Source of the DNA: an uncultured Bacteroidia bacterium | GTDB lineage: Bacteria > Bacteroidota > Bacteroidia > Bacteroidales > F082 | DNA: 47,032 nucleotides | Assembly: GCA_902774365.1 (NCBI GenBank) | Contig: CACYHX010000033.1 | Span: forward strand, 1 to 47,032 | Reading direction: 5' to 3' | In this document: positions 1-47,032 of the stretch, in pieces | Numbering within the stretch: position 1 is the first letter of the stretch | Layout of the letters: every line of letters starts with the position of its first letter | Position numbers and translations under genes: made by a program | The notes under the pieces: generated by a model | Database searches by the model: none | What the model was told of the DNA's origin: nothing | Seen by the model: the letters and a program-made list of their open reading frames with translations, nothing else

Positions 1-1122
1 CTGGTAGGTCATCATCACCATGGTGGGCATCTCCAGATAAGGACCGCCAACGGCTTCTTTCCGTGCCTGCTCATCTTGATAAGTCCAGTTGAAGATTTGG
101 CTTTCCATAAACTCGCCTGTGGCCAATGCTCGGAACGGCGTACCGCTGAGGTAAAGGTAATGGTTGCCAGTGATGGGCACATCCTCGTCGTCCCAAGCGC
201 GACCGCTTTCCACATCAATGCCGCTTTCTTTCATCACTTCGTCCTCCTCCGTCTGTCGCTTTTTGGCATCAGCATCCCCGAGGTCGAGAAGGCTCTTGGC
301 GTTGTCGTTCCAAGCACCAAAGTGGTATTCGTCCAGCACAATCAAATCCCAATTGACACAATGCACCCACTCGTTTTTGGGCTTGATGTTACCGTAACGG
401 TCTCTGCCGAGATAGTCTTGAAACGAACCAAACACCACCAATGGTTTGGGCGAGGACAATGACGGAAAATCTTCGTCCATGCGACTGCTGTAGTATCGCC
501 AACCTTCGAAATCGCGGTGACGTAGCAGGTCGTCGCGCCACGAGTCTTCCACGGCGGGTTTGAAGGTGAGCACCAATACACGTTTGGCACCCATCCGTTT
601 GGCAAGTTGATAGGTGGCGAAAGTCTTGCCGAAACGCATCTTGGCATTCCAAAGGTAATGGCTGGGACGGTTAGGTTCCTCTATGTCCATCTTGGCGAAG
701 TAGTCGGCGGTTTGTTTTACTGCCTGTGCTTGTTCGTCGCGCATTGTGTAGTCAAGGTCACGATCCGTCTTCACCTGTGTGTCGCGGTGGCGCACGGCCA
801 CATAGGCTGCCTGTGCTTCGCGTAGCGAGCAACGGCACCATTCGCCAATGAGTTCCTTGCCCATGCGGCGCAGGCACTCGTGCAGGTCGTGGTCGCTGAA
901 ACTCTCGCCGCTACCGTCGGCATAGAAAGCATTGTCGTGCCACAGCAGGTGGTAGGTTTTATAGGGTTCAGTGATGGGGTGTTGTTCGTCGATACGTTCG
1001 TTCACATCATGACGGCCTGTCTGTCCTATCTTTATCCAACCAGGGAAAGCAACATCGTCGTACATGTAGATTTGTGGCACCACGCGCCGCCCGTTGGGAA
1101 GTATCTGGTCTATCGTCTGCAT
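1..1122 (-). CDS. GIY-YIG-like nuclease/DEAH helicase of a restriction-modification locus (3' end cut by the window)
   Basis: The frame opens at ATG 1122 and runs without a stop to base 1, giving 374 codons. Residues 18-90 (KIGQTGRHDVNERI, then DHDLHECL) resemble the T5orf172/GIY-YIG nuclease fold. A superfamily 2 helicase core follows: a Q-like element near 127-135, Walker A NAKMRFGKT at 159-167, DEAH-type box DEYH at 264-267, and SGTPF as motif III. It lies 18 bases downstream of an Eco57I-type methylase on the same strand, so by context it is probably the DNA-translocating restriction subunit that cuts unmodified DNA. Helicase domain 2 and any further nuclease domain lie outside the window. 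The helicase call is secure; the GIY-YIG call rests on motif resemblance. Confidence 0.8.
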   Translation of the reverse strand, partial: MQTIDQILPNGRRVVPQIYMYDDVAFPGWIKIGQTGRHDVNERIDEQHPITEPYKTYHLLWHDNAFYADGSGESFSDHDLHECLRRMGKELIGEWCRCSLREAQAAYVAVRHRDTQVKTDRDLDYTMRDEQAQAVKQTADYFAKMDIEEPNRPSHYLWNAKMRFGKTFATYQLAKRMGAKRVLVLTFKPAVEDSWRDDLLRHRDFEGWRYYSSRMDEDFPSLSSPKPLVVFGSFQDYLGRDRYGNIKPKNEWVHCVNWDLIVLDEYHFGAWNDNAKSLLDLGDADAKKRQTEEDEVMKESGIDVESGRAWDDEDVPITGNHYLYLSGTPFRALATGEFMESQIFNWTYQDEQARKEAVGGPYLEMPTMVMMTYQ

Positions 1123-1140
1123 AATCAAAGTCTTTTGTCA

Positions 1141-2637
1141 TCATTCCATTGGGCGAATCATGCTCTCAATAAATGATATCTCGTCTTCGTCCAAATTGTA
1201 TTTCTTGTACAGCATCTCGTCTGTCCAGGGGTGAGAGAAGTCTTGGAGGGGAACGAATCTGAAAACATCTTTGTTTATCATTATTGACGTCATTGCTTGT
1301 AGCATCATGAATCTACAAAAATTGGTTTTTAAATATGAAACCAAATTGTCGGCTTCTTTTTTGTTGCTAAATTTGCCAATGCAGATGTAGGTTTCTGCAC
1401 ATATTTCGCCAGCATTCATTACTTTCATAGTGCTTGGAATAATCTGATACTTTCCATCAGACATCGGCTTATTTCCCCCAGACATAGCACGAGTAAGAAT
1501 TACATTAAATTTGTCGATGGCATCAATGTTTTTCAACACATCCGAACGTTTAACATAGCCAACTCCTTCACTATTTATTAATGCAATACTGTCAAGGGAA
1601 GGTTTACTTTCTCCTCGAATAAATGTCCTAAATCCGAAAGGGTTAGATGGAAGAACTATTGAACTCAATGATGTAAATAGTCCAAGTTTGTGAATTATGT
1701 TTATTGCTTCATTGGAACGAACGAATACTGGGTATTCATTGAGACAACGTTGTGTTTCAGACTTTATTTCTTTTGCAATATTGACCACAGTGCATTTGCC
1801 ATGATATTCCCGATTCCATAGAAAATAACTAACTCCACCGCCGATAATTACTGCTGGAAAACAATCTTGGGAATCTGCATAATCTACAATCTTTTCTATT
1901 CTGTTGTCATTAAGCATTTCTTCACGATATGCATCTAATCCTCTTCCTCCAGCAAACCAACGAGAGGGTGTAATCATTATTAGAAAACGTGGTTTCAGTT
2001 TTTTTGCCTGTTGAACAAAATGTTGATAGATTGGCATCGCACTCGCACTGTTGCCACCATCACTCATTTGGTATGGCGGGTTGCCTATGATTACGTCAAA
2101 TTGCATATCTTTCTTGAGTATTTCTTTGATTGGTTTATGGATAAAAGGATAAGCGTAGGACTCGATGGTTTCCACACGGTCATATTGGGCACGGTTGGCA
2201 CCACAATGCTTACATTTGCCGTTCTCCCACGTGTGTTGGCATCGCATGTAGCGCAAATTGCCTTGCGCATCATCGAAACAGGTGGCAACACTATACTCAC
2301 CATTGGCTTGTTTGGTGCAATAGAGTGTGCGACGGCTCATCTCAGCAGTGAGGTCGGTGCAGGCGATGCCGAAGACCTGTTTGGTCATAATATGATCGAT
2401 GCGCTGTTGCAAGTCGGGAATCTGCTCTTCCAGCCCTGCCAACAGCCGTTTGGCAATCTCGCGCAGGAAGACACCGCTTTTGCTGCAAGGGTCAAGAAAG
2501 CGCGTCTTGCTGGAACGGAACAACTCCTTTGGCAACAGGTCAAGCATTCGGTTAGCCAACTCGGGCGAGGTGAAGACCTCATCGCTGCTCAGATTGGCCA
2601 AGCAATTGAGGATGTCGGGGCTATACGTGTTCTTCAT
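1141..2637 (-). CDS. Eco57I-type N6-adenine DNA methyltransferase
   Basis: A 498-residue protein that should transfer a methyl group from SAM to adenine in DNA, as the modification arm of the locus. Motif I is FLDPCSKSGVF (47-57), motif IV is NPPY (186-189), followed by QMSDGG and a target-recognition-like C-terminal half. A small C-H-C-C cluster (C133, H135, C142, C145) looks like a zinc knuckle. I chose ATG 2637 (MKNTYSPDIL) because it overlaps the end of the preceding gene by 17 bases, whereas the longer frame from 2757 begins with a low-complexity Ser/Thr stretch. Motif I has PCS where PAC is usual in this family. The helicase gene follows after 18 bases, so the three genes form one operon. 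Confidence 0.85.
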   Translation of the reverse strand: MKNTYSPDILNCLANLSSDEVFTSPELANRMLDLLPKELFRSSKTRFLDPCSKSGVFLREIAKRLLAGLEEQIPDLQQRIDHIMTKQVFGIACTDLTAEMSRRTLYCTKQANGEYSVATCFDDAQGNLRYMRCQHTWENGKCKHCGANRAQYDRVETIESYAYPFIHKPIKEILKKDMQFDVIIGNPPYQMSDGGNSASAMPIYQHFVQQAKKLKPRFLIMITPSRWFAGGRGLDAYREEMLNDNRIEKIVDYADSQDCFPAVIIGGGVSYFLWNREYHGKCTVVNIAKEIKSETQRCLNEYPVFVRSNEAINIIHKLGLFTSLSSIVLPSNPFGFRTFIRGESKPSLDSIALINSEGVGYVKRSDVLKNIDAIDKFNVILTRAMSGGNKPMSDGKYQIIPSTMKVMNAGEICAETYICIGKFSNKKEADNLVSYLKTNFCRFMMLQAMTSIMINKDVFRFVPLQDFSHPWTDEMLYKKYNLDEDEISFIESMIRPME

Positions 2638-3274
2638 ATCGGTAAAGTTGGGTGTAATGCAATGGTGGATAAGTTCGCACAGGTTCGTCGAAACTTTGCA
2701 CTTCGCCTTGTTCGTCGAAGAGGCTGTACTGGTGGTTTTTTGTGACAAGGAAATCAAATTGGAAGTCGCGCCGCGAGAACTGCATATTGCCCGCGATAGG
2801 TGTCCACTCGCAGAAAGTAATGGGCTTGTCCTCGGCAGTGCGATAGGTCAGCGCATCGCCGCAGACGATATTCTTGTGCAACATATATCGGAGGCTTTCT
2901 TCATAACCGCTTGTACAACCCTTTTTGCCAATTTGGTCAATCACTTCGGTAAACAACCGTTCACGACAAGACTCGGCATTGTCGGGCAGGATGTCAATGC
3001 CATAGCAGGAGCCTACGGCGATAAGGCTCTTGAACTCCCATTCCGTTGGGGTTTTGATGTCTTGCAAAAGGGAGAGTTTGCGACGCAGAATCTCGATAAG
3101 GAAATTCCCGTCGCCGCAGGCAGGCTCGAGGAAGCGACTGTCGAGCCGAAACGACTCGTCGCGCACCAAGTCGAGCATGGCGTTCACCTCGCGTGGATTG
3201 GTGAACACTTCGCCATGGTCAGCCACCCTTTGGCGGCTTTTGATTTGTTTTGTGTTTTCGTTTTGTACGGGCAT
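2621..3274 (-). CDS. methyltransferase-like partner subunit without motif IV
   Basis: A 217-residue protein, first gene of the restriction-modification operon. It has a clear SAM-binding motif I (FLEPACGDGNFL, 48-59) after VFTNPREVNAMLDLV, and a CGDALT segment, but no NPPY-type catalytic motif. It ends with a conserved-looking stretch (ITFCEW, then RRDFQFDFL). From memory, small proteins of this kind regularly precede the large Eco57I-type methylase in related loci, so it is more likely an accessory or SAM-binding subunit than a broken gene. A stop lies eight codons upstream of ATG 3274, which makes that start firm. The start codon sits inside a long inverted repeat. Confidence 0.75.
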   Translation of the reverse strand: MPVQNENTKQIKSRQRVADHGEVFTNPREVNAMLDLVRDESFRLDSRFLEPACGDGNFLIEILRRKLSLLQDIKTPTEWEFKSLIAVGSCYGIDILPDNAESCRERLFTEVIDQIGKKGCTSGYEESLRYMLHKNIVCGDALTYRTAEDKPITFCEWTPIAGNMQFSRRDFQFDFLVTKNHQYSLFDEQGEVQSFDEPVRTYPPLHYTQLYRYEEHV

Positions 3275-3327
3275 AAGAAAATCGTGGAACTTTGCTTATG
3301 CTCACTTGGGTGTTCCACGACCCGTAC
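3265..3327 (-). promoter_or_regulatory. interrupted 16-bp inverted repeat around the start codon of the R-M operon
   Basis: Two perfect arm pairs are visible: GTACGGG (3265-3271) with CCCGTAC (3321-3327), and TCGTGGAAC (3282-3290) with GTTCCACGA (3312-3320). In the mRNA the ATG (3274-3272) lies in a 10-base bulge between the two stem segments. A heptamer in the loop, GCATAAG on the mRNA (3301-3295), can instead pair with CTTATGC, which overlaps the start codon. Either fold would limit access to the start. A protein-bound DNA operator is an alternative reading. Confidence 0.55.
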
Positions 3328-3865
3328 AATCAATAAGTAAAGCCCACGATTACTCGTAGGCGTTTACCGCTATACTCGATTGTACTTGTTTGTGGAACTT
3401 AAAGTGAGCAAGTGAGAGCGAAAACGCTTTTATAATATGTTAGTTATGTTCTATTTTGTTTGTTCGATATGTTGGGTGTTTTTGTTGATTTATGGGTGCA
3501 AAGATAGGAAATTGTTAGAAACAACTATATGTTTTGAAGTTAGTTGCGGAATTTTACACGGTTATTGTATTAAAGCTCCAAAATAATCAACCAAATTCTT
3601 GAACGTATGAATTAACTGGACATACAAGAAAGACTTCAAACTCCATTGTTTTCACATCAATCAAACAAAAACAGTTTTTCCATAAATCATCCTCCCCGTA
3701 TTAATATCATCTTTGAAAGAAAAAAGGAATGTTTATGCTTAACAATAATCAATGTCGTTTGGGCGAAACCGTACTATTTCTTAGCATAGTCATCTACTCA
3801 CCATGTAGGCTTGACGTTGCATTGCCTCCTCTTTACCTTTTTAGAATAAATTCCAACCCTATCTT
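3328..3865. other. AT-rich intergenic region without a recognisable gene
   Basis: No open frame of convincing length or composition is seen on either strand between the R-M operon and hamB. It holds the -7 box at 3499-3506. GTGGAACTT recurs (3284 and near 3390), and CAAGTGAG after 3400 is the reverse complement of CTCACTTG at 3301-3308. The remainder, up to the hamB stop, shows nothing I recognise. Confidence 0.5.
3499..3506 (-). promoter_or_regulatory. candidate -7 box for the R-M operon
   Basis: On the minus strand this is TATCTTTG, an exact match to the Bacteroidota -7 consensus TAnnTTTG. No good -33 TTTG sits at the usual spacing; only GTTG occurs 15 bases upstream. If used, it gives a leader of about 215 bases before ATG 3274. 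Confidence 0.5.
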
Positions 3866-6800
3866 TCAATAATTGTATATTGTAACATATGGATTAACAT
3901 TTTTCATCTTCCACACATCGTCTTCTCGCAAAAAACATATACCAGGAATATCTGCTACATCAGAAAATGGCAGCCCTTCTGAATCCCTTACGCTACTTTT
4001 ATACTTCATATCAACCGAGCACAGATATGTGTTTCCTCGCATTTTTTTACACAACAGCATGGTAGGTATCTCGTTGTTGATTTGTTCCCCAAAATGGAAA
4101 TTCTGAATAGATTTAATCTCTCGTGCAGTTTGTGAAGTCCTTATCTTAAATAATTCTAACCAAGCCTTTGTCAATTCAGAACATTTGCCGTCAGCAATGA
4201 GAGCATCCGCATTATTGCGCAAATAAACAGCAACAGATGCATTTGTAGTAGCGTTATCAGGTTCGTCCAAAAGCATAGATAATTCTGAAGATACTTTTCT
4301 AGAATTGATACCGCAAAGATATATTTTTGCGGTCCATTTGGAAGGTAGACCATACGTAGCAATAATGCTCATTTCTTCATAACATTCTTTACATTGGTCA
4401 TACTCTTCATCGTTAAACCTACTAACCAAAGCATTCATTAACCAAGATACCGTATTGCCATAATATTCTTCCGCTAAAACAATTTCTTTGTTCCCCAATG
4501 GCTCGCCTGTTATCCACGCTTCGCGAATATTATCAAGCTCATCCATTTTCGGCGCATTTATTCTTTTCGATGGTATGTCTTGAACTATCTTGTCAAACTG
4601 GTAGAAGAAAAATAATTTATCATCCAATGCCCGAGCTGATTCTAGATATTCCTTCGCAATTCTAATCAGTTCGGGAGCTTTTTCATCTAGATATAATGCT
4701 GCTTTCAAAGGGATTCCAGATGAAGCAAACCCTTGTGGCATCAAATTACCTTTAATTATCTTTCTGACAGCGTAAACTCTAGCTTTGAGAATACTAATAT
4801 GTTTCGCCCTTAATGTTTCATCTTGTTCTTGTATTACAGCTAATGAGTTTTTAAAATGATTGTCAACCCACTTTGCATCGTCATTTTCATCATCTCTGTA
4901 GGCAACATCAAGAGTCAGCAAAGAATCGTCAATCAACTCAAAAAACTCTTCCCATGAAATGTCATTCTCTTTTTGTGGTAGTTGGTCAAGTTGATTCTCT
5001 GTTACAAGTTCAAGCAGATGACTAAAGTCCATACCCAAATCTTCATGTAAAGCGCACAATTTCTTAAGATATATGTAGACTCCACTTATAGCATTTTCCG
5101 TAGCTATTTTGTCCAAATAGATTCCTGCTTGTTTTCTGTTTTTCTTTTCATTCGTAGTACAATCACAAACAAAGAGTATCTTTCCTTCTGTATCAATATA
5201 AGAACGACCAGCCCTGCCTGCCATATTCCAAAAATCGTTTGTACTTAAAAAAACGCCCCTCCCTAATACGACATTCATTACAATCACAGTCGATACGCCT
5301 AAATTTACGCCTTGAGCCAAAGTGTTAGTAGCATAAATGAAGCGTGCTTTGCCTTTTCTCAAAAGTCGTTCCATATATCTTCTCACATCTGCTTTTAGAC
5401 TAGCGCTATGACATAAGATGCCTTTCTTTGCCCATTCAATATACTCCTGGTCTTCTTTTGATTCCAGGCATACTAAATTAAATTTCTTCCAGTCTAAATC
5501 ATTAATTCCCCAATCAACGTCAGATTCTTCCTTAATTAAATTGTACATTGTTCTGGCATTAGACATCACCCAGTTCTTTCTAGGCACATAAATCATAACC
5601 GAACCCAGTTCTGATAACTTGATAGCCGTTTCAGCCACCAACTGTTTTTTGTCACCTTCAGATCTCACAAATCCACTATTGAAGCAATTTATATCCCCTT
5701 TCCATTCTATATCTATCTTGTTGCCATGATAGAACATCAAACCCATACGTTGAGATGAAGGTCGCCAAGTGTCCTGAACTACATTTTCCACCTTTCCAGA
5801 TAACCATTGTGACATATCACTTGCATTAGGTAATATGGCCGATAACAGCAAGAATTTTCCTCCATTAACAGTTACAATACGTCGTAATTCCTCTGTGAAC
5901 ATCTCATTTGCAATTTCTCTAGGGTGTGCACCTATCAGATGTCCTTCGTCCATCACTACTAATTTGATGCTTCGCATCTCATCTGATTTTACTCTAAATA
6001 TAGCTTTGGCCTTTTCCGGAGTGGCTATTATCACACGAGCATTCTCCATTTCACTTTTGTCTAAAGCCGTTATCTGAGCACCACCATACAAATGTGTTAC
6101 ATAAAAGCCAATCGGATTAAAAGTACTGGAAAGCGTTTCTTCAACCTCGTATGCCAATGAACGGAATGGTGCTAAATACAATACCTTCGATGTTGCGTCA
6201 CAAAGTAATGACTGTAATATTGCAATCTCAGCTATTCTTGTTTTGCCGCTGCTGGTTGGCATACTCACGACAGAACTTTCATCACCAAGTACCTTTTTTA
6301 AAGATTTCCTCTGGCTAACAAAGAGTTCTGTTATCGGTGTTTTTTTGAAAGTTTGAGAATAAATATACTGCTTTAGTTTTTCTTTGGCATTAGTATCCCA
6401 GCCTTGCCACTGAATATCAAACCAATCAACACTATTTTCCTCGCCATTTTTTTCAATAGAAAACAAAGTATGATTATTTAGATTACTCCATAATGAACTT
6501 TCATTAAAACCATCAAATACAATACTCAACAATCTATAAAGCCACCATATTTCAGCTAGTCCTTCAAGAAGAGCAAGTTCTGTCGCGTCGTTTAATGTTT
6601 CTATTGCTTCATCCAAAAATTGCTGTTCACCATAGTAAAAATAATTCAAGACCACCGAAAATGCTCTTGCCATTAAAATGTCAAAAGGTGTAATTTCATC
6701 TCCTTCATGCTCATCAATCAGCACTTTTTTTATCTCACCTTCCAATAATAAGAATTGCCTGCTCAAAAAAGTATAAATCATTTGATTTATATAGCCATCA

Positions 6801-7192
6801 AACCTTCCTTTTGATATTGTAACAAAAGCCTTTGAGTACTGGTTTGCACAATAATATGCCAATCCGCATATTAAAAGACTGAACTCGCGTTCAGGAACTT
6901 CAGTCTGACTGTTTGCAAAGTTATATTCCAACAATTGGGCTCCTTTATTAAAATAGTTTATCGCAGAGTCCGCTTTCTTATGTTTATAGTATGTACAAGC
7001 TACTTCTAAACACATATAGGCTATATTTTCTGTTCTAAATGTCAGCCTGGGGTCAAACTGAGGGAAATTTGCTTCATCCTCATGTACTCCATAAAGAATA
7101 TACCTTGCATTAGCTTGGGCCTGTAAAGACCTATAGATGGAATAATTCTCCAGTTTGGATGCAACTTTTTCTATTTGCTGTAATGTTGGCAT
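3866..7192 (-). CDS. hamB: Hachiman helicase HamB
   Basis: A 1108-residue superfamily 2 DNA helicase. Residues 1-270 are helical and tetratricopeptide-like. The helicase core has Walker A MPTSSGKT (311-318), DEGH box (415-418), SAILPN (451-456), ATNTLAQGVNLG (621-632) and the QxxGRxGR-type motif NMAGRAGR (656-663), a Ski2/COG1204 pattern. The long C-terminal region has no motif I recognise. In Hachiman, HamB loads on DNA and keeps the nuclease HamA inactive until phage or damaged DNA is sensed; that mechanism is family knowledge, not visible here. It starts 2 bases after the hamA stop. The pair is AT-rich compared with the genes after 9100. Confidence 0.88.
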   Translation of the reverse strand: MPTLQQIEKVASKLENYSIYRSLQAQANARYILYGVHEDEANFPQFDPRLTFRTENIAYMCLEVACTYYKHKKADSAINYFNKGAQLLEYNFANSQTEVPEREFSLLICGLAYYCANQYSKAFVTISKGRFDGYINQMIYTFLSRQFLLLEGEIKKVLIDEHEGDEITPFDILMARAFSVVLNYFYYGEQQFLDEAIETLNDATELALLEGLAEIWWLYRLLSIVFDGFNESSLWSNLNNHTLFSIEKNGEENSVDWFDIQWQGWDTNAKEKLKQYIYSQTFKKTPITELFVSQRKSLKKVLGDESSVVSMPTSSGKTRIAEIAILQSLLCDATSKVLYLAPFRSLAYEVEETLSSTFNPIGFYVTHLYGGAQITALDKSEMENARVIIATPEKAKAIFRVKSDEMRSIKLVVMDEGHLIGAHPREIANEMFTEELRRIVTVNGGKFLLLSAILPNASDMSQWLSGKVENVVQDTWRPSSQRMGLMFYHGNKIDIEWKGDINCFNSGFVRSEGDKKQLVAETAIKLSELGSVMIYVPRKNWVMSNARTMYNLIKEESDVDWGINDLDWKKFNLVCLESKEDQEYIEWAKKGILCHSASLKADVRRYMERLLRKGKARFIYATNTLAQGVNLGVSTVIVMNVVLGRGVFLSTNDFWNMAGRAGRSYIDTEGKILFVCDCTTNEKKNRKQAGIYLDKIATENAISGVYIYLKKLCALHEDLGMDFSHLLELVTENQLDQLPQKENDISWEEFFELIDDSLLTLDVAYRDDENDDAKWVDNHFKNSLAVIQEQDETLRAKHISILKARVYAVRKIIKGNLMPQGFASSGIPLKAALYLDEKAPELIRIAKEYLESARALDDKLFFFYQFDKIVQDIPSKRINAPKMDELDNIREAWITGEPLGNKEIVLAEEYYGNTVSWLMNALVSRFNDEEYDQCKECYEEMSIIATYGLPSKWTAKIYLCGINSRKVSSELSMLLDEPDNATTNASVAVYLRNNADALIADGKCSELTKAWLELFKIRTSQTAREIKSIQNFHFGEQINNEIPTMLLCKKMRGNTYLCSVDMKYKSSVRDSEGLPFSDVADIPGICFLREDDVWKMKNVNPYVTIYNY

Positions 7193-7194
7193 AT

Positions 7195-8040
7195 TTACAA
7201 TGTCTTTATAATTCTATCGGCCTTTTTAAAGGCTTCTTCCACAATCTGAAAAGGATTATCAATACCAAGTGAAATCATAACCAGTCGGGGATTAGTCGTA
7301 TTCAAATATTTCTCTACTTGTTTTGTCGTGTCTTCACCTGCGTGTATGTTTGATTTGGTGCTAATAAGAAACCCTACATTTGTCACAGGCACAGAACCAT
7401 CTTCCACTTTCTGATGTAGCTCAGAAATACTATCTGCCAGTTCATAATTTCCTCTATCATCAAGAACATTAGCAACAAACTCCATTGACACGGGCAACCT
7501 TTTTAGTCCTTGAAGGTTGTTAATAATATCGTTAACAACAGCTTTGCTAGGTTTGCTTCTAAACTTGCATTCACCATAAATTACTTCTGAGAACAAATCG
7601 TCAGTTTTAAATAAAAGTACGTCATCTCCTTTCATCGATTGGTCGCTATTCGTATTATACTGCATTTTATGAATTATTGGGTCAAAACCTTTGCTTTCTT
7701 TCAAGTACTCAATCAATAGTATTTCACCCAAGTTTCCCTTTTTTGTGTTTTCGGATTTTGGTAATAACTTCATGTTGTCAATAAAGTGTTCCAGTCCATG
7801 CTTATCAAGTATAGCTTTTTTGCGTTCAATAATCTTGCTTTTTTGGATGTGAACGTGATAGTCAACAATCCATTTAGCCAATTTGTCTATGGCCAAATTT
7901 CGCATACTTACCACTTCCTCTATCTTGCGATGCTTTTTATTTCCTGATACAGGTAAATCCGTGGCATTTAACCAAACACCATACAAATGAGGTGCAATGG
8001 GATGAGGCCCAATTAGCTTTTCTTGCTCTGTCTGTGTCAT
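7195..8040 (-). CDS. hamA: Hachiman nuclease effector HamA (DUF1837)
   Basis: A 281-residue protein of usual HamA length. It carries a PD-(D/E)XK-like nuclease pattern: GNLGEILL (102-109, with E106), MKGDD (136-140), and GECK (156-159, with E157 and K159). It lies immediately upstream of the helicase partner, the standard hamA-hamB order, also seen in the related E. coli AbpA-AbpB pair. Known HamA proteins degrade DNA once released by HamB. No TAnnTTTG box is seen in the 46 bases between it and the upstream DUF3990 gene, so transcription may come from the promoter at 8665-8695. Confidence 0.87.
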   Translation of the reverse strand: MTQTEQEKLIGPHPIAPHLYGVWLNATDLPVSGNKKHRKIEEVVSMRNLAIDKLAKWIVDYHVHIQKSKIIERKKAILDKHGLEHFIDNMKLLPKSENTKKGNLGEILLIEYLKESKGFDPIIHKMQYNTNSDQSMKGDDVLLFKTDDLFSEVIYGECKFRSKPSKAVVNDIINNLQGLKRLPVSMEFVANVLDDRGNYELADSISELHQKVEDGSVPVTNVGFLISTKSNIHAGEDTTKQVEKYLNTTNPRLVMISLGIDNPFQIVEEAFKKADRIIKTL

Positions 8041-8086
8041 ACGTCTTCTTTACTATTACACCTACTTTTTACATTTCAACTATGCA

Positions 8087-8395
8087 TTAAAAAAAGTTGT
8101 CGGCCACCTGCTTCCCACGACGGCTGGCCACAATAAAATGCAGCCACTCCTTGTCGTATGCCGTGAAGACCTTGCAGCGGGCTTCAGCCAATATGGCATC
8201 ACGGTTTAAACGGTATCTGTTTATGATTGGCGGTGCTTTCCTGCGGTCGGCCACCTGTGTAGCCCAGTCAACGGCTTGTTTGCGAAGGTCAGTGACATAA
8301 AAGCCCTGGCCGAAGTCCAAGTTGCGACGGCCGAATTTACAGATGGGAAACTCCACCTTTTCCGTTCCACCATGATAGACGATAATTTCACTCAT
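8087..8395 (-). CDS. DUF3990-like toxin-type protein, probably C-terminally truncated
   Basis: A 102-residue protein starting MSEIIVYHGG. It has the signature of DUF3990: YHGG, then DFGQGFYVTD and QAVDWA, a fold thought to resemble ADP-ribosyltransferases. ATG 8395 overlaps the stop of the upstream DUF3791 gene as ATGA, so translation is coupled. From memory, family members run to about 160 residues, with conserved sequence after the EWLHFIVASRR segment. Here the frame ends at once, GKQVADNFF followed by stop in a run of T. I infer loss of the C-terminal third, perhaps when the Hachiman genes arrived, and it may be inactive. Confidence 0.7.
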   Translation of the reverse strand: MSEIIVYHGGTEKVEFPICKFGRRNLDFGQGFYVTDLRKQAVDWATQVADRRKAPPIINRYRLNRDAILAEARCKVFTAYDKEWLHFIVASRRGKQVADNFF

Positions 8396-8631
8396 TTCCT
8401 GCCCTCCCAATTGTTCATACATTCCACCAACACCTCCGCAAGGTTCTCTCGGCTCTCACTATGAAGGGTTTCGTAGTGCGGAAGTATAAACCGCTCTATC
8501 AGCCCCACGCGCTTCATCCGCTCGTACACCTCTTTATAGGAAGTGTTCAGCAGTCGGGCTGTGGTCTCGATGCAAGTGGCCACAAAAGTCATCATCACTT
8601 GGGTCTTCGGTATTTCTACAACATTCTTCAT
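8392..8631 (-). CDS. DUF3791 family protein, presumed antitoxin partner of DUF3990
   Basis: A 79-residue helical protein matching the DUF3791 pattern (VATCIETTARLLNTSYKEVYERM, then IERFILPHYETLHSESRENL). DUF3791 and DUF3990 genes are commonly adjacent in Bacteroidota and Firmicutes and are regarded as a toxin-antitoxin-like module; which one neutralises the other is not shown here. The start at ATG 8631 lies about 27 bases after the start site predicted from the promoter at 8665-8695. It is the first gene of a probable transcript that may continue through hamA and hamB. Confidence 0.75.
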   Translation of the reverse strand: MKNVVEIPKTQVMMTFVATCIETTARLLNTSYKEVYERMKRVGLIERFILPHYETLHSESRENLAEVLVECMNNWEGRK

Positions 8632-8664
8632 AATGCAACCTTCAAGAAGGATTATTTATCACCG

Positions 8665-8695
8665 CAAAAATACAAATCTTTCCCTATTTGGCAAA
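8665..8695 (-). promoter_or_regulatory. consensus Bacteroidota promoter upstream of the DUF3791 gene
   Basis: On the minus strand the sequence reads TTTG (8695-8692), 19 bases, then TATTTTTG (8672-8665). This matches the TTTG-N19-TAnnTTTG consensus exactly and is the best promoter on this side of the window. It could drive DUF3791, DUF3990, hamA and hamB as one transcript. Confidence 0.75.
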
Positions 8696-8841
8696 ATGAT
8701 TTACTCCTCTATTTCCGTCAGCCGCCTTCATTCGAGTAAGGGTACAAATTGTACCCCACCTGGATTGGGGTAATCAATGACAATCGTATTATCCCATCAC
8801 CCTCCCAATAAACCGCACAAACCCTTCAATATTCCCTTCCA

Positions 8842-8925
8842 TTAGTTTATTTTGTCTTGCTGTTATTAGTATATTTTGCTTCGCTGTTGTTAGTTTATTT
8901 TGTCTTACTACTATTAGTTTTTGAT
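8842..8925. repeat. minisatellite, first cluster of 24-bp units
   Basis: Three imperfect 24-bp units begin at 8842, 8866 and 8890, followed by a degenerate partial unit. Each starts TTAGT(T/A)TATTTTG and ends CTGTTA, CTGTTG or TACTA-like. Copies in this cluster are more diverged than in the second cluster at 9032-9117. Confidence 0.85.
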
Positions 8926-8966
8926 GCAAAAGATACATAACTCTTTCTATTTCAACAACATATTTA

Positions 8967-9002
8967 CAGCAAAAAGTAACGAAAACACTACGCTTTTTGC
9001 TG
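8967..9002. terminator. 10-bp hairpin between the two minisatellite clusters
   Basis: Perfect arms CAGCAAAAAG (8967-8976) and CTTTTTGCTG (8993-9002) enclose a 16-base loop. It lies downstream of the minus-strand gene ending at 9109 and could stop its transcript, but no long T run follows. It may instead be part of the repeat structure. Confidence 0.35.
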
Positions 9003-9031
9003 CAGAGTTTTATTAAATGCGGTAGTTTTTA

Positions 9032-9117
9032 TTAGTTTATTTTGCTTCGCTGTTGTTAGTTTATTTTGCTTTGTTGTTATTAGTTTATTTTGCTTTGTTG
9101 TTATTAGTTTATTTTGC
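9032..9117. repeat. minisatellite, second cluster of 24-bp units
   Basis: Units start at 9032, 9056 and 9080, with a partial unit at 9104-9117. The units at 9056 and 9080 are identical. The last partial unit covers the final codons and stop of the gene at 9109-9603 (GCA AAA TAA on the minus strand), so the array may have grown from the 3' end of that gene. The rest of 8632-9108 shows no gene. Confidence 0.88.
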
Positions 9118-9603
9118 AAGCAGCTTCCCTCTGAGGTGCTTCAAAGCCGCGGGAAGTTCCTCTGGCTCCATCATCCGAAGGGTGGCGTTGATTTCTTCGA
9201 GCAATTCGGGATAATGCATACTCTGCGCGTAGGCCAACTTGATGGCTAAGCTCTTCACGCCGATGGGTTCATCGGAAAGAATGGAGTTGAAGCAGAAATC
9301 GAGGAAATCGGTGCGGATGTGGTCGGGGTCGAAGGAGGTCCGTTCCAAGAGGTTCATGATCAGGCGGCGTTTGGTGGTGCTTGCCGTGCGCATGGCCTCG
9401 TCGATGAGGATGTTTTGGCGCTCGGCCAACCAAGCATCGGCGGTCTTGGGCAAATGGGTCAGCACCCAGGCGGCGTTGTCGGAGATGCGTTTGTCAGGGT
9501 CGAAAAGCAACTGAAACAGCTCCTCTTTGAAGTCGGCTCCAGCCAAGGCTCTGACGTCGTTGCCGCTGAGCCTACCCGATAATAACGCCTTCAGTTCCGA
9601 CAT
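9109..9603 (-). CDS. HEAT-like helical repeat protein, function unknown
   Basis: A 164-residue protein, entirely helical in pattern, with repeats resembling HEAT/ARM units: FKEELFQLLFDPDKRISDNAAWVLTH, then a second set around PIGVKSLAIKLAYAQS. Such proteins usually act as binding scaffolds. There is no signal peptide or enzyme motif. It follows the C10 protease gene by 6 bases on the same strand, so the two are probably co-transcribed. Its last codons form part of the adjacent 24-bp repeat array. I do not recognise a characterised homologue. Confidence 0.6.
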   Translation of the reverse strand: MSELKALLSGRLSGNDVRALAGADFKEELFQLLFDPDKRISDNAAWVLTHLPKTADAWLAERQNILIDEAMRTASTTKRRLIMNLLERTSFDPDHIRTDFLDFCFNSILSDEPIGVKSLAIKLAYAQSMHYPELLEEINATLRMMEPEELPAALKHLRGKLLAK

Positions 9604-9609
9604 AATGGG

Positions 9610-10692
9610 TTATTCCACAACAAATTTCACTGTTTCACGGAAGTTTTCTCCCTTAACCTGCAAGAAATAAATCCCCTTTTCCCATCCGGCAACGGAAATG
9701 GTTCCGCTTGAGGAACCTGAAGATACTTCTTGTCCCATCAAATTGAAAATGGAATACGCTACCTTTTCGCAAGGAAGGTTTTTCATAAAGAGAACATCGG
9801 AAACAGGATTGGGATAAACCTCAAGCGGTTGTTGGGCGGTGGATTCGTGAACGGCCAAAGGCCCCATGGAGGGGATAATGTTCAAGATAATGCCTTCCAC
9901 CTTGGTCATGCCGTAATAGAAATTCGGGTCGGGGATGTCGTACCAGTTGTCCAGAGTGCCACCGTAGCCGAAATTGATATGGAATTTGCCATCCGACTCG
10001 CGATAGCCATCGACCACGACATTGTGTCCTACCGTTCCAGCAGGATTTTCAACAGCCAAATGGGCAGGATAACCGGCTTGCAGATTGGAAATCAAGGTGG
10101 CATACATGGTGGAATCGGGCTCGCGAAACAGCACGCAATCCGTGAAGCCGAAGCGCTGGTAGGCATCAAAGGCTTGGTCCACATAGAAGGTGCCTGAGCC
10201 TTCCGAGGTATAGACCTGCGTGCAGGCCGTGCCACAAGCAAAGACCAAGGCGGCGGCAAGCTCGTCAGGCAGTACCTCGCCGCGCTGGAAAGTGGCGTCG
10301 ATGGAATCCAACATTTCGTTCAATTGCGGGAAGGACGGAAATTTCAAGCTCGCCCAATCGTCGTCGATGACATAATTGCGCCCCGCGTAGGAATGGTTAT
10401 AGTCGTCATCATCGGTAAAGCGGGTGTCTTCTGTTGTTCGCAAATAGTTAATGATTTGTCCCATGGCAACGGCAGGGCAGCCTGCAACGCTGTAGGCATT
10501 GCCATTCACTGGGTCTCTGGGACAAAGCTGGTTGTAGGGATAATCTTGTGTCCAGTGTGAACCAAGAAAGCCATCCGCGCGAAGCGTCGGAGTGGTCGCG
10601 TGTGGTTTTTCAACGGTTTTCAGAAGAGGAGTTTGCGCCCAGCTGTTTAAAGCGCAAAGCGCAATTAGTAATAAGGAAAGAACTTTTGACAT
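9610..10692 (-). CDS. secreted C10 (streptopain-like) cysteine protease with T9SS sorting domain
   Basis: A 360-residue exported protein. ATG 10692 gives a normal signal peptide (MSKVLSLLLIALCALNSWAQ); an in-frame TTG six codons upstream is a less likely start. The catalytic cysteine lies in VAGCPAVAMGQIINYL (about C72) and the histidine in GHNVVVDGY (about H223), the peptidase family C10 pattern. Residues from about 285 (VYPNPVSDVLF, then GIYFLQV) are a type A type IX secretion domain, so the protein should be secreted or held on the cell surface. The mature part begins almost directly at the catalytic domain: I see no room for the long inhibitory propeptide of SpeB. The transcript has a leader of about 150 bases containing a 66-bp hairpin. 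Confidence 0.85.
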   Translation of the reverse strand: MSKVLSLLLIALCALNSWAQTPLLKTVEKPHATTPTLRADGFLGSHWTQDYPYNQLCPRDPVNGNAYSVAGCPAVAMGQIINYLRTTEDTRFTDDDDYNHSYAGRNYVIDDDWASLKFPSFPQLNEMLDSIDATFQRGEVLPDELAAALVFACGTACTQVYTSEGSGTFYVDQAFDAYQRFGFTDCVLFREPDSTMYATLISNLQAGYPAHLAVENPAGTVGHNVVVDGYRESDGKFHINFGYGGTLDNWYDIPDPNFYYGMTKVEGIILNIIPSMGPLAVHESTAQQPLEVYPNPVSDVLFMKNLPCEKVAYSIFNLMGQEVSSGSSSGTISVAGWEKGIYFLQVKGENFRETVKFVVE

Positions 10693-10724
10693 ATTATGAC
10701 TTTTTTTCAATTTCTATTAGTTCG

Positions 10725-10790
10725 TTGGCTGTAAGCTATCAGCCGTCAGCTATTAGCTTGGTAGCACTATAGCTGACTGCTGACAGCCAA
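10725..10790. repeat. 66-bp imperfect palindrome in the C10 protease leader
   Basis: Stepwise arms pair: TTGGCTGT (10725-10732) with ACAGCCAA (10783-10790), TCAGC (10739-10743) with GCTGA (10779-10783), and TCAGCTAT (10746-10753) with ATAGCTGA (10769-10776). Repeated AGCT/CAGC words suggest a REP-like element. It lies between the candidate promoter at 10846-10853 and the protease start. Confidence 0.7.
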
Positions 10791-10845
10791 ACAGCTATTT
10801 TCTCGTATCTACAAACTCATTTTGCTGAAAATTTGATTTACACCG

Positions 10846-10853
10846 CAAAACTA
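10846..10853 (-). promoter_or_regulatory. candidate -7 box for the C10 protease gene
   Basis: The minus strand reads TAGTTTTG, matching TAnnTTTG. A TTG lies 15 bases upstream, shorter than the usual spacing. The box is about 150 bases before ATG 10692. Confidence 0.5.
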
Positions 10854-10890
10854 CAACTTTTTCATTATCAATGGTGATTTGATTTATAAT

Positions 10891-10948
10891 GTCCACGTAA
10901 TTGTCCACATTGGGTTTTCTTATCGGAACGGATAATGCGCTATTTTTG
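10891..10948 (+). promoter_or_regulatory. promoter with composite operator for the flavodoxin-like operon
   Basis: In order: GTCCA (10891-10895), seven bases, GTCCA (10903-10907), fifteen bases, TCGGAACGGATAA (10923-10935), then -7 box TATTTTTG (10941-10948). GGTTTT near 10913-10918 may act as the -33 element. The same elements at the same distances occur at 16410-16467. The first gene starts at 10973. Confidence 0.8.
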
Positions 10949-10972
10949 CGGTCGATTTGATAGAAGCAAACA

Positions 10973-12148
10973 ATGAATTTGGTATTGAACACATTAGGAG
11001 CAAGCATTGACAAAGAAACGATTATCGCTCTGCTTCCTGACAAAGAGGTTGAAATCATCGACACCGCCGACATGAACATTGCGCATTGTATGGGCTGCAA
11101 CCAGTGCTGGCTCAAAACACCTGGCATTTGCGCCATCAAGGACGATTATGAGAACATCCTCAAGAAACTGGTAAAGGCCGACAACCTCTGGCTTGTCTCC
11201 GACACACGATTCGGCTTTCTGGATTACAAAGGCAAAAGAATGATGGATCGCATTATGCCTATGCTGAACATGACCATCGGTTTCCGCGACGGCTGGATGC
11301 GCCATGAGTTGCGCTACCACGCGCTCAACATCGGGCTTTTGTATAAAGGAGCCGCTGACCAAGCGCTGTTGGAAGATTGGTGCAAACGCACCGCTGCCAA
11401 CATTGGTGGACATTCGTTGGGTGCCATTCCTTTGGATGCTACTTCCAGCATAGTTCAAAACTCCAAACACTCAACTCTAAACTCCAAACCAACTCATATC
11501 GTTATCATCAACGGCAGCCCAAGAGTGCAGAAATACAGTAATACCGACAAAATCATCCACACCTTCGCCAAAGGCTTGGAAGAGGCTGGCATCACTTGGG
11601 AACTTCACAACCTCTCCAGCCGTAAAGAATGGAGCGCAGCACGCGAAGCCTTTCTCAACAACGAACGCATTCTCATGGCGTTTCCGCTTTATGTGGAATG
11701 TGTGCCTGGCTTGATGCTAGAGTTTTTGGAAACGCTACTTTCTGAGCCCAAACAGCCAAAAGAAATCTCCTTTTTGCTGCACGGAGGTATGGATGAAGGG
11801 AATGAGTTCCGCCTGTGTGAACGCTTCCTGCGAGGACTACCCGAACAACTTGGTTGCAGTTACGGCGGCACACTCATCCATGGCGGTAGCTTCCGTATCC
11901 GTACCGCACCAGCCGATCAAGTGACCAAAATGGTGACTCCTTACATTGAAATGGGTCTCCTGTTTGCACAAAAAGGCAATTTCCTCTCACCCGAAGCTGC
12001 CAAGTTCATCGGCATGGAACAATATCCATGGTTGGTTCGCAAAATGGTAAGCCTGCTGTTTTTGAAGAAAGTCAACGGGGAGTTTGAACAGTTCGCTAAG
12101 GATTGGGGCTGCACTCGCCCGCTTGGTGATAAGCCGTATATTGAATAA
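10973..12148 (+). CDS. double flavodoxin-like NAD(P)H-dependent oxidoreductase
   Basis: A 391-residue cytoplasmic protein with two tandem flavodoxin-like halves. The first has the Cys cluster CMGCNQCWLKTPGICAIKDD (C39, C42, C45, C53), typical of iron-sulfur flavoprotein or NADPH-dependent FMN reductase relatives. The second starts at about residue 176 with IINGSPRVQKYSNTDKII, a classic FMN-binding loop. The N-terminus (MNLVLNTLGASIDKE) is short and lacks the GSPR loop, so the first half may not bind FMN normally. It is the first gene of a four-gene operon with gaps of 10-18 bases. The promoter carries an operator shared with the gene at 16496. Substrate unknown. Confidence 0.75.
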   Translation: MNLVLNTLGASIDKETIIALLPDKEVEIIDTADMNIAHCMGCNQCWLKTPGICAIKDDYENILKKLVKADNLWLVSDTRFGFLDYKGKRMMDRIMPMLNMTIGFRDGWMRHELRYHALNIGLLYKGAADQALLEDWCKRTAANIGGHSLGAIPLDATSSIVQNSKHSTLNSKPTHIVIINGSPRVQKYSNTDKIIHTFAKGLEEAGITWELHNLSSRKEWSAAREAFLNNERILMAFPLYVECVPGLMLEFLETLLSEPKQPKEISFLLHGGMDEGNEFRLCERFLRGLPEQLGCSYGGTLIHGGSFRIRTAPADQVTKMVTPYIEMGLLFAQKGNFLSPEAAKFIGMEQYPWLVRKMVSLLFLKKVNGEFEQFAKDWGCTRPLGDKPYIE

Positions 12149-12166
12149 GAAGAAAAATGTATTGAT

Positions 12167-12598
12167 ATGGAATTATCAAATTGGTTTAATGGGTTCGAGA
12201 AAGGCATTGCACAGCTTTCACCAGAACAACGGTCAGTTTTCTTCGCGGAATGTGGAAAGAACTGTGTGAAAGGCGGTACGCTTTCAGTTTACCAAAAACT
12301 CTATGAGGACGCTAAAGGTGATATGGATGTTTTCTTTGAGATGGCCAATAATTTGCCTGGAGTAAAAGGTGAGGTCGTCGAAAAAGGTCGTGTCTATCGG
12401 CTGGTCTTTTTGGAATGCACTTGTGAATTGTGCAAAAAAGGATATGTCACAACACCTTTGCTCTGTGAATGTTCGCGCCAAAGCGTGATGTATTCGATGC
12501 AAAGTTTGTGGAAAGGCAAAAATTTCACCGTAACGCTTTGTCACTCCATCTTGGGTGGGGGAGCGGATTGCGAAATGAGAATAGAGGTAGAAAAATGA
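12167..12598 (+). CDS. Cys-rich protein of unknown function
   Basis: A 143-residue soluble protein with an N-terminal helical half, an early C29-x3-C33 pair and a central cluster CTCELCKKGYVTTPLLCECS, then a late Cys near GGGADCEMRIEVEK. The spacing, and the ending in a beta strand after a Gly-rich turn, loosely recall V4R/hydrocarbon-binding or thiazoline-hydrolase-like folds; this is only a shape resemblance. The cysteines suggest metal or redox chemistry, which fits the flavoprotein encoded 18 bases upstream. I do not recognise the family with certainty. Confidence 0.5.
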   Translation: MELSNWFNGFEKGIAQLSPEQRSVFFAECGKNCVKGGTLSVYQKLYEDAKGDMDVFFEMANNLPGVKGEVVEKGRVYRLVFLECTCELCKKGYVTTPLLCECSRQSVMYSMQSLWKGKNFTVTLCHSILGGGADCEMRIEVEK

Positions 12599-12608
12599 AC
12601 ACGAAAAT

Positions 12609-13019
12609 ATGAAAACATTTGAAAAAATCCTAACCCTGTTCATCGGCATCGGAGCAATCGCTGGCGCGGTGATGATGTGGATTGACCCAACTGGCGCAAC
12701 ATGGGGTGGTGAGCCACTGTTGGAAATGTTGCGGGCAAAGATGCCTTGGCCAGAAGTGTTCTTCAGGAACTTCATCCCATCGGGCTTTGTGCTGTTGGGC
12801 TTGAACGGCATCACCCAATTTGTGGCAACTTACCTGCTGTTCAAAAAGCACCGTTTGGCACAGAAAGCCGTACTTGTTTGTGGCATCATCTTGATGCTTT
12901 GGATCGTCCTCGAATGGTGGGTGTGGGGCTTCAACGCCATGAGCAATATCTTTTTCATGCTCGGTTTGGTTGAAGTGGCAATGGCCATTAAAAGCATTGG
13001 AAATCAAAATGAAAAATAA
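12609..13019 (+). CDS. small inner-membrane protein with four predicted helices
   Basis: A 136-residue integral membrane protein. Hydrophobic segments lie at about 6-26, 55-78, 86-105 and 110-127. A conserved-looking WIDPTGATWGGEPLLEML segment follows the first helix and EWWVWGFN lies between the third and fourth. The topology resembles DoxX-like or other small four-helix proteins, but no family signature is certain. It lies 10 bases after the Cys-rich gene and 12 bases before the outer-membrane gene, so it belongs to the same operon. Confidence 0.6.
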   Translation: MKTFEKILTLFIGIGAIAGAVMMWIDPTGATWGGEPLLEMLRAKMPWPEVFFRNFIPSGFVLLGLNGITQFVATYLLFKKHRLAQKAVLVCGIILMLWIVLEWWVWGFNAMSNIFFMLGLVEVAMAIKSIGNQNEK

Positions 13020-13031
13020 AGGATTATTCTC

Positions 13032-15380
13032 ATGAAAATACTAAAATTCATAACTCTGACTACTGCACTGCTGATTACAGTTTCAGCATTGGCTCAAAAC
13101 CAAAACTTAGTTGGCCACATCACCGATGAAAACGGCGAACCTATGCCCTTCGTGAATGTGGTGCTGCTTTCGCTTCCCGACTCGACCTTCGTGCAAGGAA
13201 CGGTGACCGATGAGCAAGGTTCATTCCTCTTGCCGACCGACAAAAAAGACGGCCTGCTGAAAGTGTCGTGCGTCGGCTATCAAACCCAATATGCAAAGCC
13301 CACAAACGGCTTGACTATTCAGATGATGATGGATGCTCAACTCCTCGGCGAAGTGGTTGTGAAGAGTCAGTTGCCACAAACGCGGCTGACAGGTAACTCG
13401 ATGATTACCACCATCCAAGGCTCGGTGCTTGAGGATTCGGGGACGGCACAAGAGATGCTGACTAAAGTGCCTGGCATGACGGGCAGCGAGGATGGTTTGG
13501 AGGTCTTGGGCAAGGGCTCACCTATTATCTATATTAACGGGCGGCTGATGCGCGATGACAGCGAGTTGCGCCGCATGCGCAGCGACGACATCCGCGATGT
13601 GGAAGTCATCAACAACCCAGGAGCGCAATATGATGCCACGGTGAGGGCAGTGGTCCGCATCCGCACCAAGAAACAACAAGGTGACGGCCTCAGCCTCGAC
13701 CTGAACTTGACTGACGACCAAGACTTGCAGTACGGTTTCAACACGCCACGCGGAAAACTCGGCTTGAACTACCGTAAAAACGGTGTCGATGTATTCGGAT
13801 CGGTGTATTACAGACATACGGACTACCGCCAATACAGCAGCTTGGAGGAAATCGCAAACACCACCAAAGTGTTCCGTCAGGCAGGTCCCTACACCATGAC
13901 ATGGAAAAACGACCAACTCGTTTATACCGCAGGCGCCAACTGGCAAGTCTCCGACAATCATTCCTTGGGCATCCGCGCCGACTTGACGCATTATCTCGGC
14001 GGCGAGAACAAGGTCATCTATGATGAGGATGTCTTCGAAAACGACGTCTTCCTCGACCATCTCTACAGCGTGCAAACCAGCAAGGAAACCAAGCCGCTCG
14101 GTATCCTCACCAATGCCTATTACAACGGCACAGCGGGCAAACTCGGCATCGATTTCAACTTCGACTTCATGAACACGGCGACCAACACCGACCGCGAAAA
14201 CGTGGAGCAAAGCCAGATAGAAGATGACTTTGTCAGAAGCAGGTCGGGAGCGGAAAGTAGGCTCTATGCCTCCAAGTTGGTGCTTTCCTATCCCGTTTGG
14301 AAAGGCAGCATCGAGGTCGGCACGGAGATGACCTTCGCCAAGCGTCACAACACCTATTGGATTGACAAACAAACCATTGCCAATACCGATGCCGACATCA
14401 CGGAAAACAATATCGCTGCCTTTGCGCAATACGCCTGCGACTTCGGAAAATGGGGTCAAGCCAGCGTGGGAATGCGTTACGAACACACACTTTTGGACTA
14501 TTGGGATGTGACCAACGACGATTTTTTGTATCGCCCGCAGGATGAGTTCTTCCCGACGGCCTCCTATTCCGTCGCCTTGGGCAAAGTGGAGATGGGTCTG
14601 TCGTATGGCATCAAGACCAATCGCCCGAGTTTCTTCGCGATGAACGATGCCGTCACCTACATCAGCCGTTATTCGATGCAGGCGGGCAACTCGCAATTGC
14701 TCAACGAACGCATTCAAGACCTCACGCTGAATGTGGGCTACAAATGGCTGGCATTCACGGCTTCATATTCGCATTGCAAGAACCCCATCACGCAGTGGGC
14801 CTATCTCACCGATGGCGATGCCGCACTCATCAAACACATCAACCTCGACAAGCCTGTCAACACCGTCGGGGCCTATATTTCCGCGACGCCGAGAGCGGGC
14901 ATTTGGTCGCTCAACGCCACCGCTGGCATGGAGAAACAAGACCTTTGGCTCGACCTTGAGGACATTCATGTTCCCGAAGGTACTCGCAGGGTCTATTTCG
15001 ACAAGCCAGTCTTTACCTTTAACGCCTTCAACACCTTCAGTTTCAAGCATGATTGGAAAATTGACATCAACTTCATGTTCCGCTCGCGCGGCCATCAGCT
15101 GAATTTCTACAACGATTATAACTACTTGAACCTTGGCGTTGTCGTGCAGAAGAGCTTCCTGAAAGACAAATCGCTCACCATCCGTGCCGCCGTGCTCGAC
15201 ATCTTGCGACACAGTGGCATGAACGAATACAGCGACATGGGTTACTACCAAATCCAGCAAAACAACGTCTTCTCGACGCACAAGCTCCAAGTCTCGGTGT
15301 ATTATCGCCTGAACTCGACTCGCAGCAAATACAAAGGCACTGGTGCTGGTAAAGATACCCAGGAAAGAATGAAATCATAG
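13032..15380 (+). CDS. outer-membrane beta-barrel protein with carboxypeptidase-regulatory-like N-domain
   Basis: A 782-residue outer-membrane protein. Signal peptide at 1-21 (ends ALAQ). Residues about 25-105 form a CarboxypepD_reg-like domain (GHITDENGEPMPFVNVVLLS). Residues about 120-215 are plug-like (MLTKVPGM, then SPIIYINGRLM and DVEVINNPGAQYDA). The remainder is a large beta-barrel of the OMP_b-brl_3 type. These proteins resemble TonB-dependent receptors, but many lack a proven TonB box and their cargo is unknown. It is the last gene of the operon begun at 10973, and its 3' end faces the regulator gene, 16 bases away. Confidence 0.8.
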   Translation: MKILKFITLTTALLITVSALAQNQNLVGHITDENGEPMPFVNVVLLSLPDSTFVQGTVTDEQGSFLLPTDKKDGLLKVSCVGYQTQYAKPTNGLTIQMMMDAQLLGEVVVKSQLPQTRLTGNSMITTIQGSVLEDSGTAQEMLTKVPGMTGSEDGLEVLGKGSPIIYINGRLMRDDSELRRMRSDDIRDVEVINNPGAQYDATVRAVVRIRTKKQQGDGLSLDLNLTDDQDLQYGFNTPRGKLGLNYRKNGVDVFGSVYYRHTDYRQYSSLEEIANTTKVFRQAGPYTMTWKNDQLVYTAGANWQVSDNHSLGIRADLTHYLGGENKVIYDEDVFENDVFLDHLYSVQTSKETKPLGILTNAYYNGTAGKLGIDFNFDFMNTATNTDRENVEQSQIEDDFVRSRSGAESRLYASKLVLSYPVWKGSIEVGTEMTFAKRHNTYWIDKQTIANTDADITENNIAAFAQYACDFGKWGQASVGMRYEHTLLDYWDVTNDDFLYRPQDEFFPTASYSVALGKVEMGLSYGIKTNRPSFFAMNDAVTYISRYSMQAGNSQLLNERIQDLTLNVGYKWLAFTASYSHCKNPITQWAYLTDGDAALIKHINLDKPVNTVGAYISATPRAGIWSLNATAGMEKQDLWLDLEDIHVPEGTRRVYFDKPVFTFNAFNTFSFKHDWKIDINFMFRSRGHQLNFYNDYNYLNLGVVVQKSFLKDKSLTIRAAVLDILRHSGMNEYSDMGYYQIQQNNVFSTHKLQVSVYYRLNSTRSKYKGTGAGKDTQERMKS

Positions 15381-15396
15381 GTTGGAGGATGGTTCA

Positions 15397-16320
15397 TCAC
15401 ATCCCCAATTTGGCCTTAAGCCTTTGTCTGGCTTTCGTGACCGATGCAGGCGAGATGCCCAAAAGAAGGGCTTGCTCGGTTACGGAAAACTGAAGTCGGG
15501 AAAGCATGATCAGGCGGACATCGCCACGGGTGAGGTTGGGATGCTTCTCCCGAAGCGATTCAGGCGTGAGGGAGAAGCCGTTTCGGAACACACGTTCCAT
15601 TTCAACCCATTCATTGTCCTGAATATAGCGGGGCGCGGCGTGAAGCTCTTGCAGCAAGTGATTCTGGCCAGCCAGTGAATGGATCAAGAGATAGGATTCA
15701 ACATCGCCCTCGGGTCCAGCGCCTTCTTGAGGCATAAACGATTCACGCTTATCGTTGCCAGCGCGAATGACCATCAAAAACGCCCGCACGTTTTTGCCGA
15801 AAATCTCTGACAATTGAGGAATGCTGAGTGCCGCACCGCCTTCCACGCAGGTATGGGCCAACCCGATACCGACAAGCATCAGTTGGTAATAAAGCATTTC
15901 GGCTTCTTTCCCATGTAAGCCGAAAGACTGGCCGATGGCGGCAATCGACTCCAGCTTGAAGCCCACTTGGGTGTCGATGTAATCCTCGAAAGAGGTAGCC
16001 GAAGCCTTGTCGTCCATCACCAATTTGAAAAGTTGAGGCTCGTCGATGGCGAACCACAGGAAGGCCAAGCCCATGCCTTTGAAAGGCGGATTCAAGGAAA
16101 AGCCTGCGCCGACTCGCTCCTTGAACAAACGGCGGGCCTCGGTGCGGACGGCCTCCATAATACCTTCCATGGAGCCAAATTTTGAGAAAACGGTATTGAC
16201 ACCGCAACCCAAGGTCGAGGAAAGGCTTCGGGCAGTAAGTGAGGAATGGCCGCCTTTTCTCACGATGTCAATAGCAGTAGCGAGTATCTTTTCTTTCGTT
16301 ATGCTTGTCGGTCTTGCCAT
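15397..16320 (-). CDS. TetR-type regulator with an additional C-terminal HTH domain
   Basis: A 307-residue DNA-binding protein, about 100 residues longer than ordinary TetR regulators. Residues 1-55 are a TetR HTH (TARSLSSTLGCGVNTVFSKF). Residues about 70-175 resemble TetR ligand-binding domains of the WHG/TetR_C_33 kind. Residues about 250-307 (REKHPNLTRGDVRLIMLSRL, then ALLLGISPASVTKARQRL) match the C-terminal HTH of Bacteroidota LuxR/SusR-like regulators. It is divergent from the zinc-ribbon gene and convergent with the beta-barrel gene. A CGGAACAGAT site in its leader suggests autoregulation. Confidence 0.78.
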   Translation of the reverse strand: MARPTSITKEKILATAIDIVRKGGHSSLTARSLSSTLGCGVNTVFSKFGSMEGIMEAVRTEARRLFKERVGAGFSLNPPFKGMGLAFLWFAIDEPQLFKLVMDDKASATSFEDYIDTQVGFKLESIAAIGQSFGLHGKEAEMLYYQLMLVGIGLAHTCVEGGAALSIPQLSEIFGKNVRAFLMVIRAGNDKRESFMPQEGAGPEGDVESYLLIHSLAGQNHLLQELHAAPRYIQDNEWVEMERVFRNGFSLTPESLREKHPNLTRGDVRLIMLSRLQFSVTEQALLLGISPASVTKARQRLKAKLGM

Positions 16321-16328
16321 AATAAAAC

Positions 16329-16338
16329 ATCTGTTCCG
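16329..16338 (-). promoter_or_regulatory. operator-like site in the regulator's own leader
   Basis: On the minus strand this reads CGGAACAGAT, differing at one base from CGGAACGGAT in both composite operators (10924-10933 and 16443-16452). It lies between the predicted start site and ATG 16320, a position suited to autorepression. Confidence 0.5.
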
Positions 16339-16351
16339 TTATTATCTGCTG

Positions 16352-16381
16352 CAAAAGTAGGGAAATCCCGTGCAAATCAAA
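16352..16381 (-). promoter_or_regulatory. promoter of the TetR-type regulator gene
   Basis: The minus strand reads TTTG (16381-16378), 18 bases, TACTTTTG (16359-16352), one base short of the consensus spacing. The predicted start site is near 16345, just upstream of the CGGAACAGAT site. Confidence 0.65.
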
Positions 16382-16409
16382 TACATTTTAGTAACAAAAA
16401 TGTCGCAAA

Positions 16410-16467
16410 GTCCATAAAAATGTCCATGTGTGGTTTTAGTTTCGGAACGGATAAACCTGTAATTTTG
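16410..16467 (+). promoter_or_regulatory. promoter with composite operator for the zinc-ribbon gene
   Basis: GTCCA (16410-16414), seven bases, GTCCA (16422-16426), fifteen bases, TCGGAACGGATAA (16442-16454), five bases, then -7 box TAATTTTG (16460-16467). Every element and every distance agrees with 10891-10948. The gene starts at 16496. Confidence 0.8.
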
Positions 16468-16495
16468 CAGCTGTTTAGATTTGAACTGAAAAGCC

Positions 16496-17221
16496 ATGGA
16501 ACAAAAGTTTTGTCAGAGCTGCGGAATGCCGCTCACCCAAGAGATTCTCGGTACCAATGCCGATGGAAGCAAGAATGAAGACTACTGCCTGTATTGCTAT
16601 AAGAATGGTAAGTTCTTGCAAGACTGCACGATGGACGAGATGATTGAGCATTGTGCCCAGTTTGTGGACGAGGTAAACAAAGGGCTGCCGCAGCCCATCA
16701 CGAAGGAAGAATACATCGGCCAGATGAAGATGTATTTCCCACATCTGAAACGCTGGCGCAAGGAATTGTCGATAGATGAAGACACTCCTGAAAACCCAGC
16801 CTTAATGGGTGTTAAAGACCTCATCGCCAAGATGGCCGACACGCTGCCCATCACCATGATATCGTCGGTCGATGAGGAGGGCTTCCCATGCACCAAGGCC
16901 ATGCTGTCGCCTCGGGTCCGTGAAGGCATCAAGGTGTTCTATTTCACCACCAATACCTTCTCGCTGCGTGTGGCTCACTACAAGGCCAACCCCAAGGCCA
17001 GCATCTATTTTTGTGATGCCGAAGGCTTCAAGGGCATGATGCTACGTGGCACGATGGAGGTGTTGACCGACGCCAAGAGCAAGGAGATGATTTGGCGCGA
17101 GGGGGACACGGAATATTACCCAGGTGGCGTCACCGACCCCAACTATTGCGTGCTGAAATTCACCGCAACGGATGGCCGTTTTTATAGCGATTTCTATCCG
17201 AGGAGTTTTGTAATAGAGTAA
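16496..17221 (+). CDS. zinc-ribbon and pyridoxamine 5'-phosphate oxidase-like protein
   Basis: A 241-residue protein in two parts. Residues 1-80 form the putative zinc ribbon seen with DUF-type oxidoreductases (CQSCGMPL with C6 and C9, GTNADGSKNEDYC with C31 and C34, then NGKF). Residues about 105-241 form a split-barrel flavin-binding domain of the pyridoxamine 5'-phosphate oxidase-like family (TLPITMISSVDEEGFPCTKAM, then FYFTTNT). It may reduce or bind a flavin or related cofactor; the substrate is unknown. The promoter has the composite operator shared with the flavodoxin-like operon, so the two are likely induced together. The GNAT gene follows by 7 bases. Confidence 0.8.
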   Translation: MEQKFCQSCGMPLTQEILGTNADGSKNEDYCLYCYKNGKFLQDCTMDEMIEHCAQFVDEVNKGLPQPITKEEYIGQMKMYFPHLKRWRKELSIDEDTPENPALMGVKDLIAKMADTLPITMISSVDEEGFPCTKAMLSPRVREGIKVFYFTTNTFSLRVAHYKANPKASIYFCDAEGFKGMMLRGTMEVLTDAKSKEMIWREGDTEYYPGGVTDPNYCVLKFTATDGRFYSDFYPRSFVIE

Positions 17222-17228
17222 AGTATCA

Positions 17229-17747
17229 ATGGAAACCGAAAGAATCCTACTCCGTCCCTGGCGCGACGATGACGCCGAGGCCCTTTTCAAATATGCCTCC
17301 GACCCCGATGTGGGTCTTCGCGCAGGCTGGCCACCACACAAGAGCGTGGAGGAGAGCCTGGAGATCATCCATACCGTATTTCATAACGATACCAACTGGG
17401 CCATCGAATTGAAAGAAACGGGCGAGGCCATCGGCGCGATAGGCTATCTGCCTGCACCCAAGAGCGAGCTTCCCGCACGCGAAGGCGAGCCGTTGGTGGG
17501 CTATTGGGTCGGCAAACCCTATTGGAACCAAGGTATCTGCACCGAAGCGCTCGAGTTGATGCTCGACCATATCCGCAAGACCACCGACATCAAGTCGCTG
17601 ATCAGCAGCCATTATTACGACAACCCCGCTTCAGGAAAAGTGATGGAGAAATGTGGCTTTGTGCCCACCGGTGAGACCTGCATCGACGAGCAACTGACGG
17701 GCACGACGAAGCCGACCCGGGTGATGCGGCTGGAACTTAACGCATGA
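17229..17747 (+). CDS. GNAT family N-acetyltransferase (RimJ/RimL type)
   Basis: A 172-residue acetyltransferase. The N-terminal ETERILLRPWRDDDAEALFKYA and the acetyl-CoA region (VGYWVGKPYWNQGICTEAL, then NPASGKVMEKCGFVPTG) fit the RimJ/RimL group that acetylates protein N-termini or small molecules. It lies 7 bases downstream of the zinc-ribbon gene, so it should share that gene's regulation. Its 3' end overlaps the convergent DUF2851 gene by 11 bases. Confidence 0.85.
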   Translation: METERILLRPWRDDDAEALFKYASDPDVGLRAGWPPHKSVEESLEIIHTVFHNDTNWAIELKETGEAIGAIGYLPAPKSELPAREGEPLVGYWVGKPYWNQGICTEALELMLDHIRKTTDIKSLISSHYYDNPASGKVMEKCGFVPTGETCIDEQLTGTTKPTRVMRLELNA

Positions 17748-18987
17748 GTACATTCCCGATGCGGCACTCCAGACACCGTTTCCGCTTGCAATACATATTA
17801 TAAAGGTGTAGAAGTGCCTGCGTCTGCATGGCGTTTCCCGCCTTGATGCCACATTGGGCGTAATGGCGGATGATGGCGTTGTCCTCGGCCTCGGTGTCTT
17901 CCAAGAACTGCATGGCCGTCTCGCACACCGATTCGTCTTTGTGCAGTTTGCCATAGCAAAACAACAAAGGCGTCACGGCGTTGATAATCAATACGTCGAT
18001 GGTGGTGTCGCCTAGGTGTTTGGGCTTGGGTTCGGTCGCAACGCCCAGCCGCCAATGCGTCTCCCAGTATTCCGATGCCGCCACTTCAAACAAGGCCTTG
18101 ACCTCGGTGGTGGCTTTCGCCGCCCTGATTTTGGAGAACAGACATCCGTTTTTGTGGATGAGCTGCGCCATCTGTGCCAAGCGTATGGTGGGGAAATTAC
18201 TGGGTCGCATCCGCATGAACTTCCACCGCTCGGCGGGCATGGTGAGCAGGTTGAACTTGGCGCGCATCACATTGAATTCGCGCTTGAGCAGAAGGGGATA
18301 GTCCTCGCTGAAGTCTTCCTCGAGAAATCCCGCACAGCCCATGAGCATGGCCTCGACCTGCACGAGGTTGTCGGCATGCTTCAGCAAGGTCTTGAAAGGC
18401 AGGATGTTGGCCAGGTATTCAAACGCCTCGTTGTTGACTTTCAGGCCGAAATAGCGCATCAAGAGTTTGTAAAACGCGTCCTCCCAGTCGAATTGGTTGG
18501 CTTCCAGTGTCTTGGTGACGGTCTCAGACTTGCTTTCAAGGCGTTCCACGGCCATGCGGTCGAGCCACGAAAGGCGGGTGAAGACGGGCACCTTGGCGAT
18601 GCTTTTCTCGCAAGGAATCCAGTTTTTTGACGAGATAAGTTTTTGATATTGAGAGAATAAGGTTTCGTCGAAACGTCCTTTCAACTCCAAGGTAGGAATG
18701 TCGTTGACAAAGGCATCGTTTTCGTATACCACATGCAGGATGACGTTTTTGTAGGCTTTGTCGTTCTGATGGCCGTGGCGGTTCCAGTCGCTGCTCTTCA
18801 CGTGGATCTCCACGTGGCCCGCCCAGAGTTTGTCGCCGATTTGGATTTTGGCTTCGAGGAAGTCGGGGCCCGAGTCGGTGTTGCGGTAGCCCGTCGCCAC
18901 CACCTCGACTGTTTCGCCTTCGGCGGTCTTCAAGTCCTTGTCGGTCAGGCGGTTCTCCCAGATGTAGTATAGGAATTCTTCTCTCAT
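17737..18987 (-). CDS. DUF2851 family protein
   Basis: A 416-residue soluble protein recognised by its N-terminus (REEFLYYIWENRL) and the segment GYRNTDSGPDFLEAKIQIGDKLWAGHVEIHVKSSDW, the signature of Bacteroidota DUF2851. That block resembles a nuclease-like fold (D, E and HVEIH residues), but no activity is known to me. The C-terminus has Cys residues (CKRKRCLECRIG). Its ATG overlaps the stop of the upstream nucleotidase gene as ATGA, so translation is coupled. Confidence 0.82.
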   Translation of the reverse strand: MREEFLYYIWENRLTDKDLKTAEGETVEVVATGYRNTDSGPDFLEAKIQIGDKLWAGHVEIHVKSSDWNRHGHQNDKAYKNVILHVVYENDAFVNDIPTLELKGRFDETLFSQYQKLISSKNWIPCEKSIAKVPVFTRLSWLDRMAVERLESKSETVTKTLEANQFDWEDAFYKLLMRYFGLKVNNEAFEYLANILPFKTLLKHADNLVQVEAMLMGCAGFLEEDFSEDYPLLLKREFNVMRAKFNLLTMPAERWKFMRMRPSNFPTIRLAQMAQLIHKNGCLFSKIRAAKATTEVKALFEVAASEYWETHWRLGVATEPKPKHLGDTTIDVLIINAVTPLLFCYGKLHKDESVCETAMQFLEDTEAEDNAIIRHYAQCGIKAGNAMQTQALLHLYNMYCKRKRCLECRIGNVLMR

Positions 18988-20549
18988 TTGATTTTCCAGC
19001 AGTTCAAAGGTTCAGAGTCAAGCACACCTTTGTTTCGCGCCCAGTCGATGAAGAGGGAGCGTAAGTCGCGGTCGCTCTGCCACACCACGTGGTCTTTGAT
19101 CTCTTCTTGCGCCCAGCCCACGCCGTTGATGAGGTGGTTGCCGCCGCCCATCGAGCGATAGGAGTTCATCACCACGTTGTAGGTCTTGTCCATGTCGAAG
19201 GGCGTGCCGTCGGCCATGCTGACGATGCGGATGCGCTCGCCCATAGGGTTCTTGTCGGTGACTTCGTAGATGATGCCCGCGGCACAGTCGAAGTTATAGA
19301 TAGGACTCTTCATCTCGTAGGCGTATTCGAGGTAGTCTTTCACCTCTTTTCCCGTCAAGGCCATGACCGAGAGGGCGTTCTCGAAGGGATACCAGGTGAA
19401 GAAATCCGCGACGAACAACTTCCCGGCTTCTAAGGTCTTGCCGCCGCTCAAGGGTGCCGCCATCGAGATGTCGGCATGGATGCCTTCGGCTTCGACGGTC
19501 TCCATCTGGCAGCGATGGATCTCGTCGACCCAGAGGCAAGGTCCCTTGAAGACGTCGTCGGAGCAGATGTCGACGTCGATTTCGGCCACGATCTCTCCCT
19601 GATAGTCGCGTGAGCGGTCGAGGTAGGGTTGGAGCATGGCCAAGTATGCCGTGTCTTTCTCTTCACCTTCGGTGGGCATCAGTTCAATGCTGATTTGTGG
19701 CTTCTGTCCTTTCTTGAGCGTCACGTCGGCTTTGGCCAGACCTTGTCCGCGGCAGCCCGAGTTGAGCACATACACAGGCTCGCCGGCGCTGTTCATCACC
19801 TTTTCGGCTCTGGCGCGGTGGTCGTGGCCGTAGAAGATGAGGTCGAAGCCTGGCACGTTCTCGGCCACCCATTTCGTGGCGTTCTCACGGCCAAGAGGAT
19901 GGTCGGGCGGCAGGTTCTGCGCCTGAGGCTCCCAGCCCGAGTGAAGCATGCCTATCATCAGGTCGGGGTGCTCTTTCTCTTGGATGAGGTTGACCCATTT
20001 CATGGCGGCGGCTTCGAGTTGTTCGAAACGCAGGCCGGGACGCAGGCGGTCGGGCACCCAGGTGACGACGTAGGGCGTGGTCAAGCCAAGCACGGCGATT
20101 TTGAAGCCCTCGCGTTCCAGGACGACGTAGGGCGTGAAATACGGCTCGCCCGTCGTCTCGTCGATGACGTTGGCGCACACCACGGGCATCTTCACCTCGG
20201 AGTAAAGGCGGTCGAACACCTTGCGGCCCGCCTCGATGTCGTGGTTGCCCACGCCTACAGCATCGTAGGGGAAATAGTTGAGCACCTCCGAGACGAGGTT
20301 GGGGCGCTCGGCGTCCTGGTTGGAGCAGTATTGGAACGGCGTGCCTTGCATGTCGTCGCCGTTGTCGAGCAAAATCAGGCGGTCGCCGAGTTCGGTCTTC
20401 ATCTGCTTGAGGAGATGGGCGTCGTTGGCAAACTCGTCGTAACGGCCATGGGTGTCAGTGGTTTCGATGATGGTCAATGTGGTTTCTTTGGGTGCACAAG
20501 AGGCCAAAAGTGCGGTCAATGCAATCATAAAAGCGTGTTTGATATTCAT
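18984..20549 (-). CDS. lipoprotein metallophosphatase/5'-nucleotidase (UshA-like)
   Basis: A 521-residue envelope enzyme. ATG 20549 gives MNIKHAFMIALTALLASC, a lipoprotein signal with the lipid-bearing Cys at 18; ATG 20552 is equally possible. The calcineurin-like domain has TTDTHGR, DNGDDMQG, GNHDIE and GHDHRA, the two-metal site. The C-terminal part (from about 330) is a 5'-nucleotidase substrate domain with SYRSMGGGNHLI near the end. It probably removes phosphate from nucleotides, cyclic nucleotides or sugar phosphates in the periplasm. It is translationally coupled to DUF2851. Confidence 0.87.
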   Translation of the reverse strand: MNIKHAFMIALTALLASCAPKETTLTIIETTDTHGRYDEFANDAHLLKQMKTELGDRLILLDNGDDMQGTPFQYCSNQDAERPNLVSEVLNYFPYDAVGVGNHDIEAGRKVFDRLYSEVKMPVVCANVIDETTGEPYFTPYVVLEREGFKIAVLGLTTPYVVTWVPDRLRPGLRFEQLEAAAMKWVNLIQEKEHPDLMIGMLHSGWEPQAQNLPPDHPLGRENATKWVAENVPGFDLIFYGHDHRARAEKVMNSAGEPVYVLNSGCRGQGLAKADVTLKKGQKPQISIELMPTEGEEKDTAYLAMLQPYLDRSRDYQGEIVAEIDVDICSDDVFKGPCLWVDEIHRCQMETVEAEGIHADISMAAPLSGGKTLEAGKLFVADFFTWYPFENALSVMALTGKEVKDYLEYAYEMKSPIYNFDCAAGIIYEVTDKNPMGERIRIVSMADGTPFDMDKTYNVVMNSYRSMGGGNHLINGVGWAQEEIKDHVVWQSDRDLRSLFIDWARNKGVLDSEPLNCWKIK

Positions 20550-20656
20550 CATAATGATTAGCGGTTTAAAGCGATAAAAATAGGGCTTTTTTCGGCATGT
20601 GCGGCACACTTTGGAAATTTTTTCGGAAAAAAGAGGCTTGGTTCAACATAATTCCG

Positions 20657-20664
20657 TATTTTTG
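20657..20664 (+). promoter_or_regulatory. candidate -7 box for the coiled-coil/zapA genes
   Basis: TATTTTTG matches TAnnTTTG and lies 28 bases before ATG 20692. A TTG occurs 16 bases upstream, a little close. Confidence 0.5.
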
Positions 20665-20691
20665 TGCCACAATTCCAAGACCGTTTGCAAC

Positions 20692-20985
20692 ATGGCCGAC
20701 TTGAGCATCATAGTATCCGAAATCGAATTGAAATTGAGGAAATTGCTTGATGAGAAACAACAGTTGGCGGTGGAAAACAAGCGGTTAGCCGAGGAAAACG
20801 CAGCGTTGGAGAAGGAAAATCTGGCTTTGCGCCAATCGACTACGGAGTTGCAAGACAAAATAAATAAATCTACAATTGTTAACGCACTCGACAACGAGGG
20901 AGAACTAGAAGAAGGTAGAAAGCTCATTAAGGAGTTGGTGAGAGAGATTGACCAGTGCGTTTCGATTTTGAACAGTAAGGAATAA
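20692..20985 (+). CDS. small coiled-coil protein upstream of zapA
   Basis: A 97-residue protein starting MADLSIIVSEIEL. Residues about 8-60 form a strong coiled coil with leucine heptads (LRKLLDEKQQLAVENKRLAE, then NAALEKENLALR), and a short C-terminal helix follows. A longer frame from 20599 has no support because it crosses the promoter. Small coiled-coil proteins commonly precede zapA in Bacteroidota and might act in division in the way ZapB does, but that function is inference. zapA follows 23 bases downstream. Confidence 0.65.
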   Translation: MADLSIIVSEIELKLRKLLDEKQQLAVENKRLAEENAALEKENLALRQSTTELQDKINKSTIVNALDNEGELEEGRKLIKELVREIDQCVSILNSKE

Positions 20986-21008
20986 CCAGATAATTGAACG
21001 TCAGCGTG

Positions 21009-21293
21009 ATGGATGAGATCACAATCAATATCACCCTATTGGACAGGCCCTACCGACTTTCGGTGGCCCGCGCTGACGAAGAAAAGGTCCGCAAGGCCGG
21101 CAACCTCATCAATGAAAGGGTGAAGTACTACACGAAGCATTATGCTTACAAAGACGTGCAGGACTTGCTCTCGATGACCGCCTTGCAATTTGCCACCTCC
21201 GTCGTCAAGATGGATGCTGAGTTGACTTACCGCAATCAGGATTTGGAACGCAAACTGAAGGATGTCAACGACTTACTGAGCGAACAAGCATAA
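21009..21293 (+). CDS. zapA: cell division protein ZapA
   Basis: A 94-residue protein (MDEITINITLLDRPYRLSVA) of the ZapA family, which binds and bundles FtsZ filaments at the division site. The N-terminal beta strands are followed by a long helix with DVQDLLSMTALQFATSVVKM and a C-terminal coiled coil. ATG 21009 is preferred over an upstream in-frame TTG. The gene lies between a coiled-coil protein and a probable 6S RNA, with rny next; zapA beside 6S RNA is also the arrangement in E. coli. Confidence 0.85.
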   Translation: MDEITINITLLDRPYRLSVARADEEKVRKAGNLINERVKYYTKHYAYKDVQDLLSMTALQFATSVVKMDAELTYRNQDLERKLKDVNDLLSEQA

Positions 21294-21327
21294 TCTGCGC
21301 ATAGCGCGGAATTGTTCTTTGAAAGAT

Positions 21328-21520
21328 TGGGACTGCCTGTTCAGCGCATTGGTAAACTCAACACTATCAACACATCAATCGGTCTACTCGCGCTCTGTAA
21401 AAACAGGCCTCATTCCCTTCGGGGAAGTGCTCTCGGGCACCGGTGGACGTTTGCGCAACGCGGTGGCCACAAGCGTATTATAATGGGGTTTACGCATATC
21501 CCTTCGGACAGGCAGTTTCC
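21328..21520 (+). ncRNA. ssrS: probable 6S RNA
   Basis: The 270-base gap between zapA and rny is not coding. ACTGCCTGTTC (21332-21342) pairs with GGACAGGCAGT (21506-21516), extended outward by G-U pairs, closing a structure of about 190 bases, the usual 6S RNA length. Inside are further hairpins (TTCCC-TTCG-GGGAA, GTGC-TCTCGG-GCAC) and A/C-rich single-stranded stretches that could form the open bubble. 6S RNA binds housekeeping RNA polymerase and is often next to zapA. The call rests on position, size and closing stem; exact ends are approximate. Confidence 0.65.
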
Positions 21521-21563
21521 TTTTGTTTCTTCCTCCTCATTCGAGTAAAAACAGAGTTTTAAA

Positions 21564-23129
21564 ATGTTATTACTCATTTCAAACACTACTTGGATTATCA
21601 TTGCCGCAGCAGCTTTGGTCGTGGGCCTTGCGGTGGGTTACCTCATCACGGCCACCCTGCTGAAAAAGGCAGTCGTCAAAGAACAAATGGTCTTGCTTGA
21701 AGAGGCCAAGGAGAAAGCCGAAGTCATCAAGAAAGAACGCATCCTGCAAGCCAAGGAGAAGTTCCTCCAGATGAAGGACGAACACGAAAAGGCCTGCGAG
21801 GACCGCAAACGTGAGCTGGCCAGCGCCGAGAATCGCATCAACCAGATGAAGCAAGACGCCAACAAGAAGATGGAAGAGGCGCAGCGTAAGTCGAAAGAGG
21901 TGCAGTCCACCCAACAGAAGCTGGAAAGCCAGATCGAGACCTTCAACAAGAAGAAGGCTGAACTCGACCGTATCTATAGCGAAGAGTCGAAGAAGCTGGA
22001 GACCATCTCGGGCCTCTCGGCCAAGGAAGCCAAGGCAGAACTCGTGGAACTCATCAAGGAAGAGGCTCAGGCCGACGCCATGGTCTACGTGAAGGAAGTC
22101 ACCGAAGAGGCCAAGATGAGCGCCGCCCAGACCGCCAAGAAGATCGTGCTGGAGACCATCCAGCGCACGGCTTCGGAGACGGCCATCGAGAACACGGTCA
22201 GCGTGTTCAACATCGAGAACGACGAAATCAAAGGCCGCATCATCGGTCGCGAAGGTCGTAACATCCGCACCCTTGAGTCACTGACGGGCGTCGAGATCAT
22301 CATCGACGACAGCCCCGACGCCATCCTCATCTCTGGCTTCGACCCCATCCGCCGCGAAATCGCACGCCTCTCGTTGCAGAAGCTCGTTGTCGACGGCCGC
22401 ATCCACCCCGCACGTATCGAAGAGGTGGTGCACAAGGTGGAGAAACAAGTGGACCAGGAACTCGTCGAAATCGGCAAGCGCACCTCCATCGACCTCGGCA
22501 TCCACAACCTGCATCCTGAGCTTATCAAGATGATCGGCCGCATGAAGTACCGCACCAGCTACGGTCAGAACCTGCTGCAGCACTCCGTCGAGACCGCCAA
22601 GCTCTGCGCCACCATGGCCGCCGAACTCGGACTCAACGTGAAGGCCGCCAAGCGCGCCGGCCTCTTGCACGACATCGGTAAGGTGGCCGAGAACGAGGAA
22701 GAGCTGCCGCACGCCATCCTCGGTATGAAGGTCGCCGAGCGCCTCAAGGAGAAACCCGACATCTGCAACGCCATCGGTGCCCACCACGAGGAGATCGAGA
22801 TGGACAACATGATTTCGCCCATCGTCCAGGTGTGCGACGCCATCTCGGGTGCCCGTCCCGGTGCCCGCCGCGAGGTGGTGGAGGCCTACATCCAGCGTCT
22901 GAACAAGTTGGAGGAGATGGCCATGTCGTACCAAGGCGTGGTGAAGACCTACGCCATCCAGGCTGGCCGTGAGCTGCGTGTCATCGTGGGTGCCGACAAG
23001 GTGAGCGACCAAGACGCCGACCGCATCGCCTACGACCTCTCGAAGAAGATCCAGACCGAGATGACCTATCCGGGACAGATCAAGATCACGGTCATCCGCG
23101 AGACGAGAGCCGTGCAGTACGCAAAATAA
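21564..23129 (+). CDS. rny: ribonuclease Y
   Basis: A 521-residue membrane-anchored endoribonuclease that starts mRNA decay. Residues about 9-30 are the membrane anchor, about 35-190 a long charged coiled coil. The KH domain has [14 protein letters not shown]. The HD domain has [10 protein letters not shown] and LLHDIGKV, then AHHEEIE. Length and order match the family. The start ATG lies after a short leader following the 6S RNA. A structured 132-bp repeat element follows the stop. Confidence 0.95.
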
Positions 23130-23138
23130 CCAATGGGT

Positions 23139-23270
23139 CACAAAACCTTCAAAACCGACAAAACCATGGCGAGAAGTGGGCGGCACCCAACTGGGATGCC
23201 GCCGGAAAGCAGGCCGGTTGGCTGCTTTCCCTCCACCAGATAAAGTTTTGCTAGTTTTGAGGGTTTTGTG
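23139..23270. repeat. 132-bp palindromic element with 9-bp periodic arms and two inner hairpins
   Basis: The left arm (23139-23164) is made of nnCAAAACC 9-mers (CACAAAACC, TTCAAAACC, GACAAAACC). The right arm (23245-23270) is its imperfect inverse, 22 of 26 positions matching. Between them are two perfect hairpins: GGCGGCA (23179-23185) with TGCCGCC (23197-23203), and GGAAAGCAG (23204-23212) with CTGCTTTCC (23222-23230). It may be a small mobile element, or act as a terminator or RNA stabiliser for rny. Confidence 0.8.
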
Positions 23271-23284
23271 ATTAAAAAGAAATA

Positions 23285-23935
23285 ATGATGATCAGAGAAG
23301 AAACCGTCTTCGGTCCCATCCATAGCCGCCGCTTGGGTAGCTCGCTGGGAATCAACCTGTTGCCTGAAAAGGGTAAAATCTGTACCTTCGACTGCATCTA
23401 TTGCGAATGCGGCTGGAACAAGGACGGCCGCGACGACACCCAACTGCCTTCGGCGGAGAGGGTGCGCAAAGCCTTGGAATCCAAGTTGCAGCAATGCAAA
23501 AACGATGGCGTGAACATCGACTCCATCACCTTCAGCGGCGACGGGGAACCGACGATCAATCCTGAGTTCCCTCAAATCATCGACGACACCATCGCCTTGC
23601 GCAACCAGTATTATCCCGACTCGAAGATCACGGTGCTGTCGAACGCCACAATGGTACATAAACTTGAGGTTTTCAACGCTTTGCGGAAGGTCGACAATCC
23701 GACGATGAAAATCGACGCCCCTTTCCTGAAAAGCAAGGACTTCGATTCGTCAACCCCCGAGGTCTTGAAGGGCTGGATGGACATCGTGCGGATTCTGAAG
23801 CCTCGCGAAATCATGGTGTACACTATCGACCGTCCTACGCCAGAGGAAGGCTTACAGAAATTTACCGTCGAGGAGATGCGCCGCTTGGTGCAGCCTTTGA
23901 TTGACGAGGGGCTCATGATTCAGATTAAGGGGTAG
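23285..23935 (+). CDS. radical SAM protein, apparently shortened
   Basis: A 216-residue radical SAM enzyme. The 4Fe-4S motif is CTFDCIYC (C33, C37, C40), followed by a further ECGW. FSGDGEPTINPEF is the SAM-binding GEP region. The closing part (LKPREIMVYTIDR, then GLMIQIKG) is typical of a Bacteroidota family of unknown substrate. From memory, homologues carry about 35 more residues between the MKID and FL..DSSTPEV segments, where here MKIDAPFLKSKDFDSSTPEV is continuous. This suggests an in-frame deletion. Confidence 0.75.
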   Translation: MMIREETVFGPIHSRRLGSSLGINLLPEKGKICTFDCIYCECGWNKDGRDDTQLPSAERVRKALESKLQQCKNDGVNIDSITFSGDGEPTINPEFPQIIDDTIALRNQYYPDSKITVLSNATMVHKLEVFNALRKVDNPTMKIDAPFLKSKDFDSSTPEVLKGWMDIVRILKPREIMVYTIDRPTPEEGLQKFTVEEMRRLVQPLIDEGLMIQIKG

Positions 23936-24042
23936 TTTTTGTGGCATGGTTTGCCGGCCATGTTCTTATGTCTGTTCGAATGTTGATTCCCCTGATTTGA
24001 GTTGATAATCTCATGGGTAACTTCAAAAAAAACACTTTATTC

Positions 24043-24073
24043 TTGACTTTTGCTTTTTCGCGTTGTATATTTG
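24043..24073 (+). promoter_or_regulatory. promoter of the T9SS cargo gene
   Basis: TTG (24043-24045), 20 bases, then TATATTTG (24066-24073), close to the Bacteroidota consensus. The gene starts 23 bases further at 24097. Confidence 0.65.
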
Positions 24074-24096
24074 CGGTGTCAAAAAATTAAGATGCC

Positions 24097-25779
24097 ATGA
24101 AGAACAATGCGCACATGTCGCCACAGACGCCGAACATTTTACATAAAATCGTTTTCTTGATAATTTCTTTAGCGATGGCATTAGCTTCAGTATGTGCCTA
24201 TTCGCAAATCCGCATAGATTGGCAACAATGCTATGGGAGTATGGGTAATGACTGGGCTACCCGCATAGTAAAAAAGCCCAATGGTTATTGGGTAGCAGGA
24301 CGTGTTACTGAACAAAGTGGCATGGTGACAATTCCCGTGTTAAACCGTTCGTGGGTCATTGGAATTGACGAGACGGGCGGTCTCGTGGATGAAATCAGCT
24401 TGGGGCCTTACGCCGTCCAAATAAATGAAGATATGTTTGGAGGAATAAACGAAGGCGTTTTTTATGCGCTTGGGCACCCAAAAAATGAATTGGAGAACGA
24501 ACAATTGGGGATAAAGAAGTTGGATGCCAATGGTCATGTCGTGTGGGAGACTATGGTTGGATGCATGAACGAGTCTTTTGTGAATATCATGAGGTGTGGC
24601 ACCTCTGCTCCTGACGGAGGCGTGATAGCCTCGGCATGCGTCCAATCGGCAGGAGGTGACGTCACCAACCATTATGGATTGGATGATGTTTGGGTGGTGA
24701 AAACCGACAGCCTTGGCCGACTTGAATGGGAAACCACTTTAGGTACGGAAAACAGGGAATGGCCGAGTTGCATCGTCAATGCTTCTGACGGAGGTTATTA
24801 TGTGGCAATGGTCGGCAACCCTGGCTTTGTGGGGTCTGTATCTGTTTGCCAAGTGCCTCCAACGGAAGTAGGCGATGTTCTCTTTGGCAAACTGGACAAT
24901 GCTGGCCATTTGCTTTGGTTTCATTGCTTCGGTGGGTCTAAGTTTGATATCGTTGACCATGTAATAGAACTTGAAGATGGTTTCCTCTTGGTTTGCGACA
25001 CACAATCAGATGACAGAGATGCCGAAGGTGCTGGGTATCATGTGGGAAACGGACCAAACCGAACTTATGACGTCTGGCTCATTCGCACCGATTATGACGG
25101 CAACATCGTCTGGAGCCGATGCTATGGCGGTACTTGTACCGATTTCCCCATCAAAGCTTTCCAGAATGAGGACGGCGGATTCACGGTTTTCTGCCATACC
25201 TTCTCTATTGATGGCGATGTGCAAAGCGCACAAAACCTGCAGATTCCAGAGGATTATCATTATTATTCACGCTTGTGGGTGTTTCGCATCGATGCCGATG
25301 GAAACTTGCTTTGGGAGAGGGCAATTGGGACGAGATTTAGTGAAGTCGAGCCAAAGGATGTCATAAAGCTCAGCGACACGGAATACACCATCCTCGCCAC
25401 CGTCGAATTGCTGCCAGGGGAAGGCTTTGAAGGCGATTTCAGCTGCACCAACTGGGACGACCATCTCTGCGATTGTGAATCCTATTGGGTCCTCCACTTC
25501 ACCGATGTTTTCGACTATAACAGCGTGGAAGAAGGGACTCTTGAGGAATCAAGGATCAGCGTCTATCCCAACCCAACGCGAGGTATGCTTACCATTTCGG
25601 GCAAAGGACTGAAGCGGGTGAACTTGTACGATTTGTTGGGCCAGCAAGTGGCCGCCACGCCTTCCTACAACGGCATCAACGCTATGGTGGACACGAGCAG
25701 TCTTGTCTCAGGCATCTATTTGGTGCGAGTTTATACGGAAAACGGCCTTTGCGTGAAACGGGTGGTGGTGGCTAAGTGA
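24097..25779 (+). CDS. secreted repeat protein with T9SS type A sorting domain
   Basis: A 560-residue exported protein. Signal peptide in about the first 36 residues (ends CAYSQ). The body has repeated units with W..CYG/CFGG followed by a D-rich turn and DGG(F/Y) (QQCYGSMGNDWATRI, FHCFGGSKFDIVDH, SRCYGGTCTDFPIK), spaced like blades of a beta-propeller. The C-terminal about 75 residues (ISVYPNPTRGMLTI, then GIYLVRVY) are a type A type IX secretion domain, so it is secreted or cell-surface anchored. Substrate or binding partner unknown. A stand-alone gene with its own promoter. Confidence 0.8.
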   Translation: MKNNAHMSPQTPNILHKIVFLIISLAMALASVCAYSQIRIDWQQCYGSMGNDWATRIVKKPNGYWVAGRVTEQSGMVTIPVLNRSWVIGIDETGGLVDEISLGPYAVQINEDMFGGINEGVFYALGHPKNELENEQLGIKKLDANGHVVWETMVGCMNESFVNIMRCGTSAPDGGVIASACVQSAGGDVTNHYGLDDVWVVKTDSLGRLEWETTLGTENREWPSCIVNASDGGYYVAMVGNPGFVGSVSVCQVPPTEVGDVLFGKLDNAGHLLWFHCFGGSKFDIVDHVIELEDGFLLVCDTQSDDRDAEGAGYHVGNGPNRTYDVWLIRTDYDGNIVWSRCYGGTCTDFPIKAFQNEDGGFTVFCHTFSIDGDVQSAQNLQIPEDYHYYSRLWVFRIDADGNLLWERAIGTRFSEVEPKDVIKLSDTEYTILATVELLPGEGFEGDFSCTNWDDHLCDCESYWVLHFTDVFDYNSVEEGTLEESRISVYPNPTRGMLTISGKGLKRVNLYDLLGQQVAATPSYNGINAMVDTSSLVSGIYLVRVYTENGLCVKRVVVAK

Positions 25780-25847
25780 GGAACAACTTGCATTATTCGT
25801 TGACTATGCCATGTGTCCTGCTTATTATCATGTATAAGTCTTCGTTG

Positions 25848-27017
25848 TCACTCCACTCCGACATTCATCCGCCCCATCAGCCTCAGCCAAGGCGAGAGGA
25901 AAGCAAACAGGAAATCGTAGACGATTAAGCCTGGCAGCAGCCCTTTTTCGCCCAAACGCTTCGATGCTTTGTGGTAGATAAACAACTGTGTGCCAAAGCG
26001 CAAGAGGAAGAAAAACACCAAAATCGGGATGTAGAACATCGCGCCGTTGGTGATGGCGAAGGCGGGTTGCGTGCAGAGGGCGAGCAAGGCGATGAAGGAG
26101 GCGTAGAACAGGAACTGCGAGACGTAGAACCCGCTTAGCATCAGCCGCGAAGGGCCATCGTATTGCGGTATGGTGGAGTAGCGGCTGCTCTTCTGTCGCG
26201 CCCACAGGTGGAAGGTGCTGGGTGGCGTGGCGAGGATGGCGTCTTCGGCATCGATGAGCACCTCGGTGTTCTTCTTGGTGGCCGCCTGGTTGATGAAGAG
26301 GTCGTCGTCGCCCACTGAGGTGGTGTAATGCGAGATGAAGCCTTGCTTTCTGTAAAACAGCTCCTTACGATACGATAGGTTCTTGCCGATGCCCATGTAG
26401 GGATGATGGCAGAGGGCGGCGGAGAGGTAGAGCAGGCCGTTTTGCAAGGCGTCGAAACGCATGATGCGGTTCAGCGCGCTTTTCTTCTGGACGTAAGGGC
26501 AGTAGCCGATGACGATCTCTGTCCGGTTGTTGTAGCGGTTCACCACGCTGCGCACCCACTGGTCGTTGACGGGCATGCAGTTGCAGTCGGTGAAGATGAT
26601 GAGGTCGTTTTTCGCCGATTTGATGCCCATCGACAGCGGGAACTTCTTGCCGTTGAAGAAGTTGAGGTGTTGCTTGAGTTGCACGGGTTTCACCCTCGGC
26701 TCATTGCGTTCCAAGTCTTTCAGGTATTCCTCGGTCTCGTCGTCGGAGCAGTCGTTCACCACGACGATCTCGAAGTCGGGATAGTCCTGCTTGAGCAAGG
26801 CCGGAATCAAGTCGACGAGGTATTCGTAGGCGTCGCGGGCACAGAGCACGATGGAGACGGGCTCCAACTCCTCGTTGAGTTTCGGGCGCGCGTTCCTTTT
26901 ATAAAAGGCGACTTTCGTGAAAAAGCTCCAATGGTAGAGCAGTTGGACAATGAGACAGACGCCGAAAACGATTAAGATGATGAAACTTAAGCTGTTATAG
27001 TTGAAATTGAATTGCAT
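25848..27017 (-). CDS. membrane glycosyltransferase, family 2
   Basis: A 389-residue protein. One N-terminal helix (about 10-30), a GT-A catalytic domain (VSIVLCARDAYEYL, VVVNDCSDDET, then FTDCNCMPVND in place of the usual D-x-D), SVGDDDLFINQ as the acceptor region, RQKSSRYSTI at the QxxRW position, and C-terminal helices at about 295-365. It should transfer a sugar from a nucleotide sugar to an envelope polymer or lipid at the inner membrane. ATG 27017 is chosen because the longer frame runs through the divergent tgt start and promoter. Confidence 0.85.
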   Translation of the reverse strand: MQFNFNYNSLSFIILIVFGVCLIVQLLYHWSFFTKVAFYKRNARPKLNEELEPVSIVLCARDAYEYLVDLIPALLKQDYPDFEIVVVNDCSDDETEEYLKDLERNEPRVKPVQLKQHLNFFNGKKFPLSMGIKSAKNDLIIFTDCNCMPVNDQWVRSVVNRYNNRTEIVIGYCPYVQKKSALNRIMRFDALQNGLLYLSAALCHHPYMGIGKNLSYRKELFYRKQGFISHYTTSVGDDDLFINQAATKKNTEVLIDAEDAILATPPSTFHLWARQKSSRYSTIPQYDGPSRLMLSGFYVSQFLFYASFIALLALCTQPAFAITNGAMFYIPILVFFFLLRFGTQLFIYHKASKRLGEKGLLPGLIVYDFLFAFLSPWLRLMGRMNVGVE

Positions 27018-27040
27018 GACACGCGTGGTTTTGATGTTTG

Positions 27041-27048
27041 CAAAGATA
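27041..27048 (-). promoter_or_regulatory. candidate -7 box for the glycosyltransferase gene
   Basis: The minus strand reads TATCTTTG, exact TAnnTTTG, 23 bases before ATG 27017. No well-spaced -33 box is seen. Confidence 0.55.
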
Positions 27049-27072
27049 GGGAAAATGTTGCAAAAAAAGTCG

Positions 27073-27080
27073 TACTTTTG
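27073..27080 (+). promoter_or_regulatory. candidate -7 box for tgt
   Basis: TACTTTTG matches TAnnTTTG and lies 15 bases before ATG 27096, so the leader would be very short. It forms a compact divergent pair with the box at 27041-27048. Confidence 0.55.
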
Positions 27081-27095
27081 CGCAAAATTACAACA

Positions 27096-28226
27096 ATGAA
27101 TTTCACTATTGCAGCCAACGACCCGAAAAGCAATGCCCGAGCGGGTGTGTTGAACACTGACCACGGCCCCATCGAGACCCCCATCTTCATGCCGGTGGGC
27201 ACTGCGGGCACGGTGAAGGCCTGCCATCTCCGCGACGTGCGCGACGAGGTGAAGGCACAGATTATCCTAGGCAACACCTATCACCTGTATCTGAGGCCTG
27301 GCTTGGAGGTGCTCGAAACGGTTGGAGGCCTGCACAAGTTCAACGGCTGGGACCGTCCCATCCTCACCGATAGCGGTGGCTTCCAGGTGTTTTCGCTCAC
27401 GGGCATCCGCAAGATGAAAGAGGAAGGTGTCACCTTCCAGTCGCATATCGACGGCTCGAGGCATCTCTTCACCCCTGAAAACGTGATGGACATCCAGCGC
27501 AGCATCGGGGCCGACATCATGATGGCTTTCGACGAGTGCACCCCGGGCACCGCCGACTACCACTATGCCAAGCCTTCGATGGAACGCACGCACCGCTGGC
27601 TCGACCGCTGCATCGAGCGGTTCAACGCCACCGAGCCGAAATATGGCTACGAGCAGGCGCTGTTCCCAATAGTGCAAGGCTGCGTCTACCGTGACCTCCG
27701 CGAGCAGTCGGCGGAATACATCGCCTCGAAAAACGCGGTCGGCAATGCCATCGGCGGACTGGCCGTGGGCGAGCCTACCGAGACGATGTACGAGATGATA
27801 GAGTTGGTGAACGCCATCCTGCCCAAAGACAAGCCAAGGTATCTGATGGGCGTGGGCACGCCGGCCAACATCCTCGAAGGTATCTCGCGCGGTGTCGACA
27901 TGTTCGACTGCGTCATGCCCACCCGTAACGGCCGTAACGGCATGATTTTCACCTCCGAAGGTATCATCAACCTGAAAAACGAAAAGTGGAAGATGGACTT
28001 CTCGCCCGTCGACCCTAACGGCGAAACTTTCGTCGATGCACAATATACGAGGGCCTATCTGCGTCATTTGTTCGTCGCGGGCGAGATCCTCGGCCCCATG
28101 ATCGCCAGCCTCCACAACATTGGCTTCTACCTCTGGCTGGTGCGCGAGGCGCGCAAGCACATCATCGCCGGTGACTTCGCCGAGTGGCGCGACATGATGC
28201 TGCCCAAAGTAACCAGAAGACTGTAA
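27096..28226 (+). CDS. tgt: queuine/preQ1 tRNA-guanine transglycosylase
   Basis: A 376-residue enzyme that swaps guanine 34 of GUN-anticodon tRNAs for preQ1 in queuosine synthesis. Motifs are LTDSGGFQVFSL, MMAFDECTPG, GGLAVGEP and GVDMFDCVMPTRNGRNG. The usual zinc site near the C-terminus, CxCxxC before SRAYLHHL, is replaced: here NGETFVDAQYTRAYLRHL has no cysteines, while the later HN is kept. I believe this is shared by Bacteroidota homologues. ATG 27096 is chosen over an upstream frame crossing the promoter. The permease gene begins directly after the stop. Confidence 0.93.
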   Translation: MNFTIAANDPKSNARAGVLNTDHGPIETPIFMPVGTAGTVKACHLRDVRDEVKAQIILGNTYHLYLRPGLEVLETVGGLHKFNGWDRPILTDSGGFQVFSLTGIRKMKEEGVTFQSHIDGSRHLFTPENVMDIQRSIGADIMMAFDECTPGTADYHYAKPSMERTHRWLDRCIERFNATEPKYGYEQALFPIVQGCVYRDLREQSAEYIASKNAVGNAIGGLAVGEPTETMYEMIELVNAILPKDKPRYLMGVGTPANILEGISRGVDMFDCVMPTRNGRNGMIFTSEGIINLKNEKWKMDFSPVDPNGETFVDAQYTRAYLRHLFVAGEILGPMIASLHNIGFYLWLVREARKHIIAGDFAEWRDMMLPKVTRRL

Positions 28227-29306
28227 ATGAGAAAGATAGACGCATATATCTTCAAGAAATACATCGGGACGTTCTTCTTCGCCATCTCGATGCTGATCCT
28301 GGTCGTCATCATCTTCGACTTGTCGGAGAACATCGACAGCTTCTTGAAGCACAATGCGCCGTTGGGAAGGGTGATCGTGGACTATTACGTCATGTCCATA
28401 CCTTATTATATAAACCTCTTCATCCATCTTTTCGCCTTCATCGCCGTGGTGTTCTTCACCTCCAAGATGGCGGCACGCACCGAAATCGTGGCCATCCTCA
28501 GCAGCGGCATCAGCTTTTGGCGTTTCCTCGTCCCCTATATGATGGCCGCCGTGACCATCGCCTTGATGTCGCTTTATTTTGGTAACTTCTTGATACCCAA
28601 GACCAACGAAATCAGAAGGCAGTTCAAGGACGAATATATGGAACGGCTGAGCCAAAGCGCAGGACGTAACGTGCATGTGCAGATCGCCAAAGACGAGTTC
28701 GTGTATGTGGAGAGCTACAACATTTCGAAACAATACGGCTATAAGTTCTCATGGGAAAAATATGACGGCAACGAATTGAAATACAAGGCGATGGGCGATG
28801 TCCTTTATCATGACACGATAGCCCCCAACAGTTGGTATTTCGACCCTTATGCAGTGCGCTATATCAACGGTTCTGAGGAACAACTCCTGAAAGGCCGCAA
28901 CTACGACACCATCATCAACCTGTATCCCACCGACCTCTACAAGATGAAGGAGGACTTTGAGGAGATGGATTATTTCGAGTTGCGCGACCACATTTCTAGC
29001 ATGAAGGAGAAAGGCTCGGAGGGCGTCAAGGCGTACGAGGTGGAGATGCACAACCGCATGTCGGCGCCGGCGGCGGTCATCATCCTCACGCTCATCGGCG
29101 CGGCCTTGTCGAGCCGAAAGGTGAGGGGCGGCATCGGAATGCACCTTGGTATCGGTATCGCCATCGCGTTTTCCTACATCCTTTTCATGCAGGTCTCCAA
29201 GACATTCGCTATTTCGGGAGGCCTTTCTCCTGCTCTCGCCGCCTGGATCCCCAACATCATCTTCTGCGCTTTGGGTATCTTCCTCCTGAGACGGGCGCCG
29301 AAATAA
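28227..29306 (+). CDS. lptG: LptF/LptG-type permease (YjgP/YjgQ family)
   Basis: A 359-residue inner-membrane protein with three N-terminal helices (about 14-30, 52-78, 98-118), a periplasmic beta-jellyroll domain (about 125-255) and three C-terminal helices. The N-terminal MRKIDAYIFKKYIGTFFFAI is typical. LptF and LptG form the membrane part of the ABC machine that pulls lipopolysaccharide from the inner membrane to the LPS bridge. The start codon directly abuts the tgt stop; tgt with this permease is a frequent Bacteroidota pair. Whether it is the F or G type is not certain. Confidence 0.85.
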   Translation: MRKIDAYIFKKYIGTFFFAISMLILVVIIFDLSENIDSFLKHNAPLGRVIVDYYVMSIPYYINLFIHLFAFIAVVFFTSKMAARTEIVAILSSGISFWRFLVPYMMAAVTIALMSLYFGNFLIPKTNEIRRQFKDEYMERLSQSAGRNVHVQIAKDEFVYVESYNISKQYGYKFSWEKYDGNELKYKAMGDVLYHDTIAPNSWYFDPYAVRYINGSEEQLLKGRNYDTIINLYPTDLYKMKEDFEEMDYFELRDHISSMKEKGSEGVKAYEVEMHNRMSAPAAVIILTLIGAALSSRKVRGGIGMHLGIGIAIAFSYILFMQVSKTFAISGGLSPALAAWIPNIIFCALGIFLLRRAPK

Positions 29307-29438
29307 ATAACTCCTTGATTTATTTGTCTTTAATGAAACGCTAAGAGGCGGTTTTTGCTTTTTTGCAAAAAAAATGCGTCAACATTGGGGAGTTTTGTTT
29401 ATTTTAGCAACTTCTTATCATTCATTAAAAATAGCACT

Positions 29439-30050
29439 ATGCACATCGCAGTAGCAGGCAATATAGGCTCGGGAAAGACGACCCTCACGGGCCTTCTCGC
29501 CAAGCATTTCAACTGGACGCCCCACTACGAGGAGGTCGAGCACAACCCCTATCTGGACAGCTTCTATGAGGACATGCAACGCTGGTCGTTCAACATCCAG
29601 ATTTTCTTCCTCAACAGCCGCTTCCGTCAGGTGATGGACATCCGCAACAGCGGCAAGGACGTCATCCAAGACCGCACCATCTACGAGGACGCCCACATCT
29701 TCGCGGCCAACCTCTATTCGATGGGGCTGATGGAAACGCGTGACTTCGAGAACTATCAATCGCTGTTTGAGTTGATGACGAAGTTCCTCCAGCCGCCCGA
29801 CCTGCTCATCTACCTCCGTGCCTCGGTGCCGACGCTCATCCGCCACATCGCCAAACGCAACCGCGAGTTTGAGCAGAGCATCAGCATCAGCTACCTGACC
29901 AACCTCAACGAGCGTTACGAGAAGTGGATCGAGGGCTACAAAGAAGGCAAGCTGCTCATCATCGACACCGACAACATCGAACTTGAAAACCCCGAGGACT
30001 TGAGTACAGTGGTCGACCGTATTGAAGGCTCTCTCAATGGATTGTTTTGA
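29439..30050 (+). CDS. deoxynucleoside kinase
   Basis: A 203-residue cytoplasmic kinase of the deoxynucleoside kinase family, which phosphorylates deoxynucleosides for salvage. P-loop GNIGSGKTTLTGLLAKHF at the N-terminus, substrate-binding EEVEHNPYLDSFY, DRTIYEDAHIFA as the ERS/DR-type motif, and a lid with R residues (AKRNREFEQ). ATG 29439 is chosen because the family begins at the first strand (MHIAVAGNIG). It lies 2 bases before kdsB, in an operon with the HU/SPOR gene. Confidence 0.87.
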   Translation: MHIAVAGNIGSGKTTLTGLLAKHFNWTPHYEEVEHNPYLDSFYEDMQRWSFNIQIFFLNSRFRQVMDIRNSGKDVIQDRTIYEDAHIFAANLYSMGLMETRDFENYQSLFELMTKFLQPPDLLIYLRASVPTLIRHIAKRNREFEQSISISYLTNLNERYEKWIEGYKEGKLLIIDTDNIELENPEDLSTVVDRIEGSLNGLF

Positions 30051-30052
30051 AT

Positions 30053-30790
30053 ATGAAAGTAGTAGGAATCATTCCGGCCCGTTACAACTCGACACGTTTT
30101 CCAGGCAAACCTCTGGCCATGATCAAAGGGAAGACGATGATACAACGGGTCTGCGAACAGGCGTGGAAGTCGAAACTGGATGCCGTAGTGGTGGCCACCG
30201 ACGACATCCGCATCGCAGATGAAGTGCTGAAGTTTGGCGGCAAATATGTGATGACCGACCCGCGACACCAAAGCGGCACTGACCGTTGCTGTGAGGCTGT
30301 TCAAATGCTTGAAGAACAGTACGATGCAGTAATCAATATCCAAGGCGACGAGCCTTTTATCGACCCGCGGCACATCGATCTTTTGGTCGACTTGATTTCG
30401 CGCGACGACACGCAACTGGCATCGTTGGTCAAGAGGGTTGAAGATGCGGAAGATTTGTTTGGCTCCACCAAGGTCAAGGTGGTGATGGATAAAACGGGTA
30501 AGGCGCTGTATTTCAGCCGCAACCCGATTCCGTTCATGCAGAATGTGGCCCATGAGAAATGGATGCAGAAGGGCCGTTTTTATCAACATATCGGGATCTA
30601 CGCCTACAAGACCGAGACGCTGCACCAAATCGCCAAGATGCAGCCTTCAGCCTTGGAACAGGCCGAGTCGCTGGAGCAGCTACGTTGGCTCGAGAACGGC
30701 TTGTCCATCCGCATGGCGGTCGTCGCAGGAGAGAGCGTCTCCATCGACACCCCTGACGACCTGGCCAAGGCAAGAGAAATGGCACAATAA
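30053..30790 (+). CDS. kdsB: 3-deoxy-manno-octulosonate cytidylyltransferase
   Basis: A 245-residue enzyme that activates Kdo with CTP to give CMP-Kdo for lipopolysaccharide core synthesis. Motifs are IIPARYNSTRFPGKPL at the N-terminus, ATDDIRI, QGDEPFIDP, SRNPIPF, and GIYAYKTETL near the C-terminus. ATG 30053 (MKVVGIIPAR) is right; an in-frame TTG two codons earlier overlaps the kinase gene. LPS synthesis agrees with the LptF/LptG-type gene nearby. Confidence 0.95.
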   Translation: MKVVGIIPARYNSTRFPGKPLAMIKGKTMIQRVCEQAWKSKLDAVVVATDDIRIADEVLKFGGKYVMTDPRHQSGTDRCCEAVQMLEEQYDAVINIQGDEPFIDPRHIDLLVDLISRDDTQLASLVKRVEDAEDLFGSTKVKVVMDKTGKALYFSRNPIPFMQNVAHEKWMQKGRFYQHIGIYAYKTETLHQIAKMQPSALEQAESLEQLRWLENGLSIRMAVVAGESVSIDTPDDLAKAREMAQ

Positions 30791-30797
30791 AAATTGA

Positions 30798-31880
30798 ATG
30801 ATGATCACCATCGTCGAAGCCATATCAGAACTGCTGTTTGTCCGCGACACCGTGGTGGTGCCTGGCCTGGGAGCCTTTGTGAAGAAGCCAGTCTCGGCCA
30901 AGGTCAACCCCGTGGCGAATCATTTCGCCATGCCATCGAGCGAAATCACCTTTGACGCCAATCTTCGTGAAGATAACGACTTGGTGGTTAATTATATAGC
31001 CGAGAAGAACGAGATTCCTGACGACGAAGCCCGCCGCCTGCTGGCCATGTTTGTCTCGGATTGCTTCAGCACCCTGAAACAAGGGAAAAAAGTTCCGCTG
31101 AAACAAATCGGCACCCTGTATTACGACTGGGCCGACGACCTCGTCTTCGAACAAGACAAGATGTTGAATTACAACGCCGACGCCTTCGGCTTGTGCGACT
31201 TCACGCCTGAACCGGTGCTGCGCTCCAAGACGAAAGACGAAATCAAGGCGGAGATAGAGCAACAGCAGAAAGACAAAAACACGCCCGTCACGGTGGACGA
31301 AAAGGCCGTTCACGAGCATGACGAGGACGACAAAGACGAGCCGTTTGAGGACGACAAGCGAGGCTTCGGCTGGTTGTGGGTATTGTTGGGACTTCTGCTT
31401 TTGGCTGGAGTGGGCTATGGCCTGCATTACTTCAAGGTCGTCGATTACGGCCGATGGTTTGGGAATGACAAACCGGCTGAATATGTGCCTTGGACGGTTG
31501 TCTTGCCTGAAACAAACACATGGAAAACGGAAGTGGTGGTGCCTCAAGAACAGCAAGAGGACACCCTTGCGGTGCCTCAGCAACCCGTCGAAGTGGTGCA
31601 AGAACCAGAACGTGAGCCGAAGCAAGTGCAGCAGCCTGAGCCTGTGGTAGCGACTCCCGAAGCCAACATCCGTATCATAGCGGGATGCTTCGACCAAGAG
31701 GAGAACGCGATCCGTCTTGTCAACTCGTTGAAGTCGAAAGGCTATCAAGACGCGTTCTACGAGTTGCGCAACAAGAGATGGTTCGTCTCGTTCGGACGTT
31801 ATGCCAACGACGAGGATGCCACCGCCGCCTTGCGAGAGATTAGAGCCAATACAGAATATAAGGCCTGGATATTGAAGTAA
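30798..31880 (+). CDS. CCDC81-type HU domain and SPOR domain membrane protein
   Basis: A 360-residue protein. Residues about 3-125 are two CCDC81-like HU domains (LLFVRDTVVVPGLGAFVKK, then KVPLKQIGTLYYD). An acidic linker follows (EHDEDDKDEPFEDD), a single helix at about 190-210, a Pro/Glu/Val-rich linker, and a C-terminal SPOR domain (about 285-360, IRIIAGCFDQEENAIRLVNS). SPOR domains bind denuded peptidoglycan at division sites, and the HU part may contact DNA or partners inside the cell. This architecture is characteristic of Bacteroidota. It follows kdsB by 7 bases. Confidence 0.85.
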   Translation: MMITIVEAISELLFVRDTVVVPGLGAFVKKPVSAKVNPVANHFAMPSSEITFDANLREDNDLVVNYIAEKNEIPDDEARRLLAMFVSDCFSTLKQGKKVPLKQIGTLYYDWADDLVFEQDKMLNYNADAFGLCDFTPEPVLRSKTKDEIKAEIEQQQKDKNTPVTVDEKAVHEHDEDDKDEPFEDDKRGFGWLWVLLGLLLLAGVGYGLHYFKVVDYGRWFGNDKPAEYVPWTVVLPETNTWKTEVVVPQEQQEDTLAVPQQPVEVVQEPEREPKQVQQPEPVVATPEANIRIIAGCFDQEENAIRLVNSLKSKGYQDAFYELRNKRWFVSFGRYANDEDATAALREIRANTEYKAWILK

Positions 31881-31885
31881 TTAAA

Positions 31886-31898
31886 GCCCCGTAGGGGC
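31886..31898 (+). repeat. short GC hairpin after the HU/SPOR gene
   Basis: GCCCC (31886-31890), loop GTA, GGGGC (31894-31898), followed by GACAGG and no T run. It resembles short hairpins that are widely scattered in Bacteroidota genomes. It could act as a weak terminator. Confidence 0.45.
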
Positions 31899-31918
31899 GA
31901 CAGGATGATACAGTAACC

Positions 31919-32605
31919 ATGTCAAAGAAGAACAAACTAGAGAAATTCGCCGAAAATAAGACCTTCCCCAACTTGTTCGAATACAGCTACGAACGCATCA
32001 TGGGTGAGGGCTTCCCGCTGCAAGGCAAGTGGCACGAGGAGTTTTTCCACAACGACAACCCCATCGTGCTGGAGCTGGGCTGCGGCAAGGGCGAGTATAC
32101 CGTCGGGCTGGCGCGTGTGCATCCCGAAATCAACTATATCGGCGTCGACATCAAAGGCGCCCGCATCTGGCGTGGGCTGAAGCAGAGCAACGAGGAGGGA
32201 CTGAAGAACGTGGCATTCCTGCGTGCCCGCATCGACCAAATTGAGCATTTCTTCGGTAAGGACGAGGTATCCGAGATATGGGTCACCTTCCCCGACCCGC
32301 ATTTGGGTGAAGGCGCTCGCAATGCACGGCACCGCCTCACTTCGCCCGAGTTCCTCGACCGCTACCGTAAAATCGTCTGCCACGATGGCATCCTCAACCT
32401 GAAGACCGATAGTCCCGTCATGTATGAGTTCACCTTGCATGATGTGGTGGAAGCCCAAGGCCTGCCGTTGCTCTACGCCACCGACGACCTCTACGCCAAT
32501 GACGACAACCTTGAGGTGAAGACCATCCGCACCTTCTACGAACAGATGTGGCTCGACCAAGGGCTGACCATCAAGTATATTCGCTTTAGAATAAATGCGG
32601 AATGA
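31919..32605 (+). CDS. trmB: tRNA (guanine-N7)-methyltransferase
   Basis: A 228-residue enzyme that makes 7-methylguanosine at position 46 of tRNA using SAM. Motif I is LELGCGKGEYTVGLA. The characteristic TFPDPH (usually FPDPQ/W) is followed by RLTSPEFLDRY. The N-terminal basic stretch (SKKNKLEKFAENK) is normal for the family. It stands 38 bases after the HU/SPOR gene and 53 before the ATPase gene, so it may be in the same transcript. Confidence 0.93.
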   Translation: MSKKNKLEKFAENKTFPNLFEYSYERIMGEGFPLQGKWHEEFFHNDNPIVLELGCGKGEYTVGLARVHPEINYIGVDIKGARIWRGLKQSNEEGLKNVAFLRARIDQIEHFFGKDEVSEIWVTFPDPHLGEGARNARHRLTSPEFLDRYRKIVCHDGILNLKTDSPVMYEFTLHDVVEAQGLPLLYATDDLYANDDNLEVKTIRTFYEQMWLDQGLTIKYIRFRINAE

Positions 32606-32658
32606 TGAATGCAGATCAAACAACAATTCAACAGTTAAACAATTAAACAATCAACAAT

Positions 32659-34176
32659 ATGTACACTGACGACAACCAATTCTACGTCGCCCATTGCGAC
32701 AACGGACCTATCTATATGATTGGCAAGATGGCTAACCGCCACGGCTTGATTGCCGGTGCCACGGGTACGGGTAAGACTGTCACCCTGCAGGTGCTGGCCG
32801 AATCGTTCAGCCAGGCGGGCGTGCCTTGCTTCATGGCCGACATGAAAGGCGACCTCTCAGGCATCAGCCAGGCGGGAAAGATGAGCGGCTTCATCGAGAA
32901 ACGCTGCCCTGAATTCGGCATCGAGAACCCGGATTTCCATGGCTGCCCGACGCGTTTCTTCGACGTGTTTGGTGAGCAAGGCCATCCGTTGAGGGCCACC
33001 ATCTCCGACATGGGACCTCAGCTCCTTGCCCGACTCCTCGACCTCAACGAGACCCAGACAGGTATCCTCAACATCGTCTTCAAGATTGCCGACGACCGCG
33101 GACTGCTCCTCATCGACATGAAAGACCTCCGCATGATGCTTGACTATGTGGCCAAAAACGCCAAGGAGTTTACGACCACCTATGGTACTGTGTCGTCGGT
33201 GAGCGTCGGCGCCATCCAACGTGCCTTGCTGGCTTTGGAGGCCGAAGGCGGAGAGATCTTCTTCGGCGAGCCTTCGTTTAACGTGTTCGACTTCCTGCAG
33301 ACCGAAGGTGGCAAGGGCGTGATGAATGTGTTGGCTGCCGACAAGCTGATGCTCAACCCGAAGCTCTACAGCACCTTCTTGCTATGGCTGCTGAGCGAAC
33401 TCTACACGCAGCTGCCCGAAGTCGGCGACCTGCCGCTGCCCAAGCTGATTTTCTTCTTCGATGAGGCCCACATGCTCTTTAAGGACACCTCGAAGGCTTT
33501 GGTCGACAAGATCGAGCAGGTCATCCGCTTGGTGCGTTCCAAGGGCGTGGGTGTGTATTTCGTCACCCAAAGTCCCGACGACATCCCGGATGCCATCGCC
33601 GGCCAGCTCGGCAACCGCATCCTTCACGGACTGCGTGCCTACACGCCCAAGGAACAGAAGGCCGTGAAGGCGGCCGCCCAGACCTTCCGTGCCAACCCAA
33701 GTTTCAACACCGAATCCGCCATCCTCGAACTCGGCACGGGTGAGGCTTTGGTCTCGCTGCTCGATGAGAAGGGGGCGCCTTGCATCGTGGAGCGCGCCAA
33801 GATCCTCTTCCCGCTGAGCCAGATCGGTGCCATCACCGACGATCAACGCAGCGACTTGATTCGCAGGTCACGCCTTTACGGTGTCTACGACAAGAGCTTC
33901 GACCGAGAGAGCGCCTACGAGATGCTCGTTGCGGAACAGAAACAAGAGGAAAAACGCCTTCAGAAAGAAGCCGAAGAGGAAGAGAAGCGCAAGGCCAAGG
34001 AAGCCAAGGAGAAAGAACGTGCAAGAAGCACCAGCTCGCGAAGCACGTCCACCCGAAAGAAGAAATCGGCGGGACAGAAAGCCCTCGAGAAGACCCTCAA
34101 CACGACGGCCACGACCATCGGCCGAGGGATTGGTAACAAGATAGTGAGGTCGATATTGGGGAGTATCTTCAAGTAA
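32659..34176 (+). CDS. HerA-like ATPase (DUF853 family)
   Basis: A 505-residue ATPase. Walker A is [18 protein letters not shown] at about 35-52, Walker [13 protein letters not shown] near 270, and a sensor-like [15 protein letters not shown]. The ending (from about 425) is a highly charged Lys/Glu/Arg coil followed by a Ser/Thr/Lys-rich tail. The family, called DUF853 or bacterial HerA-like, is thought to translocate or remodel DNA, but its role in bacteria is unsettled. A perfect terminator lies 3 bases after the stop. Confidence 0.85.
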
Positions 34177-34178
34177 AG

Positions 34179-34211
34179 CTGAAAAAGGGAGGCAGCGCCT
34201 CCCTTTTTCAG
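34179..34211. terminator. bidirectional terminator between the HerA-like gene and pcm
   Basis: Perfect 15-bp arms (34179-34193 and 34197-34211) enclose the loop AGC. The stem has A-run and T-run flanks, so it works for both converging genes. The pcm stop codon (34210-34208) lies inside the right arm. Confidence 0.9.
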
Positions 34212-34873
34212 TCATTCCCAATCTCTTTCAGCATCGGCACGAACTTGAAGTCGCCGAACTCCTCTTTTTTCAGTGAACCATCTTCTAATTTTGTGGCTTT
34301 CAGCATGGTCTGGCCTTCGCCTTCGGCGTTGTCCATGGGGATGACCATGATGCCGTTGGGCTTCATCTGCTGGACGAGCGCCTCAGGGATGCTCGGAGCC
34401 CCAGCGGTGATGATGATGCGGTCGAAGGGCTGGTAGGTGGGCAGGCCCTCAAAGCCGTCGCCCAAGAAAGGCTTCACACGGAAGGGGAGTTGTTCCAAGA
34501 TGTCTTTGGTCTTGAAATAGAGGTTGCGCTGCCGCTCGATGCTGAACACCTTGGCACCCATGGCCGCCAACACGCAGGCCTGATAGCCTGACCCGGTGCC
34601 GATTTCGAGCACTTTCATGCCTTTGTCGACTTGCAGAAGCTGGCTTTGGAACGCCACGGTGGAAGGCTGCGAGATGGTCTGTCCCGAGCCGATGGGGAAG
34701 GCCATGTCCTGATAGGCCAGTTCGACGAAAGAGGAATCGAGGAAAATATGACGTGGCACCTCGTTGATGGCCGACAAAACGGCCTCGTCGGTGATGCCTT
34801 TGGCGCGCAGCTGGTCAACGAGTTGCTTGCGCAGACCTTTGTGGCGGTAGTTGTCTTCTAAGTTGGTGTTCAT
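34208..34873 (-). CDS. pcm: protein-L-isoaspartate O-methyltransferase
   Basis: A 221-residue enzyme that methylates isoaspartate in damaged proteins to start their repair. SAM motif is VLEIGTGSGYQACVLAAMG, preceded by SGQTISQPSTVAF, the signature of the family, with post-motif RIIITAGAPSIPEALVQQM. ATG 34873 (MNTNLEDNYRHKGLRKQLV) is the natural start. The stop lies inside the terminator shared with the upstream convergent gene. A dispersed 24-bp repeat lies 13 bases before its start. Confidence 0.93.
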   Translation of the reverse strand: MNTNLEDNYRHKGLRKQLVDQLRAKGITDEAVLSAINEVPRHIFLDSSFVELAYQDMAFPIGSGQTISQPSTVAFQSQLLQVDKGMKVLEIGTGSGYQACVLAAMGAKVFSIERQRNLYFKTKDILEQLPFRVKPFLGDGFEGLPTYQPFDRIIITAGAPSIPEALVQQMKPNGIMVIPMDNAEGEGQTMLKATKLEDGSLKKEEFGDFKFVPMLKEIGND

Positions 34874-34886
34874 ATCGGGTAAATCG

Positions 34887-34910
34887 GCCCTTCGACAGGC
34901 TCAGGGACCT
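34887..34910. repeat. dispersed repeat with CTTCGACAGGCTCAG core
   Basis: The core CTTCGACAGGCTCAG lies at 34890-34904 with flanking GGCC and GGACC. The same core recurs at 44268-44282, and a reverse-complement copy with one change at 44230-44244. The full 24 bases match the reverse complement of 44225-44248 at 23 positions. It lies in the divergent pcm/oxidoreductase gap. Confidence 0.85.
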
Positions 34911-34962
34911 GGGTTTTCTGTTTTGCGGTGCGAAATTACGCCAAACCGAACGATAAAAAAAC

Positions 34963-34970
34963 TATTTTTG
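34963..34970 (+). promoter_or_regulatory. candidate -7 box for the oxidoreductase gene
   Basis: TATTTTTG matches TAnnTTTG, 16 bases before ATG 34987. No -33 TTTG is present at the usual distance. Confidence 0.5.
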
Positions 34971-34986
34971 CGGAAATTTTTTCTCT

Positions 34987-35973
34987 ATGCTGAAAATCGG
35001 TGTTTTAGGTGCAGGGCATCTGGGCAAAATCCATATCAACTGCATCAAACAGATAGAACAATATGAGCTGGTGGGATTCTACGACCCCGCCGACGAGACG
35101 GCCCGACTGGTGGAAACCGAGATGGACGTGAAGCGTTTTGAGTCCATCGACGCCCTGATTGATTCGGTGGACGTGGTCGACATCGTCACGCCTACCATCC
35201 GTCACTTCGAATGTGCCTCCAAGGCCTTGCAGAAACGTAAGCATGTCTTCATCGAGAAGCCCATCGTGGCCACGCCCGACGAAGCGAACGCCCTCAAGAA
35301 ACTCGCCGACGAGGCAGGCGTGAAGGTGCAGGTGGGCCATGTGGAGCGCTTCAACCCGGCCTTTATCGCGGCGGAGCCTTTCATCGGCGAGCCTTTATTC
35401 ATCGAGGCGCATCGCCTGGCCATGTTCAACCCGCGTGGCACCGACGTCCCCGTGGTCCTCGACCTCATGGTGCACGACCTCGACATCCTGCTCACCATCG
35501 TCAAGTCTCCCGTCAGCCACATCAGCGCGAGCGGCGTCGGCATCGTCAGTCCCACGCCCGACATCACCAATGTGCGCATCGAGTTCGAGAACGGTGCCGT
35601 GGCCAACCTCACGGCGTCGCGTCTGTCGCTGAAGAACATGCGCAAGACCCGCATCTTCCAGAAAGGCGCCTACATCACCGTCGACTTCTTGGACAAAGTG
35701 GCCGAAATCATCCGCATCAACGACGAGGTGGACGAGACCAACCCTTTGTCGGCGACCATCACCCTTGGCGACGGCTCCGAGAAGCAGATCACCTTCGAAC
35801 GCCCTGAGATTCATCCTATTAACGCCATCAAGACGGAGCTGGAGAGCTTCTACGGCGCCATCGTTCACAATACTACGCCCGCTGTCACCATCGACGACGG
35901 CATCAATGTGCTGAAGCTGGCTTACCGCATCCTCGACGCGGTGGCTGAGTCGGCTGCCAAAGTGAAGAAATAA
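34987..35973 (+). CDS. Gfo/Idh/MocA family oxidoreductase
   Basis: A 328-residue NAD(P)-dependent dehydrogenase. The Rossmann motif is VLGAGHLGKIHINCI, the catalytic-type lysine lies in EKPIVATPDEA (K in EKP), and LMVHDLDILL is the conserved H-D region. The family oxidises or epimerises sugars and inositols; the substrate is not given by the sequence. Being close to the glycosylphosphotransferase genes, a role in nucleotide-sugar or envelope-sugar metabolism is possible. No signal peptide, so cytoplasmic. Confidence 0.85.
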   Translation: MLKIGVLGAGHLGKIHINCIKQIEQYELVGFYDPADETARLVETEMDVKRFESIDALIDSVDVVDIVTPTIRHFECASKALQKRKHVFIEKPIVATPDEANALKKLADEAGVKVQVGHVERFNPAFIAAEPFIGEPLFIEAHRLAMFNPRGTDVPVVLDLMVHDLDILLTIVKSPVSHISASGVGIVSPTPDITNVRIEFENGAVANLTASRLSLKNMRKTRIFQKGAYITVDFLDKVAEIIRINDEVDETNPLSATITLGDGSEKQITFERPEIHPINAIKTELESFYGAIVHNTTPAVTIDDGINVLKLAYRILDAVAESAAKVKK

Positions 35974-36032
35974 TCCGTCGTTTTTATACAATATAAAACC
36001 ATCACTATCGTTTTGATTTAAAAGCTATCGTT

Positions 36033-36992
36033 ATGTCAAGGAAATCTGCCCTTTTTGCTTTTTTGGCGCTTGCCGTTTTTGCCGTAGCCTTCTCCTCGTG
36101 CAGAAAGTTTGAAGGCTCTCAGACCGTCCCGGCATACATTCATATCGACACCATCACGGTGAACTGTGATTATTTCGTCTATGGCGCCAACACCTCCAAG
36201 ATCACGGATGCCTGGGTGTATGTCGACGACGACGCCATCGGTTGCTTCGAGCTGCCGGCCACGTTTCCCATCCTGAAGAAAGGCCCACGCAAGGTTGCCA
36301 TTTATGGCGGCATCAAAAGCAATGGCATCGCCGCTGTTCGTGCGCCTTATCCTTTCTATAAGCCACAGGTTTATGAGGGATTGAACCTCGTTGAGGACAG
36401 CATCGTCAACCTGAATCCCGTGTTGACTTATTATCCTATCGGCGAGGGCGTCGAGAAAGGCTGGATGGAAGACTTTGAGACGGCCAATACGCTGGTGCCC
36501 ATTTCAGGTGACACTTCCGTCGTTAACCTCGTTCGTATCAACGGCAGCGAGGCTTGGCATTCCCCCAATTCATTCTATTCCGGCAAGGTTGTGTTGCCTC
36601 CCGATTCACTCGACTTCGCCGTTGCTACGCCTGCGGAGGGCTTTACTTTCCATTCCAACTACCTGAACTATTGCATGTTGGAGATGGACTACAATTGCAA
36701 CGATGCTTTCTTTGTCGGTGTGATGTATTACGAGAACTATCAGTTGCAACGACATCCTTTGTTGCAGATTCAGCCTACCGATACGGTGAACGCCGTCCCG
36801 CAACGCTGGAACAAGATTTACGTCAATATCGGCCCTTTTATGAACGAACATGTGGACGCCTCCTATTTCAGGATTTATTTCACGTCCGACCTGACGGTAA
36901 GCCCCGTCTATGGCCAACCTGACTACGTTCATGCCGACAGGCAGAGATATTTTTATTACGATAATCTGAAACTATTCTATCGTCCGAGATGA
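36033..36992 (+). CDS. predicted lipoprotein of unknown function
   Basis: A 319-residue exported lipoprotein: signal MSRKSALFAFLALAVFAVAFSSC with the lipid-bearing Cys at 23. The rest is beta-rich with many aromatic residues and repeated IGPF/YYENYQ-type strands, and has no enzyme motif I recognise. It may be a surface or periplasmic binding protein. Its stop overlaps the start of the glycosylphosphotransferase by 4 bases, so translation is coupled and the two may act on the same polysaccharide. Confidence 0.6.
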   Translation: MSRKSALFAFLALAVFAVAFSSCRKFEGSQTVPAYIHIDTITVNCDYFVYGANTSKITDAWVYVDDDAIGCFELPATFPILKKGPRKVAIYGGIKSNGIAAVRAPYPFYKPQVYEGLNLVEDSIVNLNPVLTYYPIGEGVEKGWMEDFETANTLVPISGDTSVVNLVRINGSEAWHSPNSFYSGKVVLPPDSLDFAVATPAEGFTFHSNYLNYCMLEMDYNCNDAFFVGVMYYENYQLQRHPLLQIQPTDTVNAVPQRWNKIYVNIGPFMNEHVDASYFRIYFTSDLTVSPVYGQPDYVHADRQRYFYYDNLKLFYRPR

Positions 36993-38413
36993 ACAAGAAA
37001 AGACTGTCCTGTATCTATTTCTTCGCCGATTGGATTGCCTCCATTTTGGCGTGGACGCTGTTCTATTTCTTCCGTAAGGCCCACGAAGACCTTTACATTA
37101 ACTATTGGGACCGCATCACGAATTCGTTCACTACACCAAGCTTCTGGCTCGGCGTCGTCATCATCCCAATCTGTTGGCTTATCCTTCACGCTGTCACAGG
37201 AGCCTATGAGAAGGTATATTTCAAGTCGCGCCTAAGGGAACTCGGACAGACTTTCTTCATCACCCTTTTGGGTGTCGTTGTGCTGTTTTTCGTGGTCATC
37301 CTTGACGACGAGGTGGTAAGTTACAAGTCTTATTACCAGTCGTTTATAGCATTGTTTTTGTTCCAATTCCTGATGACGTACATCCCACGACTCATCATCA
37401 CTACTTCGGTGATTTCAAGAATCAGGAAAAAGAAAATCGGATTTAACACGCTCATTGTGGGCAGCAACGACAACGCCTGCGCCATCTATAAGGAGATCGA
37501 GGACGAGGTGAAGCCTTCGGGACGCTGCGTCATCGGCTTCTTGAATGTGTACGACAAGAAAGAATACAAACTCGGCGAGTTCCTGCCGCATCTCGGCTCT
37601 TATCACGACATTGAGAAAATCGTTAAGGAGAAAAATGTGGAAGAAGTCATCATCGCCATCGAGCGTTCGGAAGTGGAGACGATGAATGTGCTGCTCACTG
37701 TGGTCGATACGACGGATGCCACCGTGAAGATTATCCCTGCCATGCAAGACCTAGTGTTTGGCACCGTCAAGCAGTCCGCCATCTGGCAGGCCCCGCTGGT
37801 ACAGGTCACGCCTGAGCTGATGCCCATTTGGCAGAGGGTGGTGAAACGCCTCTTCGACATTGTGGCCTCTACCTTGGCACTCATCGTGTTGTCGCCTGTG
37901 TTTTTGGCCTGCGCCATCATCGTGAAGGCGACCTCGAAAGGCCCCGTTTTCTATGTGCAGGAGCGAATCGGCAAAGGTGGCAAGCCTTTCAATATGGCCA
38001 AGTTCCGCAGCATGAGGGTGGACGCTGAGTCGAGTGGCACACCGATGTTGTCGAGCGACGACGACCCACGCATCACCAAGTTCGGCAAGTTCATGCGTAA
38101 GGTGCGCTTGGACGAGATCCCGCAGTTTTGGACCGTGTTGAAAGGCGACATGTCGCTGGTGGGCTATCGCCCTGAGCGACAGTATTTCATCGATAAGATT
38201 ATGGAGAAGGCACCCTATTACCGTCTGCTGCTCAAGGTGAAACCAGGCATCACCAGTTGGGGCGAGGTGAAGTATGGCTATGCCGAGAATGTCGAGGAAA
38301 TGATCGAACGCCTGAAATACGACGTGCTCTACATTGAGAATGTGAGCCTTGCCTTGGATATCAAGATTTTGATTTACACGGTGTTAATCGTTATCCAAGG
38401 TAGGGGTAAGTGA
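36989..38413 (+). CDS. polyprenyl glycosylphosphotransferase (WcaJ/WbaP-type)
   Basis: A 474-residue inner-membrane enzyme. Four helices at about 10-30, 50-70, 85-105 and 115-135, a central Rossmann-like domain, another helix at 290-312, then the catalytic sugar-phosphotransferase domain ([67 protein letters not shown]). It transfers a hexose-1-phosphate to undecaprenyl phosphate, starting a capsule or exopolysaccharide repeat unit. Its 3' end overlaps the convergent tdk by 30 bases. Confidence 0.9.
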
Positions 38414-38992
38414 TTCCCTTTCCTTTTGTGCCTTCAGATAGCAGTCGCGGCACAGAGGCTCATAACTTTCCGTTTCACCTAATACCACCAACTTGTCACC
38501 TGCGATGGTGCGGTGTGAGAATTGTGCCTGGCTGCCGCAGCGCACGCAAATGGCGTGCACCTTGGTCACGTCTTCGGCCATGGCCATTAGCGTGGGCATG
38601 GGACCGAAGGGCTTGCCCATGAAGTCCATGTCAAGACCTGCGATGATGACGCGCACGCCTTGGTTGGCCAGTTGCTGGCAGACGTTAGGCAACTCATCGT
38701 CAAGGAATTGTGCCTCGTCGATGCCGATGACGTCCACGTCGGTGGCATAGAAAAGAATCTCATTGGCACTCTCCACCGGTATCGAGTGTAAGGCGGTGGC
38801 GTTGTGCGAAACCACATCTTCCTCGCTATAGCGTGTGTCGACACCCGGCTTGAAGATTTCCACTTTCAGTTTAGCGATTTTCGCGCGCTTCAAACGACGG
38901 ATCAACTCCTCCGTCTTGCCCGAAAACATGGAACCACAAATCACCTCAATCCACCCTTGTGATCTATTATGAGAATCTTTTTCTATGAACAT
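38384..38992 (-). CDS. tdk: thymidine kinase
   Basis: A 202-residue type II thymidine kinase for salvage of thymidine. P-loop [20 protein letters not shown] as the Mg site, and the zinc ribbon CVRCG with CRDC near the end. The C-terminal 10 codons lie inside the end of the convergent glycosylphosphotransferase gene. ATG 38992 ([18 protein letters not shown]) is the only reasonable start. Confidence 0.93.
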
Positions 38993-39072
38993 GCTGATTG
39001 TGTTGGGAATATTTGTAATTTAGCACCTCCAAAACCTTGGAGTGAAAAAGCAAAAATAAAGATAAATCCTAT

Positions 39073-40236
39073 ATGAACGAAAAATTCGAGAACCAAAAAG
39101 AAACGCTGCTTTCTATCAAACACGAAATCAGTCTGTTATACCAACAAATTAATTATCTTCTGAGAAACGAAAAAGCCCTCGGGCTTCTCGATTTGGATGT
39201 GCTGATGAACCGCACGCATACCATTTATGACCTGCTTTGCTCGGTCAACTTGGGTGAGGAACTCAACGAAGAAGACCTGCCTATCGATGCCGAAGCCCTG
39301 TCGGGACTCTTTGGCGGCATGGTGACAGAAGGTGTAGACAAAGATGAGGATGAGGCTCCCCTTGAGGAAGAAACATCATCTGAACCTGAGTCGGTGATTG
39401 AACCTGAGCCAGTCCAAGAGCCCGAACCAGATCCTGTTTTTGAACCCGCTCCTGAACCTGTTATTGAGCCCGAACCTGAGCCAGTGGCCCAACCCCAACC
39501 AGAGGTCGAACCCGTTGCGGAACAACCGATAGCAGTAGAACAGCCTGTAGCAGAGGAACTTCCAGCAGTGGAAGAACAACCTTCCGACCCCGTGGCGGAA
39601 ACACCTGACGAGACGACCGAAAGCTCCCCCTTGGGCGATGAATTTGGCTTCTTCTTCCGCTTCGAGGACATCCCTGAAAAAGTAGCCGAGCCTAAAGAAG
39701 AGCAGCCTATTGTGGAACCCAGTGGCAAGGTGGTGCATGTGATGGAGATGATTCCCGAGGAGGATATCCCTGAGCGTGACCGTGTGCACGGCGACGAGTT
39801 GGTGACCGACAATCCGCTGGTGATGCCACGCATGGATGAAGAACGTCAGGCTGAGCGGGAAGAAATCGGACGCCAGTCGTCGGAAGGCGTCTCCAGCGTT
39901 TTCGACGACGACGATGCGGGCTTCGAGCTTTCGACGGGCGAGACCTTGGCTGAGAAGATGATGGGCGACGACAATACGTTGGCGGCCAAGCTACAGCAGG
40001 CACCTGTTCGCGACTTGAAGTCGGCCATTGGAATCAACGATAAGTTTTTGTTTGTCAATGAGTTGTTCGGTGGTAGCATGGAGAAATACAACAAGTCCAT
40101 CGACAACCTCAACGACCTGAAGACGCTGAATGGCGCGATGATTTACCTGAACGAGTTGAAGATAGAGCTGCAATGGAACAGCAGCAACGAAGCCTATCAA
40201 AAGCTAAAGGATTTGGTGTCGCACAAGTTTGAATAA
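39073..40236 (+). CDS. acidic protein with Pro/Glu-rich linker, function unknown
   Basis: A 387-residue protein in three parts. Residues 1-65 are helical (EISLLYQQINYLLRNEKALG). Residues about 95-185 are a low-complexity Glu/Pro/Val linker with repeated EPEP units. The C-terminal about 75 residues (DLKSAIGINDKFLFVNELFG, then MIYLNELKIELQW) form a compact domain seen in many Bacteroidota hypothetical proteins. There is no signal peptide or helix for membrane insertion. It is 3 bases upstream of rsmI, a likely operon. Confidence 0.7.
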   Translation: MNEKFENQKETLLSIKHEISLLYQQINYLLRNEKALGLLDLDVLMNRTHTIYDLLCSVNLGEELNEEDLPIDAEALSGLFGGMVTEGVDKDEDEAPLEEETSSEPESVIEPEPVQEPEPDPVFEPAPEPVIEPEPEPVAQPQPEVEPVAEQPIAVEQPVAEELPAVEEQPSDPVAETPDETTESSPLGDEFGFFFRFEDIPEKVAEPKEEQPIVEPSGKVVHVMEMIPEEDIPERDRVHGDELVTDNPLVMPRMDEERQAEREEIGRQSSEGVSSVFDDDDAGFELSTGETLAEKMMGDDNTLAAKLQQAPVRDLKSAIGINDKFLFVNELFGGSMEKYNKSIDNLNDLKTLNGAMIYLNELKIELQWNSSNEAYQKLKDLVSHKFE

Positions 40237-40239
40237 GCC

Positions 40240-40950
40240 ATGCCGAAGCTCTATCTCGTTCCCACGCCCATCGGCAACATGGAGGACATTACCCTTCGTG
40301 CCATCCGAGTCTTAAAAGAGGTGGATGGTATCCTTGCCGAGGACACCCGTACCTCGGGCAACCTGCTGCGTCATCTCGACATCAGCAAGCCGATGACAGC
40401 CTTCCACATCCGCAACGAGCATCAGGTGGTGGAACGCATGGCCGACCGCATCGAGGCAGGGGAGACCCTGGCCTTGGTCACCGACGCTGGCACGCCCGCC
40501 ATCTCCGACCCAGGCTTCCTCCTGGTGCGTGAATGCGTGAAACGTGGCATTGAGGTGGAGTGTCTGCCTGGACCTACGGCGTTTGTGCCCGCTTTGGTCA
40601 ACTCGGGTCTTCCTGCCGAGAAGTTCATCTTCGAAGGCTTCCTGCCCCACAAGAAAGGCCGTCAGACCAAGCTCCAGGCCGTGGCTGAATATCCTTATAC
40701 CACCATCCTCTACGAGTCGCCGTTCCGTCTGCTGAAGACCTTGCAGCAGCTGGCCGAGGTCTGCGGACCTGAAAGAAAGGTCTGCGTCTCGCGTGAGCTG
40801 ACCAAGATACACGAGGAAAACGCCCGCGGCACCTTGGCCGAGGTGATAGAACATTTCTCCAAGAAGGAAATCAAAGGCGAAATCGTTATCGTCCTGGAAG
40901 GTAAAGACGGTGCGTGCACCGTCTCACAAGACGACGATTCCGACGAATAA
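40240..40950 (+). CDS. rsmI: 16S rRNA (cytidine-1402-2'-O)-methyltransferase
   Basis: A 236-residue SAM-dependent enzyme that methylates the 2'-O of C1402 in 16S rRNA. It has the tetrapyrrole-methylase-like signatures PTPIGNMEDITLRAIRVL, EDTRTSGNLL, VTDAGTPAISDPGFLLVREC and GPTAFVPALVNSGLP. ATG 40240 follows the acidic protein gene after 3 bases. A strong hairpin terminator starts 5 bases after the stop. Confidence 0.94.
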   Translation: MPKLYLVPTPIGNMEDITLRAIRVLKEVDGILAEDTRTSGNLLRHLDISKPMTAFHIRNEHQVVERMADRIEAGETLALVTDAGTPAISDPGFLLVRECVKRGIEVECLPGPTAFVPALVNSGLPAEKFIFEGFLPHKKGRQTKLQAVAEYPYTTILYESPFRLLKTLQQLAEVCGPERKVCVSRELTKIHEENARGTLAEVIEHFSKKEIKGEIVIVLEGKDGACTVSQDDDSDE

Positions 40951-40954
40951 AAAT

Positions 40955-40984
40955 TGTAGAGACGCGCCTTGGCGCGTCTCTACA
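40955..40984. terminator. bidirectional terminator hairpin
   Basis: TGTAGAGACGCGCC (40955-40968), loop TT, GGCGCGTCTCTACA (40971-40984): 14 perfect pairs. It lies between converging rsmI and the beta-barrel gene. Hairpins with this GTAGAGACGCG sequence are, from memory, widely scattered in bacterial genomes. Confidence 0.8.
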
Positions 40985-41011
40985 CATTATATCCCATATT
41001 GTTTTTGCGAA

Positions 41012-41680
41012 TCAGAACGCGAACGACAGCCTCGTGTAGTAATCCACGATGATGTCTTTTCGTCCGCCGTTGAGGCCTATGCTCCTGTCGAAAACGTCGA
41101 TGACAGAGACGCCGCAGCTGAGGTAGACTTTGTAAATCTTGAGGCCTACGCCACCGCCCGTGTACAAGCCCGTCGCGATGTATTGGTGTTGGCCGTTGGG
41201 GTCGAGGCAGGTCACGTGGCCGGCGGGAATCGAGAAGCCGACACGCCCTTCGACAAAGGGACTGACGGGGACATAGGGAACGGTGAATTTCAGGCTGGCA
41301 TAGACGGGCACTGCGTGGATGTAGGTCTCCTGCATATTATCGAACAGGCGGCAGTGTTGGCCGTAGCTCGAATAAAACTCGGCGCCTAATCCGATGCTGG
41401 TGGCCATTCCGAGTTGGTATTCTGCCATGCCGCCCACGCTGAAGTGGTATGGTATATCATGCCTGAAGATGGCACCCCAATCCCACATGCCTAAGTCGCC
41501 GATAACATGAAACCGGAACTCCCCCCTTGGGGTGTAGACGCAGGGTACGTTTCGTGGCTCAGGCCTCACGATGGTCCGCCTATGAGGCTGGCGATAGCGG
41601 GGATGCGGGGGACGCATTTGTGCCTCGGCCGTCATCGACAGCACAAAGAAAAGGCTTAGGGCGAGCATGAGTTTTTTCAT
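41012..41680 (-). CDS. outer-membrane beta-barrel protein
   Basis: A 222-residue exported protein. Signal peptide MKKLMLALSLFFVLSMTAEAQ (start ATG 41680; a longer frame begins at 41728). A short basic Pro/His/Arg-rich part follows, then alternating beta strands with Gly turns and the terminal aromatic residue of barrels (TRLSFAF). It probably forms an eight-strand barrel of the OmpA/porin-like size. It follows the FMN-binding lipoprotein by 55 bases on the same strand, likely one transcript. Function unknown. Confidence 0.7.
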   Translation of the reverse strand: MKKLMLALSLFFVLSMTAEAQMRPPHPRYRQPHRRTIVRPEPRNVPCVYTPRGEFRFHVIGDLGMWDWGAIFRHDIPYHFSVGGMAEYQLGMATSIGLGAEFYSSYGQHCRLFDNMQETYIHAVPVYASLKFTVPYVPVSPFVEGRVGFSIPAGHVTCLDPNGQHQYIATGLYTGGGVGLKIYKVYLSCGVSVIDVFDRSIGLNGGRKDIIVDYYTRLSFAF

Positions 41681-41735
41681 AGTCGATATCTTTTGATGCA
41701 GGCCTATGAAATACAAAAACCGTACCAATTGAGAT

Positions 41736-42236
41736 TTACTTCTTCAGTTGCCTCTGGTAAGCTTCAAGTCGGGCTTTGAGGCTCTTCTTCACGCCGTTGG
41801 AGGTGTAGGTGGCACCGCTGATGGCGTCCACATCCTTGCCCAAGGCTTCGTCGACGGTGAGGCCGTTCCATGCTTCATAAAGACCGCCTTCCACCACGCG
41901 CTGCGCGAAACGCGGTGTCTCCTCGTTGTCCAATAAGGCCACGGTCTTGATACGGCCTTCGGCATCCAAGGCTATTATTAAAGGTGTGGGGCCGTTGAAG
42001 CCTTTCACTCCGTCGGAGTAGGGAGAGGAGAACAACAAGGTGCCTACCTTGTCGCCTTTGGCGTTTTGGATTTCATAAAAAGCCGTGTCGACGGTTTGGA
42101 CTTTGGCGGCATCGGCAAAATAAGGTGTGGCTTCTTCAACGGGAAGGGCCGGCCATTTGACTTTGGAGCCGCAGCTGCACATGCCTAGCAACCCGAAGGC
42201 CAACATGGCATAGATAATGGTTTTGTAGGTTTTCAT
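41736..42236 (-). CDS. FMN-binding domain lipoprotein
   Basis: A 166-residue lipoprotein: signal MKTYKTIIYAMLAFGLLGMCSC with the lipid-bearing Cys near 20-22. The rest is an FMN-binding domain like that of RnfG and NosR, with DAISGATYTSNGV, in which the last Thr/Ser would carry covalently bound FMN. ATG 42236 is chosen over 42287 because the leading bases of the longer frame lie over the promoter. The role could be electron transfer across the envelope. Confidence 0.8.
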   Translation of the reverse strand: MKTYKTIIYAMLAFGLLGMCSCGSKVKWPALPVEEATPYFADAAKVQTVDTAFYEIQNAKGDKVGTLLFSSPYSDGVKGFNGPTPLIIALDAEGRIKTVALLDNEETPRFAQRVVEGGLYEAWNGLTVDEALGKDVDAISGATYTSNGVKKSLKARLEAYQRQLKK

Positions 42237-42260
42237 CTGCTTCGGTTTTGAAATTTTGTG

Positions 42261-42268
42261 CAAAAATA
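42261..42268 (-). promoter_or_regulatory. -7 box for the FMN-binding lipoprotein gene
   Basis: The minus strand reads TATTTTTG; TTG lies 21 bases upstream, close to the usual spacing. It is 25 bases before ATG 42236. Confidence 0.6.
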
Positions 42269-42324
42269 GCGAAAAAACCATCAACATTTCAACAATACAA
42301 CATCCAACAATTCAACAAAACCCT

Positions 42325-42332
42325 TATCTTTG
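42325..42332 (+). promoter_or_regulatory. candidate -7 box for udk
   Basis: TATCTTTG matches TAnnTTTG, 21 bases before ATG 42354. The upstream A/C-rich sequence has no clear -33 box. Confidence 0.55.
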
Positions 42333-42353
42333 TGACCTCAAAACTTCAAGATT

Positions 42354-42962
42354 ATGTTAGTCATTGGTATCGCAGGCGGCTCGGGCTCAGGGAAGACCAC
42401 CGTCGTCAAGGAGCTGGTTGAACAGCTGCCAGAGAATTCAGTATCAGTCATTTCGCAAGATGCTTACTACTACGACAATGGCGACAAGACACCGGAGGAG
42501 AAGAAGCAGATCAACTTCGACCACCCCGACGCCATCGAGTGGGACCTGCTCATCGACCACCTCGACCGCCTTAAGAGAGGTGAGACCATCCCCATGCCGA
42601 TCTATACTTACGTCACCTGCGCCCGTTCGCAGGAGGTCATCTATGTGCATCCCACGGAGGTCATCATCGTGGAAGGCATCATGGTGCTGACCCAAGAGGA
42701 GCTTCGCAAGCGTATGGACATCAAGGTGTTTGTGGATACCGATGGCGACGAACGCCTGATGCGTATCATCCGTCGCGACATCGCCGAGCGTGGCCGTACC
42801 TGGGAAGACGTGTTGCGTCACTACCAGACCTTCGTCAAGCCCATGCACCAGCAGTTCATCGAGCCCACCAAACGCACCGCCGACATCATCCTGCCGCGCG
42901 GCTCCAGCCCTGTGGTGATTGACATCCTGGCGTCGAGAATCAGGATGCACCTTGGCAAGTAA
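42354..42962 (+). CDS. udk: uridine kinase
   Basis: A 202-residue enzyme phosphorylating uridine and cytidine for salvage. P-loop GIAGGSGSGKTTVVKELV, then SQDAYYYDNGD, FDHPDAIEWDLL and IIVEGIMVLTQEEL, with a DTDGDERLMRIIRRD segment. The length is normal. Own promoter, divergent from the FMN-binding gene; a terminator follows 20 bases after the stop. Confidence 0.95.
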   Translation: MLVIGIAGGSGSGKTTVVKELVEQLPENSVSVISQDAYYYDNGDKTPEEKKQINFDHPDAIEWDLLIDHLDRLKRGETIPMPIYTYVTCARSQEVIYVHPTEVIIVEGIMVLTQEELRKRMDIKVFVDTDGDERLMRIIRRDIAERGRTWEDVLRHYQTFVKPMHQQFIEPTKRTADIILPRGSSPVVIDILASRIRMHLGK

Positions 42963-42982
42963 CTGACAACCAGACAAAAAGA

Positions 42983-43010
42983 AAAAGCCGAACGGAAACG
43001 CTCGGCTTTT
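42983..43010. terminator. bidirectional terminator between udk and tRNA-Gln
   Basis: Arms AAAAGCCGA (42983-42991) and TCGGCTTTT (43002-43010), with inner CG pairs closing a GAAA tetraloop. A and T runs on both sides allow it to end udk (plus) and the tRNA (minus). Confidence 0.88.
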
Positions 43011-43014
43011 CTTG

Positions 43015-43085
43015 TTGCCCAACCAGGATTCGAACCTAGACTAACTGATCCAGAGTCAGTTGTGCTGCCATTACACCATTGGGCA
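43015..43085 (-). tRNA. tRNA-Gln (anticodon CTG)
   Basis: The minus strand folds as a cloverleaf. Acceptor TGCCCAA (5', 43085-43079) pairs with TTGGGCA (43022-43016); anticodon arm ACTGA-CTCTGGA-TCAGT carries CTG at positions 34-36; T arm is CTAGG-TTCGAAT-CCTGG. CCA is not encoded. It reads CAG codons. Confidence 0.93.
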
Positions 43086-43098
43086 ATCAAATCGGCTG

Positions 43099-43106
43099 CA
43101 AAAATA
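43099..43106 (-). promoter_or_regulatory. -7 box of the tRNA-Gln gene
   Basis: The minus strand reads TATTTTTG, ending 13 bases before the tRNA 5' end. No clear -33 box is present. Confidence 0.6.
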
Positions 43107-43195
43107 CGCTTTTTTTAAATGCCGTGACGATTTAGAGGAAAAATTTTTCTGATTTTTTTGCTGTCTTCAGGCTGGTATCTGTAAAGAACTCATTT

Positions 43196-43984
43196 TCAGT
43201 ACTTGTTGAATCGCGAGCCGAAGTTGTAAGACAGCATGAAGGTGAGGAAGAAACGTCGGTTCCGTTCCGAGTCCATGATGGAGATGCCCAAGGGGAAACA
43301 CTCCGCCTTGACCTCCACGTCGATGGACTGCGCCCGCGTGCGCGACTTGCCTACTTCGAAGCTGAGTCCTGCCGAGGCATTCACGCCTGGCGACACCTTG
43401 GTCTCAAGGAAGCCTTTGGTGAACGCCGCCCTGCCGAGGATGTTCAGCCCCGGCTCGAAGGTGTGCTCCTCGATGGTCTCCACGTAGTCTCCCGAGGCCG
43501 TAGGCTGATAGCCGATCACATAGTAATAGTATGGCTTGAGTAATGCCAGCGACGCGCCCACGCTGTAGGTCCACCGTGTCTCGACGCCGCCCCAGTACGG
43601 CTTGCCGTAGATGAGCCGGTCCTCGCCGAAGCCGAAACGGAGCACGTAGGCATAGTTCAGCTTGCCGTAGACGAAGGGCCGTGTGGTGTATTGCGAGATG
43701 GTGATGGTCTTGATTTCCTTGAGCGACCGCAGCGACACCGCTTCGCCGAACCAGTTGCGGGTGAGGTTGACCGTCTTGATTTTCCCGATCTTAAAGCCTA
43801 GGCCCAACCCTTGGGAATGTAGGGCCACCTTGAAGGTGTTCTGACGGCTGTAGATCAGTCGCTCTTCCAAAGGCTTGTCGTCTTCGCTTTGTATGTCAAT
43901 GTTTTGCGCAGGCAACAAAAAAGCACACGCTCCTAAAAGCGTGAGCAAAAGCATACGCATCACTTGCGGTTTGAGGGCAATCAT
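43196..43984 (-). CDS. predicted outer-membrane beta-barrel protein
   Basis: A 262-residue exported protein. ATG 43984 (MIALKPQVMRMLLLTLLGACAFLLPAQ) gives a signal peptide; a GTG six codons upstream is less likely. The mature part has an early acidic segment, then repeated amphipathic strands (FKVALHSQGLGLGFKIGKIK, YVLRFGFGEDRLIYGKPYW) and ends FFLTFMLSYNFGSRFNKY, typical of barrels. Function unknown. It lies 25 bases after the small lipoprotein gene. Confidence 0.7.
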   Translation of the reverse strand: MIALKPQVMRMLLLTLLGACAFLLPAQNIDIQSEDDKPLEERLIYSRQNTFKVALHSQGLGLGFKIGKIKTVNLTRNWFGEAVSLRSLKEIKTITISQYTTRPFVYGKLNYAYVLRFGFGEDRLIYGKPYWGGVETRWTYSVGASLALLKPYYYYVIGYQPTASGDYVETIEEHTFEPGLNILGRAAFTKGFLETKVSPGVNASAGLSFEVGKSRTRAQSIDVEVKAECFPLGISIMDSERNRRFFLTFMLSYNFGSRFNKY

Positions 43985-44009
43985 CGCTATGCCTCCCAAC
44001 ACCTAATGA

Positions 44010-44138
44010 TTAAAAGCGCGTTTCCTTGACGTACTTTGACGATTCGCCGTAGGCCGGGCAGGTCTTCTTGGCGCAAGAAGTCATGACAATGCCTGAAACA
44101 AAGGCAATTAGCAGCGCGATGACAAGTTTTCTCTTCAT
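44010..44138 (-). CDS. very small lipoprotein
   Basis: A 42-residue lipoprotein: signal MKRKLVIALLIAFVSGIVMTSC, lipid Cys at 22, then AKKTCPAYGESSKYVKETRF. Small lipoproteins with a CPAY motif are found in Bacteroidota; their function is unknown to me. A longer frame from 44285 is an artefact of the dispersed repeat (LSLSKH-like peptide). It is the first gene in an apparent operon with the beta-barrel gene. Confidence 0.7.
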   Translation of the reverse strand: MKRKLVIALLIAFVSGIVMTSCAKKTCPAYGESSKYVKETRF

Positions 44139-44224
44139 AAGAATCAAATTTGATTTGCAAATTAACGCATTTTTTCCCGAATTATCACCATATTTGCAGA
44201 GATTTTTATGAACAAATGAGTTAA

Positions 44225-44288
44225 GGTCCCTGAGCCCGTCGAAGGGCCGACCAAAAGAATGACGGTGCTTCGACAGGCTCAGCAACCT
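44225..44288. repeat. inverted pair of the dispersed CTTCGACAGGCTCAG repeat
   Basis: CTGAGCCCGTCGAAG (44230-44244) and CTTCGACAGGCTCAG (44268-44282) are reverse complements with one mismatch, separated by 23 bases, so they can form a REP-like hairpin. The same core is at 34890-34904. It lies between the small lipoprotein gene and ung. Confidence 0.87.
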
Positions 44289-44312
44289 GCTTTAACTGAA
44301 CAACTAAAAAAG

Positions 44313-44990
44313 ATGGAAGTAAAGAAACCCAATATCGATGAAAGCTGGTATCAGGTGCTGCGACCGCAATTCGAGGCGCCTTATTTCGCCGACCTGAAGT
44401 CGTTCCTCGTCAGTGAGAAGCGACAATATGCCGTTTATCCACCAGGTCCATTGATTTTCAATGCCTTCAACCTCACGCCTTTCGACAGGGTGAAGGTCGT
44501 CATCCTGGGACAGGACCCCTACCACGGCCCGGGACAAGCCCATGGCCTTTCGTTCTCGGTACCCGATGGCGTGCCGTTTCCGCCCAGCCTGCAAAACATC
44601 TTCAAGGAACTGCATGACGACCTCGGCGTGCCGATGGCGCGCTCGGGCAACCTCGAGAAGTGGGCGAGGGAAGGGGTGCTGCTGCTCAACGCCTCGCTGA
44701 CGGTGCGCGCTGGACAGGCCGCCTCGCACTCGCGCCATGGCTGGGAACAGTTTACCGACGCCGCTATCCGTGCTCTCTCGGAACGCCGCGAGCACCTCGT
44801 CTTCATCCTCTGGGGCAACTACGCCATCGCCAAGCAGGCCTTGATCGACCCGACCAAGCACCTCATCCTGAAGTCGGTGCACCCCTCGCCACTCTCGGCT
44901 AGCCGCGGCTTCTTCGGGTGTCATCACTTCTCGCAAACGAATAATTATTTGATACAACACGGAATAGAACCTATTGATTGGAGTTTATAA
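44313..44990 (+). CDS. ung: uracil-DNA glycosylase
   Basis: A 225-residue family 1 enzyme removing uracil from DNA for base excision repair. It has [18 protein letters not shown] (catalytic Asp and water-activating motif), LLLNASLTV and [21 protein letters not shown] (the DNA-intercalation loop). ATG 44313 is chosen because the longer frame from 44259 starts inside the dispersed repeat and encodes the artefact LRQAQ peptide. Confidence 0.95.
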
Positions 44991-44991
44991 T

Positions 44992-45103
44992 GGGATTGCT
45001 TCGCAAGAAATCTGAGGAAAATCTGTTTAAAAATCTATGAAAATCATTTTTGATAGATTTTTGTTTTGATTTTTGAACGATTTCTTGTCCGCAGGACAAT
45101 CCC
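44992..45103. repeat. 112-bp imperfect palindrome between ung and rdgB
   Basis: Matching segments in inverted order: GGGATTG (44992-44998) with CAATCCC (45097-45103), AAGAAATC with GATTTCTT, and AAAAATCTAT with ATAGATTTTT in the middle. It abuts the ung stop and ends 15 bases before the rdgB start. AAAATC words recur within it. It could be a miniature inverted-repeat element or a terminator/leader hairpin. Confidence 0.75.
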
Positions 45104-45118
45104 CAAAACAAGAGAAAA

Positions 45119-45700
45119 ATGAAACAAATCGTATTCGCCACCAATAACAAGAACAAACTGCGCGAGATGCGCGAAATCATGGAAGGCCTCTATGAGGTCA
45201 AGAGCCTCGAAGAGATTGGCTGCCATGAGGACATCGTCGAAGACGCCGAGACCATCGAAGGCAACGCCAAAATCAAGGCGGACTTTGTCACGAACAAGTA
45301 CCATGTGGACTGCTTCGCCGATGACACGGGTCTCGAGGTGGAGGCCTTGGGCGGTGCTCCGGGCGTGTATTCGGCGCGTTATGCAGGCGAGCATTGCAGC
45401 TATCAGGACAACGTCGACAAGATGCTCGCCGCCATGAAGGGCCAGACCAACCGCAAGGCGGCTTTCCGCACCTGCATAGCATTGAACCTCGATGGTAAGT
45501 CCTATTACTTCGAAGGCCGTTGCGACGGCCAGATCACCGAGCAGCAGCGGGGCACCGAAGGCTTCGGCTACGATCCTATCTTCCAGCCCGACGGCTACAA
45601 CCAGACCTTTGCCGAGTTGGGCCACGAAGTGAAAAACGCCATCAGCCACCGTGGCAAGGCCACACAGAAACTGATAGCGTTTTTGAAGGAATTAGGTTGA
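45119..45700 (+). CDS. rdgB: XTP/dITP diphosphatase (Ham1/RdgB)
   Basis: A 193-residue enzyme that removes non-canonical purine triphosphates from the nucleotide pool. [16 protein letters not shown] at the N-terminus, [33 protein letters not shown] and SHRGKA are the family motifs, and the length is normal. ATG 45119 follows the 112-bp palindrome. Together with ung it suggests a genome-maintenance cluster, but the genes are separated by the repeat. Confidence 0.95.
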
Positions 45701-45760
45701 GTATTTTTTGACTACCCTTACCCAAGGGTTACCCAACCCTTAGACTACCCTAAAAAAACA

Positions 45761-45790
45761 GCTCCGCAGGAATATCCATCCCTGCGGAGC
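45761..45790. terminator. terminator between rdgB and alaS
   Basis: Arms GCTCCGCAGG (45761-45770) and CCTGCGGAGC (45781-45790). Read on the minus strand it is followed by TTTTTTT, so it is a strong terminator for alaS; on the plus strand it is followed by CGATTTTAT, so it can also serve rdgB. Confidence 0.88.
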
Positions 45791-45858
45791 CGATTTTATC
45801 AAAGATTTATTTCAGATTTGACTATGTCGAACGCAAAGCGTTTGCTTCCGAAAAAGAA

Positions 45859-47032
45859 TCAAATCCTCTCCTTCAGCATCTGCATTGCCTTCGGCAGTCC
45901 GTCAGCATTACGGCCACCCGCCACGCAGAGGGTCTTCTGTCCGCCGCCACCGCCTTGGATCTCCTTGGCCACCTCGCGGATGAGCTTGGTGGCATCAAGG
46001 CCCTTGGAGTCAGCAAAGGTCTCAGGCAGCAACAGGCAGAGCGAGGGCTTGCCTTCGGCCACGGAGCCGAGGATGGCGATGGTGCTCTCGTTCATCTGTT
46101 TCAGCATCATGGCAATGTTGCGCAGCTGGTCGCCGCCACAAGGCAGGGTCTCCATGATGAGTTTGTAGCCTTCGTGGTCGAGGGCCTTCTCATGCAGCCT
46201 CTCGGCCATGGCTTGGGCTTTCTCTTGCATCAGGTGCTCCACCTCTTTCTTCAAGGCTGAGTTCTGCTCGTTGAGCGAGGTGACGGCCTTCACCAGGTCG
46301 GGCGACTTGACGCACTCGCGCAGGCGACCGATGAGGTCGAGCTGCTCGTCGAGGTATTGCTCCACAGCCTCGCCGGTGATGGCCTCGATGCGGCGGATTC
46401 CGGCAGCGATGGCGCCTTCACTGACGATCTTGAACATGCCGATGTTGCCCGTGGCGCTGGTGTGACAGCCACCGCAGAGCTCCATGGAGTAGTCCTTGTC
46501 GAAGACAACCACGCGTACCTTGTCTCCGTATTTCTCACCGAATAAAGCCGTGGCACCCATGGCCTTAGCCTCGTCGATCGGGATTTCGGCGTAGGTCACG
46601 TTCGGGATGTTCTCACGGATCTTCTGGTTGACGATCTTCTCCACCTTTTGGATCTCCTCGGGCGTCATCTTGGTGAAGTGGCTGAAGTCGAAACGCAGGC
46701 GTTGGTCGTCGACCAACGAGCCCTTCTGCTCCACGTGGCTGCCCAGCACCTGCCTCAAGGCAGCGTGCATCAGGTGGGTGGCGCTGTGGTTGTTGGCGAT
46801 GCGCTGACGGCGTTCTGCGTCGACGGCGGCGGTAAATGTCACCTCGGGGTTCTGCGGTAGCTGCTCGGTGATGTGGATGACGAGGTTGTTCTCCTTGACG
46901 GTGTTGACGATCTTGATGGTCTCGTTTTCGGAGGTCAGGGTGCCGGTGTCGCCCACCTCACCGCCCATCTCGGCATAGAACGGGGTCTTGTCGAGGACGA
47001 TCTCGAAGTGGGTCTTCTTCTTGGCCACCACC
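45859..47032 (-). CDS. alaS: alanyl-tRNA synthetase, C-terminal part (5' end outside the window)
   Basis: The frame enters from the right window edge and ends at TGA 45861-45859, giving 390 codons. The editing domain has HSATHLMHAAL (HxxxH zinc site) and CGGCHTSATGNIG (CxxxH). A coiled-coil stretch follows (about 245-285). The C-Ala domain ends with GGGGGQKTLCVAGGRN. The catalytic domain and tRNA-recognition part are beyond the window, so the true start is not visible; the first in-frame GTG at 47031 is only a boundary effect. Confidence 0.95.
   Translation of the reverse strand, partial: VVAKKKTHFEIVLDKTPFYAEMGGEVGDTGTLTSENETIKIVNTVKENNLVIHITEQLPQNPEVTFTAAVDAERRQRIANNHSATHLMHAALRQVLGSHVEQKGSLVDDQRLRFDFSHFTKMTPEEIQKVEKIVNQKIRENIPNVTYAEIPIDEAKAMGATALFGEKYGDKVRVVVFDKDYSMELCGGCHTSATGNIGMFKIVSEGAIAAGIRRIEAITGEAVEQYLDEQLDLIGRLRECVKSPDLVKAVTSLNEQNSALKKEVEHLMQEKAQAMAERLHEKALDHEGYKLIMETLPCGGDQLRNIAMMLKQMNESTIAILGSVAEGKPSLCLLLPETFADSKGLDATKLIREVAKEIQGGGGGQKTLCVAGGRNADGLPKAMQMLKERI

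Follow-up and report, generated by a model that had tools for sequence, protein, structure and literature searches.

A conserved composite promoter site associated with a TetR-family regulator carrying a second HTH domain in Bacteroidales

Two promoters in the window, the whole 47,032-nucleotide stretch of Bacteroidales DNA that was analyzed, carry the same composite site, and sequence comparison across genomes supported a conserved site tied to the regulator encoded between them. According to structure models, the regulator is a TetR-family protein with a LuxR/GerE-like HTH on a disordered linker. We propose, with a probability of roughly 0.6, that the composite serves as operator and promoter for a small regulon whose members are mostly local, in which the TetR HTH would read CGGAAC and the second HTH would read TGTCCA. 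The features are as follows.

10890..10895, + strand: TGTCCA box D1 in the promoter of the flavodoxin/OMP operon, about -63 to -58 taking TAnnTTTG as -12 to -5
10902..10907, + strand: TGTCCA box D2 of the flavodoxin/OMP operon promoter, 12 bp from D1
10924..10929, + strand: CGGAAC box of the flavodoxin/OMP core promoter, about -29 to -24
10941..10948, + strand: -7 element TATTTTTG (TAnnTTTG) of the flavodoxin/OMP promoter
10973..12148, + strand: putative target, 391-aa FMN_red/Flavodoxin_2 protein (PF03358, 4.9e-08)
12167..12598, + strand: putative target, 143-aa protein, no Pfam match
12609..13019, + strand: putative target, 136-aa protein, no Pfam match above cut-off
13032..15380, + strand: putative target, 782-aa CarboxypepD_reg and OMP_b-brl_3 outer-membrane protein (PF14905, 2.8e-50)
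15397..16320, - strand: regulator, 307 aa, with a TetR fold (about 1-187), a disordered linker (188-219) and a second HTH (about 220-306)
16326..16338, - strand: CGGAACAGATGTT in the regulator leader, combining a CGGAAC box (at about +10) with an AACAnnTGTT palindrome
16352..16359, - strand: the regulator's own -7 element TACTTTTG (TAnnTTTG)
16409..16414, + strand: box D1 of the zinc-ribbon/PNPOx promoter, here AGTCCA
16421..16426, + strand: TGTCCA box D2 of the zinc-ribbon/PNPOx promoter
16443..16448, + strand: CGGAAC box of the zinc-ribbon/PNPOx core promoter
16460..16467, + strand: -7 element TAATTTTG of the zinc-ribbon/PNPOx promoter
16496..17221, + strand: putative target, 241-aa Zn_ribbon_2 and PNPOx_N protein (Pfam)
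17229..17747, + strand: putative target, 172-aa GNAT acetyltransferase (Pfam)

The composite consists of TGTCCA-N6-TGTCCA, 15-16 bp, CGGAAC, 11 bp and TAnnTTTG. A sequence-only reading had reported two promoters with identical spacing, and this was confirmed: 10891-10948 (+) and 16410-16467 (+) each matched GTCCA-N7-GTCCA-N16-CGGAACGGAT-N7-TAnnTTTG with 0 mismatches, and 100 dinucleotide shuffles of the window gave no match to the composite pattern at up to 3 mismatches. Both promoters also have GGTTTT in common, located between the elements. The repeat, first read as GTCCA-N7-GTCCA, is present, but its unit is TGTCCA, with the variant AGTCCA as the first box at 16409. Likewise, both promoters match the core first read as CGGAACGGAT, but the core conserved widely in relatives is CGGAAC, and the GGATAA after it varies. 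TAnnTTTG is the -7 element consensus in two papers (PMC12632263, PMC9723704). Random occurrence throughout the window's genome was not seen: at up to 3 mismatches there were two composites, both at the regulator locus, in an assembly that is 82.6% complete and could lack additional sites. The TGTCCA repeat alone, searched in the same genome with 2 mismatches, gave mostly chance-like coding matches (25 vs 8 for the reversed control).

Across genomes, the site tracked the regulator. Within the window's genus, composites (up to 3 mismatches) were found in 31 of the 32 genomes that have a full-length orthologue and in 7 of the 67 that do not, and reversed-pattern controls gave 0. The sole miss among the 32 (G082) has an 11-bp instead of a 12-bp repeat. 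In the family, 38 of the 173 genomes searched had composites; these belong to a single genus, and the other 15 of the 16 genera had none. An order-wide sample, thin per genus (393 genomes, 206 genera), yielded two matches, neither of them outside the window's genus. For the genus of G269, where the pattern admitted a 15-bp gap only, the search found composites in 3 of the 4 genomes that have a full-length regulator and in 0 of the 36 that lack it. Absence next to orthologous regulators was not seen as a pattern either. Among 80 homologue loci, 77 had readable upstream DNA (L166 and L176 have short upstream regions and L180 is masked), and 75 of these carried a composite at most 3 of 23 letters off, 61 of them with 0 mismatches; shuffled upstream regions had at least 7 mismatches. 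All exact TTTCGGAAC-N11-TAnnTTTGC promoters in 35 genomes selected from these had the repeat (37/37). At L109, the adjacent composite is interrupted by other repeats. Among the regulator-less genomes with a composite, G003, G048, G061 and G066 have sites with 0 mismatches although the search found no orthologue of the regulator there; G048, with two composites, is rated 100% complete. In the remaining three, the locus is at a contig end. Unless the regulator was lost recently, such perfect sites speak against its being an obligate activator.

The two separate HTH domains that had been read from the sequence were borne out by structure models and by Pfam searches of homologues. The AlphaFold2 model (mean pLDDT 82) has an all-helical TetR fold with a C-terminal ligand/dimer domain, and TetR proteins were its best Foldseek matches (1zk8, E 8e-4, target TM 0.75). 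TetR_N was matched in 52 of 54 homologues and TetR_C_33 in 38 of 54 (E up to 1; best TetR_N 2.9e-6), the TetR_N score of the window protein being 17.7 bits, under the Pfam cut-off of 24. The second domain was modeled with a pLDDT of 95.5. For residues 219-307, EvgA, DosR, EsrB, RcsB and the Bacteroides LuxR-type 3clo were among the top fold matches, with weak E-values (best 0.28, none at or below 0.001); DosR (3c57) gave a target TM of 0.81 and 1.4 A over 46 columns. Pfam found no GerE match in this domain and instead gave HTH_23, Xre-like-HTH and Sigma70_r4_2; the term GerE-like therefore refers to its fold only. Neither Pfam nor the fold matches listed it as TetR, unlike the second domain of Mce3R-like double TetR regulators, which have two tandem TetR domains. 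In the alignment of 54 homologues, both HTHs were conserved, with an almost invariant recognition helix in the second. Covariation between HTH residues and boxes was uninformative in this alignment, as there is hardly any variation in either recognition helix or in either box.

The third near-copy of the core proposed for the regulator leader was found as CGGAACAGAT at 16329-16338 (-). The 10-mer CGGAACGGAT alone was uninformative in the window (10 matches at up to 1 mismatch, 6.5 expected); the leader copy is credible because its position is fixed in homologues, not because of the 10-mer itself. In the window, the start of CGGAAC lies 21 nt beyond that of the regulator's own TAnnTTTG. The same placement was found at 69 of 78 loci, while the distance to ATG ranged from 30 to 39. 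The window leader CGGAACAgaTGTT joins the CGGAAC box to an AACAnnTGTT palindrome, and both motifs are also joined in CGGAACAtaTGTT, the leader of the 52% identical homologue L182. At the target promoters CGGAAC is a single box, and the palindrome was seen in the regulator leader. A single half-site is unusual for a TetR dimer, for which a palindrome is expected. Further boxes occur in relatives, among which the U and L boxes keep fixed positions of their own.

Relatives without the second HTH were analyzed at 18 of 20 loci (L254 has 24 nt upstream and no start was found for L265). The TGTCCA repeat was found within the locus examined in 0 of the 18, whereas AACAnnTGTT lay within 90 nt upstream in 14 (0.06 expected from a mononucleotide shuffle) and CGGAAC within 260 nt upstream in 3. 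Two of them (L256 and L257) have a GNAT domain in place of the second HTH. Three (L252, L255 and L258) adjoin the same kinds of target, with OMPs at 39-42% identity and, at L255 and L258, zinc-ribbon/PNPOx proteins at 91-92%. The idea that the two HTHs serve the two halves of the site was supported indirectly, by the repeat missing beside single-HTH relatives, but which domain reads which box we infer. Box and domain are confounded with phylogeny, because the single-HTH relatives are just 25-32% identical (ten measured).

In the proposed mechanism, the TetR HTH would read CGGAAC both near -29, in the target core promoters, and near +10 of the transcript for the regulator itself. The TGTCCA boxes, which form a 12-bp direct repeat between about -63 and -45, further upstream than the -33 region, would be read by the second HTH. 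This is a typical location for class I/II activators. We would guess that the regulator represses its targets and itself via CGGAAC, and that, should a small molecule reach the TetR domain, the regulator would then activate the targets from the TGTCCA boxes that hold it. Tentatively, a repressor-type family may have gained a DNA-binding domain of a different fold while its promoters gained matching boxes in helical register, giving a repressing and an activating arm. If so, the single-HTH relatives with the same kinds of genes keep the simpler layout, and a coupled change of regulator and operator would be traceable in living lineages. The joint change of transcription factors and their sites has long been a question, and clean natural examples are few; in the present one, the domain and the DNA element are present or absent together across related loci, and the fixed spacings give testable predictions.

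Two proteins might instead share the promoter, with the regulator bound only to CGGAAC, through its TetR HTH, TGTCCA belonging to another, unlinked transcription factor, and the second HTH used otherwise. Perfect sites in the four genomes where the regulator was not found fit this, as does L182, the most distant homologue, in which the second recognition helix is retained and TGTCCA boxes occur singly, with no composite. However, in 35 genomes hand-picked from the 80 homologue loci, all 35 exact TGTCCA repeats were inside composites, so a second factor would serve this regulon only. The lack of the repeat beside all 18 relatives without the second HTH and the distribution in the genus of G269 also spoke against two proteins, and we consider this rather unlikely. 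The assignment of the domains could also be reversed, with the second HTH reading CGGAAC, or joint, with one extended site and no one-to-one mapping. The single CGGAAC half-site, unlike the palindromes of TetR dimers, would suit this, but CGGAACA lies inside AACAnnTGTT in the window leader and in 14 of 34 homologues with at least 72% identity (1 of 44 more distant ones), and the palindrome lies upstream of 14 of 18 single-HTH TetR relatives. A reversed or joint assignment is improbable.

A promoter module copied between neighboring genes, with no regulator-specific meaning, would explain why target-side sites are alike within a locus and clusters are rearranged among genomes. It hardly accounts for the conservation of CGGAAC, at 2.00 bits per position vs a mean of 0.57 over 40 bp upstream in 40 distinct sites with a 15-bp gap (the search pattern demanded the D1 and D2 letters and did not fix CGGAAC letter by letter), or for a regulator-side CGGAAC and U and L boxes at fixed positions of their own; we give it very little weight. 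Equally far-fetched is an alternative-sigma promoter. GGAAC is the -35 consensus of ECF sigma factors, which CGGAAC resembles, but the housekeeping -7 element TAnnTTTG followed at 11 bp in 55 of 55 strict composites, and CGGAAC is also located downstream of the regulator's own -7 element.

One of the closest known systems is Mce3R of Mycobacterium tuberculosis. As described in PMC11667970, this TetR-family protein holds two non-identical HTHs in a single chain, has a non-palindromic operator and regulates its own expression. The regulator in the window likewise has two non-identical HTHs in its chain, and a non-palindromic operator and autoregulation are predicted for it. In Mce3R, both HTHs are TetR-type and both lie within one 25-bp motif, whereas here the second HTH, attached by a flexible linker, has another fold, and about two helical turns separate the two types of box. 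The TetR_N and TetR_C_33 domains, the best fold match, the divergent orientation and the site in its own leader are as in other TetR-family regulators; the extra C-terminal HTH and the single, non-palindromic CGGAAC at targets are not. The second domain resembles NarL/FixJ/LuxR-type domains such as those of DosR and EvgA in fold, with the weak E-values given above, but the protein has no receiver or quorum-sensing domain. Short boxes that occur in both orientations resemble NarL heptamers. That no such regulon had been described was not contradicted by searches of open-access literature, in which this layout was not found. For rumen-associated Bacteroidales, the case would contribute a regulator with two domains together with its binding site.

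The putative targets form two sets. Set 1 (10973-15380) comprises the FMN_red/flavodoxin-like gene, two small ORFs and the OMP beta-barrel gene, separated by 18, 10 and 12 bp. Set 2 (16496-17747) comprises the zinc ribbon-PNPOx and GNAT genes. In the window, both sets of putative targets lie behind composites; the target genes differ among genomes. In G262, with no regulator within the 6.5 kb examined, a second composite stood before a zinc-ribbon/PNPOx gene on another contig, as a site in trans.

Both promoters that the sequence-only reading had described around the two-HTH regulator, with their identically spaced composite operator, were present in the window.

9610-10710, minus strand: C10-family peptidase bearing a secretion-sorting tail, encoded divergently from the flavodoxin operon
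10891-10948: promoter of the flavodoxin/outer-membrane protein (OMP) operon
15397-16320, minus strand: 307-aa TetR-family regulator
16410-16467: promoter of the zinc-ribbon/PNPOx and GNAT genes

A named-genome scan retained 80 loci whose regulators were 52-94% identical to the window's. Their record titles were Bacteroidales (one Prevotellaceae), many ruminant-derived. Spelled out from these homologues, the unit was TGTCCA-N6-TGTCCA, 15 or 16 bp, CGGAAC, 11 bp and TAnnTTTG. Strict composites lay upstream of 55 of the 78 loci with at least 250 nt upstream. The gap between repeat and CGGAAC was 15 bp in 41 and 16 bp in 14, and that between CGGAAC and TAnnTTTG was 11 bp in all 55, with 9-13 permitted. 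Allowing up to 3 mismatches in 23 letters, the composite was found in 75 of 77 readable upstream regions (61 with none), the only exceptions being L109 and L182, the most distant homologue locus; shuffled regions scored 7-11. In L109, tandem TTTTACGGACGAAATGTCGCA-type repeats occupy the expected regulator-side composite place, between regulator and site. A study of flavobacteria (PMC9723704) places TAnnTTTG at -12 to -5; with that placement, the repeat would lie at about -63 to -45 and CGGAAC at about -29 to -24.

The composite was rare and accompanied the regulator. A genome-wide scan, as the sequence-only reading had proposed, found the composite twice in the window's genome when up to 3 mismatches were allowed. 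In the genus, 38 of 99 genomes carried the composite and 32 a full-length regulator (match >300 bits; G024, with its regulator in two pieces, was counted). Thirty-one of these 32 were among the 38; the remaining genome (G082) has an 11-bp repeat. Family-wide, the same 38 were found among 173 genomes, confined to 1 of 16 genera.

Seven composite genomes had no regulator found. In three (G016, G018, G051), the locus was at a contig end; the other four (G003, G048, G061, G066) look like losses. In G048, rated 100% complete, the regulator was searched for and not found, and the OMP gene was cut after residue 230, with both target promoters still perfect. Its locus (L087, G048:C12:15000-34000) shows an apparent deletion of the remaining OMP gene and the regulator. 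Such promoters speak against strict activator dependence, or else the loss was recent.

In the AlphaFold2 model of the regulator (mean pLDDT 81.8), residues 1-187 form a TetR-like body, followed by a disordered linker (188-219) that leads to a distinct helical domain. TetR proteins ranked first in Foldseek. Modeled alone, the second domain (pLDDT 95.5) resembled LuxR/NarL-type DNA-binding domains with weak E-values, and its recognition helix was nearly invariant among homologues.

The window regulator's leader carries CGGAACAgaTGTT and L182 carries CGGAACAtaTGTT; from these motifs, CGGAAC looks like half of a TetR-type palindrome, and the TGTCCA boxes would then fall to the second domain. We favor a single protein that reads both box types: its TetR head would bind CGGAAC at the core promoter and in the regulator's own leader, and its second head the TGTCCA boxes. 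A guess from box position is that the TetR head represses and the second head activates. In G262, a second composite on a different contig from the regulator fits action in trans. Some loci are harder to accommodate: in L182 the composite is missing although the second domain is present and TGTCCA boxes occur singly, L243 has a CGGAAC promoter that lost its repeat, and L241 has a repeat with an altered -7 element. A transposase-like ORF (551-1615) and this extra composite site in L241 (1983-2000) are about 370 bp apart, and the zinc-ribbon gene match there is truncated.

Further boxes were found at many sites and were absent from both window promoters. Upstream of the repeat, 51 of 85 sites had another TGTCC box at one of two spacings 11 bp apart, 21-22 bp (11) or 32-33 bp (40). 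A tree of the 80 regulators implied at least two origins of the shorter spacing (L155, L158) inside the clade with the longer one, consistent with the boxes being held to one helix face. An inverted TGGACA followed TAnnTTTG in 52 of 85 sites, at exactly 14 nt in 49. The regulator's own TAnnTTTG was preceded by the upstream box at 21-22 bp in 50 of 78 loci, where the -33 element should be, and followed by CGGAAC after 21 nt in 69.

Relatives without the second HTH were compared. Among 299 sampled genomes, the family of G269 gave 12 full-length and 16 shorter relatives, and the window's genus four more shorter ones; 20 loci were fetched, 18 readable upstream. The TGTCCA repeat was absent from the whole of the fetched locus in all 18, and 3 had CGGAAC on either strand in the 260 nt upstream. 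AACAnnTGTT occurred within 90 nt upstream in 14, versus 0.06 expected from mononucleotide shuffles. These 18 are kin, so counts are given without a p-value. In L252, L255 and L258, the control regions neighbored the same kinds of target genes. As these relatives are distant (25-32% identity, ten measured), domain and lineage are confounded in this comparison. L256 (2586-3704) and L257 (2967-4085) each encode a 372-aa TetR-type regulator with a fused GNAT acetyltransferase domain that shares 51-52% identity with the GNAT of the window; therefore, this TetR group took up different C-terminal partners.

TetR regulators, LuxR-type domains and bipartite operators each have precedents, and Mce3R has two HTHs in a single TetR-like chain (PMC11667970). 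Our search of open-access literature found no TetR protein carrying an additional HTH of a different fold and having a two-part operator to match, which does not contradict the earlier statement that no such regulon was described.

Genes downstream of the unit included OMP, flavodoxin, zinc-ribbon/PNPOx, CAT-fold and GNAT acetyltransferase, GyrI-like, isochorismatase-like and DUF2807 genes. This mix suggests that the genes handle a small molecule, either foreign or redox-active. The C10-family peptidase also adjoins the locus in several relatives. The zinc-ribbon/PNPOx genes of L255 (5939-6661) and L258 (5943-6665) were 91-92% identical to the window's, whereas the adjoining OMP gene was only 39% identical, suggesting that the former was transferred on its own between lineages.
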